IMG/VR virus record: IMGVR_UViG_3300044729_002795
Coordinates: 1 to 31,724 of that record
Length of the DNA: 31,724 nt
Source: a virus
Direction: 5' to 3' (one strand)
In this document: piece after piece, positions 1 through 31,724 of the stretch
How positions within the stretch are numbered: the stretch's first letter is position 1
Layout: the number at the start of each line of letters is the position of its first letter
The notes under the pieces: model-generated
Database searches by the model: none
What the model saw: only the letters and a program-made list of their open reading frames with translations
Told to the model about the DNA's origin: nothing
Position numbers and translations under genes: made by a program

Positions 1-347
1 GAGACGGGGCCGGCGATCAGGCGTCCATGATGGCGCACCGTGATGATGGTCTTCTCGTTGGGGAGCGCTCCGGTGCCGAAGCTCCCGTCCCTGTGATCGA
101 ACCTCACCAGGGCCCCGGTCTCAGGCTGCTCGATTCGCTCAGTGGCCTCCTCCCAGTCGAGCCTGAGCTTGTCCCAGTCGCCCTGGCGAGCCAGCTGGTA
201 CCAGTGGTTCATCCATCCTTCGGGCCAGCCCATGTCCAGCTCCTCCCGGATCGCCTGGGTGGTCCTGAAGCAGCAGGCGCCCACGCCGTCCCTCGGGTCT
301 GCATTCAGGGCCCACGGGAGCCCCACCCACTTGCGCCAAAAAGTCAA
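1..347 (-). CDS. NlpC/P60-like tail-tip assembly protein (3' end outside window)
   Basis: The reading frame is open from a TTG at 347 to the window edge (115 codons). The TTG overlaps the TGA of the upstream tail gene (TTGA), which suggests translational coupling. The protein begins MTFWRKWVGLPWALNADP, then GVGACCFRTTQAI with Cys25/Cys26, and ends in the window with GALVRFD and TVRHHGRLIAGP. This arrangement (Cys near the N-terminus, a GAL.RFD strand, then His) resembles NlpC/P60-like papain-fold proteins found after the tape measure in siphophages, where they may cut peptidoglycan or help assemble the tail tip. A start at a downstream GTG is possible. Peptidase activity is inferred only. Confidence 0.7.
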   Translation of the reverse strand, partial: MTFWRKWVGLPWALNADPRDGVGACCFRTTQAIREELDMGWPEGWMNHWYQLARQGDWDKLRLDWEEATERIEQPETGALVRFDHRDGSFGTGALPNEKTIITVRHHGRLIAGPV

Positions 348-868
348 AACGTGATTCCTCCGCTTGATGGTAACGGCCCGACCTGGGCAGCGGTAAGTCT
401 ACGTGTTGGCGCGGTCCCTGCAACAAAATTGAGCGGGTTCGCCAGCCTGAGTGTCACGGGGGCGAACTTGTCCTCCTCGCCTGGCACCTCGTCAGCGTAC
501 CCAAACGAGTCGCAAACGCAGATCGTAGAGCTGAGCGTGCTAAGCTCGGTCCATGTCGGATAGCCCGTTTCATTTGCCGGCGGGGTGCCAGCGAGTAGGA
601 CGGTGAGAATCCTGATAAAGTACCGCCCCTCTGATGCCTGCCAGAGAGTTGCGGCAGAGATAGCATTCGCTGGGGCGATCAGCTCAAACTCTCCGCTGTC
701 ACTACCGCCGGTCGAAACATCGCCAGCGATGCTAAAGGGCGCAAACTGATAATTCGCACCGCCATAGCTTCTGGTTTCAGCCGGGAAGAAGGGCTGGAAA
801 AGCTGACGTGGGTTGAGCGCTGCGGCTGTTGCACTCAGGAACTCGATGTAGTGGGCGACAGTAAGCAT
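344..868 (-). CDS. Minor tail protein downstream of tape measure
   Basis: This 174-residue protein starts with ATG inside TAATG, overlapping the tape measure stop by one base. It contains the strand-rich stretch FSIAGDVSTGGSDSGEF followed by an alanine-rich helix and LRLANPLNF near the C-terminus. I recall the pattern 'D.STGG.D....L.....P.NA' from minor tail proteins located between the tape measure and an NlpC/P60-like protein, and that is its position here. No enzymatic motif is visible. A role in the distal tail or tail tip is inferred from synteny. Confidence 0.65.
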   Translation of the reverse strand: MLTVAHYIEFLSATAAALNPRQLFQPFFPAETRSYGGANYQFAPFSIAGDVSTGGSDSGEFELIAPANAISAATLWQASEGRYFIRILTVLLAGTPPANETGYPTWTELSTLSSTICVCDSFGYADEVPGEEDKFAPVTLRLANPLNFVAGTAPTRRLTAAQVGPLPSSGGITF

Positions 869-3800
869 TAGATTCCAGAGTAGTCGCGCACATCCTTGCT
901 GTTGCGCATCCCAGCATACGTCGAGTTTCTCGCCCTTTGCAACAGGGCGGCATTGCTCTTGCGAAACGTGGACTCCGTAACGTAGCGCTCGCCCCTTTCC
1001 TCTTTGACGGTGTAGCGCAGGTCGAGCACACCCTCGCTCGGCTCCCTCATGCCGCGCAGTTCGGCAGCCTTGTCAACCTTGCTCTGTGGTACCACGCTAC
1101 CAACCATCCCAGGGAAGAAAAATTCGGGGCCCTTCTCCCCGACCACGTACCCTTCCCCTGGCTTTGTGGTCCCGCCATTGGCGAAGAAGCCGCCGAAAGC
1201 AAAGCTCGGGGAGAAGCCTGGGATCAAGGCCGGCGCAGCGGCACCCAGGAGCGACGAGGCGAAGCTGCCGCCGCCGCCTCCGCCGCCACCGCCCACGACA
1301 CCCGAGAGCACCCCTGCTAGCTGGCGCTGAAGCAGGCTGGTGAGCTGCTGCTGTGCGGCGTCCGCGAAGCTCCCGGCGATGTTCCTGAGCATTTCGCGGC
1401 CAACGTCCTCGATCTTTTTCGTGCCGCTGACAATATCGACTAGCCCATTAGTAAGGGAGCCGGAGATCGCGTTCGATACATCGACAATGTTCTTTTCGAG
1501 ATTCTCCCAAACGAGCTTCTGGCTTTCGAGCAGGTTTGTCCTGTTGGCGAGGTCGGTTGCTTTTGAGGTATCGCCGTCGAAGTCGCGCATTCCCTGCTCA
1601 AACGCCCGCGCCCCTCCGCCGACGAAGCCAGCGCGAATACCGGCGCCGACGAGCGAAGTGTCACGTTGCAGCTCATTAATCTGTCTTCTGAACTCGTTTT
1701 GCTTGCGCAGCTCCTCTGTCTCGGCAACAAGGCCGCTTAGCTTCTGGCGCTGTGCTTCATCTGCCTGCTGATACAGCGTTGACGCCAAAAGTAGCTCGAC
1801 GTTGCTCGCCTTCAGTTCGCCGCGCTCCAGTGCAATTGCTTGCGCTTTTTCGACTGCGAGCGTCTCTTGCAGTTGCAAGACCTCTGAGCGAATGCGATCC
1901 TGATTCTGAAGCTGATTGTTCAGCTCGATGTTCTTGCGGCGCTGCTCCTCTTCCTTTTTGGCGATGTCAACTGCAAGGCCAGCTTGCTCATTGATCTGCT
2001 TCGTGGCAGCAACAAGCTCTTGCGGGTTGTATTGCGTCTTCGCTCTGGTGAGTGCATTGACGCGATCCTTCTCGATTTGCGTCAGCCTGGCGGCGGCCTC
2101 GGCCTGTCCGTCGGCTACGGCAGCGGCCTGATCGCTCAGGCCGATCGCCTGCTTCCTTGCCTCGATCTGCCGCTGCAGTGCATCGGCCTGCTGTTGCAGT
2201 TGCGGAAGTTGATTGTTTTGCAGAATCTGCTCGATCTGCCCAAGCTCGACACCTTTCTGCCTGAGCTTGATCTGATCTTCGAGGATGCGCTGAGCCTCCT
2301 TCTCCCCGCCCGCCAGGCTTGCACCGGCCGCCATGCGAGCCGCGTTCGAGGGCGCAGCGGAAGGCGTGGGGCCGATCGGGACGCCTCGGAATGTTGGCGC
2401 CGGGACGTTGCTGATCTGCGCGGCGGCGCTGGCTTGGGGGCCGGCCTTCCCAGCGGAGACTTTTAGGCTTTCAAGAATAAACTTAAGCGGCTCAAGAAGT
2501 TTCCCTGCCTGGTCGCGCAGTTCATAATGTAAATGAGTATTTGCCGCGTCTGGCGCAACAGTGGCGATACGCTGACCGGCCATAACGCGCTGGCCGGCGC
2601 CGACTCCGGGCAGGGTGTGACCATATACACCCTGCATCCCGTCGTCGTATTTAATGACAACCGCCCCACCGACGCGCCCGAAGCCGCTTGGGTAAGATTG
2701 AGTAATGATCCCGGCTCGACGCGCATGGATCGGATCTCCAACGTCGAGCCCGAGGTCCCTGCCGGCATGAAGGCGGCCTCGACCGTAGCCGACGCCTTCG
2801 TTTATGTTCGGCCCGCCTCTTGTGCCGGGGAGCATGTTTCCAATGCCACCCACCGAACCTTTGCCCATGGCCCCACCGCCAGTAGCGCCCGCCCCCGCAG
2901 GAGCGCTACCACCCGCGCCCATGTCGGGCAGTGTCGCCGCCTGCCGCATGTAGTCGGCAGACTCTCTGGAGCGTTGCAGAACATAGTCCGCAACTTGCAT
3001 CCTGTAGTCTTCTACCGACCTAGTGTAAGCGAGCTTGCGGCGCTCAATATCTTCGATCTCGCGTGCATTCGTGCGCTTGTAGTCTTCTGCGTCCCGCCCG
3101 AGCTTCACCAGCGTCAGTTCAAGCCGCCTGCGCGACTGCTCAATATCCGCTTCGCCCTCCTTCCTCGTCCGCATTACTTCGCGGACATTGCTTAACAGTT
3201 GCTGCTCGAAGCCAACTGCCGAAGAGAATGCGCCACGCGCACCGAGATCACCGCGCTCAATACGGTTCTGCGTCGCGCCGCGAGTATTCTCGATCTGCTT
3301 CTCAAGCGCTTGTTGCCTGAGGTCAAAGATTTCGCGCTCTTTTTTGTAGGAGTAGTCTGCGATTTCTCGATTGAGAGTCGCGCCATCGCGTTGCAAGTCA
3401 TGCGCCTGCCTCTGCAGCTTGAACGCTTCACGGTACGCGGACTTGATATCATCCGCCGCTTTGCGCGATTCATCGATTCGAGCGCCTGCATCCCTGAAGG
3501 CATCCTCAGCGGATGGCGCGGGCCGGCCAGAGGAAGAGGCAATGGCCTTGTCGATTCGTTTCTGAATCCCGGATCGCGGAACTTCCCCTATGTCAGTGAG
3601 CTTGCCGGTAAATGGATTGAATCTGTAGTTGCGGCGATTGTCTAAATCCTGCCCGCCGCCTCGGATGCTATTAATTAGGCTGACAATATCATTCAGTACA
3701 ATCGTGAAACCGATGATCCCAGGAATCACAAGTCGCTGTAGGTCGCCGGCAAGGATGGCCGAGGACTCTTGCAGTCTCTTTTGCTCAGTATTTAGCGCGT

Positions 3801-5718
3801 TAAGCTCCTTCGCCGCGCCAGGGCCGAGACGCTTTTCGGCCTCGCGCAAGACAAGCGTTTGCGCATCGTATGCACGGCCAACAGATTGCAGTTGCTGAAC
3901 CTGGAACTTGATGCTATCGCTGACATTGAATCCGCTTTTTTCAAGCGCCTGGATAGCATCGTTGGGCGCCTTAAGCGAAGAAGCAAGTTCCTTGAGATTG
4001 TTCGACGTGGTATCGATCGCGCTACCAACTGCGGTGCCGATCAGCGACAGGCCGAAGCCAAACGAGCCGCCGATTGAGCCGCCCGCAAGGCCGCCCGCAA
4101 GGCCGCCAGCCGAGGCGCCCAGCCCCTGCCCGAACAGGAGGGGGAACGAGCCGCCGATGAGACCCTCGGCGACCGCCTGCCGGGGGCTCCCTCGGAAGAA
4201 TCCTGGCTGCTGCTTAGGGCCTGGCGCAAGGTCTGGTCTGCGCTGTGCCAGTCGCTCGTCAAAAGAGAGTCCCCCGGTCCGCCGGAACTCTGCCGCCCGC
4301 CCCCTCGCACTGGCCTGATTTGCATTCTTCGCCTGAGCAAGAGCCTCTCTTCGTGTTTCGGCCTCGATCTTGTCCCGATTGCGACTGATGGACTTCAGTG
4401 TTGGCGAATCCTTCTCAACCTCCTCGGCTTGACGACTGAAGACATTGAAAACGGATGCTTCTGCGGCAGCCCTGGTGCGATCAGAGATCAGGTTGCGACG
4501 AGCAACGTCCTCATCGTTTACGCCGGCAGGGCGCAGGGTTAGCGCTGTGCTAACGCCGAAATCACGAGATAGCGCCCTGTCTCGTGCATAGGTATCGCCT
4601 GCCGCCTGCCGCTGAGCCCTGACAAGCTCGTTGGCGGCGGCTACCTCCGCCTGTCTCGCGCCAAGCCTTCTTTCTACCGCCGCCAGGTTCTCTTCTTCAA
4701 TAGCATTTAGCCTGCTTTGTGTCGAGACAAGATTCCGTAGCGCTACCTCCTCATCGTTTACGCCGGCAGGGCGCAGGGTTAGCGCTGTGCTAACGCCGAA
4801 ATCACGAGATAGCGCCCTGTCTCTATTGTATAGATCATTGGCCGCCTGTTGAGCACGCCTCCGTGCCGCTGCTTGCCTTTCTATGGCGGCAAGATTCTCC
4901 TCTTCGAGAAAGAGTTGCTTGCCCGTGAGAGCGTAGCTTGCTGTCTTGATGTTATTAATCTGATTATTTGCCTCTGCGCGATCCTGCTCAATCTTTAGCA
5001 GTTCCTTTTCGACGTTGCTTATCTCAACGGCTATAATGCCGCCGGACAAGCTACGTGTTTCCACAAGGTCGTAGACCCTAGAAAGCTCAGATCTGTACTC
5101 TGTGAGCGCCGCCTTTGTACGCGGCAAGTCTTTGCCGAGGCTAAGTAGCTGGTTCAGGCCGCCAACCCTTGGGTTAATATCTTGCCTAAACCCGCCGGTC
5201 CCGCTTTGGTATAAATCCTTTAGGGCGGTTAGCTGTTCGACGGTTGCCTTGCCAGCTCTTATATTCGCAATCTCCGCTCCCTGGGTAAAATCACGAAAAT
5301 ATCTTTTTTGAGATTTGTCTGCAAAATTGATATTGTCCGCCAGGGCCTTGAACGCGGCGGCCTGCTGGCGAAGTCCGGCAGTAGTGGACGCAAGGGACTT
5401 GCTACCAGAGGCTATGCTATTGAAAAAGTCTTTTGCGCTTTGACCCAGTGCGCGGAATGTATCTTGCTGGCGGCTGTCGATTCCAGCGACCCGAGCTGCT
5501 GCGTTGGTGGCAGGCCCCTTGAATATCTCCAGTGGCGTCTTGTTTAGCTCGCCAATCGTCCGCTGCAGCTTCGACAGGCTTTGCTGGGCCTGCTGGAAGC
5601 CAGAGGTTACCAGTACAGCTTCCAGTGGCTTATTAAGGCGCCGCTCAACAGTCTTTAAGCCTCTGTCGAAGTCAGAGAAGTCGCCTGTTACACGTACTCT
5701 GCCTTCGTAGTCAGCCAC
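868..5718 (-). CDS. Tape measure protein with internal M23 peptidase domain
   Basis: This 1616-residue protein is the longest in the window and lies directly after the chaperone pair, as tape measures do. The start is GTG at 5718 behind a strong GGGAGGGG ribosome site. Residues 1-500 are mostly helical and coiled coil. A Gly/Ala-rich hydrophobic segment lies near 520-570 and another near 660-690. Residues about 975-1080 form an M23 (LytM) metallopeptidase domain: HAGRD (His984), YGH, and HLHYEL (second His near 1064). More coiled coil and a polyglycine run follow. By the usual rule of about 0.15 nm per residue, the tail would be about 240 nm long. The peptidase probably opens host peptidoglycan during DNA entry. 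A 76-base exact direct repeat lies inside the gene. Confidence 0.95.
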   Translation of the reverse strand: MADYEGRVRVTGDFSDFDRGLKTVERRLNKPLEAVLVTSGFQQAQQSLSKLQRTIGELNKTPLEIFKGPATNAAARVAGIDSRQQDTFRALGQSAKDFFNSIASGSKSLASTTAGLRQQAAAFKALADNINFADKSQKRYFRDFTQGAEIANIRAGKATVEQLTALKDLYQSGTGGFRQDINPRVGGLNQLLSLGKDLPRTKAALTEYRSELSRVYDLVETRSLSGGIIAVEISNVEKELLKIEQDRAEANNQINNIKTASYALTGKQLFLEEENLAAIERQAAARRRAQQAANDLYNRDRALSRDFGVSTALTLRPAGVNDEEVALRNLVSTQSRLNAIEEENLAAVERRLGARQAEVAAANELVRAQRQAAGDTYARDRALSRDFGVSTALTLRPAGVNDEDVARRNLISDRTRAAAEASVFNVFSRQAEEVEKDSPTLKSISRNRDKIEAETRREALAQAKNANQASARGRAAEFRRTGGLSFDERLAQRRPDLAPGPKQQPGFFRGSPRQAVAEGLIGGSFPLLFGQGLGASAGGLAGGLAGGSIGGSFGFGLSLIGTAVGSAIDTTSNNLKELASSLKAPNDAIQALEKSGFNVSDSIKFQVQQLQSVGRAYDAQTLVLREAEKRLGPGAAKELNALNTEQKRLQESSAILAGDLQRLVIPGIIGFTIVLNDIVSLINSIRGGGQDLDNRRNYRFNPFTGKLTDIGEVPRSGIQKRIDKAIASSSGRPAPSAEDAFRDAGARIDESRKAADDIKSAYREAFKLQRQAHDLQRDGATLNREIADYSYKKEREIFDLRQQALEKQIENTRGATQNRIERGDLGARGAFSSAVGFEQQLLSNVREVMRTRKEGEADIEQSRRRLELTLVKLGRDAEDYKRTNAREIEDIERRKLAYTRSVEDYRMQVADYVLQRSRESADYMRQAATLPDMGAGGSAPAGAGATGGGAMGKGSVGGIGNMLPGTRGGPNINEGVGYGRGRLHAGRDLGLDVGDPIHARRAGIITQSYPSGFGRVGGAVVIKYDDGMQGVYGHTLPGVGAGQRVMAGQRIATVAPDAANTHLHYELRDQAGKLLEPLKFILESLKVSAGKAGPQASAAAQISNVPAPTFRGVPIGPTPSAAPSNAARMAAGASLAGGEKEAQRILEDQIKLRQKGVELGQIEQILQNNQLPQLQQQADALQRQIEARKQAIGLSDQAAAVADGQAEAAARLTQIEKDRVNALTRAKTQYNPQELVAATKQINEQAGLAVDIAKKEEEQRRKNIELNNQLQNQDRIRSEVLQLQETLAVEKAQAIALERGELKASNVELLLASTLYQQADEAQRQKLSGLVAETEELRKQNEFRRQINELQRDTSLVGAGIRAGFVGGGARAFEQGMRDFDGDTSKATDLANRTNLLESQKLVWENLEKNIVDVSNAISGSLTNGLVDIVSGTKKIEDVGREMLRNIAGSFADAAQQQLTSLLQRQLAGVLSGVVGGGGGGGGGSFASSLLGAAAPALIPGFSPSFAFGGFFANGGTTKPGEGYVVGEKGPEFFFPGMVGSVVPQSKVDKAAELRGMREPSEGVLDLRYTVKEERGERYVTESTFRKSNAALLQRARNSTYAGMRNSKDVRDYSGI
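4508..4583. repeat. 76-bp exact direct repeat, copy 1, inside tape measure gene
   Basis: These bases are identical to 4748-4823. The period is 240 bases, so the repeat is in frame and encodes the same peptide (RALSRDFGVSTALTLRPAGV, then ND) twice, 80 residues apart. The flanks of the two copies have diverged while the core has not. This suggests a recent duplication or ongoing gene conversion within the coiled-coil part. Confidence 0.95.
4748..4823. repeat. 76-bp exact direct repeat, copy 2, inside tape measure gene
   Basis: This is the second copy of the repeat at 4508-4583. Recombination between the two copies would remove exactly 80 residues from the tape measure and, in principle, shorten the tail. 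Confidence 0.95.
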
Positions 5719-5747
5719 GCCCCTCCCTGGTGCCGGTGCCCCACACC

Positions 5748-5996
5748 TTAGCGCCTCCCGGATCGGCGGGCAGGCTGGGTGGGGGCGGCGTTGGGGGAGG
5801 GCGTTTCGTCTGCCAGCACCTCGAAGTAAGCAGCGTGCAGGATCATGTCATCCCGCGTAGCGTTATTGCGGAGCTGGGTAAGGGTCATCCCCAGCTCCTT
5901 GCATAGCGCTAGCTGCAACCTCAGCTTGTAGTTACTCTTGATCGCCTCCTTTAGCGCTTTTGGGATCGGCGTCAGCCAGCACCCCTCCGTTATCAA
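5748..5996 (-). CDS. Tail assembly chaperone T part (expressed as G-T fusion)
   Basis: This open frame overlaps the end of the G gene in the +1 (equivalently -2) frame. It encodes a helical segment LRLQLALCKELGMTLTQL followed by AAYFEVLADE, the usual second half of a GT chaperone. It ends 29 bases before the tape measure start. The frame could open at a TTG at 5996, but no good ribosome site precedes it. Production as a frameshift extension of G, as in many siphophages, is more likely. The GT protein would coat the tape measure during tail assembly. Confidence 0.75.
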   Translation of the reverse strand: MITEGCWLTPIPKALKEAIKSNYKLRLQLALCKELGMTLTQLRNNATRDDMILHAAYFEVLADETPSPNAAPTQPARRSGRR

Positions 5997-6294
5997 GAAG
6001 GGCGGTCATCAGTTTAATCATGTCGCCCTGAGCGTACTCATTGCGCATCTTCTGGATGTCCCCAACCTTGAACATGGGCGTTGCATCTTCGTGCTCCGCT
6101 TTGGCGATCAGGACTTTGTAGCCGTAAGCATTGTTGCGCTTGTCGCCTTCCACGGCCTCGCGGATGGCGTCATCCTCCGCCTGTGTGAGAGGGGCGAAGT
6201 ACATCACGAACGAGTCGCCCGTGCTGAGCGTGATTTCGGCTTTGCGGCGCTGTGCCGTCCTGCGCAGGAGGGCGTCTACTTCTTGGCGTGCCAT
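5932..6294 (-). CDS. Tail assembly chaperone G
   Basis: This 120-residue protein starts at ATG 6294 (MARQEVDALL). It lies between the tail tube gene and the tape measure and is followed by an overlapping frame with chaperone-like sequence, the classic G/GT layout. The N-terminal part has AEITLSTGDSFVMYFAPLTQAE and the C-terminal part is helical. It has its own promoter-like sequence at 6318-6326, directly after the terminator of the tail tube gene. No other function is suggested by the sequence. Confidence 0.75.
   Translation of the reverse strand: MARQEVDALLRRTAQRRKAEITLSTGDSFVMYFAPLTQAEDDAIREAVEGDKRNNAYGYKVLIAKAEHEDATPMFKVGDIQKMRNEYAQGDMIKLMTALLDNGGVLADADPKSAKGGDQE
5953..5967 (-). promoter_or_regulatory. 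Candidate +1 (or -2) ribosomal frameshift site between G and T
   Basis: On the minus strand the G frame reads GAT CCC AAA AGC and the T frame reads ATC CCA AAA GCG. Slippage at CCC-A, or two bases back on the A run, would join them. A strong Shine-Dalgarno-like GGAGGGG lies upstream in the overlap and AAAGGAGG lies downstream. Either could make the ribosome pause. The exact slip codon is inferred. Confidence 0.5.
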
Positions 6295-6317
6295 GGATGG
6301 GTTTGAGCAACGGGAAC

Positions 6318-6326
6318 ATGGTAGCA
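6318..6326 (-). promoter_or_regulatory. Extended -10 promoter for tail chaperone/tape measure genes
   Basis: The minus strand reads TGCTACCAT, an extended -10 box, 24 bases before the G start codon and just after the intrinsic terminator at 6340-6363. Other putative promoters in this window share the TGCTA core. No clear -35 box is visible. Confidence 0.45.
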
Positions 6327-6339
6327 CCGATCAGCACAT

Positions 6340-6363
6340 AAAAAAGCGGGGCCGAAGCCCCGC
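6340..6363 (-). terminator. Intrinsic terminator after tail tube gene
   Basis: The minus strand has a perfect GCGGGGC stem, a TTCG tetraloop, GCCCCGC, then TTTTTT. It lies 18 bases after the tail tube stop codon. It should cut transcription between the abundant tail tube protein and the chaperone/tape measure genes. Confidence 0.92.
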
Positions 6364-6381
6364 CGTGCTTACAGGCGCCAC

Positions 6382-7209
6382 TCAGGGGGTCAGTCCGAAG
6401 ACGTGGATCGGCTGACCGCTTACCGAGAAGTTGATCGAAACTTCGGTAGGGGAATCCTCGGGGGTAACGCCCCCGGAGAAGCCGAGCAGCGAGATTGGGA
6501 ACTGGCAGTACAGGCTTTTCGCTTTGTCAATCGCGCCCGTGCCGCCGCTAGCCGCAATGGCCTTGAAGTAGGCGGACAGCATGGCGCCAGACTGATTGCG
6601 AAACAGACTACCTTGCACGATGCGGTTCGTAAAGGAATCGTCGTTTGAGCTGAGCCTGAGGGTGAGCGTCCCACTCCCGCTGGCGAAACCGGACTGACTG
6701 GTGCGGAACGGCGCCAGCTTTGCCTCGCCCGAGCTTGGCGTGCAGGGGAGAGAAGTGGTGTCGATTTCGCCCCGAGTCACCTCCAGTGTTACGGATGACA
6801 ATTCGCAAACGGCCATGTCAGCCGAGTAGGACATCTTGATATGGTTGGCGTTGCCAGGGGTGTCCGCGCCACTCGTGCCACCATTTCCGCTCATCGCTAT
6901 GGCAGTGCCGCCTTTCGCGGCGGAAACGCTAACGGTCGTGGGGCTGGGGCGCGTCTTGATGTAATAGACAGTGCCCTCGGTAAGAGCGCTGTCCAGTTTC
7001 GCGGTTCCTTGTTCAACGAAAGTAACGGGATCGTCAACACGAAAATCACTCGTCGCGGGAACGGCGATCAGCGAAAAGGTCGACGGCGTAACGGGTACGG
7101 GAAAATCGGTCTTGTCGAGCAGGCAGGCGGTTGTGCCAGGGGGAACCATCGTCACCAGGCCATCTTGGCCGGTGAGAACAGTGGTTTGGCCGCAAGTCGT
7201 GACGGGCAT
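6382..7209 (-). CDS. Major tail (tube) protein
   Basis: This 275-residue protein is rich in Thr, Ser and Val and appears mostly beta. It includes FRVDDPVTFVEQGTAKLD and VYYIKTRPSPTTVSVS, the repetitive strand pattern I associate with siphophage tail tube proteins. It lies between the tail terminator gene and the GT chaperones and is followed by a strong terminator, as expected for a highly expressed tube subunit. The ATG at 7209 has no clear Shine-Dalgarno sequence. Confidence 0.8.
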   Translation of the reverse strand: MPVTTCGQTTVLTGQDGLVTMVPPGTTACLLDKTDFPVPVTPSTFSLIAVPATSDFRVDDPVTFVEQGTAKLDSALTEGTVYYIKTRPSPTTVSVSAAKGGTAIAMSGNGGTSGADTPGNANHIKMSYSADMAVCELSSVTLEVTRGEIDTTSLPCTPSSGEAKLAPFRTSQSGFASGSGTLTLRLSSNDDSFTNRIVQGSLFRNQSGAMLSAYFKAIAASGGTGAIDKAKSLYCQFPISLLGFSGGVTPEDSPTEVSINFSVSGQPIHVFGLTP

Positions 7210-7269
7210 CGGGGGACCGGCCCGTGGCCGGCGATAGCTTCGCGGTTCAGTCTAGGGCACCGGCGCGGG

Positions 7270-7710
7270 CTACGCCAAGGGCCGGTAGCTGGCGCTGCAG
7301 GGGCACGAGAAGCGGGTGTAGTGATGTGGCCGGTCCTGCAGTTGCGGCTGGCTGGGGCCGGTAATGCGGCCGATCCGGGGCACGATCTGCTGGGTGGCCG
7401 TGGGGCGCACGCCGTTAAGCGCTTCGAGGGCATCCTTGATCGGGGTCGCAATCTGCAGGCCGCGTCCTGGGCCGATATTTTTGCGCGTGAAAATCTCGCA
7501 GATCAATGAAGCGCGAATATGTCGCTGTGGTATGCCGCCAACGACAAGCTCATTGATTAAACCGAAATTGAACTTGACCACGCAATACTCCGCCAGCGCA
7601 TCAAGGTTCACGGCAGATTGGTTCTCGACAAAGACCGGCACGGGGGCGGCGTTGTCGATGACTATGCGCTCATAGGTGCCACGAATCAGTTGCAGGTAGT
7701 CGGCTGTCAT
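7270..7710 (-). CDS. Putative tail terminator protein
   Basis: This 146-residue protein starts with ATG in ATGA, overlapping the neck protein gene stop. It opens MTADYLQLIRGTYERIVIDN and contains VVKFNFGLINELVVGG. It is the last of four overlapping connector genes and precedes the tail tube gene, which is the standard place of a tail terminator (lambda gpU-like role). The C-terminal 35 residues are rich in Pro, His and Cys and look poorly ordered. The function is mainly from gene order. Confidence 0.55.
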   Translation of the reverse strand: MTADYLQLIRGTYERIVIDNAAPVPVFVENQSAVNLDALAEYCVVKFNFGLINELVVGGIPQRHIRASLICEIFTRKNIGPGRGLQIATPIKDALEALNGVRPTATQQIVPRIGRITGPSQPQLQDRPHHYTRFSCPCSASYRPLA

Positions 7711-8288
7711 TTGATGGCGGGGCGGATGAACCCAGATTTAGCACCCTGCTTAAACGCTCTGTCAAACCTGCCACCTTCCATGTATTGCGTGTACCATTCG
7801 TATTCAGCAGTTGAGATAGCTGGCCTGCCGCCGGCCTCGACTATCTCGTCGAGCGACATATCTTGCACCTGGCCGCGAAGCGCTCCGGTCCTTTTACCCA
7901 TGGCGACTGGAGTTTTGTTGGGATCCTCTTCTTGTCTGACGAACTTGCCAGGAATCAGATCCATCGCCTCTTGTGCATAAGGCGATGTGTTGCCAATTAC
8001 GATTGCAGGAGCGCCTCTTTTGAGCTGCTCATCAGTAAAGCGCGGCACGCCAACACTTGCAAATACCTTGTTGCTGCGTCCTTCGACTTGCGAATACCAT
8101 TTCGACTTAAACTTGCCGCTGTAGTTAGGGCCTTCCTCTTGCAAGTCGGAGATAATTTGGCGCGTGGCAGAGCGCAATGCTTCGCCGGTGGCGCGGCGAA
8201 CGTCTGCTGACATATTGCGCAATGGGTTTGCGAATCCCCTCGCAGGTTGCGATCGTCTTTGTGGCGCGTTAAATCCTCGGCCTGCCAT
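7707..8288 (-). CDS. Neck / tail completion protein (gp10-like)
   Basis: This 193-residue basic protein starts with ATG in TAATG, overlapping the previous stop by one base. It contains a helical segment DVRRATGEALRSATRQIISD, then NYSGKFKSKWY and VIGNTSPYAQ. The 'GN..pYA..le' pattern is typical of HK97 gp10/tail-completion proteins that join head and tail. Its position inside the connector cluster agrees. Confidence 0.65.
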   Translation of the reverse strand: MAGRGFNAPQRRSQPARGFANPLRNMSADVRRATGEALRSATRQIISDLQEEGPNYSGKFKSKWYSQVEGRSNKVFASVGVPRFTDEQLKRGAPAIVIGNTSPYAQEAMDLIPGKFVRQEEDPNKTPVAMGKRTGALRGQVQDMSLDEIVEAGGRPAISTAEYEWYTQYMEGGRFDRAFKQGAKSGFIRPAIK

Positions 8289-8776
8289 TATTCCGCCCTC
8301 GCGGTGACTTTGCTGGCGTACATATTAAACGTATTGGCGCCAGAGCCGCCGCCAGAGCCTTGTACGATGAGTGGCGCTCCGCTAAGCGTAGTGATGACCC
8401 TGCCGTCAAGCGTGGTGATATAGGCTGGCGACGTGCTCTCCTCGCCGCCACTGCCATAAGTTGGCCCAATCTCGGTGATTTTCCAGCGCTTGCCCAGATA
8501 GCCCAGGCGATCATTGGTACTGACCGGCCACGGAACCGCAATATGATCGATCCATACCACAAGCTCGTGGTCCTGCATCACGCCATCGCGCTCTTGTTGC
8601 GTCGAATTGAGCACTGCGCCGGCCCCGGTCACAGTTGTTTCTGTCAGTGAGATCGTGCCGGTAGTTTCGTTGTAGGTGCCAGGCGATATTTTGATGTAGC
8701 TGAGCGCGGTTGAGCGCCAGCGATCCACAAGCCGCTTGGCGAGTAAGCCTGCCCAAGCATCTTGCGGAGCGTTCAT
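8288..8776 (-). CDS. Head-tail adaptor protein
   Basis: This 162-residue, beta-rich protein starts with ATG in ATGA, overlapping the upstream stop. It has a short helical start (DAWAGLLAKRLVDRWRST) followed by strands such as LVVWIDHIAVPWPVS and YLGKRWKITEIGP, resembling phage head-tail stoppers or adaptors. The ending GSGGGSGANTF is flexible. Assignment rests on fold pattern and position between two other connectors. Confidence 0.55.
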   Translation of the reverse strand: MNAPQDAWAGLLAKRLVDRWRSTALSYIKISPGTYNETTGTISLTETTVTGAGAVLNSTQQERDGVMQDHELVVWIDHIAVPWPVSTNDRLGYLGKRWKITEIGPTYGSGGEESTSPAYITTLDGRVITTLSGAPLIVQGSGGGSGANTFNMYASKVTARAE

Positions 8777-9339
8777 CCTCGGAACAATGGCACCATGGAC
8801 TCGTTCTTCCTGTTTACCCAGCAGCCGATCATGTCGAGCAGCCAGGGGTACAGTCGCAGCACGGTCGGCGAATACCTGCCAACGCGAGCGTCATTTGGCA
8901 GTACCTGTGGGGAGCGTGTTTCCCTGGGCGAGAAAAACTCCTCTTCGAGATCGCCGAGCTTTTGACGCTTGACGACAGGCGCAGGGAGTTGATTCGCCGC
9001 GCCAAATACGGCTGTGCTGTTATTGAATAGCACAAGAGCCAGTTCGGAGGCGGCAGCGGTGTAGCTGGCGTCCAGCTCGCGCCCGCAGCACGTTTCCTCG
9101 TCCGTACACCAGCGGAGGGTCCGCAGAGCGTTCTGGGCCTCGTTCAGGGCCTGGCCCTTCTGCGCCGTGGTGAGCGCCGCCCAGGCGGTGGCCTTGAGCG
9201 TAGTCGCCATGTAGGCGTCTGCGGTGGCCACCACGATGAGATCCGGGGGCGTGCAGTTGCACTGGGCCTCGCCGACGATCGCCTGATAGGGGTAGGGATC
9301 AGCCAGGCGATGCCACGGCCACCAGACAGAGCTGCTCAC
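8773..9339 (-). CDS. Head completion / head-tail connector protein
   Basis: The central part reads TTLKATAWAALTTAQKGQALNE and later AASELALVLFN. This is the 'W..l....k..AL..A...L' helical pattern of DnaT-like or gp6-like head-tail connector proteins. I chose GTG at 9339, five bases after the stop of the previous gene; a longer frame to 9381 would overlap that gene. The region includes a Cys-rich CTDEETCCGRE, which could bind a metal or be incidental. Confidence 0.6.
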   Translation of the reverse strand: MSSSVWWPWHRLADPYPYQAIVGEAQCNCTPPDLIVVATADAYMATTLKATAWAALTTAQKGQALNEAQNALRTLRWCTDEETCCGRELDASYTAAASELALVLFNNSTAVFGAANQLPAPVVKRQKLGDLEEEFFSPRETRSPQVLPNDARVGRYSPTVLRLYPWLLDMIGCWVNRKNESMVPLFRG

Positions 9340-9344
9340 GGCGC

Positions 9345-9557
9345 TCAGACCCCGATGACGCGCCAGGAACCGCCACGCCACCAGACCAGGGCCGACGCGG
9401 AGCCACCGCCTACGGGCGCGGAGCCGGCGGCGGGGGACGTGGCATCAGTGACCACCCGCAGGGCGAACAGGGCGTCCATTTCGGTCAACTGGGCCGCCGT
9501 GGGCAGGGTGGCGACGGTGAGGCCGCTTTTGAAATTGAGGTTTTGGAAGGAGGCCAT
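9345..9557 (-). CDS. Small structural protein (possible decoration or connector)
   Basis: This 70-residue protein starts MASFQNLNFKSGL and ends WWRGGSWRVIGV, with an Ala/Ser/Gly-rich linker before the C-terminal strand. It lies just after the terminator that follows the capsid gene and is the first gene of the connector operon. Its size and position would fit a decoration or head-fibre base protein. I do not recognise the family. Confidence 0.5.
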   Translation of the reverse strand: MASFQNLNFKSGLTVATLPTAAQLTEMDALFALRVVTDATSPAAGSAPVGGGSASALVWWRGGSWRVIGV

Positions 9558-9603
9558 CTGACACAGGAGGCTCGGGCCCCCATCCTACCCCGGCCGCGCC
9601 ACG

Positions 9604-9627
9604 AAAAAAGGGGGCCGAAGCCCCCTT
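9604..9627 (-). terminator. Intrinsic terminator after major capsid gene
   Basis: The minus strand has GGGGGC, TTCG loop, GCCCCC, then TTTTTT. It lies 24 bases after the capsid stop. It is nearly the twin of the terminator at 6340-6363, with the same loop. Confidence 0.92.
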
Positions 9628-9650
9628 GATCACTCCTCCCCGGAAGCCTA

Positions 9651-10703
9651 TCAGATCGTTCCGCCAAAGGGCGAGTTGACGATCAGTCGCACTGCCGGAA
9701 TCAGGCGAGATTCGGTGTACGCCAAGCTCCAGTTCGAGCCGGTAGCGAGTTGCGCGTTCGTCGGGTTGTCCTGGGTGGAGTTCCAGGAAGTGCCGGGAAC
9801 GTGCTGAACCTGGTGGTAGTCCACAATCATGCCGTCCTGCTTGGACGGAGCGTTGCGGGTCGGCTCGACTTCCATGGGGATCTGATCTCCCTCGCGCATC
9901 ACGCCAAGACCGCAGATATAGCAGACAAACTGCCGCTGCTGGCCACTGGTGCCGATAATAGGGAGTTGGTCGTCAACGATCACATTGAGGTTGTAAGCGT
10001 TGCCGATTAGCAGCCTGGTGTTTACGCCTCGGCGATCGGCGTCGTAGGTGAGGAAGCCGAGCTGCTCCAGATAGGCGGAACAGGCAGAGGGAATCACAAG
10101 GGTCGTGAGTTCCGACTGTCGCTCGCCCAATCTGTAACGGGCCTCGATCACGTTCTCCACCGTCAGCCAGTTGGAGATAGTCGAGCCGGTCGTGACGGAC
10201 TTGTTGAGACTGTGGACGGTGTTCAAGGGGCCGCCGGTGCCAAGCAGGCCCTCCATGTGAGAGATAAACTTCGTAGTGCGGAGTTTATCGATGGCGGGAG
10301 CCATTTGCTCGCCGAGCACCTTCATCGGGTCTTCGCCGATCGCCAGCTTCGTCAGCTTGTCGATCGCAAACGCAAAGCCTCGGTGAGTGATGGTCGCGTA
10401 CTGCGTGCCAGCGGTGACCTTCTGGAACGTGAAGTGCCCCTCGCCGGACATGCCCCAGTTGTTACCCGAGGTCATCCGCTCCTCTACCGGGTTGAGCGGC
10501 TTGAAGAAGGGTGCCTCGATCCGGGTGCCGGTCGTGGACGAGAGCAGGGTATCCTCTCGGGCGACAATACCGGACTTAATCATTCGAGACTGCAGGAAGA
10601 TTTCTTCTTGCAGGTATTGGGCAAACTCGCCAGACGTTGCAAGCCGCGTGAGACTTGCAACGTCGCCGGCAAAAGTACCGCCCAAGTTGCCAAGGTAGGC
10701 CAC
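9651..10703 (-). CDS. Major capsid protein
   Basis: This 350-residue protein follows a scaffold-like gene and is ended by a strong terminator, as expected for the main coat subunit. Its sequence fits phage coat proteins: an N-terminal helical part (FAQYLQEEIFLQSRMIKSG), TRIEAPFFKPL, a long central helix-strand region with ENVIEARYRLGERQSELTTL, and LLIGNAYNLNVIVDDQLP near the C-terminal third. The start is GTG (10703) without a clear Shine-Dalgarno sequence. I cannot place it in a specific coat family. Confidence 0.82.
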   Translation of the reverse strand: MAYLGNLGGTFAGDVASLTRLATSGEFAQYLQEEIFLQSRMIKSGIVAREDTLLSSTTGTRIEAPFFKPLNPVEERMTSGNNWGMSGEGHFTFQKVTAGTQYATITHRGFAFAIDKLTKLAIGEDPMKVLGEQMAPAIDKLRTTKFISHMEGLLGTGGPLNTVHSLNKSVTTGSTISNWLTVENVIEARYRLGERQSELTTLVIPSACSAYLEQLGFLTYDADRRGVNTRLLIGNAYNLNVIVDDQLPIIGTSGQQRQFVCYICGLGVMREGDQIPMEVEPTRNAPSKQDGMIVDYHQVQHVPGTSWNSTQDNPTNAQLATGSNWSLAYTESRLIPAVRLIVNSPFGGTI

Positions 10704-10782
10704 TGGAAGGAAAGCAAAGGGTCGTGAATTGGCTTACACGGCCGCGCAGCAGCGGTGCTTTCGCTCGGGGCCTAGCGCAGCC

Positions 10783-11478
10783 TCACCCCTTGCCTTGCGC
10801 GGAGAGCGTCGCTTCCGCTTCGGCCATGAGCTTATCAGCAAGCTCAGGATTGTCAACTTTCAGCCTGATGCGCTCAGTAATGTTGCCCGTGAGCCATGGA
10901 TTGCTGCCCGTGGAGGCACTGCCGGCAGCGGCGGCCCCAGGGGTGCTCTTTGCGCCCATGCCACCAGATCCGCCGGCAGGCTTGGCGTGGTAGGCCCACT
11001 CGGGATCCTGGCGGATCTTGGCCATCAGTTCGCTCGCGGGGACCTCGATGCCCTTGAACTTCACGACGAGAACGTCATCGCGCAACTGAGCGCCTTCCCC
11101 GAAAAGCGTCCATAGCTGCTTGGGCGCTTGGGCTTCTGCTCCTACGGCGGCAAGGAAGTCGGCCCTAGCCTTATCACGCTGACTTTTGGTCGTGATCTCC
11201 GTGATCTGAGTGTCTTTGGCCTTGAGTTGCTCGTGTAGCGCTTTAATCTGATCGCGTGCTTCGTTGAGCAACTCTTGCAGTTGCCCTTGTTCTTCCATCT
11301 CTTTTTGCTTGCGAGCTGCTTCAGCCGCTTCCATTTCGCTGATGCGGCTCTGAAGTTTCTTCTTCTCGTCCAAAACTTCCCCTTTCTTGCCATCCAGGGC
11401 ATTCAGGCGCTGTTCAAGCTCGTCAACCCTGGCGGCCTTGGCTTGCAGGTCGGCAATTTGTTCGGGAGTGAGCGACAT
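10783..11478 (-). CDS. Scaffold-like protein
   Basis: This 231-residue protein starts at ATG 11478 (MSLTPEQIADL). Residues 1-110 are a long charged coiled coil (ELEQRLNALDGKKGEVLDEK and following). A compact segment QLWTLFGEGAQLRDDVLVVK, a Gly/Ala/Ser-rich linker and a helical C-terminus follow. Position between portal and capsid genes plus an extended coiled coil indicates a capsid assembly scaffold. The start lies next to a palindromic divergent promoter at 11496-11512. Confidence 0.72.
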   Translation of the reverse strand: MSLTPEQIADLQAKAARVDELEQRLNALDGKKGEVLDEKKKLQSRISEMEAAEAARKQKEMEEQGQLQELLNEARDQIKALHEQLKAKDTQITEITTKSQRDKARADFLAAVGAEAQAPKQLWTLFGEGAQLRDDVLVVKFKGIEVPASELMAKIRQDPEWAYHAKPAGGSGGMGAKSTPGAAAAGSASTGSNPWLTGNITERIRLKVDNPELADKLMAEAEATLSAQGKG

Positions 11479-11495
11479 GGTGTTGCTTGATGGAT

Positions 11496-11512
11496 GCGCT
11501 ACAGTGTAGCGC
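11496..11512. promoter_or_regulatory. Palindromic divergent promoter/operator
   Basis: This is a perfect inverted repeat of eight bases around one central base: GCGCTACA-G-TGTAGCGC. It contains a -10-like box on each strand (TACAGT on plus, TACACT on minus). The start codons lie 19 bases downstream on plus (11532) and 17 bases downstream on minus (11478). One site could therefore switch transcription between the scaffold gene and the plus-strand gene, or bind a dimeric regulator. Confidence 0.55.
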
Positions 11513-11531
11513 GTAGCCGCCAAAGCGCACC

Positions 11532-11879
11532 ATGGAAACCGCCAAGCCGAAAACTCCCGCTCCTGCTCCCGCGAAAGCCGCGCCAGTCGAACAGCTCGGC
11601 GCCGAGCCCGCCAAGCAACGCGACATGCTTGCCGAGATCGAGCAGCGCGACAGGGAGATCGAGAGCCTGCGACAGCAACTTGCCGAGAAAGACGCCACGA
11701 ACGAGCCGGCACGCGATGAGCTTGGCTCTCAGGTCGAGGTCGTCAACATTGCCGGCCTGGTGATGGAGAAGACAGTTTACTCTGACGGCGACTCCGACGT
11801 GCAAGTGCTGAGCGAGCCCCTTATTGATGCGGAGTTGATTCTCGCAACAAAAGCGCATCAACGTATGCAGGGCTTCTGA
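11532..11879 (+). CDS. Small plus-strand coiled-coil protein of unknown function
   Basis: This 115-residue protein runs against all its neighbours. It has an Ala/Pro/Lys-rich start, a coiled coil (QRDMLAEIEQRDREIESLRQ), and a C-terminal globular part (VVNIAGLVMEKTVYSDG). It has its own -10 box at 11500-11505 and a good intrinsic terminator at 11893-11925. Both support it as a real gene rather than a shadow of the minus-strand frame. The function is unknown. An antisense position between portal and scaffold could indicate a regulatory or early role. Confidence 0.7.
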   Translation: METAKPKTPAPAPAKAAPVEQLGAEPAKQRDMLAEIEQRDREIESLRQQLAEKDATNEPARDELGSQVEVVNIAGLVMEKTVYSDGDSDVQVLSEPLIDAELILATKAHQRMQGF

Positions 11880-11892
11880 TTCTCGCCATATC

Positions 11893-11925
11893 GCCCCTCG
11901 GTCAAGCGACTGGGGGGCTTTCGTT
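11893..11925 (+). terminator. Intrinsic terminator of the plus-strand coiled-coil gene
   Basis: An 11-pair stem with two G-T wobbles (GCCCCTCGGTC, loop AAGC, GACTGGGGGGC) is followed by TTTCGTTT. It starts 13 bases after the stop of the plus-strand gene and overlaps the 3' end of the portal gene on the other strand. Confidence 0.75.
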
Positions 11926-13353
11926 TGCTTGCTGCTTTCGCATCGCCTCGCGTTTGGCCTGCTCCTTGAGCGCCTTGACCTGCGCAACCAGCGTGGGGAT
12001 GTCCATTTCTTCCGGGAGCCACTCGCCGCGAGCGAGAATCTTCATAAAGGCCTCTATCGGGAGCTGCCCCTTCTCCTCAAGATCGGACAGCACGCTTACG
12101 TCCTGACCGAGCAGGCGATAGAAGTCAAAGTCACGATCAATGACAACTTTTGGGGCTTCCTTGCCATTGTAGTCAGAGGCCATGCGAAAAGCCTCGTTAA
12201 GGGCATTCTCAAGCTCTTGCGCCGTTACCGCAAGTACGCAGTTGGCCTGCTGTTGATCGATTCGCTTTGCATCAGCAGATTCAGCGACAAACTTTTGCCC
12301 AAGCAGCTTTGTGACGCCAAGGTGCGAGATTTCGTTTTCGATGCGATCAAGCATTTCCGCTTGCGCAGCAAACGAACCCGCATCACAAGGCACCCAGTAC
12401 GCTTTTGTGCCCGTATTCATTCTGATGCCATAGTTGACGCCAGTACCCGCTTCTCCGCCATCGTAGTCTTCAAGCACAAGCAATCCAATCGCCGCGATAT
12501 GCAGCGAGTGCAGCATGTCAGCAAGCCGGCGGTAGTGAGCGATGTTCAGGTGCGCGACATCAGCAAGCGGCGGAGTTGCACATCTGAACCCTTCGCGTTG
12601 CGCGTAAATGTCAACTACGGGAATGTAGTCAAGATCGAACAGGCCAGTGTCAACAGCGAGCTTCTTATCTCCCTCGAATAGCTCGTAAGCGCCAGGAATG
12701 ATAACACGAGCGGCAGGAGTGTACTCCTCACCGTATTCGCCGTCAGCAACTCTTCGCTCTTCTTCGTACCGCAGCATCGTCAACTTGGCGCCAGGGTTGT
12801 CATCCTCGCGTCGATGCCCGAGGTACTGCCAGGGATCGACAGGCACGAAATAAGGTTTCAGTGGTGACAGCTCATCAGCACCGCTAGTCGCTTGACGCCT
12901 TTCCGCGTCAACGATAAGAGTTGACATGCCATAAGCAAGCGCAGCCTCAAGCCTGCCAAGTGCAAACTGATCGAGCGACGTGCCATCGCCGTCCACATCC
13001 TTCCTGAACTCCTCCTCCCACCACGGATCACCACCTTCGAGCTTGATTCTGCGCCGTAGCACCATGCCCGCAGCGTTATGGATCAAGCGCTTTACGAATG
13101 GGGCGAGAACGCTTAGGTTGACGCGCTTTTGCCAGGGATCGTATTCTTTGCCGTCGGCGGTTTGCGTTTTCGCCTCTCGCGGCTCTCTCGGCAGGTAGAC
13201 TTCCGCGTTGTTATGCAGATACTCCGTGCCACTCGTGACAGCACGAATAATCTCCCATTTTTGGCGCATCCGAATAACAGTCGTATCCATGAAGAATGGA
13301 GACGCCTTATCATTGTAGTTTCGAGGCGTTAGCCTTACTCGGATGCTGCTCAT
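11902..13353 (-). CDS. Portal protein (DUF4055-like)
   Basis: This 483-residue protein lies at the head of the structural genes and diverges from the large terminase. The N-terminal half includes WEIIRAVTSGTEYLHNNAEV and the repeat-like LPREPREAKTQTADGKEYDPW. Later come VKRLIHNAAGMVLRRRIKLE, SLDQFALGRLEAALAYGMST, and a C-terminal helical ALKEQAKREAMRKQQ. The pattern of short helices, a 'YG...LIVDAERR' strand and a size near 480 residues matches DUF4055-type portal proteins. The portal ring would be the DNA entry point and terminase docking site. ATG 13353 has no clear Shine-Dalgarno sequence. Confidence 0.8.
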   Translation of the reverse strand: MSSIRVRLTPRNYNDKASPFFMDTTVIRMRQKWEIIRAVTSGTEYLHNNAEVYLPREPREAKTQTADGKEYDPWQKRVNLSVLAPFVKRLIHNAAGMVLRRRIKLEGGDPWWEEEFRKDVDGDGTSLDQFALGRLEAALAYGMSTLIVDAERRQATSGADELSPLKPYFVPVDPWQYLGHRREDDNPGAKLTMLRYEEERRVADGEYGEEYTPAARVIIPGAYELFEGDKKLAVDTGLFDLDYIPVVDIYAQREGFRCATPPLADVAHLNIAHYRRLADMLHSLHIAAIGLLVLEDYDGGEAGTGVNYGIRMNTGTKAYWVPCDAGSFAAQAEMLDRIENEISHLGVTKLLGQKFVAESADAKRIDQQQANCVLAVTAQELENALNEAFRMASDYNGKEAPKVVIDRDFDFYRLLGQDVSVLSDLEEKGQLPIEAFMKILARGEWLPEEMDIPTLVAQVKALKEQAKREAMRKQQANESPPVA

Positions 13354-13406
13354 TGGCGTGCCGCGTTTGCCGGCAGCTTAGCTCATCTGAGGCACCGGGT
13401 AAACGC

Positions 13407-13412
13407 TACAGT
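13407..13412 (+). promoter_or_regulatory. -10 box for large terminase gene
   Basis: TACAGT lies 20 bases before the terminase start, inside CGCTACAGT. GCTACAGT also occurs at the other plus-strand promoter (11498-11505). No convincing -35 box is visible. Confidence 0.35.
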
Positions 13413-13432
13413 CAGCTCACCGCCCACCCATT

Positions 13433-14767
13433 ATGCCAGTCCAGACTGAATTACGCCGGAGCGGCGACATTGTTGCCGGCAGGAATCAGCTATCGCTGAG
13501 GCCGGCCCAGGGCATGATCTTCAACGATCGCAGGCGCTTCCGGGTGGTCCTGGCAGGCCGGCGTGGCGGAAAGACGGTGCTCGGGGGCGTCGAGCTGCTT
13601 CGAGGGGCCGCTGAGGTGCCTGGGGTCTACTACTACGTCGCCCCTACCTATCGCATGGCGAAAGACATCGCCTGGGATACATACAAGAAGATCATCCCCG
13701 AGCGCTGGATTCGGAAGAAAAACGAGTCGAACCTGAGAATTGACCTGATCAACGGCAGCAGCATATACCTCAAGGGGTCGGAAGACCCCGACGCACTACG
13801 CGGCCCCGCGTTGAACGGAGTCGTGCTCGATGAGTGCGCCTTCCAGGAAGAGTACACCTGGCGTTCTGTCATTCGGCCGGCGTTGTCGGACAGGGGTGGC
13901 TGGGCGCTATTTACTACTACTCCATCGCCAGAGGGTACTGCGGGATGGTTTTATGAAATGATCTTACTGCTCAAGAATGCCGACCTCGCCGACCCAGGCC
14001 TTGAGCGCCTCGATCCGCAGCAATGGACGCTGTACGAGTACACGTCATTGCAAGGCGGCAACATCCCATTGCACGAAATCGAAGAAGCTCGCAAAACACT
14101 CGCTAAGGACGTGTTCGAGCGCGAGTACGAAGCTAAGATTTTGTCGAATACAGGACTTGTTGTCTCCTGTTTTTCAATGCTCAACGTTGATTCGACTGTC
14201 GAAGACGATCCCGAGCTACCGCTTTACGTCGGAATCGACTTCAACAACGACCCGCTGACCGCAATTTGCGCAAACATCGTCAGGGAAAGGGGAAAACCCA
14301 AAGAATTGCGCGTTTTCGCGGAAATGAACCTCAAAGGAGCGACGACATGGGATCTTGCTGAGCAACTTATCGACGTTTATGGCCTGAAGCGGCGTATTAT
14401 CGCCTGCCCAGACCCCACGGGTAAGCGTAAACAGACATCCGGCGTCGGGGTGAGTGACTTGCAGATCCTGCGCAAGGCTGGAATCGAGGTTTACGCCCCC
14501 GAGTCACCCTATACCACTGCCGACAAGATTCGCACCGTAAACGCAGCACTGCGCACAGCCGACGGGGAAGTACATACGAAGATTCACTCAAGCTGCCGAG
14601 AGCTTATTAAGTCATTCAGGACGCTTGGATATGCCGAGGGTACGCGGATGCCAAACAAGAAACTAGGCGTCGACCATGCTTTCGACGCCTTCGGGTATCT
14701 CGTGCTTGGCAAGTTCAACCTGACAAAGGGCCTGAACGGCTCTCGAACCGAGCACATTATCTACTAA
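13433..14767 (+). CDS. terL: Terminase large subunit (ATPase/nuclease)
   Basis: This 444-residue packaging motor has the expected domains. The ATPase has Walker A AGRRGGKT (41-48), NGSSIYLKG (107-115), Walker B GVVLDE (129-134), and the coupling motif TTTP (161-164). The RNase H-like nuclease has acidic residues in YVGIDF (Asp269), ACPDPTG (Asp327) and GVDHAFDAFGY (Asp414). The N-terminal LSLRPAQGMIF resembles the conserved start of this family, so I keep ATG 13433 rather than the internal Met28. It is on the strand opposite to portal and small terminase, which is unusual. Its stop overlaps the stop of the convergent zinc-ribbon gene. Confidence 0.95.
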   Translation: MPVQTELRRSGDIVAGRNQLSLRPAQGMIFNDRRRFRVVLAGRRGGKTVLGGVELLRGAAEVPGVYYYVAPTYRMAKDIAWDTYKKIIPERWIRKKNESNLRIDLINGSSIYLKGSEDPDALRGPALNGVVLDECAFQEEYTWRSVIRPALSDRGGWALFTTTPSPEGTAGWFYEMILLLKNADLADPGLERLDPQQWTLYEYTSLQGGNIPLHEIEEARKTLAKDVFEREYEAKILSNTGLVVSCFSMLNVDSTVEDDPELPLYVGIDFNNDPLTAICANIVRERGKPKELRVFAEMNLKGATTWDLAEQLIDVYGLKRRIIACPDPTGKRKQTSGVGVSDLQILRKAGIEVYAPESPYTTADKIRTVNAALRTADGEVHTKIHSSCRELIKSFRTLGYAEGTRMPNKKLGVDHAFDAFGYLVLGKFNLTKGLNGSRTEHIIY

Positions 14768-15045
14768 TTAGCTATATTTTCCAATTTTTCGGTGTTTTCG
14801 CGTGGGTCGCGCAGCCCAGCGACCTTGCCGCCGGGTGCGCTGCACGATTCTTTCGCAGCCCACATGATCCGCCAGCTTTCAACCGGAGATTCCGGTGGTT
14901 GGCTGGTGTAGATCGCCTTGCCGCAGCCCTCGCAGCGCCGCCTGCGCACCCATGTCCCGTCTTCGAGGCGGGAGGTTTGCACCACGCGAGAATCAGCAGT
15001 GCCGCAGCGCGGACACGTTACAGCGGCCGTGGAGGTCTTCTTCAT
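14764..15045 (-). CDS. NrdR-like zinc-ribbon protein
   Basis: This 93-residue protein has the zinc ribbon CPRCGTADSRVVQTSRLEDG then RRRRCEGCGKAIYT (residues about 10-45). It closely resembles the N-terminal zinc ribbon of the ribonucleotide reductase repressor NrdR, but the ATP-cone domain is missing. It starts with ATG overlapping the stop of the upstream DUF6378-like gene (ATGA) and converges on terL. It could bind DNA and adjust host nucleotide genes. That role is inferred. Confidence 0.7.
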   Translation of the reverse strand: MKKTSTAAVTCPRCGTADSRVVQTSRLEDGTWVRRRRCEGCGKAIYTSQPPESPVESWRIMWAAKESCSAPGGKVAGLRDPRENTEKLENIAN

Positions 15046-15323
15046 CGTGCTGTCTTGCCGATGTCCAGGCGATCGGCGACGAGCTTGGCGTAGCCGGCGA
15101 TGTCGAGCCAGCTATCGGAATAGTGCGGGTCTCCGGCGCCAATGCGGCCGAGCTTATGGCAGATCATGTCGATAGCTTCACTTTGATCGGGCTCCAGGCT
15201 TTCGAGTTTCTGTGGTGACATGCTGTCAAAAATGAGCTTTTTCAGCTCTTGCGTCAAGCGAGCGTGTTCCATGAAGCTGCCATAGCGACTCCCTCTCTCC
15301 TCAAGCGTTTTGTCAAGATCCAT
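15042..15323 (-). CDS. DUF6378-like protein
   Basis: This 93-residue protein starts at ATG 15323 (MDLDKTLEERGSRYGSFMEH). The elements LEERG.RYG.F.EHA, QSEAIDMICHKLGRI and YSDSWLDIAGYAKLV match a small phage family that I know as DUF6378, often found near replication or regulatory genes. Biochemical function is unknown. A frame extension to 15344 is possible but adds only seven residues. It is coupled to the zinc-ribbon gene by a four-base overlap. Confidence 0.75.
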   Translation of the reverse strand: MDLDKTLEERGSRYGSFMEHARLTQELKKLIFDSMSPQKLESLEPDQSEAIDMICHKLGRIGAGDPHYSDSWLDIAGYAKLVADRLDIGKTAR

Positions 15324-15358
15324 GACTTGTCTGGAAAGTTGCACCCCAGCTTACCACG

Positions 15359-15382
15359 GCCGGCGGGAGCGGTGCTATGATG
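15359..15382 (+). promoter_or_regulatory. Plus-strand extended -10 promoter, copy 1
   Basis: The sequence GCCGGCGGGAGCRGTGCTATGAT occurs here and again at 15832-15854. TGCTATGAT is a good extended -10 box. Transcription would begin near 15388. The two copies are 473 bases apart. Confidence 0.5.
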
Positions 15383-15853
15383 GTGGCTGTTAGCGGCAAG
15401 CTCGTGGCAAGGTTCATTTTTTACAGCACTCCGTCGGGCACGGAAAACTTCCTCGAAGCGACTTTAAGGCGCCGCAGGATTCTTGCCACTGCTCGTCACG
15501 GTAAAAACCTTCACTTTCATCTTGTTATCGCCGATGAGATTTCGCGCATGAAAGGCCGCACTGGTTTTGTGCCGCTAACACGCCAAGCGTTGGACATTGC
15601 AAAGGAAAGCCGAAACGCACACGAGAAGCCGGGCCCTGGTTATATTATCGGCAAAGACGTGAATACGAACAAGATTCTTTTTACAAACGGAACCTCTGTC
15701 TCTTCCGTCGGACCTTGCCCGCTTTCTAATCTTTCTCGTCGTCACGGGTGGCCGAGTCCTTCTGATGCTGACTACGCTTTTGTTGGGTCGTGTTCAAAAC
15801 GGCTTCATGCTCGCATGAGCGCAACCATCGAGCCGGCGGGAGCAGTGCTATGA
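15377..15853 (+). other. Plus-strand open frame, unclear coding status
   Basis: The frame is open for 158 codons from an ATG that lies inside the -10 box, so that ATG is probably not the true start. GTG codons at 15383 or 15404 would be alternatives. Three short stretches recall terminase motifs in the wrong order: YSTPSG (coupling-motif-like), HLVIADE (Walker-B-like) and ILFTNGT (NGS-like). It ends inside the duplicated promoter of the next gene. It may be a scrambled terminase fragment or a novel small gene. I cannot decide between these from sequence alone. Confidence 0.35.
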
Positions 15854-15855
15854 TT
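15832..15855 (+). promoter_or_regulatory. Plus-strand extended -10 promoter, copy 2
   Basis: This is a duplicate of 15359-15382 with one change in the core (AGCAGTGCTATGAT). The -10 box TATGAT (15849-15854) lies six bases before ATG 15861, so the message for the terminase-like gene may start at its own initiation codon and be leaderless. Confidence 0.5.
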
Positions 15856-15860
15856 GATCC

Positions 15861-16577
15861 ATGAACAACCAACTCTTCGGCCTTCACAGCACTCCGTCGG
15901 GCGCTCTCCTTTCGCAGGGCGCTCTCCTTTCGCAGGGCGCTCTCCTTTCGCAGGGCGCTCTCCTTTCGCAGGGCGCTCTCCTTTCGCAGCAAGAAATCCT
16001 CAGCGATCCCAAGCGCTTTTGCCTTGTTGCGGCCGGCCGGCGGTGGGGCAAAACGACTTTCGGTGTTCGTAAACTTTACGATTCTGCAATGAGTGGCGGG
16101 ACCGCAACCTACTTTCATATCTCTCCTTCTGTTATGATGGCAGAGCTGGCGTACAAGTGCTCCATGGAGCTTTCGCCCGGATGGAGGCATATCGAGAGCA
16201 GCCGTACTGTTCACGCTCCCAACGGCTCCCGCGTTGTCTTTATGAGTCAACAAGAGGCGTTTAATGTCGATCGCTGGAGAGGGCATAGCGTCTCGGGTGT
16301 TGTAGTGGACGAGCCCTGGATGTGTACTAATCGCCTTATTGGGCCTGTCTGTTTTCATATAATGCCTTCTCGTGCATGGCTTTTACTGGCTGGGACGCCA
16401 CCATGGAATCACCGTAAATGGCTTAGGCGCCCTCGCCTTGCTGCTAGACTTGCGGCTATTCGCTTAGGTTTTGACCCCTCGGATGTTGCCGTCTATTTTT
16501 GTTTCAATGAAAGCGGCGTTGATCATGCCTTGGACGCTTTCAGGTATGCCACAACTTTAAGCGCTTACGGTAGTTGA
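15861..16577 (+). pseudogene. Internally deleted terminase-like ATPase with hexapeptide repeats
   Basis: This 238-residue frame carries Walker A AGRRWGKT (58-65), NGSRVVFMS (121-129), Walker B VVVDE (147-151) and LAGTPPW (176-182). It then jumps to VDHALDAFRYA (220-230), which aligns with GVDHAFDAFGY at the end of terL. About 200 residues, including most of the nuclease, are missing. The N-terminus has five copies of GALLSQ from a tandem 18-base repeat. The frame is open throughout and has its own promoter, so it may be a decayed copy or a retained ATPase-only derivative. Its sequence differs strongly from the window's own terL, so it is more likely acquired than duplicated in place. Confidence 0.7.
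15901..15990. repeat. 18-bp tandem repeat, five units
   Basis: The unit GCGCTCTCCTTTCGCAGG occurs five times without interruption; only the last base of the last unit differs. It is in frame in the terminase-like gene and encodes GALLSQ. Unit number can change without breaking the frame. There are no spacers, so it is not a CRISPR array. Confidence 0.97.
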
Positions 16578-16580
16578 TTT

Positions 16581-16742
16581 ATGGAACGCCCCCTGTCCTA
16601 CACGCCGGTCAAGTGCGACGGCAAGTCTGGGTGGAAGCTGCCGTACCCTTACGGCGTACTCCCGTCGAGTGGTAGTGTGGTTGCCATTGATCCGGCAGGG
16701 GTGACCCGCCTTGTCTCACGCAAGCTCATCACTAAACACTGA
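16581..16742 (+). CDS. Small plus-strand protein of unknown function (53 aa)
   Basis: It starts three bases after the stop of the terminase-like gene. The product begins MERPLSYTPVKCDGKSGWKL, continues PYPYGVLPSSGS and ends TRLVSRKLITKH. It has a basic C-terminus and no membrane segment. Its base use is more like the main phage genes than the T-rich terminase-like gene before it. I do not recognise the family. Confidence 0.4.
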   Translation: MERPLSYTPVKCDGKSGWKLPYPYGVLPSSGSVVAIDPAGVTRLVSRKLITKH

Positions 16743-16743
16743 C

Positions 16744-16941
16744 ATGATTTTTACTATCTCTGACATTGGTGGGCAAATTGGGCCGTTTGCTTGGGCGAAT
16801 AGCTGCGACTGCGCCTGGGGGACGGTATGGTTTTTCGGCAGAAAAAGTAGGTACTTAGTTGGGTTTTACAGAAACGCACCACTGCCCCCCTGTTCTTATG
16901 GAGCGTTGCAGAGTGAGGTGCGGGTGTGGGGTAGATGGTAA
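16744..16941 (+). CDS. Small plus-strand protein of unknown function (65 aa)
   Basis: The ATG lies one base after the previous stop (TGACATG), suggesting coupling. The product opens MIFTISDIGGQIGPFAWANS and has several aromatic residues (WGTVWFFGRKSRYLVGFY). The last 15 codons run into a G-rich repetitive tract, so the true end may once have been different. No family is recognised. Confidence 0.3.
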   Translation: MIFTISDIGGQIGPFAWANSCDCAWGTVWFFGRKSRYLVGFYRNAPLPPCSYGALQSEVRVWGRW

Positions 16942-17007
16942 GCGGGGTGGTGGTGTGAGGTGGATGGTAAGCTGAGATATGGGGTGTGAGGTGGGGGAGG
17001 TATGGGC
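16912..17007 (+). repeat. G-rich low-complexity tract
   Basis: About 95 bases on the plus strand consist almost wholly of G, T and A, with many GGGG and GGTGG runs and two near copies of GATGGTAAGC. Strand composition switches sharply at both ends. It lies where plus-strand genes end and minus-strand genes begin. It might form G-quadruplexes or serve in replication or packaging. No gene is supported here. Confidence 0.7.
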
Positions 17008-17093
17008 ACCCGCCCCTGCGCACGCAAAACTGCAACCCTACCCCGGCTCCTATAAGGAATCGAAACAGGATTGCAGCGGTGAGAATATTGGGA

Positions 17094-17111
17094 GCTTAAC
17101 AGTTTATAAGG
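17094..17111 (-). promoter_or_regulatory. Regulon element 1 (TGTTAAGC box only)
   Basis: The plus strand reads GCTTAACAGTTTATAAGG, one base different from the copies at 21152 and 21964. A companion palindrome box is not clear. A TATAGG-like -10 lies downstream on the minus strand, but no good minus-strand gene follows. Transcription from here would run antisense to the small plus-strand genes. The element lies just after the end of the 17116-17367 gene. Confidence 0.45.
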
Positions 17112-17115
17112 TGGC

Positions 17116-17367
17116 TCAGGAACCGATAAGCCTTGCCTCGCCTGACGGCAGCATTTTATAGTGTGTTCTCTTGTGCCCTAGTTTTTCCTCTAGGGCATTG
17201 TAGATACGGCAAGCGTTCTCGGATGATGGGCCACACCGGCAAATGCCAGGCCTAAAGTATCGCCCTATCCTGCAAAGACGAGAATAGAGTTCTGAGAATT
17301 GTCCGCCGTGATAGTCTGAGGCAAACCAATAGTGAGCTTCTACAATGTCCCAGCGGTCAAAATACAT
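17116..17367 (-). CDS. Conserved small phage protein (83 aa)
   Basis: The product begins MYFDRWDIVEAHYWFASDYH and continues GGQFSELYSRL. I recognise the pattern 'Y..RWDi.EA.y.FA.dyH.GQ.S..Y..l' from many phage and prophage hypothetical proteins; the function is unknown. The ATG is preceded by CTCGCTTTTCTC, a leader shared with the next upstream gene (start 17673). Confidence 0.65.
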   Translation of the reverse strand: MYFDRWDIVEAHYWFASDYHGGQFSELYSRLCRIGRYFRPGICRCGPSSENACRIYNALEEKLGHKRTHYKMLPSGEARLIGS

Positions 17368-17370
17368 AAC

Positions 17371-17382
17371 GAGAAAAGCGAG
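17371..17382 (-). repeat. Shared leader CTCGCTTTTCTC, copy 1
   Basis: This 12-base sequence lies three bases before the ATG of the gene starting at 17367. It occurs again two bases before the ATG at 17673. It takes the place of a Shine-Dalgarno sequence in both. Confidence 0.6.
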
Positions 17383-17400
17383 AGGGATAAATAGTGTGAT

Positions 17401-17673
17401 TTAATCTTCCGGCCATTCAAAGCCGGGAGGAATAAGCCACACGTCGCCATCTTGATGTAGGGTTTCCCCGGTGGCCGTTGCATAGTTATTTAGCACGTTC
17501 TCCCACGCTTCGTAGTATGTCTCGCTGTCTATGTTTCCCAATGCTGCAGCGTAGCCTAGGGGAATATTGCAGCGCAAACAATCCGCAGCGGTAAGGTAGC
17601 GCACAGCAAATATCTGCGGAATGTATATTCCGTGGTGGCCGTCAATCAAGAGGGCAGGCTCAGTGTTTGCCAT
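17401..17673 (-). CDS. Conserved small phage protein (90 aa)
   Basis: The product has LLIDGHHGIYIPQIFAVRY near its start and YYEAWENVLNNY followed by LHQDGDVWLIP near its end. This 'LLIDg.hGIYIPQ.Fa..y ... EaW..vl....LhQDGDlW' pattern is familiar from many phage genomes as a hypothetical protein of unknown role. The C-terminus is acidic. It shares its leader sequence with the next downstream gene. Confidence 0.65.
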   Translation of the reverse strand: MANTEPALLIDGHHGIYIPQIFAVRYLTAADCLRCNIPLGYAAALGNIDSETYYEAWENVLNNYATATGETLHQDGDVWLIPPGFEWPED

Positions 17674-17675
17674 GA

Positions 17676-17687
17676 TGAGAAAAGCGA
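17676..17687 (-). repeat. Shared leader CTCGCTTTTCTC, copy 2
   Basis: This is identical to 17371-17382 and lies two bases before the ATG at 17673. Confidence 0.6.
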
Positions 17688-17792
17688 GGGGAATGTTTGT
17701 TTAAACGTAGCAAGAATGCCGCTCAATAATATCGCCGTAGCACGCTACGCGATACCGGCCGTCGGCGAAACGTACGATGTTAGCGTGCCGGG

Positions 17793-18044
17793 CTAGGTGT
17801 GGGTACTTCCATCGGCAAGAATGGCACCATATAATTTACAGAGTGGTAACATACCGTACAACGTTACAGTCTTCCCGCTACCATCATCCTCTGCCATAAA
17901 AGCCGCTTGCTGTAGTAGGGTTAGTACATCTTGCTCTTTGATAATACTCCACTGGGCCAGCTTGGATAATTGAGCGTCAGTGAGAAGCTGGAATGCTTCA
18001 CCTAACTGGCCAGCTTGGCCCAGGAGCGGTTGACGGTAGCGCAT
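17793..18044 (-). CDS. Hypothetical protein (83 aa)
   Basis: I chose ATG 18044 (MRYRQPLLGQAGQLGEAF). The frame extends to 18116, but that part overlaps another plausible small gene. The protein is helical at first (LLTDAQLSKLAQWSIIKEQD, LTLLQQAAFMAEDDGSG) and ends with KTVTLYGMLPLCKLYGAI. The family is not recognised. A further open frame without an ATG lies just downstream (17703-17810) in the -1 frame. Confidence 0.45.
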   Translation of the reverse strand: MRYRQPLLGQAGQLGEAFQLLTDAQLSKLAQWSIIKEQDVLTLLQQAAFMAEDDGSGKTVTLYGMLPLCKLYGAILADGSTHT

Positions 18045-18160
18045 GGGTGTAGATGCGGGGAGAAAGTGAGAAAGGCTAGATCGGTAGGGATGCGGCGGCC
18101 GTAGCCTGACGCGCAACGGCCAGAGATAGGATGCCCCGCGAAAGGACGTAGCTCTGGCAT
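18002..18160 (-). CDS. Possible small protein overlapping the 17793-18044 gene (52 aa)
   Basis: This frame starts at ATG 18160, downstream of regulon element 2. The product is MPELRPFAGHPISGRCASGY, then GRRIPTDLAFL and a short tail to TAG at 18002-18004. It overlaps the next gene start by 43 bases in another frame. The composition looks protein-like, but the gene is short and unsupported by a known family. A mini frame (ATGGCTGTTGAGTAA) lies between it and the promoter. Confidence 0.35.
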   Translation of the reverse strand: MPELRPFAGHPISGRCASGYGRRIPTDLAFLTFSPHLHPCATVNRSWAKLAS

Positions 18161-18231
18161 AAAATCGGGGAAGACTTCAGCAAGGTTTACTCAACAGCCA
18201 TCGAAAAACCTCTTTTGTGGTTTGCCCCCGT

Positions 18232-18284
18232 ATCGTAGCGCAGCGATGGCACGCTTGCGAACGGGAGCTTAACACTTATTCACA
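18232..18284 (-). promoter_or_regulatory. Regulon element 2
   Basis: On the plus strand, GCTTAACACTTATTCACA (18267-18284) lies 11 bases from TGGCACGCT (18247-18255). Nine bases further is the complement of a TACGAT -10 box (18232-18237). It belongs to the short-spacing class with elements 3 and 4. It would drive the small genes ending at 18002 and 17793. Confidence 0.65.
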
Positions 18285-18651
18285 CTACGGGACGAGCGAG
18301 GGTGCTGTAACACTGATCGATCGGGCGGCCTTTAAGGTCACCGGCACGGAAAACGTACAGAGCGCACCCTCTAGGGTCTCCTTGTTCATAGGCAGAGAAT
18401 CCGTGCTGCTTTGCAATATCTTGCGCACGTTGCATAGCTTTTTCCGACTTATCGGCGATTCTAGGCCCTTGAATGGTAGGGCAACCGTAGCGGTCTCTGT
18501 GGAATCGATGATAAATCCCGTTTTCTACCTCTTGAATGGTGCCATTGCACAGTTCTTCCGCCCATGAATGGATAGCACGCTCGCAGCGCTTAAGCGCTGC
18601 CCACTCCTCACGGTTGAATGGGGCAGTCTTGGTTGCGGTTGCAGTGGCCAT
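18280..18651 (-). CDS. Conserved phage hypothetical protein (123 aa)
   Basis: The product contains ALKRCERAIHSWAEELCNG, then YHRFHRDRYGCPTIQGPRIA and HGFSAYEQGDPRGCALYVFR. I recognise the pattern 'LkR.ER.lH.WaE..CnG.iq ... yqGDPRGcALy' from many phage genomes, usually early-region proteins of unknown function. The start ATG is preceded by CATTC, like the next upstream gene. Promoter element 3 lies directly upstream. Confidence 0.7.
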   Translation of the reverse strand: MATATATKTAPFNREEWAALKRCERAIHSWAEELCNGTIQEVENGIYHRFHRDRYGCPTIQGPRIADKSEKAMQRAQDIAKQHGFSAYEQGDPRGCALYVFRAGDLKGRPIDQCYSTLARPVV

Positions 18652-18678
18652 GAATGGTCTCCGGTTGAATGCTTGGGA

Positions 18679-18731
18679 ATCCTAGCGCATGAATGGCACG
18701 CTTGGGGGCGTGCGCTTAATGTTTATTCACA
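18679..18731 (-). promoter_or_regulatory. Regulon element 3
   Basis: On the plus strand, GCTTAATGTTTATTCACA (18714-18731) lies 11 bases from TGGCACGCT (18694-18702), followed after nine bases by the complement of TAGGAT (18679-18684). It drives the gene starting at 18651. Its outer part overlaps the stop codon of the upstream gene. Confidence 0.7.
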
Positions 18732-18921
18732 TTGCGATCAGTGGAGAACGGGACAACTTCTCCCCCTGCTCCACCCTGCGACAAAGCTCGCTAAGTTCTC
18801 CGATTGTGGCAATACTAATGGGCCCCAGTGAGATACGGGAATCGGCAGTAAGTATCAGCATCGCAGCATCGTACAAAGCTGCCTTTGCGTCTTCCTCGGA
18901 GGGAAAGCTAAATCTGTCCAT
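18727..18921 (-). CDS. Hypothetical protein (64 aa)
   Basis: The product is MDRFSFPSEEDAKAALYDAA followed by MLILTADSRISLGPIS and a helical end (LSELCRRVEQGEK). It is acidic and helical. It lies behind promoter element 4, which has the best -10 box of the set (TATTAT), followed by an AGGAGG ribosome site that is too far from the ATG to be its Shine-Dalgarno. The family is not recognised. Confidence 0.5.
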   Translation of the reverse strand: MDRFSFPSEEDAKAALYDAAMLILTADSRISLGPISIATIGELSELCRRVEQGEKLSRSPLIAM

Positions 18922-18947
18922 GAATGCCCTTTGTTGAATGCCCTCCT

Positions 18948-19000
18948 ATAATACGCCATGAATGGCACGCCTGGGCTTGAATGCTTAACAATCAGTAACA
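18948..19000 (-). promoter_or_regulatory. Regulon element 4
   Basis: On the plus strand, GCTTAACAATCAGTAACA (18983-19000) lies 11 bases from TGGCACGCC (18963-18971), then nine bases from the complement of TATTAT (18948-18953). The first box is identical over 17 bases to the one at 29312-29328, more than 10 kb away. It drives the 64-residue gene. Confidence 0.75.
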
Positions 19001-19011
19001 GGCCAGGGGCT

Positions 19012-19024
19012 GTCTCAGTGAGAC
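19012..19024. repeat. Palindrome GTCTCAGTGAGAC
   Basis: A perfect six-base inverted repeat around one base lies between the small terminase stop and regulon element 4, with a partial second copy (GTGAGTCTCAG) about 14 bases further on. It could be an operator. No T tract follows, so it is not a standard terminator. Confidence 0.4.
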
Positions 19025-19044
19025 CCGTTGCAGCGCAGTGAGTC

Positions 19045-19650
19045 TCAGCCTTGCGTCTCGCTGTCTGTCTCGCCTGTCTCAGCTGTCCCAGGCTCGCCAG
19101 GGAGCGACGCGGGGGCAGGCTGCTCGACCGTGACCGTCAACACGAGGTCTCCCTCGCTCAAGCCAGCCGACTCCCGTAGCTCCCCGGCGATCTCCCCTGC
19201 CCTCTCAAGCCCTTTCAAGGCAGGCCCCCAGTCGCCCGCCGCCAGAGCCCCTTGAATGGCCCTAGAGCGGGCGGCAGCCACCTGGGCGCGGCGCAGCTCC
19301 GGGGGTGCCTGCTCAGCCGCCAGGAGGGCCTCTTCGGCGCGGCGCTGGGCGCGGCGCAGCGTGCGGGGTGCGACCTGGGGGTAGAGGCTGTCTAGATGCC
19401 AGCGCACCTGAATAGGAAGCCGACCAAACGTGTATTCATCGAATGCAATTCTTATGATCTCGTTAATATCTGGTTCTTCCTCTTGAATGCTATTATCCCA
19501 GGTTGCCGCCCAAGCATTGTGCGTTCTCAAAAGACGCTCGCTGTCTGTTAAGTAGTGGGCCGGCAGGGCGGAGCGTTGAATAGGCTCTGGTGTTTGCACT
19601 GGATCGCTCTTTCTGCCGGCAGCGTAGAGCGTATGTGAGTTTTGCTGCAA
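19045..19650 (-). CDS. terS: Probable terminase small subunit
   Basis: This 201-residue protein has a likely helix-rich N-terminal half (TDSERLLRTHNAWAATWDNS), WHLDSLYPQVAP, and a basic, Ala-rich helix (RTLRRAQRRAEEALLAAEQA). It ends with RSRAIQGALAAGDWGPALKG, LERAGEIAGELRESAGLSEG, a strand DLVLTVTVE and an acidic tail. The 'A...GDw..ALk.l.raGeIaGe ... LvLTVtvE' ending is typical of small terminases I know from aquatic siphophages. It would recognise the packaging site. It lies more than 4 kb from terL and on the other strand. The start is TTG at 19650; there is no internal ATG nearby. Confidence 0.6.
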   Translation of the reverse strand: MQQNSHTLYAAGRKSDPVQTPEPIQRSALPAHYLTDSERLLRTHNAWAATWDNSIQEEEPDINEIIRIAFDEYTFGRLPIQVRWHLDSLYPQVAPRTLRRAQRRAEEALLAAEQAPPELRRAQVAAARSRAIQGALAAGDWGPALKGLERAGEIAGELRESAGLSEGDLVLTVTVEQPAPASLPGEPGTAETGETDSETQG

Positions 19651-20149
19651 GTTGCAAGCGGTTTTTACGTGCTTTCTGGGCCGGCAGGTAGGGGGAGGGG
19701 GTACAGCCCAGCTTATGGATTGGGCTTTCGGAGCATTGGAAGGGGTTGATATGCTCTGAAGGCTCCGAAAGGGCCGGCAGGGAAAGGGGTAGTAGTATGT
19801 ATATAGAGTGTTCTCACCTTTTTTTCTAAAACCTTGTTTTTAGGTGGATTGATGATACATTTTTTGACTTTTCCACAGGCACGAAAAATATATGTATACC
19901 CAGTTGATCGTGGGCACACGCATCACCATTCCCTACGCCGGCAATGCCTTTCGGAGTCTCCACAACAGACCACATCTATCCAAACCCGTGTGCAATCAGG
20001 CCAAACCCCTTGCGAGCACTGGGCTTTCGTAGCATTAAAAGAGATTTTCCAAAGTGTATCCCCGCGAACCAAAAAACGCCCACTCATAAGCCGATCTTAT
20101 CGAGCGACTCAGGGCAGGCGTTTTGGCAGTTTTTCCCCGCGCCGGCCCG
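19651..20149. other. 500-base stretch without a supported gene; candidate replication origin
   Basis: It contains an AT-rich core (about 19795-19900, rich in TATATA, T and A runs), a TTTTCCACA DnaA-type box (19869-19877), a 10-base inverted repeat (19725-19734 with 19762-19771) and an imperfect 17-base direct repeat TGGGCTTTCG-x-AGCATT at 19721-19737 and 20020-20036. Short frames on both strands have no family resemblance. An origin or a packaging-initiation site next to the small terminase would both fit. Confidence 0.4.
19725..19771. repeat. Inverted repeat CTTTCGGAGC / GCTCCGAAAG
   Basis: Two perfect ten-base arms are separated by 27 bases. The left arm is also part of the direct repeat shared with 20020-20036. 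Confidence 0.75.
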
Positions 20150-20380
20150 TTAAGCGAGGGGGCGAGCCTTAAAGAACGGATCGTAAGCAAACGGAATGTC
20201 GTACCATAAACTGCCGTCAATATTCGACACAAACGTAGCAGGCATTCCATTGCATCCAACGTGAAATAAAACATGCGCGGCAATGACGACAAATGCCTTT
20301 TCGGAGACTTTTACGTGAAGGTCTGACTCGTGGTTGCCAATCTCGCAACCAGCGGCAACAAGCTTTTCGTAGAGTGTCAT
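20150..20380 (-). CDS. Conserved small phage protein (76 aa)
   Basis: The product begins MTLYEKLVAAGCEIGNHESD and ends FVSNIDGSLWYDIPFAYDPF. This 'LYekL...g..i.nHESDL.v ... F.s.iDg.lWyDIPFAydPf' pattern is familiar from many phage and prophage genomes; the function is unknown. Its start codon is preceded at eight bases by a CCGGC/GCCGG hairpin like those of three genes upstream. Confidence 0.7.
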   Translation of the reverse strand: MTLYEKLVAAGCEIGNHESDLHVKVSEKAFVVIAAHVLFHVGCNGMPATFVSNIDGSLWYDIPFAYDPFFKARPLA

Positions 20381-20388
20381 GGAATCAT

Positions 20389-20402
20389 CCGGCTCACGCC
20401 GG
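20389..20402 (-). promoter_or_regulatory. Leader hairpin before start codon, copy 1
   Basis: The minus strand reads CCGGC-GTGA-GCCGG, ending eight bases before ATG 20380. The stem is identical to the other three copies; the loop differs. Confidence 0.65.
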
Positions 20403-20436
20403 CAAGAAGGTGGATAAGATAGTAAACGCTATTTAC

Positions 20437-21066
20437 TTAGACAGCAGTGCCATCCTCAGTGTAAAGGCATTCTCCAGCAATAACAGACTCCTTGACCCGT
20501 TCTTCGCTTGTCTGGTATTCATACTCACCATTAAGCATGGAATAGTAGTCTTGTAAAAGCTCAAGCCGGAACTCTTTCGTTAAATCCTGCGCTTCATCTT
20601 CGCGCTCAAAAGAATCGCGCCAGTCAACAGGCCCCCAGTCCGAGTAGTATTCAGGATCGTCCGCCAGCTCAGCTTTACGCCATTCCCCTAACGCTTTTCC
20701 GTACGCTCGCACGTACCCGCGCGCAGTCTTAAGGGTATCGCAATCCCCGCCGTGATGCTTACGAATAAGCGAGCAGCAATCGAGCAGATCTTCCGTCAGC
20801 TCACCTTCAATGCTGCGCTTATTGCCTAGGTCGAACCCGTTAATGCAAAGACCAATCGTCTTGGCATCCTCGTAAATATGCTCCCACCATTCGTGGTCTA
20901 CATTTGTCTCCCAGTTCTCTTGCAAGATTTTCCCTTGCACTTCCTCGCCAAGCTCGCTAAAATTATACAGCTTACGGGTAACAACAGATTCCTGATACCC
21001 TGCAGGAGGTACCGAAGTAGTACCTTCAGTCCAGCTAACGGTCGTGATGCGTTGCACGATTGCCAT
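20437..21066 (-). CDS. Conserved phage protein (209 aa)
   Basis: I chose ATG 21066 (MAIVQRITTVSWTEG). The longer frame to 21105 runs through the leader hairpin toward the promoter. The key segment is YNFSELGEEVQGKILQENWE, then EWWEHIYEDAKTIGLCINGF and CSLIRKHHGGDCDTL. I recognise 'y.F.EL...vq.k.l......d.eWwe.iyeDA..iGl.i..fd' as a widespread phage family annotated as hypothetical or antitoxin-like. The protein is acidic and helical. It has its own promoter (element 5) and leader hairpin. Confidence 0.7.
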   Translation of the reverse strand: MAIVQRITTVSWTEGTTSVPPAGYQESVVTRKLYNFSELGEEVQGKILQENWETNVDHEWWEHIYEDAKTIGLCINGFDLGNKRSIEGELTEDLLDCCSLIRKHHGGDCDTLKTARGYVRAYGKALGEWRKAELADDPEYYSDWGPVDWRDSFEREDEAQDLTKEFRLELLQDYYSMLNGEYEYQTSEERVKESVIAGECLYTEDGTAV

Positions 21067-21074
21067 TGTGTGAT

Positions 21075-21089
21075 CCGGCTTGCTGCCGG
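21075..21089 (-). promoter_or_regulatory. Leader hairpin before start codon, copy 2
   Basis: The minus strand reads CCGGC-AGCAA-GCCGG, then ATCACACA, then ATG 21066. The hairpin plus spacer is identical to copy 3. Confidence 0.75.
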
Positions 21090-21105
21090 TCGTTTCAGCA
21101 AACAT

Positions 21106-21169
21106 ACAATAGCACGAAAAAGGGGCAAGCGTGGCACGCTCACCCCTGAAGGCTTAACAGTTTGTAAGG
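21106..21169 (-). promoter_or_regulatory. Regulon element 5
   Basis: On the plus strand, GCTTAACAGTTTGTAAGG (21152-21169) lies 11 bases from the perfect palindrome AGCGTGGCACGCT (21128-21140). Sixteen bases further is the complement of TATTGT (21106-21111), read as TGCTATTGT. It drives the 209-residue gene. Both boxes are identical to those at 21940-21981. Confidence 0.75.
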
Positions 21170-21591
21170 TAGCTTCTCTCACAGGTGGCCATGGTAGCGA
21201 GGCCGGGCACTCGCAGCCTGAGAGTATCGCTACCCGTCCATGCCTCCCTGGCTTTGCCTTGGCAAGTCTTGTACCATTGGTATTTGACCTGAGATAGAAA
21301 GTAAGGCAGGTGAGTAAATACAATCATTATGGCATGAAGCCTGCTAGCCGTAGTTCTCGTTTGCCAGCCACAATCGCTGATCCATACCGTCTGCTCTGCC
21401 GGCCTGATTGCGGCAATCTCGCTACCGTGAAGCCTGACGCTGATGATACGCTGATAGCCGATCGTGTGAGCGATGCCATGATGAGACTGTTCAACAGTGG
21501 TATTTCCTGACTTGAAATAGACGCCATCATAGTCAGCCTTGCCAATAAGATCATTAATGGCACTGATCATCTGCTCTTCGATTTTACGCAT
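21154..21591 (-). CDS. Conserved phage protein (145 aa)
   Basis: The N-terminal hundred residues follow a family I recognise in many phages: MRKIEEQMISAINDL, then YFKSGNTTVE, VRLHGSEIAAI and ISDCGWQTRTTASRLHAIM. The usual family ends about there. The remaining 45 residues (YQWYKTCQGKAREAW onwards) look unrelated and end inside regulon element 5, whose TTAA supplies the stop codon. The tail may be a readthrough extension gained when the promoter was inserted. The function is unknown. Confidence 0.65.
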   Translation of the reverse strand: MRKIEEQMISAINDLIGKADYDGVYFKSGNTTVEQSHHGIAHTIGYQRIISVRLHGSEIAAIRPAEQTVWISDCGWQTRTTASRLHAIMIVFTHLPYFLSQVKYQWYKTCQGKAREAWTGSDTLRLRVPGLATMATCERSYLTNC

Positions 21592-21599
21592 TGTGTGAT

Positions 21600-21614
21600 C
21601 CGGCTTGCTGCCGG
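21600..21614 (-). promoter_or_regulatory. Leader hairpin before start codon, copy 3
   Basis: The minus strand reads CCGGC-AGCAA-GCCGG, eight bases before ATG 21591. It is identical to copy 2 and lacks an adjacent regulon promoter, so this gene is probably co-transcribed with the 21640-21879 gene. Confidence 0.75.
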
Positions 21615-21639
21615 TCGAAAAGGAGTTAAAGGGAAGGAG

Positions 21640-21879
21640 TTAAAGAGGTAGTGCGTAGTGAGTGTGAGCACCTGGCGCGATGTGCGGCTGGTAGAAAGTA
21701 ACGCCTATGCGCTTCAGTGTCCCGTCCCTCCTGTTGCCGGCATAATAAATGGCATGGCTGAAAAATTGATCCGTCATACTCCAACCCAGATCACGCAATC
21801 TCTTGCTCATGCTTGTTTCGCCGCAAGGCATTTGCACAAGGTCTGAAACATCGATTGGCGTAGTAGACTGCTGGCTCAT
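21640..21879 (-). CDS. Hypothetical protein (79 aa)
   Basis: The product begins MSQQSTTPIDVSDLVQMPCG and contains TSMSKRLRDLGWSMTDQFFS, ending HTHYALPL. The 'M..RL..LGW' helix could be part of a small helix-turn-helix or an adaptor, but this is not sure. It follows leader hairpin copy 4 and regulon element 6. Confidence 0.5.
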   Translation of the reverse strand: MSQQSTTPIDVSDLVQMPCGETSMSKRLRDLGWSMTDQFFSHAIYYAGNRRDGTLKRIGVTFYQPHIAPGAHTHYALPL

Positions 21880-21887
21880 TGTGTGAC

Positions 21888-21902
21888 CCGGCTTGCTGCC
21901 GG
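21888..21902 (-). promoter_or_regulatory. Leader hairpin before start codon, copy 4
   Basis: The minus strand reads CCGGC-AGCAA-GCCGG, eight bases before ATG 21879. One base of the spacer differs from copies 2 and 3 (GTCACACA against ATCACACA). Confidence 0.75.
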
Positions 21903-21918
21903 TCGTTTCAACAATGCA

Positions 21919-21981
21919 ATCCTACAGCCTCTTGCCCTGAGCGTGGCACGCTTGCTCTTAAACGCTTAACAGTTTGTAAGG
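21919..21981 (-). promoter_or_regulatory. Regulon element 6
   Basis: On the plus strand, GCTTAACAGTTTGTAAGG (21964-21981) lies 11 bases from the perfect palindrome AGCGTGGCACGCT (21940-21952). Fifteen bases further is the complement of TAGGAT (21919-21924). It drives the 79-residue gene and probably the 145-residue gene after it. Confidence 0.75.
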
Positions 21982-22043
21982 TGTCCCTCATCGCATGAGG
22001 TTTTGGTTGCAGTTCGCCCCTGGCGTGACCTGTTGCCGTATTC

Positions 22044-22241
22044 TCATTCCCCCCACTCCCCCTCCCGCTCGCAGCGCACCACGAGGCTCCCTGGCCCGCT
22101 CAGCTCGATCGCTGCCCGTTGTGCTGCCTCCCTGCCGGCAGCCGTGATGCGCCAGCGGTCTCCAGAGCGCATGGTGAGCGTGAATGGCTCACAGGGCCCC
22201 TGGGGCCCCCTCTGCGGGGGCTTGCTTGAATGTGCCATCAT
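22044..22241 (-). CDS. Hypothetical protein (65 aa)
   Basis: The product has a proline-rich start and a beta-like core (CEPFTLTMRSGDRWRITAAG), a helix (REAAQRAAIEL) and a strand SLVVRCERE. It starts 25 bases from, and divergent to, the plus-strand membrane gene at 22266. No Shine-Dalgarno sequence is evident. The family is not recognised; composition makes it more likely real than the plus-strand shadow frame. Confidence 0.45.
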   Translation of the reverse strand: MMAHSSKPPQRGPQGPCEPFTLTMRSGDRWRITAAGREAAQRAAIELSGPGSLVVRCEREGEWGE

Positions 22242-22265
22242 GTCTGTGCGTTAAGAGGCGTGTCC

Positions 22266-22559
22266 GTGTCCGCGAGCGAGCCGCAGCAGGACGGGCCGTT
22301 AAGGGCCTGGGCACCGTCGATTATTGGGGTAGCTGCCCTGCTGCTTTCTGCCATGCAATCGCACCACGGCGGAAGTAGTAAGCTAATCGATCAGCTACAG
22401 AAAAACAATGAAGAGCTTGCCACGGTCGGCGCAACACTAAAAATCGTGTGCGAGCGACTTGAGAAGAAGGATGAAGCAGATAAAAAGCGGGACGATCGCC
22501 TGACAGAAGTAGAAACTACCCAGGCGCGGATTCTTCAACGCCTGGGCATGGATCCTTGA
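22266..22559 (+). CDS. Membrane-anchored coiled-coil protein (possible lysis-related)
   Basis: The start is GTG at 22266, seven bases after AAGAGG; an in-frame GTG at 22260 would have almost no spacing. The 97-residue product has a short N-terminal segment, one transmembrane helix (APSIIGVAALLLSAM, about residues 14-28) and a long coiled coil (LIDQLQKNNEELATVGATLK to the C-terminus). This layout fits an inner-membrane spanin or a holin accessory protein, but no cysteine or lipobox partner is visible nearby. It is the only plus-strand gene in its neighbourhood and converges on the 31-residue peptide gene. Confidence 0.65.
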   Translation: MSASEPQQDGPLRAWAPSIIGVAALLLSAMQSHHGGSSKLIDQLQKNNEELATVGATLKIVCERLEKKDEADKKRDDRLTEVETTQARILQRLGMDP

Positions 22560-22562
22560 ATG

Positions 22563-22658
22563 CTAGCTGGTTAAAACCGTAGCAACACAGAAAAAGGCAA
22601 GGCCTAGTACAATCACTAGAGTTAGCCCTAGAAAGAATGAAAGCAGCAAGTCTTCCAT
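22563..22658 (-). CDS. 31-residue single-span membrane peptide after the haloperoxidase gene
   Basis: The ATG lies one base after the haloperoxidase stop (TAACATG), so translation is probably coupled. The product is MEDLLLSFFLGLTLVIVLGL followed by AFFCVATVLTS: almost one transmembrane helix with a short acidic N-terminus and one cysteine. Its size resembles small thylakoid or cytochrome complex subunits, but I cannot match it to a known one. It could anchor or regulate the haloperoxidase, or act as a small holin-like peptide. Confidence 0.6.
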   Translation of the reverse strand: MEDLLLSFFLGLTLVIVLGLAFFCVATVLTS

Positions 22659-22659
22659 G

Positions 22660-23916
22660 TTACGGCGTCCCGTCAAGTACGATCAGCTTGCCATCCACAC
22701 CAAAGAATGCCGTTATTCCAAGGAATTGAGGGCTAGTAACATTTTGGCGCCTGAGATACTCTAGCGCATACTTCTCCCCAATCCGCAACCCGCTCGTCAT
22801 ATCGCGCTGATAATGAATGCCGTCGAATCCGCGACCCACAGTCATGTGCCACATCATAAGATCGATCTCTTCGTGTAGATGCTCGATCCCAAGTGATGGT
22901 ACGGGGCCATTAGCGAACCAGGCTTTAAGTATGGTTCCCCATACGCCGGCATCGACAGCGTGACCGCTAGGGTCGGCACTATGAAGTGGGCATCCTGCGG
23001 CCAGGGGCGTCGGCAAGTAGTGCCCGATCTGATCAACAATCCATCCCGCCAGTCTCAGGAAAGCCTCGTTCAGCTCTCCCCGGCAGGCCTGAGGCCACAG
23101 CTCCTCAGGGCGCGGCCGGCGAAAAACAGTATATTTCAGGTGCCAGGCATGCTCTCCTGCTGCGAGCATGACCTGTCCCATGGCCCCAGCCATTTCCCAT
23201 ATCCCACCAGGGCCAACAAAGGCGTCTTCGTTTTTAGCGACAGGGAAACGTGTGGACCTAGGGGCATTGGCTGCCACCAGGATCTCCATAACGCATCGCC
23301 CGATGAATCCGGGTGAATCCTGATGCGCGAAACTCCCAATATCCCTTAGGGTGACAGGGATTGCAGCTCCCGCCGCTAGTCGCTGCGGTTCAGGAATCCG
23401 CCCACTCTGCAGGGCTTCCCATGCTGCATAATTGCCCCCGTATTCACCGATGCGTGTGCGAGTGGCGAACGAGAATGGCTCACCCCAACCCGTCGGGATC
23501 TTGGCGTAAATCAGTTTTCCGATTCGATCAGCACCGACCCTCGCCGGATTCATGCGGAATAGGCCATTTGGTCCGTCAGCCATGAGTAGTCGATTGTTCT
23601 TGCCGAAGTCGGCAAGCATCCGTGCCCCGCGCATGGCAATGGGGTGCTCATTGATGCCCGCAAGCGGCACGTCCCGAAGCAAGACGATCAGCCCGAGCAG
23701 GGCCAGTTCAGCCGCAGTCCGCACACTTTCATTAGATGGCGTTCCGGGGACTGGTGGGGTATCGGTATTGCCGTACCCTGCTTGTGGTGACACGATGCGG
23801 CGCGGGCCTGGCAGGCTCATCGCATTCATTTTGTCATGCCGGAGAGTACGATTAGGTTCTGCTAAGGCATCGGCTAAGGCATCGGCAGAATGCCCTTTGG
23901 TGAAAAAGGTTGACAT
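22660..23916 (-). CDS. Vanadium-dependent haloperoxidase
   Basis: This 418-residue protein of the PAP2/haloperoxidase superfamily oxidises halides with hydrogen peroxide. All vanadate-site elements are visible: HLKYTVFRRPRPEE (Lys261, Arg269), PSGHA (Ser317, Gly318, His319), and GRGFDGIHYQRD (Arg362, His368). SFAHQDSPGFIGRC earlier in the chain is typical of bacterial family members. I chose ATG 23916 (MSTFFTKGHSADAL), since the longer frame to 23982 would cross the promoter. There is no signal peptide, so it is probably cytoplasmic in the infected cell or carried in virions. It has its own regulon promoter (element 7) and a coupled membrane peptide gene. Halide preference cannot be read from sequence. 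Confidence 0.92.
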   Translation of the reverse strand: MSTFFTKGHSADALADALAEPNRTLRHDKMNAMSLPGPRRIVSPQAGYGNTDTPPVPGTPSNESVRTAAELALLGLIVLLRDVPLAGINEHPIAMRGARMLADFGKNNRLLMADGPNGLFRMNPARVGADRIGKLIYAKIPTGWGEPFSFATRTRIGEYGGNYAAWEALQSGRIPEPQRLAAGAAIPVTLRDIGSFAHQDSPGFIGRCVMEILVAANAPRSTRFPVAKNEDAFVGPGGIWEMAGAMGQVMLAAGEHAWHLKYTVFRRPRPEELWPQACRGELNEAFLRLAGWIVDQIGHYLPTPLAAGCPLHSADPSGHAVDAGVWGTILKAWFANGPVPSLGIEHLHEEIDLMMWHMTVGRGFDGIHYQRDMTSGLRIGEKYALEYLRRQNVTSPQFLGITAFFGVDGKLIVLDGTP

Positions 23917-23940
23917 TGGAGGGGATCTGTTACAGAAAGA

Positions 23941-24002
23941 ACAATAGCACTGATCCCGTAGCGTGCAACGCTCAGACCCCAAGGGCTTAACATTTAATCA
24001 CA
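23941..24002 (-). promoter_or_regulatory. Regulon element 7 (haloperoxidase promoter)
   Basis: On the plus strand, GCTTAACATTTAATCACA (23985-24002) lies 12 bases from AGCGTGCAACGCT (23960-23972), followed by the complement of TGCTATTGT (23941-23949). Read on the minus strand it gives GTTGCA, 17 bases, TATTGT: a well-spaced -35/-10 pair. The start codon is about 24 bases after the -10 box. Confidence 0.8.
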
Positions 24003-24261
24003 AAGCAGACTTTCGCATGAACTCCTCAAACGTCAGCGAGCGAGCTGGTTTCGCCTCCTCTGCCGGCACCCAGCACCATTTGCCACCATCAAACCAGCCG
24101 ACGCGATCATCGACGCGATCTGCGGGCTGTGCTGTGCGAGCGGTGCGTTTTCGCCACCATCCGCGATCAGCATAGAAAATCTGCCCGATCGGAATGTTCT
24201 TGAAACGCTGTCGTCTCGATCCCAAATCGGCGGGTCGGGTGCTGGGGTCAATCAGTTGCAT
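23998..24261 (-). CDS. Hypothetical protein (87 aa)
   Basis: I chose ATG 24261 (MQLIDPSTRPADLGSR), which overlaps the HNH-like gene by 14 bases. The product has a 'F..ip.Gq.FyaDRGWWRK' strand region and WFDGGKWCWVPAEE, a compact aromatic-rich fold, then a helix SLTFEEFMRKSAL. I recall similar 'f..ip.G..F......w.K' small proteins in phages, with unknown function. It is the last gene of the long operon and its end overlaps the haloperoxidase promoter. Confidence 0.6.
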   Translation of the reverse strand: MQLIDPSTRPADLGSRRQRFKNIPIGQIFYADRGWWRKRTARTAQPADRVDDRVGWFDGGKWCWVPAEEAKPARSLTFEEFMRKSAL

Positions 24262-24754
24262 CGCTCTCCTCTGCCGGCTCCTCCGGCTCAGGTACCCAGC
24301 TCTTGAGCGCCTGGCGCTTGGCCGCGATGGCCTCCTGCCGGCTGTCGAACTGCCCAACAACGCGGTCCCTGATCCTCGCTGTCCACAGCCCCGAGGTCCG
24401 GGAGTAGCTCAGGCCGCCCCTCAGCCACATAGGCCGTGCCGCGGCCCTGCCGCGCCTGTAGCGGCGCGTGAAGACCTCGGGGGAGAGGCTGAGGTTGGCG
24501 AGGCGCAGGTTCAATGGGTCCCCATCGAGAGGCGTGACGTGCTGAGCAGGGGCGGTGCCATGATACAACGCCCAGACAATAGCCCCAGCAGGATAGTACT
24601 TCCCATCAATGCACAGCACGGGCCTCCCCTTCGCCGGCAGGAATACGGTATCACCCGCACGGCGCGGCCCGCGACTGATAAGATACTTGATGGAACCGTC
24701 GATTGGGTTGTAGTGATAACGCTCTCTGAGGAGCGCGATAGGGGGGAGGGTCAT
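24248..24754 (-). CDS. HNH-endonuclease-like protein, first motif altered
   Basis: This 168-residue protein starts at ATG 24754 in ATGA. It follows the layout of phage HNH endonucleases with an AP2-like C-terminal part: YHYNPIDGSIKYL, a glycine-bearing strand region (GRPVLCIDGKYYPAGAIVWA), HVTPLDGDPLNLRLANLSL, then GLWTARIRDRVVGQFDSRQE and AIAAKRQAL. In the family the sequence before the tryptophan is usually 'aHrlvW'. Here it is AGAIVW, so the first catalytic histidine appears missing. It may be inactive as a nuclease and kept as a DNA-binding protein. It lies inside the early operon without a break. Confidence 0.75.
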   Translation of the reverse strand: MTLPPIALLRERYHYNPIDGSIKYLISRGPRRAGDTVFLPAKGRPVLCIDGKYYPAGAIVWALYHGTAPAQHVTPLDGDPLNLRLANLSLSPEVFTRRYRRGRAAARPMWLRGGLSYSRTSGLWTARIRDRVVGQFDSRQEAIAAKRQALKSWVPEPEEPAEESDATD

Positions 24755-26139
24755 GGGCTGGTTTCCCCCCTGTTGGCGGCGGGCACCGGGAGCGCCCAGT
24801 GGGGGAGCCAGTGGGTAGGGCGCCAAGGATTATTCAGGGCACTCGCTAAGTCGAGCTTGCGCCAATGGTCGTAAATGCCATCGTTGGCCGCCCACCAGCA
24901 CATCCCCTTTTCGCCAAGATCCTCCGCCTCCGGCAGCCGCTCACTCACCGGCACCGGCTGCACCGCAGCGCCGCCCCAGCGGGCAAGCTCCTTGCGTGCC
25001 AGGTCAAGGGCAGTATCGAAGTCTCCATACCACATAAAACGCTCGCCCTGGTCACCGACTGCTACGTGCTGATCCCATAGGCGATCCTTCAGCGCGTACC
25101 ATTCTTCATCGCTGATTTCTGCCCCCGCCGACACCGCCCGCACCGCAGCGCCGCCCCAGCGGGCAAGCACGGCGCGGGCGTAAGCAAGGGCGCCGGTGTT
25201 GAGTGAGACCCTGTAAAGGCCGGGTCCTACCGGCGTGCCATACGACGCCAACCGCGACACTGTGGCCAGATCGTCTCTGAACTGCTGGGGCATCAGCTCT
25301 AGCAGCTGCTCATCCGTCAGCCCCGCCTCGCGGGTGGCGGCCGGCGGGGTGGCTTGGCGCAGCAGGGCAGCGGCGCGGATGCTCATGCGGGCCCAGTCGG
25401 GGCGGTTTACGTCGTTGGCGTACTCGTAGTGACGCTCGAGCCAGATCGCCAGCGCCTCCCGCTCTTTCATATCCGCCGGCTCTACTATCGGCGCGGTGGT
25501 GGCGCCCACGGCCGGCGGGGTGGCCAGGGCGGCAATAGCAGCATCGGCAATCTCCCCTACCCGGTCGTCGTCTTCAGCTATCGGGCTGAAATCATCTTGT
25601 CCCATTGTTCCGATTCCCCAAGCGCTCCACACACGCAGGCAGTCGTATGCACTACCTCCCAGTGCGTCTGCTATGGCCGCCTTCACCTGTTCGCGAGTGG
25701 TGTCCGGTGCGGCCGGCGGGGTGTAGTGACCGCGCCATCTCTGCAGCGCCCGGCGGATGCGTGGCAATTGGCTTGCTCGTAGGCCCAACTCAAGATCGAT
25801 TTCAGTCAGCGCTTCTTCCGCCATCTCCAGCGCCCGGATCAGCTCCGGCGGCACGATCGGCGTGGTGGGGCAGCTACAAGCGCCGGGAAGTGGGCAGCCG
25901 CGAGGTTCTAGTGGTGGGGCCGGCGGGGTGGCCAGGGCAGCGCGGGTGCAATCCACTACAGCCTGAAATCTTGGCCCGTCGTTGGTGTCGATAACGTCGT
26001 CGTCAATAGCCTGTAACAGCTCCTTGCACAACGCCCTCCAGTCGGGCGCGGCCGGCAACGGCGTGGGGTCAGTCATTGGGGGTCTTTGTGGTGGATACAC
26101 AGTTAGATTCTTACCAAAGAATTCATCGGGGTCACTCAT
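24751..26139 (-). CDS. Modular phage protein with C-terminal DUF551-like domain
   Basis: I chose ATG 26139 (MSDPDEFFGKNL), overlapping the upstream stop by eight bases. The 462-residue protein is built from helical blocks joined by Pro/Ala linkers (ATPPA, TPPAA). Blocks include REQVKAAIADALGGSAYD, DMKEREALAIWLERHYEYAN and LTDEQLLELMPQQFRDDLAT. The end VPVSERLPEAEDLGEKGMCW then THWLPHWALP is a DUF551-type ending common in phage accessory proteins. The linker DNA (GGCCGGCGGGGTGG) and a 29-base exact repeat suggest block exchange. The function is unknown. Confidence 0.7.
   Translation of the reverse strand: MSDPDEFFGKNLTVYPPQRPPMTDPTPLPAAPDWRALCKELLQAIDDDVIDTNDGPRFQAVVDCTRAALATPPAPPLEPRGCPLPGACSCPTTPIVPPELIRALEMAEEALTEIDLELGLRASQLPRIRRALQRWRGHYTPPAAPDTTREQVKAAIADALGGSAYDCLRVWSAWGIGTMGQDDFSPIAEDDDRVGEIADAAIAALATPPAVGATTAPIVEPADMKEREALAIWLERHYEYANDVNRPDWARMSIRAAALLRQATPPAATREAGLTDEQLLELMPQQFRDDLATVSRLASYGTPVGPGLYRVSLNTGALAYARAVLARWGGAAVRAVSAGAEISDEEWYALKDRLWDQHVAVGDQGERFMWYGDFDTALDLARKELARWGGAAVQPVPVSERLPEAEDLGEKGMCWWAANDGIYDHWRKLDLASALNNPWRPTHWLPHWALPVPAANRGETSP
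24960..24988. repeat. 29-bp exact direct repeat, copy 1
   Basis: These bases are identical to 25140-25168, in frame at a period of 180 bases, and encode LARWGGAAV twice in the modular protein. Confidence 0.9.
25140..25168. repeat. 29-bp exact direct repeat, copy 2
   Basis: This is the second copy of 24960-24988. The segment between the copies is one 60-residue module. Confidence 0.9.
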
Positions 26140-26506
26140 TGGTCGTGGGCTCCGTGGGGGTGGGAAAGGGGCGCAGCGCATAATTGCACTTATGCGTAAA
26201 GTCATCACCCGGCCATTGTTCCCCATCTTCATCGTATCCGTCTTCGTCTAACTCGCCTGCTCGTTTCTTTACGTCAGTCTCTACCGTTTGATGGGTGGCT
26301 ATCCCGGCAAAAACCTCAGTCACCTCGTCGGACCATCCGTCATCGATGGAATCAAGGTAGCTATCAATAGCAGCTTCTGCCGCTTTGTCGCGCTCTTTTT
26401 CGGTCCTCCAGAACGTAAGCCCGTCGTTGGGGTCGTACAGGAAAAACCTGTACTCTTTGCTTGGGCTTTGTTTGAAATCTTTGGGTGCGTTGGTGCTGCT
26501 AGCCAT
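26132..26506 (-). CDS. Acidic conserved phage protein (124 aa)
   Basis: The product contains EYRFFLYDPNDGLTFWRTEK, DKAAEAAIDSYLD, GWSDEVTEVFAGIATHQTVE and a very acidic stretch (ELDEDGYDEDGEQWPGDD), ending CNYALRPFP. The pattern 'f.f..p..g..f..t...A...A......d..dGWs.eV..v..G' followed by 'y.L.p' is widespread in enteric and aquatic phages as an early hypothetical protein. It overlaps both neighbours by about eight bases (ATGANTGA-type), so it is translated with them. Confidence 0.65.
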   Translation of the reverse strand: MASSTNAPKDFKQSPSKEYRFFLYDPNDGLTFWRTEKERDKAAEAAIDSYLDSIDDGWSDEVTEVFAGIATHQTVETDVKKRAGELDEDGYDEDGEQWPGDDFTHKCNYALRPFPTPTEPTTNE

Positions 26507-26879
26507 TGGTCGTCTCCGTGGATGTGGGTTGGGGTGCCCCGCCGTCTAGCTCGGCGGCGATGGCGAGCAGTTTGGTGCGGACTTCCTGGCGAGCCCAGAT
26601 AGCTAAATTGAGATCTCTCCGTGCTTGCGCACGTTCAGGCCAAACGGGCACATCGAATGGAGGGTGGAGCTGTTCTTCCGGCACCACCTGATCCACCAGG
26701 GCGCGGATGGCGGCGGCGATGCCAGCGCGATCAATGCAAAGGCTGCAGCCGTTCCAGTAGGAGTCAGCTGGATGACACGGAGGATCGTTGCACTGATCCC
26801 ATTCCCTGATGCATCCGGTCTTGGCTTGGGCCATTAGCACCGCCTGAGCGGCGGGGGAAAGCGGGCGGGGGGTGCTCAT
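26499..26879 (-). CDS. Hypothetical protein (126 aa), cysteine-bearing
   Basis: I chose ATG 26879 (MSTPRPLSPAAQAVLMAQAK) because it forms ATGA with the upstream stop; the longer frame would overlap that gene. The product has four cysteines in a short stretch (CIREWDQCNDPPCHP and CSLC), possibly metal-binding, then helices (AGIAAAIRALVDQVV, RAQARRDLNLAIWARQEV). The start 'PL.P.AqAVl.A' and 'AG.AAALRAL.d' are common in phage accessory proteins. The role is unknown. Confidence 0.6.
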   Translation of the reverse strand: MSTPRPLSPAAQAVLMAQAKTGCIREWDQCNDPPCHPADSYWNGCSLCIDRAGIAAAIRALVDQVVPEEQLHPPFDVPVWPERAQARRDLNLAIWARQEVRTKLLAIAAELDGGAPQPTSTETTNG

Positions 26880-27667
26880 CGCTGCGCCTCCCGCTCCAGA
26901 TCGGCGGCGACATAGTAGGAATGGCCCACGCTGCGCAGCCATTTGGCCACTGCGAAGAGTACGGCTCTAGTTGCAGGGCAGGGGCGGCCAATGATCGGCT
27001 CGTTCCCGATGATGTCGGAGATGGTATCCACCAGCCCCCCATCGCCCGCCGGGGCCTGGTTGGGCTCGGGCTCGGGGGTGGGCTCCGCCATCAGCTCACG
27101 GATCGCCCGGCGCAGGGTGTTGAGGATCTCAGGGATAACGATGGGGCGCAAGGCCTCCACCATGTCTAGGGCGATGCCGTGCAGCGTCTGGAAGTCGTCC
27201 GGCTCGGGCTCGGGGGTGCTGCGCTGCTCGGCGCGGCCGGCTGCTAGGCCACGCTGGAAGCCGTGGTCATGTAAGGCCCGGTGAGCGGCCTCGGCCTGAT
27301 CCAGCAGCTCACCCTTCCATCCTGCGTCCGGCTGCGCATGTCTCCTTGCCTTCAACATCACCTCCCACAGCTCATCATCCGACGGCACCGCCGCTGGCGG
27401 GGTGGGGATGGTGGTGGGGGGCACTTGGACAGGCGCTACCCGCTCCGCCTCCAGCGCCTCGACGCGGGAGAGTATATCAAGACTCGCCTTGACTGTATGC
27501 TCGATAGCCATGGCGAGCGCGTTAAACCGTTCTTCGTGCCTTTCAATGTGAGCCGAAAAAGCGCCGTCCATTTGATTGAGCCTGATGTCGTTCCTTGCAA
27601 TGCGAGCTAAATCCTCGCTCAAGCAGGCATCCACCGAGTCAAACCTAGCCCTGGTAGCTTCATCCAT
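26876..27667 (-). CDS. Modular coiled-coil protein of unknown function (263 aa)
   Basis: I chose ATG 27667 (MDEATRARFDSVDACLSEDL); it overlaps the end of the small membrane protein gene. Residues 1-75 form a coiled coil. A Pro/Thr linker (PPTTIPTPPAAVP), a helical block with ELWEVMLKARRHAQPDAGWK, a second linker (EPEPDD) and a C-terminal block (PATRAVLFAVAKWLRSVGHS, YYVAADLEREAQR) follow. The linkers and block ends resemble those of the 24751-26139 gene product, so the two seem to share an assembly logic. The function is unknown. Confidence 0.6.
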   Translation of the reverse strand: MDEATRARFDSVDACLSEDLARIARNDIRLNQMDGAFSAHIERHEERFNALAMAIEHTVKASLDILSRVEALEAERVAPVQVPPTTIPTPPAAVPSDDELWEVMLKARRHAQPDAGWKGELLDQAEAAHRALHDHGFQRGLAAGRAEQRSTPEPEPDDFQTLHGIALDMVEALRPIVIPEILNTLRRAIRELMAEPTPEPEPNQAPAGDGGLVDTISDIIGNEPIIGRPCPATRAVLFAVAKWLRSVGHSYYVAADLEREAQR

Positions 27668-27797
27668 CGTTGGTTTCGCGGGGGAGAGGAGAGGAGAGTA
27701 GTAAGCCCGCCCCGACAATCAGCAGTATAACTGCGTACAGGGGGGTGGCCGTTGATCCTGCGAGCAGGAACATAATTCCTGCTAAGAAACTTCGCAT
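27660..27797 (-). CDS. 45-residue two-span membrane protein
   Basis: This small gene lies between two overlapping genes: its start (27797) is 16 bases inside the end of the upstream gene and its stop overlaps the next start by eight bases. The product is MRSFLAGIMFLLAGSTATPL, then YAVILLIVGAGLLLSSPLPR, then ETNDG: two hydrophobic helices with a short turn and a charged end. A small holin or membrane modulator is possible. The tight packing in the operon supports a real gene. Confidence 0.65.
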   Translation of the reverse strand: MRSFLAGIMFLLAGSTATPLYAVILLIVGAGLLLSSPLPRETNDG

Positions 27798-27958
27798 AGC
27801 GCTGCTTCGGGGGATGATGGTTCGAGATTGTCGGGGAGAACATGGACACTCCCCTCAACGCCAGCAGTCAGCGCGATGGTATTTAGGGTGTCCCGGTCTC
27901 CGTAGCAGATCACTCGGGAGTGGCCGCCAGTGGTAACCCAGAGATTGTAGCGTGTCAT
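27782..27958 (-). CDS. Small conserved-looking protein (58 aa)
   Basis: ATG 27958 is chosen because it forms ATGA with the upstream stop. The product begins MTRYNLWVTTGGHSRVICYG and continues DRDTLNTIALTAG. It has beta-hairpin character at the start and an acidic end. I do not recognise the family. The stretch SRVICYGD resembles YRVACYGD in an unannotated frame at 17703-17810. Confidence 0.55.
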   Translation of the reverse strand: MTRYNLWVTTGGHSRVICYGDRDTLNTIALTAGVEGSVHVLPDNLEPSSPEAALCEVS

Positions 27959-28710
27959 GCTTCCCATCCCGCCGGCAAACCATTTGGGTGTTCAATCAGC
28001 CGGCGGAGTAGGGCGGCAGGCTCGAAGCTGCGCCAGGCGGCTTCGATGCAACTAATCCTCTCCGCTCCAGTCCAGTTCTCACAGCCAGACAGCACCCGGT
28101 CTTGCCAGGCCTGCCCGGCCACCACGTCTGCAGCGCTGCAGGCGTCTCGCGTTGATTCGGCCGCCATGCTCGCGGGGCAGCACGGTGCGGAGGTGAGGGA
28201 GTATGTGCATAATGCCCATTGCGCTGCCTCGTGCAAGCTCACGTAGTCTCCGCCCTTGGCCTCAGCAAGCACCACGAAAGCGTTTAGCGATTGCTGGCTG
28301 CGTCCTTTGAGCATTGCCTCCCAGTCGTACCGCAAGCCGGCAAGGGCGGAGGTGTTAAGCATGATCTTATTGGGGAATACCGTATCCCATAACCAGTCAC
28401 GTACCAGGCAAAGACGCTCAAGCTCAATCTCGTCTTCGTCCAGACTGCCGGCCGCCCAGGGGAGCAGTGCCTTCCACTCTTTACTGTTGCGCATTTCGTC
28501 TCCCGCTGAGTCCTGAACTTCGATAATGAAGCGATGAATCACGGGACTCATACACGAGGGGCGAGTATCGCCGATTTTACCCGTTAAGGCGATATTGATG
28601 GCGGCGATGCTGCAAGGCATTTCGGCAAAGCCAATGCCCTGAGATAGGTTGACTGTGGAGAGGAAGCTGGCGACCTTGTTGCGGTCTTCTTTTGTGAAAG
28701 ATTCAGACAT
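27955..28710 (-). CDS. Conserved phage protein (251 aa) of unknown function
   Basis: The product has a cysteine near its start (FAEMPCSIAAINIALTG), a loop with CMSPVIHRFIIEVQD, a long middle with LVRDWLWDTVFPNKIM and LALRYD-like helices, and a C-terminal end with FEPAALLRRLIEHPNGLPAG. The layout 'CsvaA.n.Al.G...D.P.CmsPVi..Fi...nD' resembles an uncharacterised family I recall from actinobacterial and other phages, often near DNA metabolism genes. A middle part has four cysteines. It starts four bases after the dCTP deaminase stop. Confidence 0.6.
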   Translation of the reverse strand: MSESFTKEDRNKVASFLSTVNLSQGIGFAEMPCSIAAINIALTGKIGDTRPSCMSPVIHRFIIEVQDSAGDEMRNSKEWKALLPWAAGSLDEDEIELERLCLVRDWLWDTVFPNKIMLNTSALAGLRYDWEAMLKGRSQQSLNAFVVLAEAKGGDYVSLHEAAQWALCTYSLTSAPCCPASMAAESTRDACSAADVVAGQAWQDRVLSGCENWTGAERISCIEAAWRSFEPAALLRRLIEHPNGLPAGWEA

Positions 28711-28714
28711 TGGA

Positions 28715-29227
28715 TTAACCTCGGCTTTGTTGTACTGTGGTGTCGCCGTTATAGCGACCTGTCTGTGCGTAGCTACGGAGTGGCGGTGCCGCCATGAACT
28801 GGAACACCATCTGCCCTATCCGTTTGCCAGGCCAGAGCGGAAAGGGGTGTAGCTGACTTACGTTGTGCAACTCCATCGTGAGCACACTCCCGTTCCAGCC
28901 TGGGTCGCAGAACCCCGCAGTAAGGTGATTTAATTTCTCCCGTGCTCGGGATGACTTCAGTACGAACTGCGCGGCTATATGGTCCGGCAAGTTAAAGCCC
29001 TCCATCGTGGGGGCCAGTGCAAATTGCGCTGGCGTCATCAGGTAGGGGTTCTCTTCGCTGTGCCGGTAAAGCGGATAAGGGATAAGTTCAGGGCTTTCCA
29101 TTGACTCGATCAACAGGGAGCTGCCAAGCCTTACGTCAAGGCTTGCGGGATTGACAAGCGAGGGATCGTATGGTGTTACCATACCCTCCTCGCAGTACGC
29201 TCGGATCAGGAAATCGGGGAGAATCAT
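28715..29227 (-). CDS. dcd: dCTP deaminase (dUTPase superfamily)
   Basis: This 170-residue enzyme converts dCTP to dUTP, feeding thymidylate synthesis. Visible family signatures are NPASLDVRLG (26-35), FVLKSSRAREKLNHLTAG (88-105), FCDPGWNGSVLTMELHN (106-122, with catalytic Glu119), RIGQMVFQ (136-143) and the C-terminal SYAQTGRYNGDTT-type nucleotide-closing tail. A bifunctional dCTP deaminase/dUTPase cannot be excluded. It is the first gene of the ten-gene operon behind regulon element 8. The ATG at 29227 lies 39 bases after the -10 box. Confidence 0.9.
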   Translation of the reverse strand: MILPDFLIRAYCEEGMVTPYDPSLVNPASLDVRLGSSLLIESMESPELIPYPLYRHSEENPYLMTPAQFALAPTMEGFNLPDHIAAQFVLKSSRAREKLNHLTAGFCDPGWNGSVLTMELHNVSQLHPFPLWPGKRIGQMVFQFMAAPPLRSYAQTGRYNGDTTVQQSRG

Positions 29228-29266
29228 TGGTGTTTAGCTATTTGCCTGGGCTGGTTGAACAATGTC

Positions 29267-29328
29267 ATTATGGCCCCGCGAGCGCTCCATGCAACGCTCT
29301 TGTGCTGATGTCTTAACAATCAGTAACA
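29267..29328 (-). promoter_or_regulatory. Regulon element 8 (dCTP deaminase operon promoter)
   Basis: On the plus strand, TCTTAACAATCAGTAACA (29311-29328) lies 12 bases from TGCAACGCT (29290-29298), then the complement of CATAAT (29267-29272). The minus strand reads GTTGCA, 17 bases, CATAAT. The outer box ends at the last base before the helicase stop codon. Confidence 0.8.
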
Positions 29329-30729
29329 CTAGCGAGCCATGGCAGCGTTGCAGTAGCCCATCGGCAGGCCTAGGGTGCGCTCGATCTCGCGCTTTTGTTG
29401 ATCGCTCAGCCCCTCCGGGTTGCTTGCAAGCGGCCACAGGATCATTGGGTTGTAGTTTTTTTCCCTCACAAGGAAAAGATTCTTGTTGGCGGCCCTGAAC
29501 CTTTGCCTCAGTCGTTGCTCGTAAATGTCTTCAATAGGCAGTTCCTTGAGATCGCGCTTGTTCCCTTTGGCGACAAATGCACCGGCAGGCCTGGGGGGAG
29601 CTTCGACAATGTTGTTGCTGGCGTCAACCATGAGATTCCCTGGCTGAAACTTGACCTTCCCTTCTAGTGTCCAGTCAATCGGCTCGTGAGGCAATGGCAG
29701 GTGCTCCCAGCAGTTGCCGTGATCGATGATAAGCGCTATCTTGTCGGGATTGTTTTTGTCAGTGCGCAATACTCTGCCGATCAACTGCTTCCAGAGCCGT
29801 AGTGATTTCGTGGGGCGAATGAGCTGTAAGCATGTCGCTGCTGGCAGATCGAGACCTTCATCGATCAGCGCTACGGAAACAATGACTTGCAATTTACCAG
29901 CCGTGAACCGCGCAAACGCACTATCGCGCTCCCTTTCTGGCGTGTCACCGATGACAACTTCTGCGCTGATACCAGCCGCCCTATACTCCTCGGCCAGCAT
30001 GTGCGCGTGATCGATGCTAATTGTTACAGAGATTGTCGGCTTAAGCTCAGGGTTGAAGCGCATTAGATCGCGCACGAAATCGCCATCAACCTCGATAATC
30101 CGCTCCTCTATTTGCTTTGCATCGTAGTCTCCTCCCTTCGTTCCCACGCCTTTCGTATCAACAATCGCCTCACCCGCAAACATGCGATACCAGCACAGCG
30201 AGCCATCGTCCATGAGCTGCTTCGGTTGCGGCCCGAGAATGAGCTTCGTGATGCCGAACTTGCCCAGGCCGGCGCCCGTGGGGGTGACGGGAGTTGCAGT
30301 TGCGCCGGCAAAGAACGATGGCTGTATCTCCTTGATGATCTCCTGGTAACTCTTTGCCTGTATATGATGAGCTTCGTCTAGCAGCACTACCCAGTCCTTA
30401 AACGAGGGGAGAACAGCGCGACGGCGTGAAAGTGTAGGGATCATGCTGACCATGATCCCACGAAACTCGGTAGTACGCTTTGCGCTGTAAAACCCAATCG
30501 GTTCGTTACAGTGCTTTTGGCAACTGTCTGCTATCTGCTTGATGATCTCGTTTCGATGTGCCGCGAGCAGCACGTTATAGCCCCATTCACGAAAGCGGCG
30601 TGCAATCTCTGCCATCATCACAGTTTTACCACTGCCTGTGGGGCTCACCAGGCAAGGTGCGCCCCCTTTTAGCATGTGCTCTACTGTAAGATCACAGAGG
30701 TTATGTTGATACTCGCGGAGATCGAACAT
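29329..30729 (-). CDS. SF2 DNA helicase (DEAH type)
   Basis: I chose ATG 30729 (MFDLREYQHNLC), which forms TAATG with the upstream stop. The 466-residue product has the superfamily 2 motifs in order: Q-motif-like REYQ, motif I SPTGSGKT (29-36), motif II DEAH (118-121), motif III GATATP (142-147), motif V region SVALIDEGLDLPA (285-297) and motif VI QLIGRVLR (316-323). It resembles UvsW/RadD-type phage helicases that remodel recombination and replication intermediates. It sits near a RusA resolvase gene, in keeping with DNA branch processing. Confidence 0.92.
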   Translation of the reverse strand: MFDLREYQHNLCDLTVEHMLKGGAPCLVSPTGSGKTVMMAEIARRFREWGYNVLLAAHRNEIIKQIADSCQKHCNEPIGFYSAKRTTEFRGIMVSMIPTLSRRRAVLPSFKDWVVLLDEAHHIQAKSYQEIIKEIQPSFFAGATATPVTPTGAGLGKFGITKLILGPQPKQLMDDGSLCWYRMFAGEAIVDTKGVGTKGGDYDAKQIEERIIEVDGDFVRDLMRFNPELKPTISVTISIDHAHMLAEEYRAAGISAEVVIGDTPERERDSAFARFTAGKLQVIVSVALIDEGLDLPAATCLQLIRPTKSLRLWKQLIGRVLRTDKNNPDKIALIIDHGNCWEHLPLPHEPIDWTLEGKVKFQPGNLMVDASNNIVEAPPRPAGAFVAKGNKRDLKELPIEDIYEQRLRQRFRAANKNLFLVREKNYNPMILWPLASNPEGLSDQQKREIERTLGLPMGYCNAAMAR

Positions 30730-31091
30730 TAGCCCTTGATGACCTGTGCGACCCAGGTGCATTCTTTGTCCGCCATTTCCGCTTTGCCGGCCTTGAGATA
30801 CTTGGCTTGCAGTTTTGCGAACTCAGACTTGTACTCTTCCGAGTGGTCTTCGCCTACCTTAAAATAGGTACCTGTCGCCCGCCGGCCGAGACGGATCTTC
30901 TGGATACTGCCATCGCTGAATTGACAGCTAGTATCTGACTTTGCGGCTAGCTCGTTTGCCTTGAACAGTTCCTCGCACTGTTGCTTGATTTGTTTCTTCT
31001 CCTGTTCGAGGATTTTCTCTTGTTGCGTCAGGTACAGCAAGCGTGCTGCGAGCTGTCCTGCATCGACTGGTTGCTGGGCGGGGGATTGCAT
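30729..31091 (-). CDS. Hypothetical coiled-coil protein (120 aa)
   Basis: The product begins MQSPAQQPVDAGQLAARLLY, then a coiled coil LTQQEKILEQEKKQIKQQCE. The second half has FSDGSIQKIRLGRRATGTYF and a helical, Lys/Glu-rich segment. It is coupled to the helicase gene by TAATG and may be its partner, for example a small DNA-binding accessory factor. The family is not recognised. A promoter with TGCTACAAT lies 27 bases upstream. Confidence 0.6.
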   Translation of the reverse strand: MQSPAQQPVDAGQLAARLLYLTQQEKILEQEKKQIKQQCEELFKANELAAKSDTSCQFSDGSIQKIRLGRRATGTYFKVGEDHSEEYKSEFAKLQAKYLKAGKAEMADKECTWVAQVIKG

Positions 31092-31106
31092 GGTGTGCTT
31101 TTTGGG

Positions 31107-31418
31107 TTAGCTCGCTAATTGTAGCACCTCGGCAAGGCTGCCAAGTATCGCGTCGGTGCTTGAGCAAGAAAAGTTTGTATTCCCGCTCAACGAAAAGAAC
31201 TGATACACGCTGCCGCCCCACACGTAGTCGATCCGTTCGATCCGTCCGATCTCGCGCCCATCAAGCAGCACCGGCACGACGGCAAACGGCGGGGACGGTG
31301 GGTCGGGCTCCCCCAGGGCCAGGGCCATCGCCACGCCGGTCTCGTCGGCAGGGTGGACGCCTCGGGCAAGCTCCCCAAAAACGGTCATTTCGCCGAAGGT
31401 GAGGCGTGGATTGGTCAT
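31107..31418 (-). CDS. Hypothetical protein (103 aa)
   Basis: The product starts MTNPRLTFGEMTVFGELARG, contains PPFAVVPVLLDGREIGRIER and IDYVWGGSVYQFFS, and ends with a helix. It is probably a small mixed alpha/beta protein. It lies between the RusA gene and the helicase cluster with 42 bases upstream. No family is recognised. Confidence 0.5.
   Translation of the reverse strand: MTNPRLTFGEMTVFGELARGVHPADETGVAMALALGEPDPPSPPFAVVPVLLDGREIGRIERIDYVWGGSVYQFFSLSGNTNFSCSSTDAILGSLAEVLQLAS
31118..31144 (-). promoter_or_regulatory. Extended -10 promoter for coiled-coil/helicase genes
   Basis: The minus strand reads TTGGCA, 15 bases, TACAAT, with TGC just before the -10 box (TGCTACAAT). It lies within the 3' end of the 103-residue gene. 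The spacing is shorter than ideal, but the extended -10 could compensate. Confidence 0.5.
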
Positions 31419-31460
31419 GGCTGCGGGCAGAATCGACGCGAAATGGGAAAGTGTAGAGAA

Positions 31461-31724
31461 TTAGGTCTTCGCCGCCAGTTGCAATAGCTCCTGGTCATCA
31501 AGGAGCCAAATGCTGATAAGCGCTCCACCAGACGCCCCTGGTTCAACGTAGATTTTCTGCGATAGCGTTGCAGCTACCTGGCAGTCGTCTACCCAGACCA
31601 CGCCGGTAAGAGCGTCGTTCGTACTGCGCTCCAGCTTGTCTTTGTCTGGTGTTGACGTGTGCCAGAATGGCGCGTTTTCTTTTAGCGGTCTTGACGGATC
31701 GCCGCTGACGTGATGGTTTTTGGG
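31461..31724 (-). CDS. rusA: RusA-family Holliday junction resolvase (5' end outside window)
   Basis: Eighty-seven C-terminal codons are present, in frame to the window edge. The sequence has HTSTPDKDKLERSTNDALTG, then VVWVDDCQVAATLSQKIY. This is the RusA signature 'kPD.DKL.Ra..DALtGv.w.DD.qV......K.y' with the conserved acidic residues (two Asp in PDKD, Asp in NDALTG, Asp-Asp in VDDCQV). The enzyme cleaves four-way DNA junctions, here presumably to resolve branches in concatemers before packaging. Confidence 0.88.
   Translation of the reverse strand, partial: PKNHHVSGDPSRPLKENAPFWHTSTPDKDKLERSTNDALTGVVWVDDCQVAATLSQKIYVEPGASGGALISIWLLDDQELLQLAAKT

Follow-up and report, generated by a model that had tools for sequence, protein, structure and literature searches.

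A strain-variable, predicted single-helix membrane micropeptide directly behind a haloperoxidase-like gene of a probable cyanophage

When a very short reading frame starts one base behind an enzyme gene of a phage, does it encode a partner of that enzyme, or a peptide that acts by itself? The question is raised by a virus sequence of 31,724 bases (IMG/VR record IMGVR_UViG_3300044729_002795, positions 1 to 31,724; this whole stretch is called the window below), in which a haloperoxidase-like gene is followed by a 31-codon frame. The features at this junction are:

22660..23916, minus strand: vanadium-haloperoxidase-type gene of 418 aa, ATG at 23916, assigned by profile match and motifs
22656..22662, minus strand: TAACATG junction (stop, one base, start), the same in the closest relative, G001
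22563..22658, minus strand: gene of the 31-aa single-helix micropeptide, ATG at 22658-22656 and TAG at 22565-22563, swapped for another helix-coding frame in G001
22574..22655, minus strand: exchanged block, from the first base past the ATG to 11 bases before the frame end, with no alignable similarity to G001

The TAA of the haloperoxidase gene (22662-22660) is followed by a single C and then by the micropeptide ATG, a gap of +1, and inspection by eye showed nothing like a Shine-Dalgarno sequence at the usual distance before this ATG. The 31 codons (minus strand, 22658-22563) translate as MEDLLLSFFLGLTLVIVLGLAFFCVATVLTS and end in the stop codon; the product is almost entirely a single membrane helix (best 19-residue Kyte-Doolittle mean 2.73; GRAVY 2.04). 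Coordinates and translation thus confirm what an earlier note on this DNA had claimed, namely a start one base past the haloperoxidase stop and a 31-residue product that is nearly one helix. We found no homologue of the micropeptide in Pfam, PHROGs, phage records (tblastn) or IMG/VR (degenerate DNA scan), and neither the window allele nor the G001 allele matched a PDB chain (such as a subunit of a solved complex, e.g., a photosystem) at E up to 10. A scan for the junction GAYGGNACNCCNTAACATG returned eight stretches, just one of which adjoins a haloperoxidase gene (tblastn).

Judged by its profile matches and motifs, the upstream gene product is haloperoxidase-like, with halide oxidation as its putative activity. 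PHMMER matched it to a red-algal bromoperoxidase (E 1.2e-11), and a profile built from the three phage enzymes matched ten PDB entries, all of them vanadium bromoperoxidases or haloperoxidase, with 1qi9 as the best (E 5e-28). The vanadate-binding residues K261, R266-R269, S317-G318-H319, R362, and H368 are invariant in the three phage enzymes, and the motif residues are matched in 7qvw within the aligned stretches. The phage enzyme shares the Lys, Arg, Ser-Gly-His, Gly-Arg, and His motifs of the vanadium-dependent haloperoxidases (1qi9, 1qhb, 7qvw), but it is shorter (418 versus about 600 aa) and phage-borne. A PAP2 match in the G001 enzyme was weak (E 4e-4, below the cut-off), and an AlphaFold2 model of the enzyme from three sequences was too poor for use (mean pLDDT 34). 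The enzyme is rare in phages: there were no matches in 50,697 phage records, only two other carriers (G001 and G029) were found among the IMG/VR contigs, and the literature searched contained no description of a vanadium haloperoxidase in a phage. To our knowledge, no coupled membrane peptide accompanies the algal vanadium haloperoxidases.

The closest relative, G001 (IMGVR_UViG_3300042321_002425, 49,964 bases), is circularly permuted with respect to the window, its ends meeting inside the window's 26.87-27.07 kb, and carries an enzyme 95% identical to that of the window (38 synonymous and 20 nonsynonymous codon differences). In G001 an identical TAACATG opens a frame of 41 codons (MLTLIQLIMAFLAVLAISLVLIVLAFVVYFFIHLIIRIITS), after which the stop and the bases beyond it again agree with the window; the 41-aa product is also a membrane helix, yet it cannot be aligned with the window micropeptide. 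The borders of the difference are sharp: a run of 61 identical bases stops exactly at the ATG, and similarity returns 11 bases before the frame end and continues through 62 identical bases, with flanks of 300 bases that are 97% and 98% identical. Alignment of the two alleles was no better than that of shuffles, for the protein (p 0.17) as for the DNA (p 0.16). The unit exchanged between the two phages is the frame itself. We also considered homology of either allele to a 34-aa peptide of G009 that likewise ends in LTS, and rejected it as not significant by shuffling. Upstream of the haloperoxidase gene, G001 contains an extra inserted gene of roughly 180 aa (L002:2301-2835), and this insertion joins at a CCCCTCCAATG start context, making it another exchange at a start codon.

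The micropeptide frame is very probably a genuine coding gene, small and unannotated. Selection for a membrane peptide is the best explanation for two sequences that cannot be aligned and yet are both hydrophobic between a shared start and a shared stop. It could be argued that the frame is untranslated or functionless, a piece of T-rich DNA between convergent genes that is open and hydrophobic by chance; only two sequences are at hand, neither with homologues, and a T content of 40-43% does push hydrophobicity up. We consider this very unlikely, since in both sequences an open frame runs from the shared ATG to the shared TAG, and the borders of the exchange fall at the start and near the stop. 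The degree of hydrophobicity points the same way: the window and 17 related contigs together contain 2,501 frames of 25-60 aa that begin with ATG, of which six (about 0.2%) reach a hydropathy of 2.73, and among open shuffles, which control for the composition of such DNA only partly, the observed values were reached by 65 of 20,000 (window) and 9 of 20,000 (G001), i.e., 0.05-0.3%. T occupies codon position 2 in 60% of the codons of the window frame and 70% of those of the G001 frame, compared to 40% and 43% T overall; with two alleles for this slot, no dN/dS or substitution test is computable. An RNA terminator or a conserved RNA at the junction was rejected as well: the window frame lacks a terminator-like hairpin and has no Rfam match, and no fold is common to both alleles (the sense-strand folds differ in structure, with z-scores of -0.9 in the window and -2.1 in G001, and the opposite strand scores about 0). 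If such frames are coding, tiny membrane genes may be recognisable without any sequence conservation, through exact exchange between near-identical genomes that keeps the start, the stop, and the helix.

The third phage with the enzyme, G029 (IMGVR_UViG_3300043395_002712, 49,542 bases), was found through terminase relatives, and its haloperoxidase is 29% identical to that of the window. The gene lies in the same genomic slot, after homologues of the window genes at 24248-24826 and 23998-24360, and faces a convergent gene, as it does in the window. Three further window features enter here:

22260..22559, plus strand: convergent gene of about 99 aa (GTG start proposed), an N-terminal helix followed by a coiled coil (by eye)
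20437..21105, minus strand: gene at one side of the accessory island; where relatives have an empty site, it adjoins the gene from the opposite side
23998..24360, minus strand: gene at the other side of the accessory island, a homologue of which also precedes the G029 haloperoxidase

In the window, 3 bases lie between the end of the convergent gene and the micropeptide stop. G001 encodes an identical convergent protein, all six codon changes being synonymous and none nonsynonymous, and in G029 a gene of the same architecture occupies the same position, with no link to that of the window found by BLAST. The haloperoxidase and the convergent helix-plus-coil gene thus occur together in three phages (the window, G001, and G029) despite enzymes that are only 29% identical between the lineages; this pair may be a real functional unit, and is a better candidate for one than the enzyme with the 31-aa peptide. 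In the enzyme-free relatives G008 (19214->19278) and G025 (17458->17374), the two flanking genes are found within about 65-85 bases of each other, and this empty site suggests that the enzyme, micropeptide, and convergent genes are part of an accessory island. The nearest isolates by portal protein are cyanobacterial siphophages (cyanophage S-2L first, 34% identity), and a relative of Kyanoviridae Gp96 lies at window 21154-21591; together they make a cyanobacterial host most likely. A vanadium-haloperoxidase-type enzyme would then sit in a cyanophage accessory island beside a conserved convergent helix-plus-coil partner, and this pair may merit more attention than the micropeptide.

G029 also bears directly on the question of partnership. 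At its locus (L143) the convergent gene is at 1604-1906 (plus strand) and the haloperoxidase gene at 1903-3246 (minus strand), so that the enzyme stop (1903-1905) overlaps the convergent stop (1904-1906) and leaves no room for a peptide. Similarly, in two full-length bacterial homologues (L163 and L164), which have a similar F.RFDG motif at the end, none of the short frames that begin in the 60 bases past the stop is strongly hydrophobic. The earlier note had proposed a membrane anchor, a regulator, or a small subunit acting with the peroxidase, a reading in which hydrophobicity alone would be under selection. The tight stop-start junction is indeed retained in both closest phages, an anchor helix could tolerate sequence change, and overlapping or closely spaced gene pairs encode subunits of complexes unusually often (PMC10666635). 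Nevertheless we regard a partner of this kind as unlikely: the peptide is missing beside the G029 enzyme in the same slot and beside both bacterial enzymes, its alleles are unalignable where the enzymes are 95% identical, and the enzyme start has no evident signal or helix of its own (by eye). An obligate subunit or anchor was rejected on the same grounds, as the peptide is not present wherever the enzyme is and lacks sequence conservation to match the enzyme's. Of the original proposal, then, a dedicated anchor or subunit is not supported, and a regulatory or other membrane-acting role is still compatible with the data; the outcome in related phages is mixed, in that the shared junction and a hydrophobic peptide are present in G001, down to the stop, whereas G029 lacks the hydrophobic frame. 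The micropeptide gene is very probably exchangeable, and the peptide is not a constant component of the enzyme.

A lysis-timing element, pinholin- or antiholin-like and acting with the convergent helix-plus-coiled-coil protein, would also account for a single short helix whose immediate neighbour is a small helix-plus-coil gene conserved with the haloperoxidase. Single-helix holins, pinholins, and antiholins likewise are small helix peptides encoded beside another small membrane gene. Here, however, no adjoining endolysin gene was found next to the micropeptide, the neighbour is on the opposite strand, and the protein it encodes is unchanged between two phages with completely different peptides and is present without any peptide in G029. 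In addition, G001 has a likely lysis module elsewhere, with an L,D-transpeptidase-like gene and small helix proteins (by eye), and the micropeptide matched no holin family in Pfam or PHROG. Known pinholins are longer than the micropeptide. We judge this role to be even less probable than that of an enzyme partner.

We favour, by a modest degree, a reading in which the membrane micropeptide is translationally coupled, varies between strains, and acts alone on host membrane functions; translation, coupling, topology, and function are all predicted. Efficient reinitiation by ribosomes is confined to overlaps or very short gaps (PMC10666635); the +1 gap is within this range and so fits coupling. 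Considering the junction together with the published work on reinitiation, ribosomes that end at the haloperoxidase TAA would most likely restart one base on at the ATG, and the peptide and the enzyme would thereby be made together. The gap resembles the very short stop-start distances of described termination-reinitiation pairs (PMC10666635, PMC6728339), although those are typically -4 or -1, and in the present case the coupling is predicted and the downstream gene is exchangeable. Once made, the peptide would insert into the host membrane, probably N-out/C-in, an orientation suggested by N-terminal acidic residues in one allele and a C-terminal arginine in the other. The slot between the two convergent genes would carry different, unrelated helices, or none, depending on the strain. 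Such variation between close strains fits a stand-alone membrane action better than an anchor or subunit; with low confidence, we infer that the peptide's likeliest role would be to act independently on some process of the host membrane, for example by keeping a second phage from entering, by inhibiting a membrane protein of the host, or by tuning the integrity of the membrane.

Known membrane proteins offer partial parallels. Phage superinfection-exclusion and immunity proteins, e.g., T4 Imm, are small, membrane-located, accessory, and strain-variable, and the known ones are longer than the micropeptide; the likeness is in size, predicted membrane location, accessory status, and strain variation, and no sequence relation was found. 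As with the unannotated small membrane microproteins of phages and bacteria, the product is below 50 aa, has one helix, is missed by gene finders, is poorly conserved, and adjoins or overlaps annotated genes. What sets the present case apart is its position immediately behind an enzyme gene and the complete swap of the frame between nearly identical genomes that retain its start and stop. A bolder proposal, which we hold to be doubtful, is that these cyanophages possess a fast-swapping slot with fixed start and stop, where one single-helix micropeptide replaces another as a whole and is translated through reinitiation downstream of the haloperoxidase. If true, the slot would work as a cassette system for peptides that act on membranes, whose production would be tied to that of an oxidising enzyme during infection; these peptides might be factors for host takeover or for strain-specific exclusion.

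Closely spaced single-helix micropeptides are, by their predicted products, a recurring feature of this phage group: in sister phages, unrelated ones lie closely spaced (-4 to +8 nt) behind other genes. Other coupled examples are found in G009 (behind a 118-aa gene), in G036 and G040 (behind a poly-alanine gene), in G001 (behind a short frame), and at window 27773. The last of these (27660-27773, minus strand; 37 aa, MFLLAGSTATPLYAVILLIVGAGLLLSSPLPRETNDG) starts 8 bases past a 61-aa gene and has a near-identical copy in G001; small helix frames resembling it (likeness by eye) occur in G008, G009, G036, G043, and G029. The coupled micropeptides of G036 (C1 24424, minus strand) and G040 (C1 6631, plus strand) are each 32 aa long (L149 and L150). 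Between them, eight of the 11 changed codons are nonsynonymous and 10 of the 11 fall within codons 3-15, leaving a hypervariable first half and a nearly identical second half, a pattern which suggests that such peptides may change fast throughout the phage group.

Two kinds of unit are repeated before small genes of the window: a hairpin-like unit, CCGGCAGCAAGCCGG, before their start codons (21064-21101, 21589-21626, and 21877-21914), and a palindrome unit, AGCGTGGCACGCT (21128-21170 and 21940-21982). It is possible that these units serve as shared promoters or as recombination points for gene exchange. Elsewhere in the window, a 238-aa frame (15861-16577, plus strand) carries ALLSQG repeats in tandem and, after them, a partial match to terminase (phrog_2, 7e-8); it lies beside the full terminase gene at 13433-14767.

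Follow-up and report, generated by a model that had tools for sequence, protein, structure and literature searches.

A phage-borne gene for a putative vanadium-dependent haloperoxidase with a conserved active site in a probable cyanophage

Results

A haloperoxidase-like gene in the accessory region of a phage genome

The window (the whole stretch of viral DNA analysed, 31,724 nucleotides) contains a haloperoxidase-like gene that opens with an ATG at 23916 and closes with a TAA stop at 22660-22662. The first-pass annotation had placed the gene in this interval without naming a strand; the reading frame is real, lies on the minus strand, and its ATG start is backed by N-terminal alignment to related phage proteins. 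Tape measure, head, scaffold, portal and terminase genes are found on one side of it and a helicase gene on the other (Table 1), the haloperoxidase gene itself sitting in an accessory region outside the structural block. A sibling contig (IMGVR_UViG_3300042321_002425, here L002; 49,964 bp) is collinear with the window and holds a 95% identical haloperoxidase copy in the same context. Its 127-bp direct terminal repeats indicate an apparently complete genome. Hallmark genes on both sides and the like arrangement in the terminally repeated sibling bear out the earlier proposal that the gene is of phage origin and not host flanking DNA. In sum, the gene is intact, under selection (see below), flanked by phage genes and carried by genuine phage genomes. 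A chimeric contig is ruled out by the sibling together with about eight further phage contigs.

Table 1 Features of the window
Feature	Position	Strand	Remarks
Tape measure protein	868..5718		embedded metallo-endopeptidase/endolysin-like domain, residues about 970-1080
Major head protein	9651..10703	-	nearest named isolate cyanophage S-2L
Portal protein	11902..13353	-	nearest isolates cyanophages S-2L, S-H1, KBS-S-2A
Terminase large subunit	13433..14767	+	phage context
Short ORF after terminase gene	15864..16577		weak Terminase_6N similarity
18-bp tandem repeat	15899..16007		GGGCGCTCTCCTTTCGCA x5, within the Terminase_6N-like ORF
Kyano_Gp96 family gene	21157..21591	-	cyanophage-only, host indicator; PF23790 E 6e-17
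Vanadium-dependent haloperoxidase gene (putative)	22660..23916	-	418 aa; K261, R269, S317-G318-H319, R362, H368, H312, W258, D200
Upstream cis element	23945..24006	-	TTTGTGATTAAATGTTAAGC-N12-AGCGTTGCACGCT; one copy of a family repeated before phage genes
dCTP deaminase-like gene	28715..29227	-	60-65% identical in other haloperoxidase-bearing phages; upstream-element copy before the gene
DNA helicase	29329..30762	-	phage context, other side of haloperoxidase gene

The nearest named isolates of the portal and head proteins are cyanophages (S-2L, S-H1, KBS-S-2A and MED4 phages), and the Kyano_Gp96 gene matches 275 phage records, all but one (uncultured) bearing Synechococcus, Prochlorococcus or cyanophage names. 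These marker genes make a picocyanobacterium very probably the host, in good agreement with the phototroph assumed at the outset. Elsewhere in the window, the short ORF following the terminase gene has a counterpart at about the same place in the sibling, a split terminase-like ORF with the Walker A motif GRRRGKTT; the window ORF is possibly a decayed second terminase.

A repeated upstream element precedes the gene

The element upstream of the haloperoxidase gene follows a pattern, TGTTAAGC and then, after 12-14 bases, AGCGTGCCA or a variant of it, that precedes several minus-strand genes in both the window and the sibling. Copies in the window lie at 17099, 18272, 18719, 18988, 21157, 21969, 23990 and 29316, all on the minus strand, and their likeness is directly visible in the aligned strings. 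Scored with a matrix trained on five copies, the haloperoxidase site excluded, the site at 23990 reached 27.5 bits compared with a best of 22.3 bits in 12 shuffled windows, a slightly loose test because the spacing was set wrongly in anchoring one of the training copies. In the sibling, the element is conserved upstream of a 198-residue ORF of unknown function (L002:2236-2832), which lies between the element and the haloperoxidase gene and is absent from the window. A sigma-70 promoter scan upstream of the haloperoxidase gene returned no site, the element having come from repeat analysis. Of the phage-type promoter proposed earlier, the shared upstream element therefore stands and a sigma-70 consensus match does not. 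The element is probably a phage promoter or regulatory site, and its family is a candidate for a picocyanobacterial-phage promoter that includes an activator site. As the element is shared with other phage genes, the haloperoxidase gene appears to be wired into the phage's own programme.

The active site is unvarying and the protein is under selection

All five vanadate-site elements listed in the first-pass annotation (Lys261, Arg269, Ser317-Gly318-His319, Arg362 and His368) are found at the expected positions of the translated ORF. In the alignment they pair with the Lys, the second Arg of RRxRP, the SGH and the R-x5-H of the Corallina bromoperoxidase, and so superpose on its vanadate site, the point on which the assignment had been said to turn. 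K261, R269, G318-H319, R362 and H368 are unvarying in a 49-row family alignment and in every phage copy examined, with S317 being Ser or Ala across the family. H312, W258, H198 and D200 are also unvarying in the 49 rows; on wider sampling one phage copy has a changed H198, none departs from the catalytic K, R, GH, R and H, and H312 and W258 are kept in all phage copies. H312 corresponds to the second His of the bromoperoxidase active site, which precedes the SGH His by seven residues (H in FHPSYGSGH). Comparison of the window and sibling haloperoxidases yielded a dN of 0.025, a dS of 0.146 and a dN/dS of 0.17, indicating that the protein is under selection. This ratio and the unvarying catalytic residues rule out a degenerate or purely structural relic. 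A signal peptide-like N-terminus is absent from the protein.

The position three residues before the catalytic Lys (Lys-3) is occupied by Trp258. Trp is found there in the chlorinating Ascophyllum and Curvularia enzymes and Arg in bromide-specific enzymes, the Corallina and Acaryochloris enzymes having Arg; replacement of R397 by Trp or Phe raised chlorination by the C. pilulifera enzyme, and R425W barely altered chlorination by that of Acaryochloris (PMC11871015). The window protein thus resembles Ascophyllum at this position and differs from Corallina and Acaryochloris. Trp is present in 83 of the 85 bacterial family members among the matches listed. Being common to most of the bacterial family, W258 is a weak sign of chloride use and loses force as a special chloride mark; chloride use by the window enzyme is possible.

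Profile and fold place the protein with bromoperoxidases

In a phmmer search of the PDB with the window protein alone, algal vanadium bromoperoxidases rank first (E 1.2e-11); this match and the dN/dS given above place the finding well outside what chance would produce. A family profile of 48 relatives, the window protein contained among them, matches the Corallina (E 4e-131), Acaryochloris (1.6e-126) and Ascophyllum (5e-111) enzymes over their full length and gives weak matches to fungal chloroperoxidase and bacterial iodoperoxidase. The AlphaFold2 model (pLDDT 87, pTM 0.90), computed from an input alignment without two plasmid rows, has the large all-alpha haloperoxidase fold and matches the Ascophyllum bromoperoxidase 1QI9 with E 6e-19 and TM 0.81 (Foldseek, TMq). 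Haloperoxidases as a group score TMq 0.7-0.8 against the model and PAP2 phosphatases about 0.2-0.3, the latter as partial matches, and the model does not show a compact phosphatase fold lacking the large haloperoxidase bundle. A PAP2 phosphatase as nearest kin is supported neither by fold nor by profile, and no flavin-dependent halogenase (VirX1-type) fold was matched in the Pfam or structure searches. Active-site geometry was judged from the alignment and the fold match. The profile search and structure prediction that had been proposed as checks thus both agree with a vanadium haloperoxidase, an assignment to which sequence, profile, fold and tree all lend support.

The sole Pfam match of the protein is to the generic PAP2 model PF01569, at 15.1 bits below the cut-off of 27.2 bits, and NCBIfam and PHROGs return no match; routine annotation would consequently overlook the gene and call it hypothetical.

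The algal bromoperoxidases of Ascophyllum nodosum (1QI9/5AA6) and Corallina (1QHB/1UP8) and the Acaryochloris marina enzyme (5LPC) share with the window protein the fold, the vanadate-site residues, the Lys-x7-Arg spacing and the bromoperoxidase His. However, the window protein is phage-encoded, about 20% identical to them, and shorter, by about 140-180 residues in the case of the algal enzymes. Bacterial relatives (from cyanobacteria, Acidobacteriota, Verrucomicrobiota, Streptomyces and others) show full-length homology and a similar active site, with 25-29% identity among the matches listed, but every phage copy falls outside the sampled cellular clade.

Putative phage haloperoxidases fall in clades apart from the sampled cellular enzymes

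Profile scans of viral contigs identified about eight further phage relatives with 31-59% identity to the window protein (L143 59%, L144 45%, L089 39%, L148 38%, L090-L092 37%, L147 35%, L093 31%). Most of these phages have dCTP deaminase-like, helicase, terminase, portal and RusA genes in common with the window. In quick trees with SH-aLRT support, the window-type phage copies group together (SH-aLRT 100) and none of the sampled enzymes from bacteria, algae or the host family falls among them; the proposed comparison with cyanobacterial and algal enzymes thus points to a separate phage lineage. A second viral clade (L094-L100, L102-L105 and L107) and a third pair (L101 and L106, in very long, putative phage contigs) likewise stand apart from cellular enzymes among the matches listed. 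The cellular sample consists of the matches listed, ordered by similarity to the window, which leaves the second and third groups less securely separated from the cellular enzymes than the first.

In the contigs checked, the second-clade haloperoxidase gene lies within the virion gene block. In L097, terminase, portal and major head genes lie upstream of it (9869-11401) and virion genes downstream, and in L104 (5949-7526) and L105/L107 (9305-10903) it follows closely on head or portal genes. For the second-clade enzyme, a role late in infection or in the virion is the favoured reading. In the first-clade contig L092, an RTX-like ORF (9360-9947; GGNAGDNIINGGQGQDRLTGGRGADTF) lies directly upstream of the haloperoxidase gene, which suggests a secreted-type partner. 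A Rhizobium phaseoli plasmid encodes a divergent relative of the haloperoxidases (L004:5716-6843), next to genes for an AbiGi-type antitoxin and a Shedu nuclease.

Among other viruses, 'PAP2 superfamily' proteins of Hokovirus (A0A1V0SGK0), Sylvanvirus (A0A3G5AI90) and Yasminevirus (A0A5K0U6L7) have a similar predicted fold (BFVD, TM about 0.8); they belong to giant viruses of eukaryotes, are 20-22% identical to the window protein and are not named haloperoxidases, and may be misnamed members of this class. VirX1 and related cyanophage flavin-dependent halogenases (PMC8407142, PMC10452541) resemble the window protein as cyanophage-encoded halide chemistry but are unrelated flavoenzymes that use reduced flavin and O2 in place of vanadate and peroxide. 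The flavin halogenase gene was present in 20 of 153 surveyed cyanophages, in a report that mentions neither haloperoxidase nor vanadium (PMC10452541). Five query sequences gave no haloperoxidase match in 50,697 GenBank phage records, and a literature search that covered few subscription papers found no paper linking haloperoxidase to phage genomes. Within the collections searched, the earlier remark that there is no well-described phage example holds, giant viruses having same-fold 'PAP2' proteins, and the window lineage appears to be an old phage-only haloperoxidase branch for which we found no earlier description.

Discussion

Haloperoxidases, known from algae, fungi and bacteria, drive a large share of the natural production of halocarbons and hypohalous acids. 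For the window protein, vanadium haloperoxidase chemistry is the preferred interpretation, and one that we hold with considerable confidence, bearing in mind that apo-haloperoxidases can act as phosphatases, which counts against a firm haloperoxidase reading from sequence. The Lys-to-Arg spacing of 8, the alignment of His312 with bromoperoxidases, the full-length profile match and the fold match to 1QI9 point to the bromoperoxidase type. We infer that during infection the phage, siphovirus-like and picocyanobacterial, would produce a catalytically competent enzyme of this type. The vanadate would be attached to His368 and kept in place by Lys261, Arg269, Ser317/Gly318 and Arg362; peroxide would then bind, and bromide, iodide or chloride would be oxidised to hypohalous acid, which would react with nearby organics or a second peroxide. 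Given the missing signal peptide, the enzyme should work within the infected cell until lysis sets it free. Its likeliest benefit would be peroxide removal combined with hypohalous-acid chemistry where the host's photosystems steadily generate peroxide, the simplest role in a phototroph; no peroxide-source or substrate gene is linked to the haloperoxidase gene. Taken as a whole, with the peroxide role included, this account has about an even chance, or slightly less, of being right.

A somewhat unlikely alternative is that a true haloperoxidase is used offensively or on surfaces. Hypohalous acid produced late or at lysis would harm competing phages or cells, quench signals, or modify cell-surface or virion molecules, and the enzyme may ride in the virion of related phages. 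The placement of the second-clade gene in the virion block (L097) or near head or portal genes (L104, L105 and L107) and the RTX-like ORF in L092 fit such a use. In contrast, the window gene has a control element of its own and belongs to the accessory region, its product lacks a signal peptide-like N-terminus, and halide would be low if the waters are fresh. A broader and more speculative proposal, which we regard as rather improbable, is that several phage lineages (picocyanobacterial siphoviruses and, separately, virion-block phages) carry haloperoxidases as a regular component, the enzyme being made late or borne on particles and using host peroxide to generate hypohalous acid at lysis or entry; infection would then itself release halogenated compounds into the water.

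Still less probable is a PAP2-type phosphatase, whose substrates might be lipid or isoprenoid phosphates or which might serve in phosphate salvage. The Lys-Arg-GH-Arg-His site also serves PAP2 phosphatases, and the single Pfam match, at 15 bits, is to PAP2; however, fold, length and profile are bromoperoxidase-like, PAP2 phosphatases match the model only in part (TM about 0.3), and the bromoperoxidase His H312 and W258 are kept throughout the phage copies. Phages take up host genes, and few genomes of the host-type family (about nine of 300) have a full haloperoxidase, but misassembled host DNA or a recently captured, decaying host gene is scarcely credible, as the host-family enzymes show only 24-29% identity to the window protein where they align locally and branch in another part of the tree, the dN/dS is low, and the terminally repeated sibling and other phages with terminase and portal homologues carry the gene; recent host capture is ruled out by the tree and this identity.

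The bromoperoxidase-type reading is directly testable, since a small protein with no apparent signal peptide should make expression and assay straightforward. During infection, viruses of abundant phototrophs may direct the chemistry of peroxide and halogens, as suggested by an old phage-only lineage whose active site has not changed.
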